Shown here: positions 1 to 9,778 of the stretch, piece after piece
Position numbering within the stretch: the stretch's first letter is position 1
Layout: every line of letters begins with the position of its first letter
Assembly (NCBI GenBank): GCA_016928395.1
Contig: JAFGKV010000227.1
Coordinates: forward strand, 1-9,778
Source: Candidatus Fermentibacterota bacterium
GTDB taxonomy: Bacteria; JAFGKV01
Length of the DNA stretch: 9,778 nucleotides
Direction: 5' to 3'
Notes under the pieces: model-generated
Database searches by the model: none
Told to the model about the DNA's origin: nothing
The model's input: only the letters and a program-made list of their open reading frames with translations
Program-made: the position numbers and the translations under genes

Positions 1-5
1 CCTGG

Positions 6-28
6 ATTGCCCGATCGAGTCGGGCAAT
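6..28. repeat. Palindromic hairpin, 9-bp perfect stem
   Basis: Positions 6-14 (ATTGCCCGA) pair perfectly with 20-28 (TCGGGCAAT) around a 5-nt loop. It is followed by GACGGG. The overall shape resembles the dispersed intergenic repeats of many bacteria in which a GGATT...AATGAC frame encloses a GC-rich palindrome. It lies at the window edge, so the full unit may extend outside. It could equally be the terminator stem of a gene beyond the left edge, but no T-run follows on either strand. Confidence 0.5.
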
Positions 29-132
29 GACGGGGGAGGTGTGGAAGTTTCACGATGTATCGTCCGGGCGGGCCCGGGGCCCCCACTCGTTTGAGAGTAC
101 ATCTACGCACTCGTACTCAAAGGCACGCCTCT

Positions 133-162
133 CGAGAGCGATACCGATACCGACTACGAGCC
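133..162. repeat. Hexamer tandem repeat (CGAnnn)5
   Basis: Five consecutive six-base units read cgagag, cgatac, cgatac, cgacta, cgagcc, each beginning with CGA. The block is followed by a C-rich tract. The units cgatac, cgagag and cgagcc recur in the separate gap between mraY and the transglutaminase gene (4981-5010), also followed by a C-rich tract. The location is non-coding, so this is a degenerate short tandem repeat of unknown role. Confidence 0.6.
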
Positions 163-174
163 CCGCCCTCCCGC

Positions 175-196
175 GGGCGACCAGAGACGGTCGCCC
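175..196. repeat. Palindrome, 8-bp perfect stem
   Basis: GGGCGACC (175-182) pairs perfectly with GGTCGCCC (189-196) around a 6-nt loop. It sits inside the repeat-rich non-coding region with no gene near enough for it to be a clear terminator or operator. It may be a dispersed palindromic element. Its function is unknown. Confidence 0.45.
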
Positions 197-234
197 CTAC
201 GACGGCAACGGTTTCTCGGAGCGCTGGGCGGGCC

Positions 235-266
235 TGATAGCTGACAGCCGATAGCCAACTGCCAGC
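235..266. repeat. Degenerate heptamer repeat
   Basis: Seven-base units read tgatagc, tgacagc, cgatagc, caactgc, then a partial cagc. The units diverge at one or two positions but keep the seven-base register and the final GC. The block is non-coding. Together with 316-336 and 362-396 it gives the region a recurrent period of seven with different unit sequences. Confidence 0.5.
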
Positions 267-315
267 CGTACTCTCCACCTCGAAAAACCTGGGTGCTCTC
301 GCATCCAGAGGCCTT

Positions 316-336
316 ACTGACGACTAAGGACTGCTC
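316..336. repeat. Short degenerate heptamer repeat
   Basis: Three units, actgacg, actaagg and actgctc, share an initial ACT at seven-base spacing. With only three copies the block is weak on its own. It is listed because it lies between two longer seven-base-period blocks. A five-base-pair hairpin (CTCGC-GAA-GCGAG, 334-346) overlaps its right end. Confidence 0.3.
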
Positions 337-361
337 GCGAAGCGAGGCCCGCAGACCGGCC

Positions 362-396
362 GAACCTAGACCCCTGAACCCTGTACACCTGACACC
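362..396. repeat. Degenerate heptamer repeat (GAACCCT-like)
   Basis: About five seven-base units read gaaccta, gacccct, gaaccct, gtacacc, tgacacc. On the other strand the core unit is AGGGTTC. The same core occurs as cagggttcagggttc at 4897-4911 in the other large gap. The region is non-coding and the role is unknown. Confidence 0.45.
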
Positions 397-419
397 CTTT
401 CGCAGGGCAGGGCACCACA

Positions 420-449
420 ACGCAGAGCCGCAACGAGGCGGCTCTGCGT
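420..449 (-). terminator. Probable terminator hairpin after tRNA-Arg
   Basis: An 11-bp perfect inverted repeat (420-430 with 439-449) encloses an 8-nt loop, starting 7 nt after the encoded CCA of the tRNA on the minus strand. The stem is GC-rich (CGCAGAGCCG / CGGCTCTGCG). What follows on the minus strand is TGTGG, so the U-tract is poor and intrinsic termination is likely but not certain. It may also serve as a 3' processing boundary for the tRNA transcript. Confidence 0.6.
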
Positions 450-456
450 GGAGAAG

Positions 457-534
457 TGGTACGCCCGGCGCGATTCGAACGCGCGGCCTTCAGATCCGGA
501 GTCTGACGCTCTATCCAAACTGAGCTACGGGCGC
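457..534 (-). tRNA. tRNA-Arg (anticodon CCG), CCA encoded
   Basis: The minus strand folds into a complete cloverleaf. The acceptor stem is GCGCCCG/CGGGCGT, closed by a G-U pair at 1:72. The D arm is GCTC/GAGC, the anticodon stem TCAGA/TCTGA, the variable loop is 5 nt, and the T arm is GCGCG/CGCGC around TTCGAAT. The anticodon loop CTCCGGA places CCG at 499-497, which reads the arginine codon CGG. The discriminator is A (460) and CCA is encoded at 459-457. The gene stands alone between two strong hairpins, so it is probably transcribed by itself. The identity is secure. Confidence 0.97.
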
Positions 535-571
535 CCCTGCCAAAAGGAACAGCAGCAACATAGCAGAATCC

Positions 572-606
572 CGCGGAGCGGAGTTCCCAAGGGCCTCCGC
601 TCCGCG
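572..606 (-). terminator. Strong hairpin between the HU/COX24-like unit and the tRNA
   Basis: A 12-bp perfect inverted repeat, CGCGGAGCGGAG (572-583) and CTCCGCTCCGCG (595-606), encloses an 11-nt loop. It begins 10 nt past the stop codon of the 31-aa gene on the minus strand, which is the expected place for a terminator of the HU unit. The minus-strand sequence after the stem (GGATTCTGC) has no continuous U-run. It could be a terminator of low U content or an RNA-stabilising 3' stem. Confidence 0.55.
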
Positions 607-616
607 TGATCAAACT

Positions 617-712
617 CTACCGGAGCTTCTTCTTATGTCTGTCTGCCCGGCGGCGCTTCTTCCTCTTGTGCGTGGCTATCTTGTGGCGTTTCCGCTTCTT
701 GCCACTCGGCAT
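617..712 (-). CDS. 31-aa basic protein, AURKAIP1/COX24-like (candidate ribosomal protein)
   Basis: The predicted peptide has 31 residues, starts MPSGKKRKRHK and ends HKKKLR, and consists almost entirely of Lys, Arg and His. The arrangement (MPSGKKRKRHK, a THKRKKR block, then DRHKKK) matches my memory of the short AURKAIP1/COX24-domain proteins annotated in Bacteroidota and relatives. These are related to the mitochondrial small-subunit protein mS38 and the mycobacterial bS22/bL37 type. The likely role is therefore binding rRNA in the ribosome, which is an inference. The ATG (712-710) immediately follows the HU stop codon (715-713) with no spacer, so translation is probably coupled to HU. Only a weak purine-rich AAGAAG precedes the start. 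A 12-bp hairpin follows the stop. The gene is short enough for most gene callers to miss. Confidence 0.8.
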   Translation of the reverse strand: MPSGKKRKRHKIATHKRKKRRRADRHKKKLR

Positions 713-991
713 CTACTTCTTGTCCACCGTGTCACGAAGGTGCTTGGACGGGCGGAACGCGGGAACCATGCGCTTCTTGACCTTCACGGTGGCGCCGGTC
801 TTCGGGTTGCGGGCCGTCCGTGCGGCGCGCTCGCGACGCAGGAAGCTCCCAAAGCCTCTGATCTCAACACTCTTGCCCTTGGCCAGGGAGGCGGAGACGA
901 TGTCAACGAACCCCTCCAAGACACCACCGACATCCTTCTTCGTCAGCCCGGTCTTGTCAGCCAGGGCATCGATCAGGTCGGTCTTGGTCAT
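713..991 (-). CDS. hup: HU-family DNA-binding protein
   Basis: This 92-residue protein is a histone-like HU/IHF-family nucleoid protein, which binds and bends DNA as a dimer. The N-terminal helical part begins MTKTDLIDALADKTGLTKKD. The family signature GFGSF is at residues 47-51, and the beta arm carries RNPKTG at 61-66 with the intercalating proline P63. The end is AFRPSKHLRD. The length is typical (about 90 aa). The ATG at 991-989 was chosen over any longer form because GAGAGGAGAGG lies just upstream and the family starts here. The A-R-N-P arm and the KKRMVPAFRPSK segment fit HU better than IHF, though dimer partner and site specificity cannot be read from sequence. It is followed without a gap by the 31-aa basic protein. 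Confidence 0.95.
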   Translation of the reverse strand: MTKTDLIDALADKTGLTKKDVGGVLEGFVDIVSASLAKGKSVEIRGFGSFLRRERAARTARNPKTGATVKVKKRMVPAFRPSKHLRDTVDKK

Positions 992-996
992 AGCAG

Positions 997-1007
997 CCTC
1001 TCCTCTC
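997..1007 (-). promoter_or_regulatory. Ribosome binding site of the HU gene
   Basis: The minus strand reads GAGAGGAGAGG ending 5 nt before the ATG at 991. This strong purine-rich Shine-Dalgarno region fixes the HU start and rules out the longer in-frame extension, whose extra residues do not look like HU. Confidence 0.7.
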
Positions 1008-1118
1008 GATGAAGAACCCCTACACACTACGGCCGGGTGCCTGCCTCCCGCCCATCGGGCTCGCAGGACCACCGTCCACTACAAATACCTTGCGCAACAA
1101 GAGCTACTCCCCGCCGAA

Positions 1119-1124
1119 TGTCAA
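1119..1124 (-). promoter_or_regulatory. Candidate -35 element (TTGACA) upstream of HU
   Basis: The 147-bp gap between the inactive DUF3857 gene and HU contains a perfect TTGACA on the minus strand. At 17-bp spacing the -10 position reads CTTGTT, a poor match. A TATTTG lies further downstream (about 1082-1087), too far for a standard sigma-70 pair. A promoter for the HU unit somewhere in this gap is likely, but its exact position is uncertain. A weak 5-bp hairpin (1126-1138) directly follows the upstream stop codon. Confidence 0.3.
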
Positions 1125-1138
1125 GTCCTTGTTAAGGA

Positions 1139-2917
1139 TCACTCCGAAGAGGGCAGGATGAAGACCGAGGACTCCCTGCGGCGACCTTCCTCAGCCATCA
1201 TGCGACGCACCGCCAGGATCCCTTCACCATCAAGCCATCCGGCATCTAAGCGGCAGAATCTCCGCATGCGTATCAACTCCGGCGTGTGCACGGTTGCGGC
1301 CCTGAGACTGCCGATATCCGTGGTGATGGCAAGCGAATCAGAACTGCATATCACCTCAAGCTCCTCGCTGCGGGCGATACGAAGCTCGCTGATCAGTTCA
1401 ACGTCAGCCGGGATGAGCACCGGCACTCGAGGAATTACGTCAGACGCCGCGACACCGGCAGGAACCCAGTCACTGCCAAACCATGCCTCCATGCACTGAT
1501 CGATGAGTATCCCTTCTCCCACGGGCATGGCGCCCTCGAATCGATACCTCAGGTCATCATCGCAGATTCTCTCGCATACGAACGCCAAAGTGGCGCCCTT
1601 CACGATCCGCTTCAGCCGAGGACCAAGCCACCCGTCGGGGGCGGCGCGGTCAACACCGTCCGGAACGAGCGAAGCCGACACGGTGATGGATCCCCGCACC
1701 CGCATGCTATCCGCGCCACTCTTCGCCAGCGTCAGCACGGCGTGACCGCGACGGATCACCGGATCGGCACCTCGCACCGGATCACCCCCCACGGTGAGGG
1801 GAAGAAACCCGAACGGCCCGGCGACGCGGGGCAACTGGCGCGGCTCGGTCAGGTTCAACCACCGCGGAACCGACTCGCGCACCCTGACCCATGCTTCAGG
1901 CAAGAGGCTGGTCACTGGGGGCATCCCGGCGGGCAGAGCGTCTCCCACGAGGCAGACAACCGCATCATATCCGGCGCTACGGGCCGATACCGCCACAAGC
2001 CAGGCCGCTTCCAGAGGCTCCGCATACCCCGAGGCGTACACTCTGGAAGGATCGCGGCAGGTCCAGAACCGCCGGTCTGGCGCAGGAACCAGGTGCACAG
2101 CCGCCCTCGCGACATCGACCACGACCTTCAACGTCTCATCGCGGGTCACGGCAGTACGCAAACCCACCCCCAGGCTTTCTGCTGCCTCCCGGGCCCAGAG
2201 GCTGTCCTCAGGGAGCCGACCTGCCCACCAACCTGCAAGCTCGGGCCAGCTCGGGCAGGTCGATAGTACCAGGCGGGGCTCCACCGTGTGTCCCGAGGGT
2301 CCCCTCTTCGAGGGGTAGGCCGGCAGGTCATTGAAGTGCCACGACGACGCACTGGCGTCGGTCCCCAGCGAGCAGCCCTGAGCATTGCAGAGTGCCCACG
2401 CCAGAGGCTGTGATCCATGATTGTCCACGGTGATCATGCGTCGGAGTACCGGATGGATGTCGCCGAGGGGAATCACCGCCTCGTACCACGGCAACAGCGT
2501 GGAATCCACCACCTCGTATTCCACCACGATCTCCACTCCCTCCTCAACCCCGGGCGGGCTCACCACCAGCTCCCTGCACGAGACGAAATCCGGGGCCGTG
2601 CCATAGGCGCCCGGCGTCACGAGATTGAAGGCGTGAGGTTGGGCCTGCACCTCCGTGCCATCGCTGCGCAGGGCGGCACATCGGATAACACGCACTGTCT
2701 GATGCGGTATGACGTACCCGATACGAAAGTCGGAATAGTCTTCACGCCCGACAATGGAAAGCGGCCGTGTCACGCGCCGATGCCACGTGATGGAGCGGCC
2801 ATCGGACAGAATCGACACGCGGGTTTCGTGCTCAACAATCACCACGTCATCCTCGGGAAACCGCGCCTGCCACGGGTCAGCGGCGCCCACTATCAGCAGG
2901 AGAACCCACGCGATCAT
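1139..2917 (-). CDS. DUF3857-domain protein with degenerate transglutaminase-like domain
   Basis: This 592-residue secreted or periplasmic protein has a hydrophobic start (MIAWVLLLIVGAADP) consistent with a signal peptide. Residues about 25-210 resemble DUF3857, with beta-rich sequence, a SDGTEV turn and a WYEAVIP segment. Residues about 255-360 align by eye with the transglutaminase-like domain of the upstream neighbour, but all three catalytic positions appear substituted: Cys to Ala299 in SGYAEPL, His to Glu341 in EAWVRV, and Asp to Asn355 in WLNLTE. It is therefore probably not a protease or transglutaminase and may be a binding or structural paralogue. The remaining C-terminal 230 residues have no motif I recognise. 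The ATG overlaps the upstream stop as ATGA, and GGAGG (2930-2926) lies 8 nt before it. Function and substrate are unknown. Confidence 0.8.
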   Translation of the reverse strand: MIAWVLLLIVGAADPWQARFPEDDVVIVEHETRVSILSDGRSITWHRRVTRPLSIVGREDYSDFRIGYVIPHQTVRVIRCAALRSDGTEVQAQPHAFNLVTPGAYGTAPDFVSCRELVVSPPGVEEGVEIVVEYEVVDSTLLPWYEAVIPLGDIHPVLRRMITVDNHGSQPLAWALCNAQGCSLGTDASASSWHFNDLPAYPSKRGPSGHTVEPRLVLSTCPSWPELAGWWAGRLPEDSLWAREAAESLGVGLRTAVTRDETLKVVVDVARAAVHLVPAPDRRFWTCRDPSRVYASGYAEPLEAAWLVAVSARSAGYDAVVCLVGDALPAGMPPVTSLLPEAWVRVRESVPRWLNLTEPRQLPRVAGPFGFLPLTVGGDPVRGADPVIRRGHAVLTLAKSGADSMRVRGSITVSASLVPDGVDRAAPDGWLGPRLKRIVKGATLAFVCERICDDDLRYRFEGAMPVGEGILIDQCMEAWFGSDWVPAGVAASDVIPRVPVLIPADVELISELRIARSEELEVICSSDSLAITTDIGSLRAATVHTPELIRMRRFCRLDAGWLDGEGILAVRRMMAEEGRRRESSVFILPSSE

Positions 2918-4860
2918 CGTCTATTCCTCCCGGTGGTGCACATCACGCGCTTCGCGGCCCGGCCGGTGAGCATGGACGATGCCTCCGCCACGGCCTTGAA
3001 CTCTTCGGGAGTTAAGTAGCGGTTCATTATCCTGCCCTCCACCGTGGTGCGAAAAATCCGTCCGTTGATCGCCGTCTTCAGGGAGAGGCGAACCGGTCCC
3101 CGATCGAACGAGATCGCTGCCGTGTCGGGATTCACCGGAGAGTATCCTCTGGGGAGCCGAAGGGCCTCCGAGGCATCCTCCCAGCGGGTGGCCCAGATCA
3201 ACGCCGGATTCTGCCGGGCTCCTTCGCGGGCGTAGCGTGAGAGTGCCGAGAGCTTGGCCCCTTCCGTGAGCAGGGCCAGAAGCGGCTGCCTGAACACGAG
3301 AGCACGCCCATCAACCAGGGCGTAGCCCGGAGCCTCGAACTCAATCCTCAGCCGGAAGGGCTTCCATAGATCGTCGGGGTCAGAGTGGGTGACCCCGGTA
3401 ATCCGTACCGACGAGCCCAAACCTCTCAGATAGGAGGCGAACAGGGCGTCGCGCTCCGCCGGACGCCGGTACGCCAACTGACGGCGGTAGTTGGTCTCGT
3501 AGTTGCCTAGAGGCTCGATGAGAAACACACCCGACAGGTCGCCACGTTCAGACACGCCGCACTCGAGACGCCACGACACGCGGTTGTCCTCGTCGAACAG
3601 GGGCATCTGCATCAGCGTGCCGCCTTCAGGCGATCCGATGACATAATGCTGATGGCCTTCCGAGCGGGACCAGTGGTAGGCGGAGTATGCGCACCATGTC
3701 GGATCCAGCATGAAGAACGATCCGTCCGAACGGCGCACCGCGACGACGCAGTGGTTGAACTGGTCGGCCGGGATGTCCTCCACTCTGGCCCCGGCCATGG
3801 TCATTACCGGATAGGTTTCGTATCCCGCTACCCTGAGCATTGCGACCAGCATGCCGGCCAAGTCCTTGCAGACACCGGAGCGCTCGGAGAAGATCATCTC
3901 CGCAGGGTGCAACGTGTACCCTTCGCCCTCACCCATGGAGAGCCCGGAGTACCGAATATGCGTCGCCACCCATTGTTGGAGGGCAAGGAACCGGTCCTCG
4001 TCCCGGCTGAATGCGTTGATAAGGGCGTGCGTCCGTTCGGCGATGGCTTCCGTGGGGGCGAATTGGCCTTCATTGGTCTCGTGAAACCATCGGGCACGAG
4101 CCGGCCAATTCTCCAGTGTGGAGAGCACGACCTTGGGAAGAAAATCCGATGCATCCGCCGAGAATGCTTCCCGTGGTACGGCAGGGAGATCTCTGGCGGT
4201 CCAGGTATAGACGAGATGTGCGCCTCGGAAACGGACTGAGTCGTTCAGATCACCATTGTACTCGGCAAACTGCACGGGTTTGCCCCGAGGCATGATGAGC
4301 TGGTAGGTCTTCTCCAACACCGGATGCCCTTCGCCAAACACCACCACATCGTAGAATTCGCCCTCCTGGGGCGGCACAAACTGTGTCGAGGGAATCTCAC
4401 CAGCCAGATAGGCGATCTGGTAGCCGACGCGATGCGTCCACACCTCCAGCGCCTCGCCTGGTCGCAGCATGCCCATGTCATACAGCCGCATCCGTGCCCC
4501 CCAGTAGATGCCATCGGCCGGCGCTTCCGTGTCAACACACTCATCCAGGTTGACGAAGCGGCTCGTGCCGTCGCTTCCGTGCACTATCGCCTTGACGATG
4601 CGATGGTCATTGGCGCGGGAGTCATAGTCGACCCGCTGCACCCGGGCAGCCCGGGCCTCATCGGCGTCGAGATACGTGATCAGGGTGTGGCGGCGAAAGT
4701 GGCCCCTGCCGCTGTCTTCGACCTCCACGAGAGTGCTGTCAAATACCACGACGGCCTCGGCGCCCGCCGCGCGACCGACGCTGTCGGCCCGCAGGCACGC
4801 CGTGCGCACAGCATCCGGAGTAGGATCTGCAACCAGGAGAAGCAGCAGCACATGCAGCAT
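2914..4860 (-). CDS. DUF3857 and transglutaminase-like domain protein
   Basis: This 648-residue protein probably acts outside the cytoplasm, since it begins MLHVLLLLLVADPTPDA, a short signal-peptide-like segment. The N-terminal part (about 30-225) fits DUF3857, and residues about 270-400 form a transglutaminase-like (papain-like fold) domain. The catalytic triad is visible: Cys331 in RSGVCKDLAG, His370 in FNHCVVAV and Asp386 in MLDPTW. Such domains act as cysteine peptidases or in amide-bond exchange, and the substrate here is unknown. The C-terminal part (about 400-648) is probably beta-rich and ends with the segment LTPEEFKAVAEA. The start is supported by AAGGAAGGGG 5 nt upstream of the ATG. 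It overlaps the next gene by 4 bp, and the two products share architecture, so they probably work together. The gap upstream is 219 bp, suggesting a transcription unit separate from mraY. Confidence 0.85.
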   Translation of the reverse strand: MLHVLLLLLVADPTPDAVRTACLRADSVGRAAGAEAVVVFDSTLVEVEDSGRGHFRRHTLITYLDADEARAARVQRVDYDSRANDHRIVKAIVHGSDGTSRFVNLDECVDTEAPADGIYWGARMRLYDMGMLRPGEALEVWTHRVGYQIAYLAGEIPSTQFVPPQEGEFYDVVVFGEGHPVLEKTYQLIMPRGKPVQFAEYNGDLNDSVRFRGAHLVYTWTARDLPAVPREAFSADASDFLPKVVLSTLENWPARARWFHETNEGQFAPTEAIAERTHALINAFSRDEDRFLALQQWVATHIRYSGLSMGEGEGYTLHPAEMIFSERSGVCKDLAGMLVAMLRVAGYETYPVMTMAGARVEDIPADQFNHCVVAVRRSDGSFFMLDPTWCAYSAYHWSRSEGHQHYVIGSPEGGTLMQMPLFDEDNRVSWRLECGVSERGDLSGVFLIEPLGNYETNYRRQLAYRRPAERDALFASYLRGLGSSVRITGVTHSDPDDLWKPFRLRIEFEAPGYALVDGRALVFRQPLLALLTEGAKLSALSRYAREGARQNPALIWATRWEDASEALRLPRGYSPVNPDTAAISFDRGPVRLSLKTAINGRIFRTTVEGRIMNRYLTPEEFKAVAEASSMLTGRAAKRVMCTTGRNRR

Positions 4861-4941
4861 AAAATCCCCTTCCTTCGAGACTTCCTTGTGCGGTGGCAGG
4901 GTTCAGGGTTCTATCCGACGGCAGCATCCCTTCTTCTGCCC

Positions 4942-4965
4942 ATCGCTATCGAAATCGCTCTCGAA
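4942..4965. repeat. Hexamer tandem repeat (ATCGnn)4
   Basis: Four six-base units read atcgct, atcgaa, atcgct, ctcgaa. They share the TCG core with the neighbouring block at 4981-5010. On the minus strand the units read AGCGAT and TTCGAT. The block lies in a non-coding gap. Confidence 0.5.
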
Positions 4966-4980
4966 TCAACGCACCACGGT

Positions 4981-5010
4981 CGACCCCGATACCGAGAGCG
5001 ACAACGAGCC
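4981..5010. repeat. Hexamer tandem repeat (CGAnnn)5
   Basis: Five six-base units read cgaccc, cgatac, cgagag, cgacaa, cgagcc, followed by a C-rich tract. Units cgatac, cgagag and cgagcc are identical to units at 133-162 almost 5 kb away, in the same orientation and with the same C-rich continuation. This points to a family of intergenic repeats in this genome. Confidence 0.6.
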
Positions 5011-5076
5011 CCCTCCCCGCCCCACCAGGCACCACTGGCCGTTCCTAGAGCTATCATTCGGCGCAGAGTCAGTCAT

Positions 5077-5096
5077 CCCTCAGCGCACCTTGAGGG
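5077..5096 (-). other. Hairpin overlapping the mraY stop codon
   Basis: CCCTCA (5077-5082) pairs with TGAGGG (5091-5096) around an 8-nt loop, and the TGA stop of mraY (5082-5080) lies inside the stem. No U-run follows on the minus strand, so it is a weak terminator candidate at best. It might instead stabilise the 3' end of the mur transcript. Confidence 0.3.
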
Positions 5097-6189
5097 ACAC
5101 GAGACTGATGACCATGAGCAGACCTGATACGATCCAGAACCTGACCGCGATCTTTGTCTCGGCCATGCCCATGTACTGGAACGTGTGGTGCAACGGTGCC
5201 CGATAAATGATCCGTCGTTTGAGAATCCGAAGACCCACCCAGTCCTGGAGCACCACCGAGAGCACCTCCGCGAGGAACACTCCGCCCGCCAGGAGGAAGA
5301 GCACCTCTTGACGAAGCAACGCCGCCAGGGTACCCAGCACCCCCCCCAGGGGCAGAGACCCTGCATCCCCCATGAAGACCTCCGCCGGGTAGGCATTGTA
5401 CCAGAGAAACCCCACCGACGCGCCAACCATCCCCGCACAGAAAATGGCCAACTCCCCTGCGCCTGGCATCTTGATGAACTGCAGGTAGGAGCTATATACT
5501 TGGTTTCCCAGGACATAGCCGAACACTCCGTAGACAGCCGCCACGAAGAAGGCCGGCACCACCGCGAGGCCGTCGAGGCCATCGGCGAAGTTTACCGCAT
5601 TGGCGGCAAACGTGATGATCAGGGCCGTGAGCAGAACCGATCCCCATCCCAAAGTGGCCACCGGCGTCTTGACAAAGGGAAGCTGCAACACGTCGCGGAG
5701 TTCGGGCGGTAGGGGGCTTGTGGCCGGCAGATACAGAATGATGCCCAGCCCGATCCCAAACACGGCCTGCAGGCCGAACTTTGGCCACCGGCTGAGACCC
5801 TTCTCAGAGTCACGGTGGCGGTTCTTCTTCAGATCGTCCACCAGGCCCAGGGCCGAAAACCACACCAGCGAACCCCCCACGAGGAGTACGTAGGGATTGG
5901 AGAGATCGCACCACAACAGCGCGGCCACGGCGGTGGCGACCACGATAATCACGCCGCCCATGGTCGGGGTGCCACGCTTGCCTGAGACGTCGATAACGCC
6001 GTAGTCTCTGACGCGGTCCGTGAGCCCTGCACGGAACAAGGCCAGAATGCCCCGTTGTCCCGCCAGGACACTGATAGCCAGCCCCGTAAGGGCGGCAAAC
6101 ATGGCCCGACTCGTGATGTAGTTGAAGAGCCGGAGGAAGGAGAATGGACCATCTGGTTCGAAAAATGAATCGTAGAGCAGGTTAAGCAT
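5080..6189 (-). CDS. mraY: Phospho-N-acetylmuramoyl-pentapeptide-transferase
   Basis: MraY transfers phospho-MurNAc-pentapeptide from UDP to undecaprenyl phosphate, making lipid I on the inner face of the cytoplasmic membrane. The 369-residue length is normal, and the sequence shows many hydrophobic segments consistent with about ten membrane helices. Family motifs are in order: KRGTPTMGG (71-79), the aspartate pair D118-D119 in VDDLKK, NAVNFADGLDGLA (197-209) with D203 and D206, FMGDAGSLPLGG (272-283) with D275, and the C-terminal histidine motif PLHHTFQ (332-338). The usual motif is HHH followed by F/Y-E/Q; here the third His is Thr336. The ATG overlaps the end of murG by 8 bp, with GAGGG about 9 nt upstream, so translation is probably coupled. 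In this operon it follows murG rather than preceding it. Family identity is secure. Confidence 0.95.
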   Translation of the reverse strand: MLNLLYDSFFEPDGPFSFLRLFNYITSRAMFAALTGLAISVLAGQRGILALFRAGLTDRVRDYGVIDVSGKRGTPTMGGVIIVVATAVAALLWCDLSNPYVLLVGGSLVWFSALGLVDDLKKNRHRDSEKGLSRWPKFGLQAVFGIGLGIILYLPATSPLPPELRDVLQLPFVKTPVATLGWGSVLLTALIITFAANAVNFADGLDGLAVVPAFFVAAVYGVFGYVLGNQVYSSYLQFIKMPGAGELAIFCAGMVGASVGFLWYNAYPAEVFMGDAGSLPLGGVLGTLAALLRQEVLFLLAGGVFLAEVLSVVLQDWVGLRILKRRIIYRAPLHHTFQYMGMAETKIAVRFWIVSGLLMVISLVSLKVR

Positions 6190-8194
6190 GATCGTGTGCC
6201 CTCAAAGCCTGACTCAGGAGCGCCAGCGAGTCCTTCAGCTCGAACAAAGGCCTGAAACCAGTGGAGGTAAGGAGAAGGCCGCGGATCGCCCCCTCAATTC
6301 TCGTTCGGTCCTGGGGCGACAACGCATCCCTGTTTGCCAGCCGGCGAAGCCCGTCCACCGCTGCGGCCCTCACCTTCCAGTTTGGATCGAGAAAGCGGCC
6401 GATGAGCAGAGACGCGGGTGCCTCACCTTTGTCTACCTCGCCAAGAGCGGCCAGCGCCGCGGCGCGCACTTCGAAACGGGGGTCACCTGTCAGCGTCCGA
6501 ATCATGGCGACGATCTCGACATCCGCCCGCACCGGCGCGGCCAAACCCATTGCCAGACGGCAGCCCGCGCTTCGAATCTCGAAGTAGCGATCCTGGATCG
6601 CATATACGATGGCGCCGCGGACGGCTTCGCTCCAGACACCGATTCCCGCCAGGGCCGTCAGGGCATTCCGCCGGATGAAACCGTTCTCCTCATGGAGAAG
6701 GCCCGCCCAACGCTGCCACCGCGTGGGGTGGCGACGCCGCTGCACCACCAGAGAGGCGATAAGGTCCGCACGCTCGGCATGGCCTAATGCGCCCGCCAAC
6801 TTCACTCCCCAGTTGCGCTCCTCCCATTTCGATGAAGCCAGATACCCATCCGTGCGGTACTGGAGGTATGCCCGCTCTTCGATGGAGAGCGCAACGGAGC
6901 CCTTCCCCCGGGAGACGACACGGGCCAACAACGCTGAGGCGGAAAGCGCGGTGAGGGGCTCGACTGCACCGTCGATGGTCGGCCACGCACTCATGGGAAC
7001 AGGTGCCTCGGGAAGCACTCCTCGTGCCAGGCTGACTATCATGTGAGCCAAACGCGACGCCGCATTGGGGGTTGCCAAGGATTCCGCCTTCTTCGCCACG
7101 CGCGCCCGGCGCCCGGGATCGGCCAGCAGATCGAGTACGCGGGCGGCCAGCTCATCAGGCGGGAGGTAATCGACCACGCCCCCATCCGTCCTCAACGGGC
7201 GTTCGTACAGAATCTCAGCGGCGCCCGCGGCCTGCAGCGCCAGGGCATTCTTGACCTGATGATCCCCCGGGAGGTTCGCCTTAGGCACCAGGAGAGCCGC
7301 TTTGCCCATGACGCAGAGCTCGTTCAAGGTGCCCGCTCCTGCCCTGCTGACAACAAGATCCGCGGCGGATAGATACACTGCGATGGGATCCAGATAGTCG
7401 AGCCTGCGATACCGCGCCGGATCGGGTGGAACCGCCAGTGCGGCCACGGCGCGATTGGTATCAGCCACCGGATCATACCCGCCCCCCATGGGGCGCCCGG
7501 TGGCATGAATGACGAGAATCCCCTCGTTCGCGGTCAGGGCAGGCAGTGCTGCCACGATGCCGCGATTCAGAGACCGCGACCCCAGGCTTCCACCGAAAAC
7601 CAGCACGACCCTCCGGTGCCCATCGATGCCCAGATCACGGCGGGCATCTTCCCTCGGCAGCGGAGTAGTGATTCGTGCCCGTACCGGATACCCCGAAACC
7701 AAGACGCGGCCCGCGGAGAAGTAACCCGCGGCGGACGGGTAGGTCGACGCGATCACCGTGGCCCAGGATCCGGCGAGGCGATTGAGCCTGCCCGGCACCG
7801 CATTCTGCTCGTGGAGCAACACCGGGACCCGTGAGATGCCAAGCCTGGTCAGCAGGTGGTTCGCCATCACCACGGGTGCGGAGACATACCCGCCCGTGCC
7901 GACAATCACGTCGGGCCGCCACCGCCGTAGCAGGAGCATGGCCTTCCCCACGCCCGCGGCCATGGTCAACCCGAATCTCATGAGCGCCGCCGGCGATGTA
8001 CCCGCGGGAAGACCCCTGGCGCATACGAAACGCAGGGGGATTCCGGTGGGTGGCACCAGCTCCGCTTCTGCCCTTCCCCTCACACCGACATAGAGAAACC
8101 GGGCTTCGCTGTCTTTGGAGCGAACATGCTCCGCCATTGCCAGGGCGGGATAGACATGACCGCCGGTCCCGCCTCCGGTAAGCAGGTAGTTCAC
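6182..8194 (-). CDS. murG: MurG glycosyltransferase fused to a C-terminal HEAT-repeat domain
   Basis: MurG adds GlcNAc from UDP-GlcNAc to lipid I to form lipid II at the inner membrane face. Residues 1-395 are a full GT-B MurG: the glycine-rich loop TGGGTGGHVYPA (6-17), VGTGGYVSAP (98-107), LHEQNAVPGR (127-136), FGGSLGSRSLN (200-210), SRAGAGTLNEL (283-293), and GDHQVKNA (310-317) for donor binding. The normal enzyme (about 360 aa) would end near residue 391, but the frame continues to 670. Residues about 455-620 contain at least four helical repeats of HEAT type: GFIRRNALTALAGIG (505-519), FEIRSAGCRLAMGLA (538-552), FEVRAAALAALGEV (574-587), WKVRAAAVDGLRRLA (606-620). The linker (396-440) is Pro/Ala-rich. 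I chose the GTG at 8194 because the family starts just before the glycine loop and it lies 4 bp after the cca-like stop, with a GA-rich stretch upstream. A partner-binding role for the extension is inference. Confidence 0.92.
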   Translation of the reverse strand: MNYLLTGGGTGGHVYPALAMAEHVRSKDSEARFLYVGVRGRAEAELVPPTGIPLRFVCARGLPAGTSPAALMRFGLTMAAGVGKAMLLLRRWRPDVIVGTGGYVSAPVVMANHLLTRLGISRVPVLLHEQNAVPGRLNRLAGSWATVIASTYPSAAGYFSAGRVLVSGYPVRARITTPLPREDARRDLGIDGHRRVVLVFGGSLGSRSLNRGIVAALPALTANEGILVIHATGRPMGGGYDPVADTNRAVAALAVPPDPARYRRLDYLDPIAVYLSAADLVVSRAGAGTLNELCVMGKAALLVPKANLPGDHQVKNALALQAAGAAEILYERPLRTDGGVVDYLPPDELAARVLDLLADPGRRARVAKKAESLATPNAASRLAHMIVSLARGVLPEAPVPMSAWPTIDGAVEPLTALSASALLARVVSRGKGSVALSIEERAYLQYRTDGYLASSKWEERNWGVKLAGALGHAERADLIASLVVQRRRHPTRWQRWAGLLHEENGFIRRNALTALAGIGVWSEAVRGAIVYAIQDRYFEIRSAGCRLAMGLAAPVRADVEIVAMIRTLTGDPRFEVRAAALAALGEVDKGEAPASLLIGRFLDPNWKVRAAAVDGLRRLANRDALSPQDRTRIEGAIRGLLLTSTGFRPLFELKDSLALLSQALRAHDHA

Positions 8195-8198
8195 CGGA

Positions 8199-9662
8199 TC
8201 ACCGCCCTCTCTCCCCGTTGCCTTCCCTCGGCGACGAGTCAGCCCTGCCCGCTGATGGCTCGGCAAGCACCCGTTCCTTCAGCACACTCACGTCCTGGAT
8301 ACCCTCCTCGATCTGGATTTCATACGCTCTCCGCAGCAATGCACCCATCCGGGGGCCCGGCGTTACACCCTCCTGCAACAGATGCCTCCCCAGGAGCAGA
8401 GGCTCCACAGGCTGGTTTAGGACTCCCGCCTCCCGGGCCGCGGCCAGGAGCCACTCACCGGCAGGAAACGCGCCATTCTGACGCGCTCCCGAACCTCGGT
8501 AGTCGGCTCTGCTGCACCGCTCAAGAAGCACGATATCGGTCTCCGGCGCCAGGCGGCGGGCGAGCCGGCGCACCGCAGCCAGCGTCGATGATTGGCCGTG
8601 GAGGAAGTCCGGCGTGAGGTGCCACCGTACCAGCTTCTCGACACCGGCAATGATAGACCGGTCCTTTGTGAACCTTGTCAAGAAGCGCGAGGCCAGGGCG
8701 ACGCCGGCCTCGGAATGACCCATGGATCTGATACGACCATCCCGAAGTCGGGTGGTGCACACCTTGCCGAAGTCGTGGCACAGCACCCCGAACATGAGTA
8801 CCAGGTCTCTGCGCGAATCACCTGTGCGCAGTGACACGGCGGCGTCAAGGCTGGCGAGCACATGTTCCCAGACATCACCCTCCGGGTGCCAGGTCTCGTC
8901 CTGCGGCACCCCAACCAACGAGGCGACCTCGGGCAGAAACCTGATCCAGCCGGTGATGAGAAGAAAACGCAGTCCCAGACTCGGAGCGCGCCCCAGGAGC
9001 ATCTTGGCCAGTTCTCCGAACACCCGCTCGGCGGGGAGGTTCTCGGCGCCGACCTGCCGGGCACATTGGATGAGTCTCGGGCTGGGAGTCAGAAGAAAAC
9101 GGGAGAGGAACTGGGCGGCACGCAAGACCCGCAGCGGATCGTCACCGAAGCGTCTGGGGTCCACAACTTCCAGAAGCCCTGACCGGAAATGCGCCTCTCC
9201 GTTCCATGGGTCAAGCACCTCCATGGTGAAGGGGTCAAATCCCATGGCGTTCATCGTGAAGTCACGGCGGTGCGCAGCCTCTTGGAACGGCATGTCGGGG
9301 ACCGCCTCCACAGCGAAACCCCTGTGTCCAAGACCAGTGAGGGAATCTCGACGGGGAAGGGAGAACTCCACGTTCGCTCCCTCTACCTTGTACACGGCGA
9401 ATGCCTTGCCCGCCAGAACCAGGGGGACCATGGAACCAAGCACCTCCTCAAGGGTTTCGGCGCACATCCCCACGACCTCTATGTCGATGTCGGCAGATTC
9501 TCCGCCCGCCACCAGGTCTCGGACCCACCCGCCAACAATCATCGGGCGAGCTCCCTCATCACGCAACCGCTGCACCAGGGCATGCAGAGTGGGACCACCA
9601 GCGAAGACAGGACGCTGCAATACGGCATGGACTCGGTCGGCGACTTGACTATCCATACGCAC
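8199..9662 (-). CDS. cca: CCA-adding enzyme / poly(A) polymerase-family nucleotidyltransferase with HD domain
   Basis: This class II nucleotidyltransferase belongs to the family that adds or repairs the CCA end of tRNA, or polyadenylates RNA. Visible motifs: GGWVRD (44-49), the metal-binding DxD at D58/D60 in ADIDIEV, RRDFTMNAM (132-140), and DDPLRVLRAAQF (174-185) of the neck region. The HD-type metal phosphohydrolase domain follows, with H267 in WEHVLASL and H296-D297 in CHDFGK. The length (487 aa) exceeds E. coli Cca (412), and the last 20 residues form a polar, probably disordered tail. CCA addition and poly(A) synthesis cannot be told apart with certainty from sequence; since the one tRNA here encodes CCA, the role may be repair. 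GGAGG (9673-9669) is 6 nt from the GTG at 9662 and 12 nt from an ATG at 9656, so GTG is favoured but not proven. Confidence 0.85.
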   Translation of the reverse strand: MRMDSQVADRVHAVLQRPVFAGGPTLHALVQRLRDEGARPMIVGGWVRDLVAGGESADIDIEVVGMCAETLEEVLGSMVPLVLAGKAFAVYKVEGANVEFSLPRRDSLTGLGHRGFAVEAVPDMPFQEAAHRRDFTMNAMGFDPFTMEVLDPWNGEAHFRSGLLEVVDPRRFGDDPLRVLRAAQFLSRFLLTPSPRLIQCARQVGAENLPAERVFGELAKMLLGRAPSLGLRFLLITGWIRFLPEVASLVGVPQDETWHPEGDVWEHVLASLDAAVSLRTGDSRRDLVLMFGVLCHDFGKVCTTRLRDGRIRSMGHSEAGVALASRFLTRFTKDRSIIAGVEKLVRWHLTPDFLHGQSSTLAAVRRLARRLAPETDIVLLERCSRADYRGSGARQNGAFPAGEWLLAAAREAGVLNQPVEPLLLGRHLLQEGVTPGPRMGALLRRAYEIQIEEGIQDVSVLKERVLAEPSAGRADSSPREGNGERGR

Positions 9663-9778
9663 GGGAGTCCTCCGGAACAGTGACGTGTTCTGGGTTCAGG
9701 CTTCGGGCAGCACCCGGATTCGCCTCCATACTCAGCTCCCTCGCCTTTCCCCACAAACGGTGTGGCTGTACCCAAGGC
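9649..9778 (-). CDS. C-terminal tail of an unidentified upstream gene (cut by window edge)
   Basis: One minus-strand frame is open from the window edge to a TAG at 9651-9649. It encodes about 42 residues ending PEDSRAYG, and its end overlaps the start of the cca-like gene by 8 or 14 bp, depending on which cca start is used. Overlap of this kind is common between co-transcribed genes, so this is probably the 3' end of the preceding gene. I do not recognise the family. An alternative reading is a 26-aa ORF starting at the ATG 9729-9727, which has GGGAG 6 nt upstream. A second frame is also open to the edge but runs deep into cca and is probably a shadow. Confidence 0.35.
   Translation of the reverse strand, partial: PWVQPHRLWGKARELSMEANPGAARSLNPEHVTVPEDSRAYG
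9669..9673 (-). promoter_or_regulatory. Ribosome binding site deciding the cca start
   Basis: GGAGG on the minus strand lies 6 nt from the GTG at 9662 and 12 nt from the ATG at 9656. The shorter spacing favours GTG initiation. The two starts differ by only two residues. Confidence 0.55.

Follow-up and report, generated by a model that had tools for sequence, protein, structure and literature searches.

The 9,778-nucleotide stretch of DNA analysed here (hereafter the window) raises the question of why MurG, an essential glycosyltransferase of cell-wall synthesis, should carry a long C-terminal HEAT-repeat tail in an uncultured bacterium. An earlier note, made from the sequence alone, had pointed to an uninterrupted fusion of a complete MurG with at least four helical repeats, and had proposed that the tail could recruit the lipid II machinery or, alternatively, components of the divisome or elongasome, or a regulator. 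The features of the locus are collected in Table 1.

Table 1. Features of the murG::HEAT locus (positions in the window; residues of the encoded protein)
Feature	Positions	Strand	Details
mraY	5080..6189	minus	369 aa; TIGR00445 276.9 bits (cut-off 192); 8-base overlap between its start and the murG::HEAT stop
MraY C-terminal loop variant	5158..5202	minus	APLHHTFQYMGMAE in place of APxHHHFExxGW; typical of HEAT-linked MraYs
murG::HEAT gene	6182..8194	minus	670 aa; GTG start, stop 6184-6182; full-length relatives in same genus and family
MurG glycosyltransferase domain	7025..8194	minus	residues 1-390; PF03033, PF04101; GGTGGH, HEQN, E292 and DHQ..NA kept
Linker	6962..7024	minus	residues 391-411; poorly conserved; pN 0.53 versus same-genus sequence; pLDDT 71-88
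HEAT-repeat alpha-solenoid (predicted)	6188..6961	minus	residues 412-669; approximately 15 helices; Pfam, AlphaFold, VIA-align
Family signature GF(I/V)RRN	6665..6682	minus	residues 505-510; F, the second R and N identical in all 46 members
C-terminal family signature TSxxFxPxFxLK	6233..6268	minus	residues 643-654; F, P and F conserved to at least 90% among 46 members
tRNA nucleotidyltransferase/poly(A) polymerase-family (CCA-type) gene	8199..9662	minus	upstream of murG::HEAT; PF01743, PF12627

The frame is open over all 670 codons, with zero internal stops, and the same MurG-HEAT architecture is found in independent genomes, so that the uninterrupted fusion can be taken as established. Both GT28 domains score above their Pfam cut-offs (N domain, residues 4-149, PF03033, 90.7 bits; C domain, residues 196-380, PF04101, 85.8 bits). 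In the alignment with E. coli MurG (1F0K), H13 and E292 of the window protein correspond to H19 and E269, while N131 lies within the HEQN motif; the catalytic and donor residues (H19 and E269 equivalents, HEQN) are invariant across 42 relatives. The description of the N-terminal 395 residues as a complete MurG thus stands as far as the donor motifs are concerned, but the boundary has to be moved: MurG ends at approximately residue 390, and the solenoid starts only at approximately 412, after the linker.

Against the NCBIfam model TIGR01133, the window MurG reaches 212.4 bits, which is still its best family match but lies under the curated cut-off of 250 bits. The same cut-off is missed in 10 of 11 HEAT-bearing genomes and in 5 of 14 control genomes, and since low scores are common to the HEAT genomes and some controls, they suggest a diverged branch and not another function. 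With a score below the cut-off, the case for MurG activity rests on the conserved residues and on the lack of a second strong candidate. The other GT28-C match in the window genome is weak (39.6 bits versus 89.2 bits for murG::HEAT), and for this reason the product of murG::HEAT is very likely the only MurG of the cell, its enzymatic activity being inferred. Given that so many HEAT genomes fall under the equivalog cut-off, automatic annotation may misname their murG genes.

The tail is predicted with high confidence to be a HEAT alpha-solenoid. It exceeds the Pfam cut-offs for HEAT (PF02985, 32.5 bits, cut-off 23.5) and HEAT_2 (PF13646, 32.4 bits, cut-off 27.7), with the best stretches of both at residues 548-620. 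AlphaFold models the whole 670-residue protein with a mean pLDDT of 91 and a pTM of 0.88 (pLDDT 93.5 for the tail alone), and residues 412-669 are helical throughout, mostly with pLDDT above 85, in keeping with the expectation of an alpha-solenoid after residue 440. Among solved structures, the closest to the tail model in VIA-align are the alphaRep HEAT proteins (Z 18.6, 190 residues, rmsd 2.5-3.1); as these are designed proteins, the likeness bears on the fold and not on function. The pattern [WF]xxRxx[AG] occurs four times in the tail, at residues 457, 538, 574, and 606, with a fifth, looser copy at 506 (FIRRNALTALAGIG). In 20,000 shuffled tails, the mean was 0.35 copies and four copies were reached in 0.025%, so that the repeat motif noted after MurG exceeds chance. 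Comparison with the same-genus sequence (pN 0.28, pS 0.68) indicates purifying selection on the tail.

We define the MraY-linked HEAT family by GF(I/V)RRN, D-x-Y-[WFY]-E-[VI]-R, TSxxFxPxFxLK, and an mraY gene directly downstream, and the window has every one of these marks. The fold and the repeat consensus are shared with other HEAT proteins such as the alphaRep designs and the bilin lyases CpcE/CpcF and NblB. Matches of the family to the bilin lyases are weak, however (16-32 bits versus cut-offs of at least 200), and what sets it apart from other HEAT proteins are its own GF(I/V)RRN and TSxxFxPxFxLK motifs and a lipid II gene context throughout. A bilin lyase role was considered for the window tail and rejected (NblB 16.7 bits versus a cut-off of 300; no CpcE/F match).

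Could an assembly artefact or a frameshift have joined two genes? The window assembly is fragmented, with 343 contigs, yet the full-length architecture recurs in many independent genomes. Fusion proteins with 65% and 52% identity over the whole length are present in the same genus and in the same family (Candidatus Fermentibacteria), respectively, and the fusion is also found in the cultured isolate Desulfoferrobacter suflitae DRH4 (L121) and in a single-chromosome metagenome-assembled genome (MAG; L112, CP070735.1). Because the fusion recurs in independent assemblies, a missed stop or frameshift near position 7000, named beforehand as a possible refutation, is ruled out, and with the selection on the tail as a further argument, we regard an artefact as barely conceivable.

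To see how widely the tail occurs, its profile was searched against 386 genomes with a threshold of E <= 1e-10. Thirty genomes match, of which 28 carry the family once 2 genomes with generic HEAT proteins are removed; the matches set aside as generic (G238, G336, and G044:C10) score approximately 43-46 bits. Three of the 28 represent the genome, the genus, and the family of the window, and outside that family, the HEAT family is present in 25 of 383 sampled genomes. Named genomes, scanned with an alignment (A2) closer than the first (A1), yielded 43 loci, from Fermentibacteria, Latescibacterota, Gemmatimonadota, Zixibacteria, Glassbacteria, Myxococcota or unclassified Deltaproteobacteria, Thermodesulfobacteriota (including D. 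suflitae DRH4), Acidobacteriota, Aminicenantes, Planctomycetota, and CSSED10-310. The Gemmatimonadota label may be wrong, since those loci cluster with Latescibacterota. The module spans at least 8 bacterial phyla, with the proviso that species sampling is uneven and some loci are near-copies. Judged by these sequences, the tail is a widespread, old HEAT family and not an isolated oddity. One small group (G095, G233, and G362) has low tail scores of 64-70 bits and keeps the architecture in both members examined. In G233, G362, and probably G095, the tail is strongly diverged and lacks W..RN and GFIRRN, but the fusion to MurG and the mraY gene behind it are retained (L092, 5994-8024; L091, 7903-9903).

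The place of the family beside mraY is constant. In 61 of the 63 loci whose sequence extends far enough to judge, mraY lies directly downstream of HEAT on the same strand (57 by the gap to the MraY domain, and 4 with an N-terminally extended MraY ORF starting there), so the remark that MraY is encoded next holds not only for the overlapping genes of the window. The remaining 2 loci (G083 and G353) have MurG::HEAT without an adjoining mraY. As a control, MraY was found within 1.5 kb in 2 of 24 murG loci without HEAT. At G053, mraY only seemed to be missing because of the way ORFs had been picked, and is in fact present. Apparent HEAT::MraY single-chain fusions in L124 and L131 were discarded: the HEAT match is in another frame, and the length of the MraY ORF comes from a spurious, GC-rich extension. 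MraY ORFs with an N-terminal extension of approximately 230-280 residues straight after the HEAT stop are seen in L074, L076, L094, and L095, possibly reflecting an extra domain or a late start.

Upstream of mraY, several arrangements exist. The commonest is that of the window, murG::HEAT followed by mraY. In G057 and G331, murG, HEAT, and mraY are three separate genes, and in G044, G321, G189, G221, G079, and L134, HEAT is a gene of its own before mraY without an adjoining murG; the murG of G044 is elsewhere, with ftsW, murD, and murC. The flippase MurJ can also be part of the chain (1,199-1,347 residues), either as MurJ::MurG::HEAT in Desulfobacterota (approximately 1,200 aa) or as MurG::MurJ::HEAT (G316, L125, and L132), again followed by mraY. 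The MurJ parts are genuine (Pfam 253-275 bits; for L112, 274 bits versus TIGR01695 with a cut-off of 235.6), and in the single-chromosome MAG, no MurJ was found apart from the fused one, and no strong MurG match apart from the fused MurG. In L127, MurJ::MurG::HEAT is split over two frames, probably through an assembly error. The locus L129 is truncated by the start of its contig, and its MurJ::HEAT may or may not be preceded by MurG. A free murJ adjoins the module in L102, L128, and G002; in the last (L036), which is related to the window, the order is CCA-murJ-murG::HEAT-mraY, with murJ between the CCA gene and murG::HEAT. The best MurJ of the window genome is encoded on a different contig. 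The MurJ search gave no match in G009 (listed as 100% complete) and weak ones in G057 and G326 (33-44 bits), with MurJ found in 12 of 14 control genomes; these three genomes may have a lipid II flippase of another kind. In three genomes (L033, 4365-6237; L084; L086), the standalone HEAT-mraY pair is part of a conserved string with scpB, a rluB/rsuA-type gene, guaB, and guaA.

According to the HEAT tree, MurJ::MurG::HEAT arose once and MurG::MurJ::HEAT at least three times, i.e., MurJ has been fused with the HEAT module at least four times and in two orders. The MurG::HEAT link is retained in most lineages, the standalone HEAT genes cluster (90/80), and the Fermentibacteria tails have their closest relative in G316, with MurG::MurJ::HEAT (96/88).

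Since HEAT adjoins mraY across phyla and has repeatedly been fused to MurJ, it probably holds three steps of the pathway together as one machine. The reading we favour, and consider likely though well short of certain, is that, through HEAT, MurG and in many cases MurJ are docked onto MraY, giving a complex for lipid II assembly and export, in which binding and channelling are inferred. The tail would be a dedicated scaffold of lipid II synthesis. Its primary partner would most likely be MraY, as in some genomes HEAT lies beside mraY with murG elsewhere, and contact would probably be made via the cytoplasmic loops of MraY. Covalently joined to HEAT, MurG would be kept where MraY releases lipid I, which could then go to MurG without loss by diffusion; in MurJ-fused lineages, the lipid II made by MurG would be handed to the flippase. 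The whole case rests on sequence and a predicted single-chain structure. The sequences themselves show the fusion, the family at its fixed place beside mraY, the recurrent MurJ fusions, and corresponding MurG and MraY subfamilies; enzyme activity, the binding of HEAT to MraY, the bringing of MurG or MurJ to MraY, and any speeding or channelling of the reaction are all inferred. Of the roles put forward earlier, recruitment of the lipid II machinery is strongly favoured by the gene neighbourhood and the independent MurJ fusions, with physical binding still an inference. Published accounts describe an interaction of MraY and MurG in both E. coli and Caulobacter, as well as natural fusions among Mur enzymes (PMC6420597, PMC5039524, PMC4929429).

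The enzymes themselves divide along the same line. A 100/100 branch of the MurG tree parts 53 HEAT-linked MurGs from 24 others, and the MraY tree has a branch of the same support between 23 other MraYs and 58 HEAT-linked ones, among them those with standalone HEAT. For both trees, the root is undetermined and only sampled sequences are covered, so that HEAT-less members could exist outside the sample. The module marks a deep MurG/MraY split, which standard annotation may miss because HEAT-linked MurGs fall below the NCBIfam cut-off. The third His of the MraY HHH loop is present in 22 of 22 non-HEAT MraYs versus 2 of 48 HEAT-linked ones, in which HHH reads HH[ATS], the E that follows is replaced by Q, and GW has L, I, or V in place of W. 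This C-terminal loop is cytoplasmic and lies near the active site. According to a review, the first and fifth cytoplasmic loops of MraY probably contact other pathway proteins (PMC5039524). As the loop change maps to one tree branch, it represents a single event, which agrees with the HEAT link but is not independent proof of contact. An even call, in our judgement, is the further-reaching view that HEAT is an old and so far unnoticed part of lipid II biogenesis in a wide range of bacterial phyla, a scaffold that is the mark of a distinct MraY-MurG lineage and that links MraY, MurG, and MurJ physically.

In the main rival reading, HEAT would be chiefly an accessory or regulatory subunit of MraY, acting on stability, activity, or lipid-substrate binding, with MurG fused merely as its gene neighbour. 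MraYs without an adjoining murG share the altered loop and the side of the tree, the HEAT genes of their own listed above stand beside mraY without murG, and the family-invariant W, N, K, F, R, D, Y, and E positions exceed what a plain solenoid needs. Where HEAT occurs with mraY alone, bringing MurG to MraY cannot be its sole role. Against such a subunit speak at least four MurJ fusions in two orders and the MurG::HEAT link kept in most lineages, and we consider this explanation unlikely, if by no means negligible. In different lineages, both the scaffold and the regulator could be true.

Recruitment of MurG to the elongasome or divisome (MreB, FtsZ, FtsW) instead of to MraY has less to recommend it. 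In other bacteria, MreB and division proteins are binding partners of MurG (PMC6420597, PMC4929429), and the HEAT gene of L134 lies between ftsW and mraY. In the other loci, though, mraY is the constant neighbour, the recurring fusion partners are MurG and MurJ, and no FtsZ or FtsA match was found beside the module with references that did not include MreB. The corresponding proposal of the earlier note has thus gained no supporting evidence, and we hold it to be improbable. Even less convincing is a tail that merely anchors MurG at the inner membrane face, or is inert. MurG is a peripheral membrane protein (PMC5039524) and several Arg and Lys positions in the tail are conserved, but separate HEAT genes beside mraY have no MurG to anchor, MurJ is an integral membrane protein that needs no anchor, and the strong position-specific conservation of HEAT does not fit; this idea appears very improbable.

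With the scaffold as the preferred reading, how does the module compare with known systems? Like E. coli MurG (GT28; 1F0K/1NLM), the window protein has both GT28 domains with the catalytic and donor motifs and is the only strong MurG match in its genome; it differs by the 260-residue HEAT solenoid and the score below the NCBIfam murG cut-off. Compared to ordinary MurG, the HEAT-linked form is on a separate branch and is followed by mraY instead of murC. Natural fusions such as MurE-MurF of Bordetella, MurG-MurC, FtsW-MurG, and MraY-MurG likewise join pathway enzymes covalently and are taken as a sign of multienzyme complexes (PMC6420597, PMC4929429). Here, by contrast, the enzymes are linked by a non-enzymatic HEAT family, which in other genomes has a gene to itself, and the flippase MurJ takes part as well; the passages found on Mur fusions mention neither. 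The same three enzymes appear in sequence in the hand-over model for MraY, MurG, and MurJ (PMC5039524, PMC9046198), in which substrate hand-over has been explained by lipid affinity gradients (PMC9046198), whereas we propose a physical scaffold. No HEAT family joining MraY, MurG, and MurJ, and no MurG or MraY with HEAT repeats, was found in the literature searched, which was covered in part; such architectures may already lie unremarked in domain databases. Whether a physical MraY-MurG-MurJ complex exists is a long-standing question that has been hard to settle in model bacteria, and stable natural versions apparently exist, with MurJ, MurG, and the HEAT scaffold in one chain and mraY adjoining. 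The MurJ::MurG::HEAT chains are ready targets for cryo-EM and coupled assays in a pathway that is an antibiotic target.

Downstream of mraY, the window has two overlapping DUF3857 genes on the minus strand (1139-2917 and 2914-4860), the longer with a transglutaminase core, which are probably unrelated to murG::HEAT. Towards the contig end follow a gene for an HU/IHF-type DNA-binding protein (713-988, minus) and a tRNA-Arg (CCG) gene (457-534, minus).
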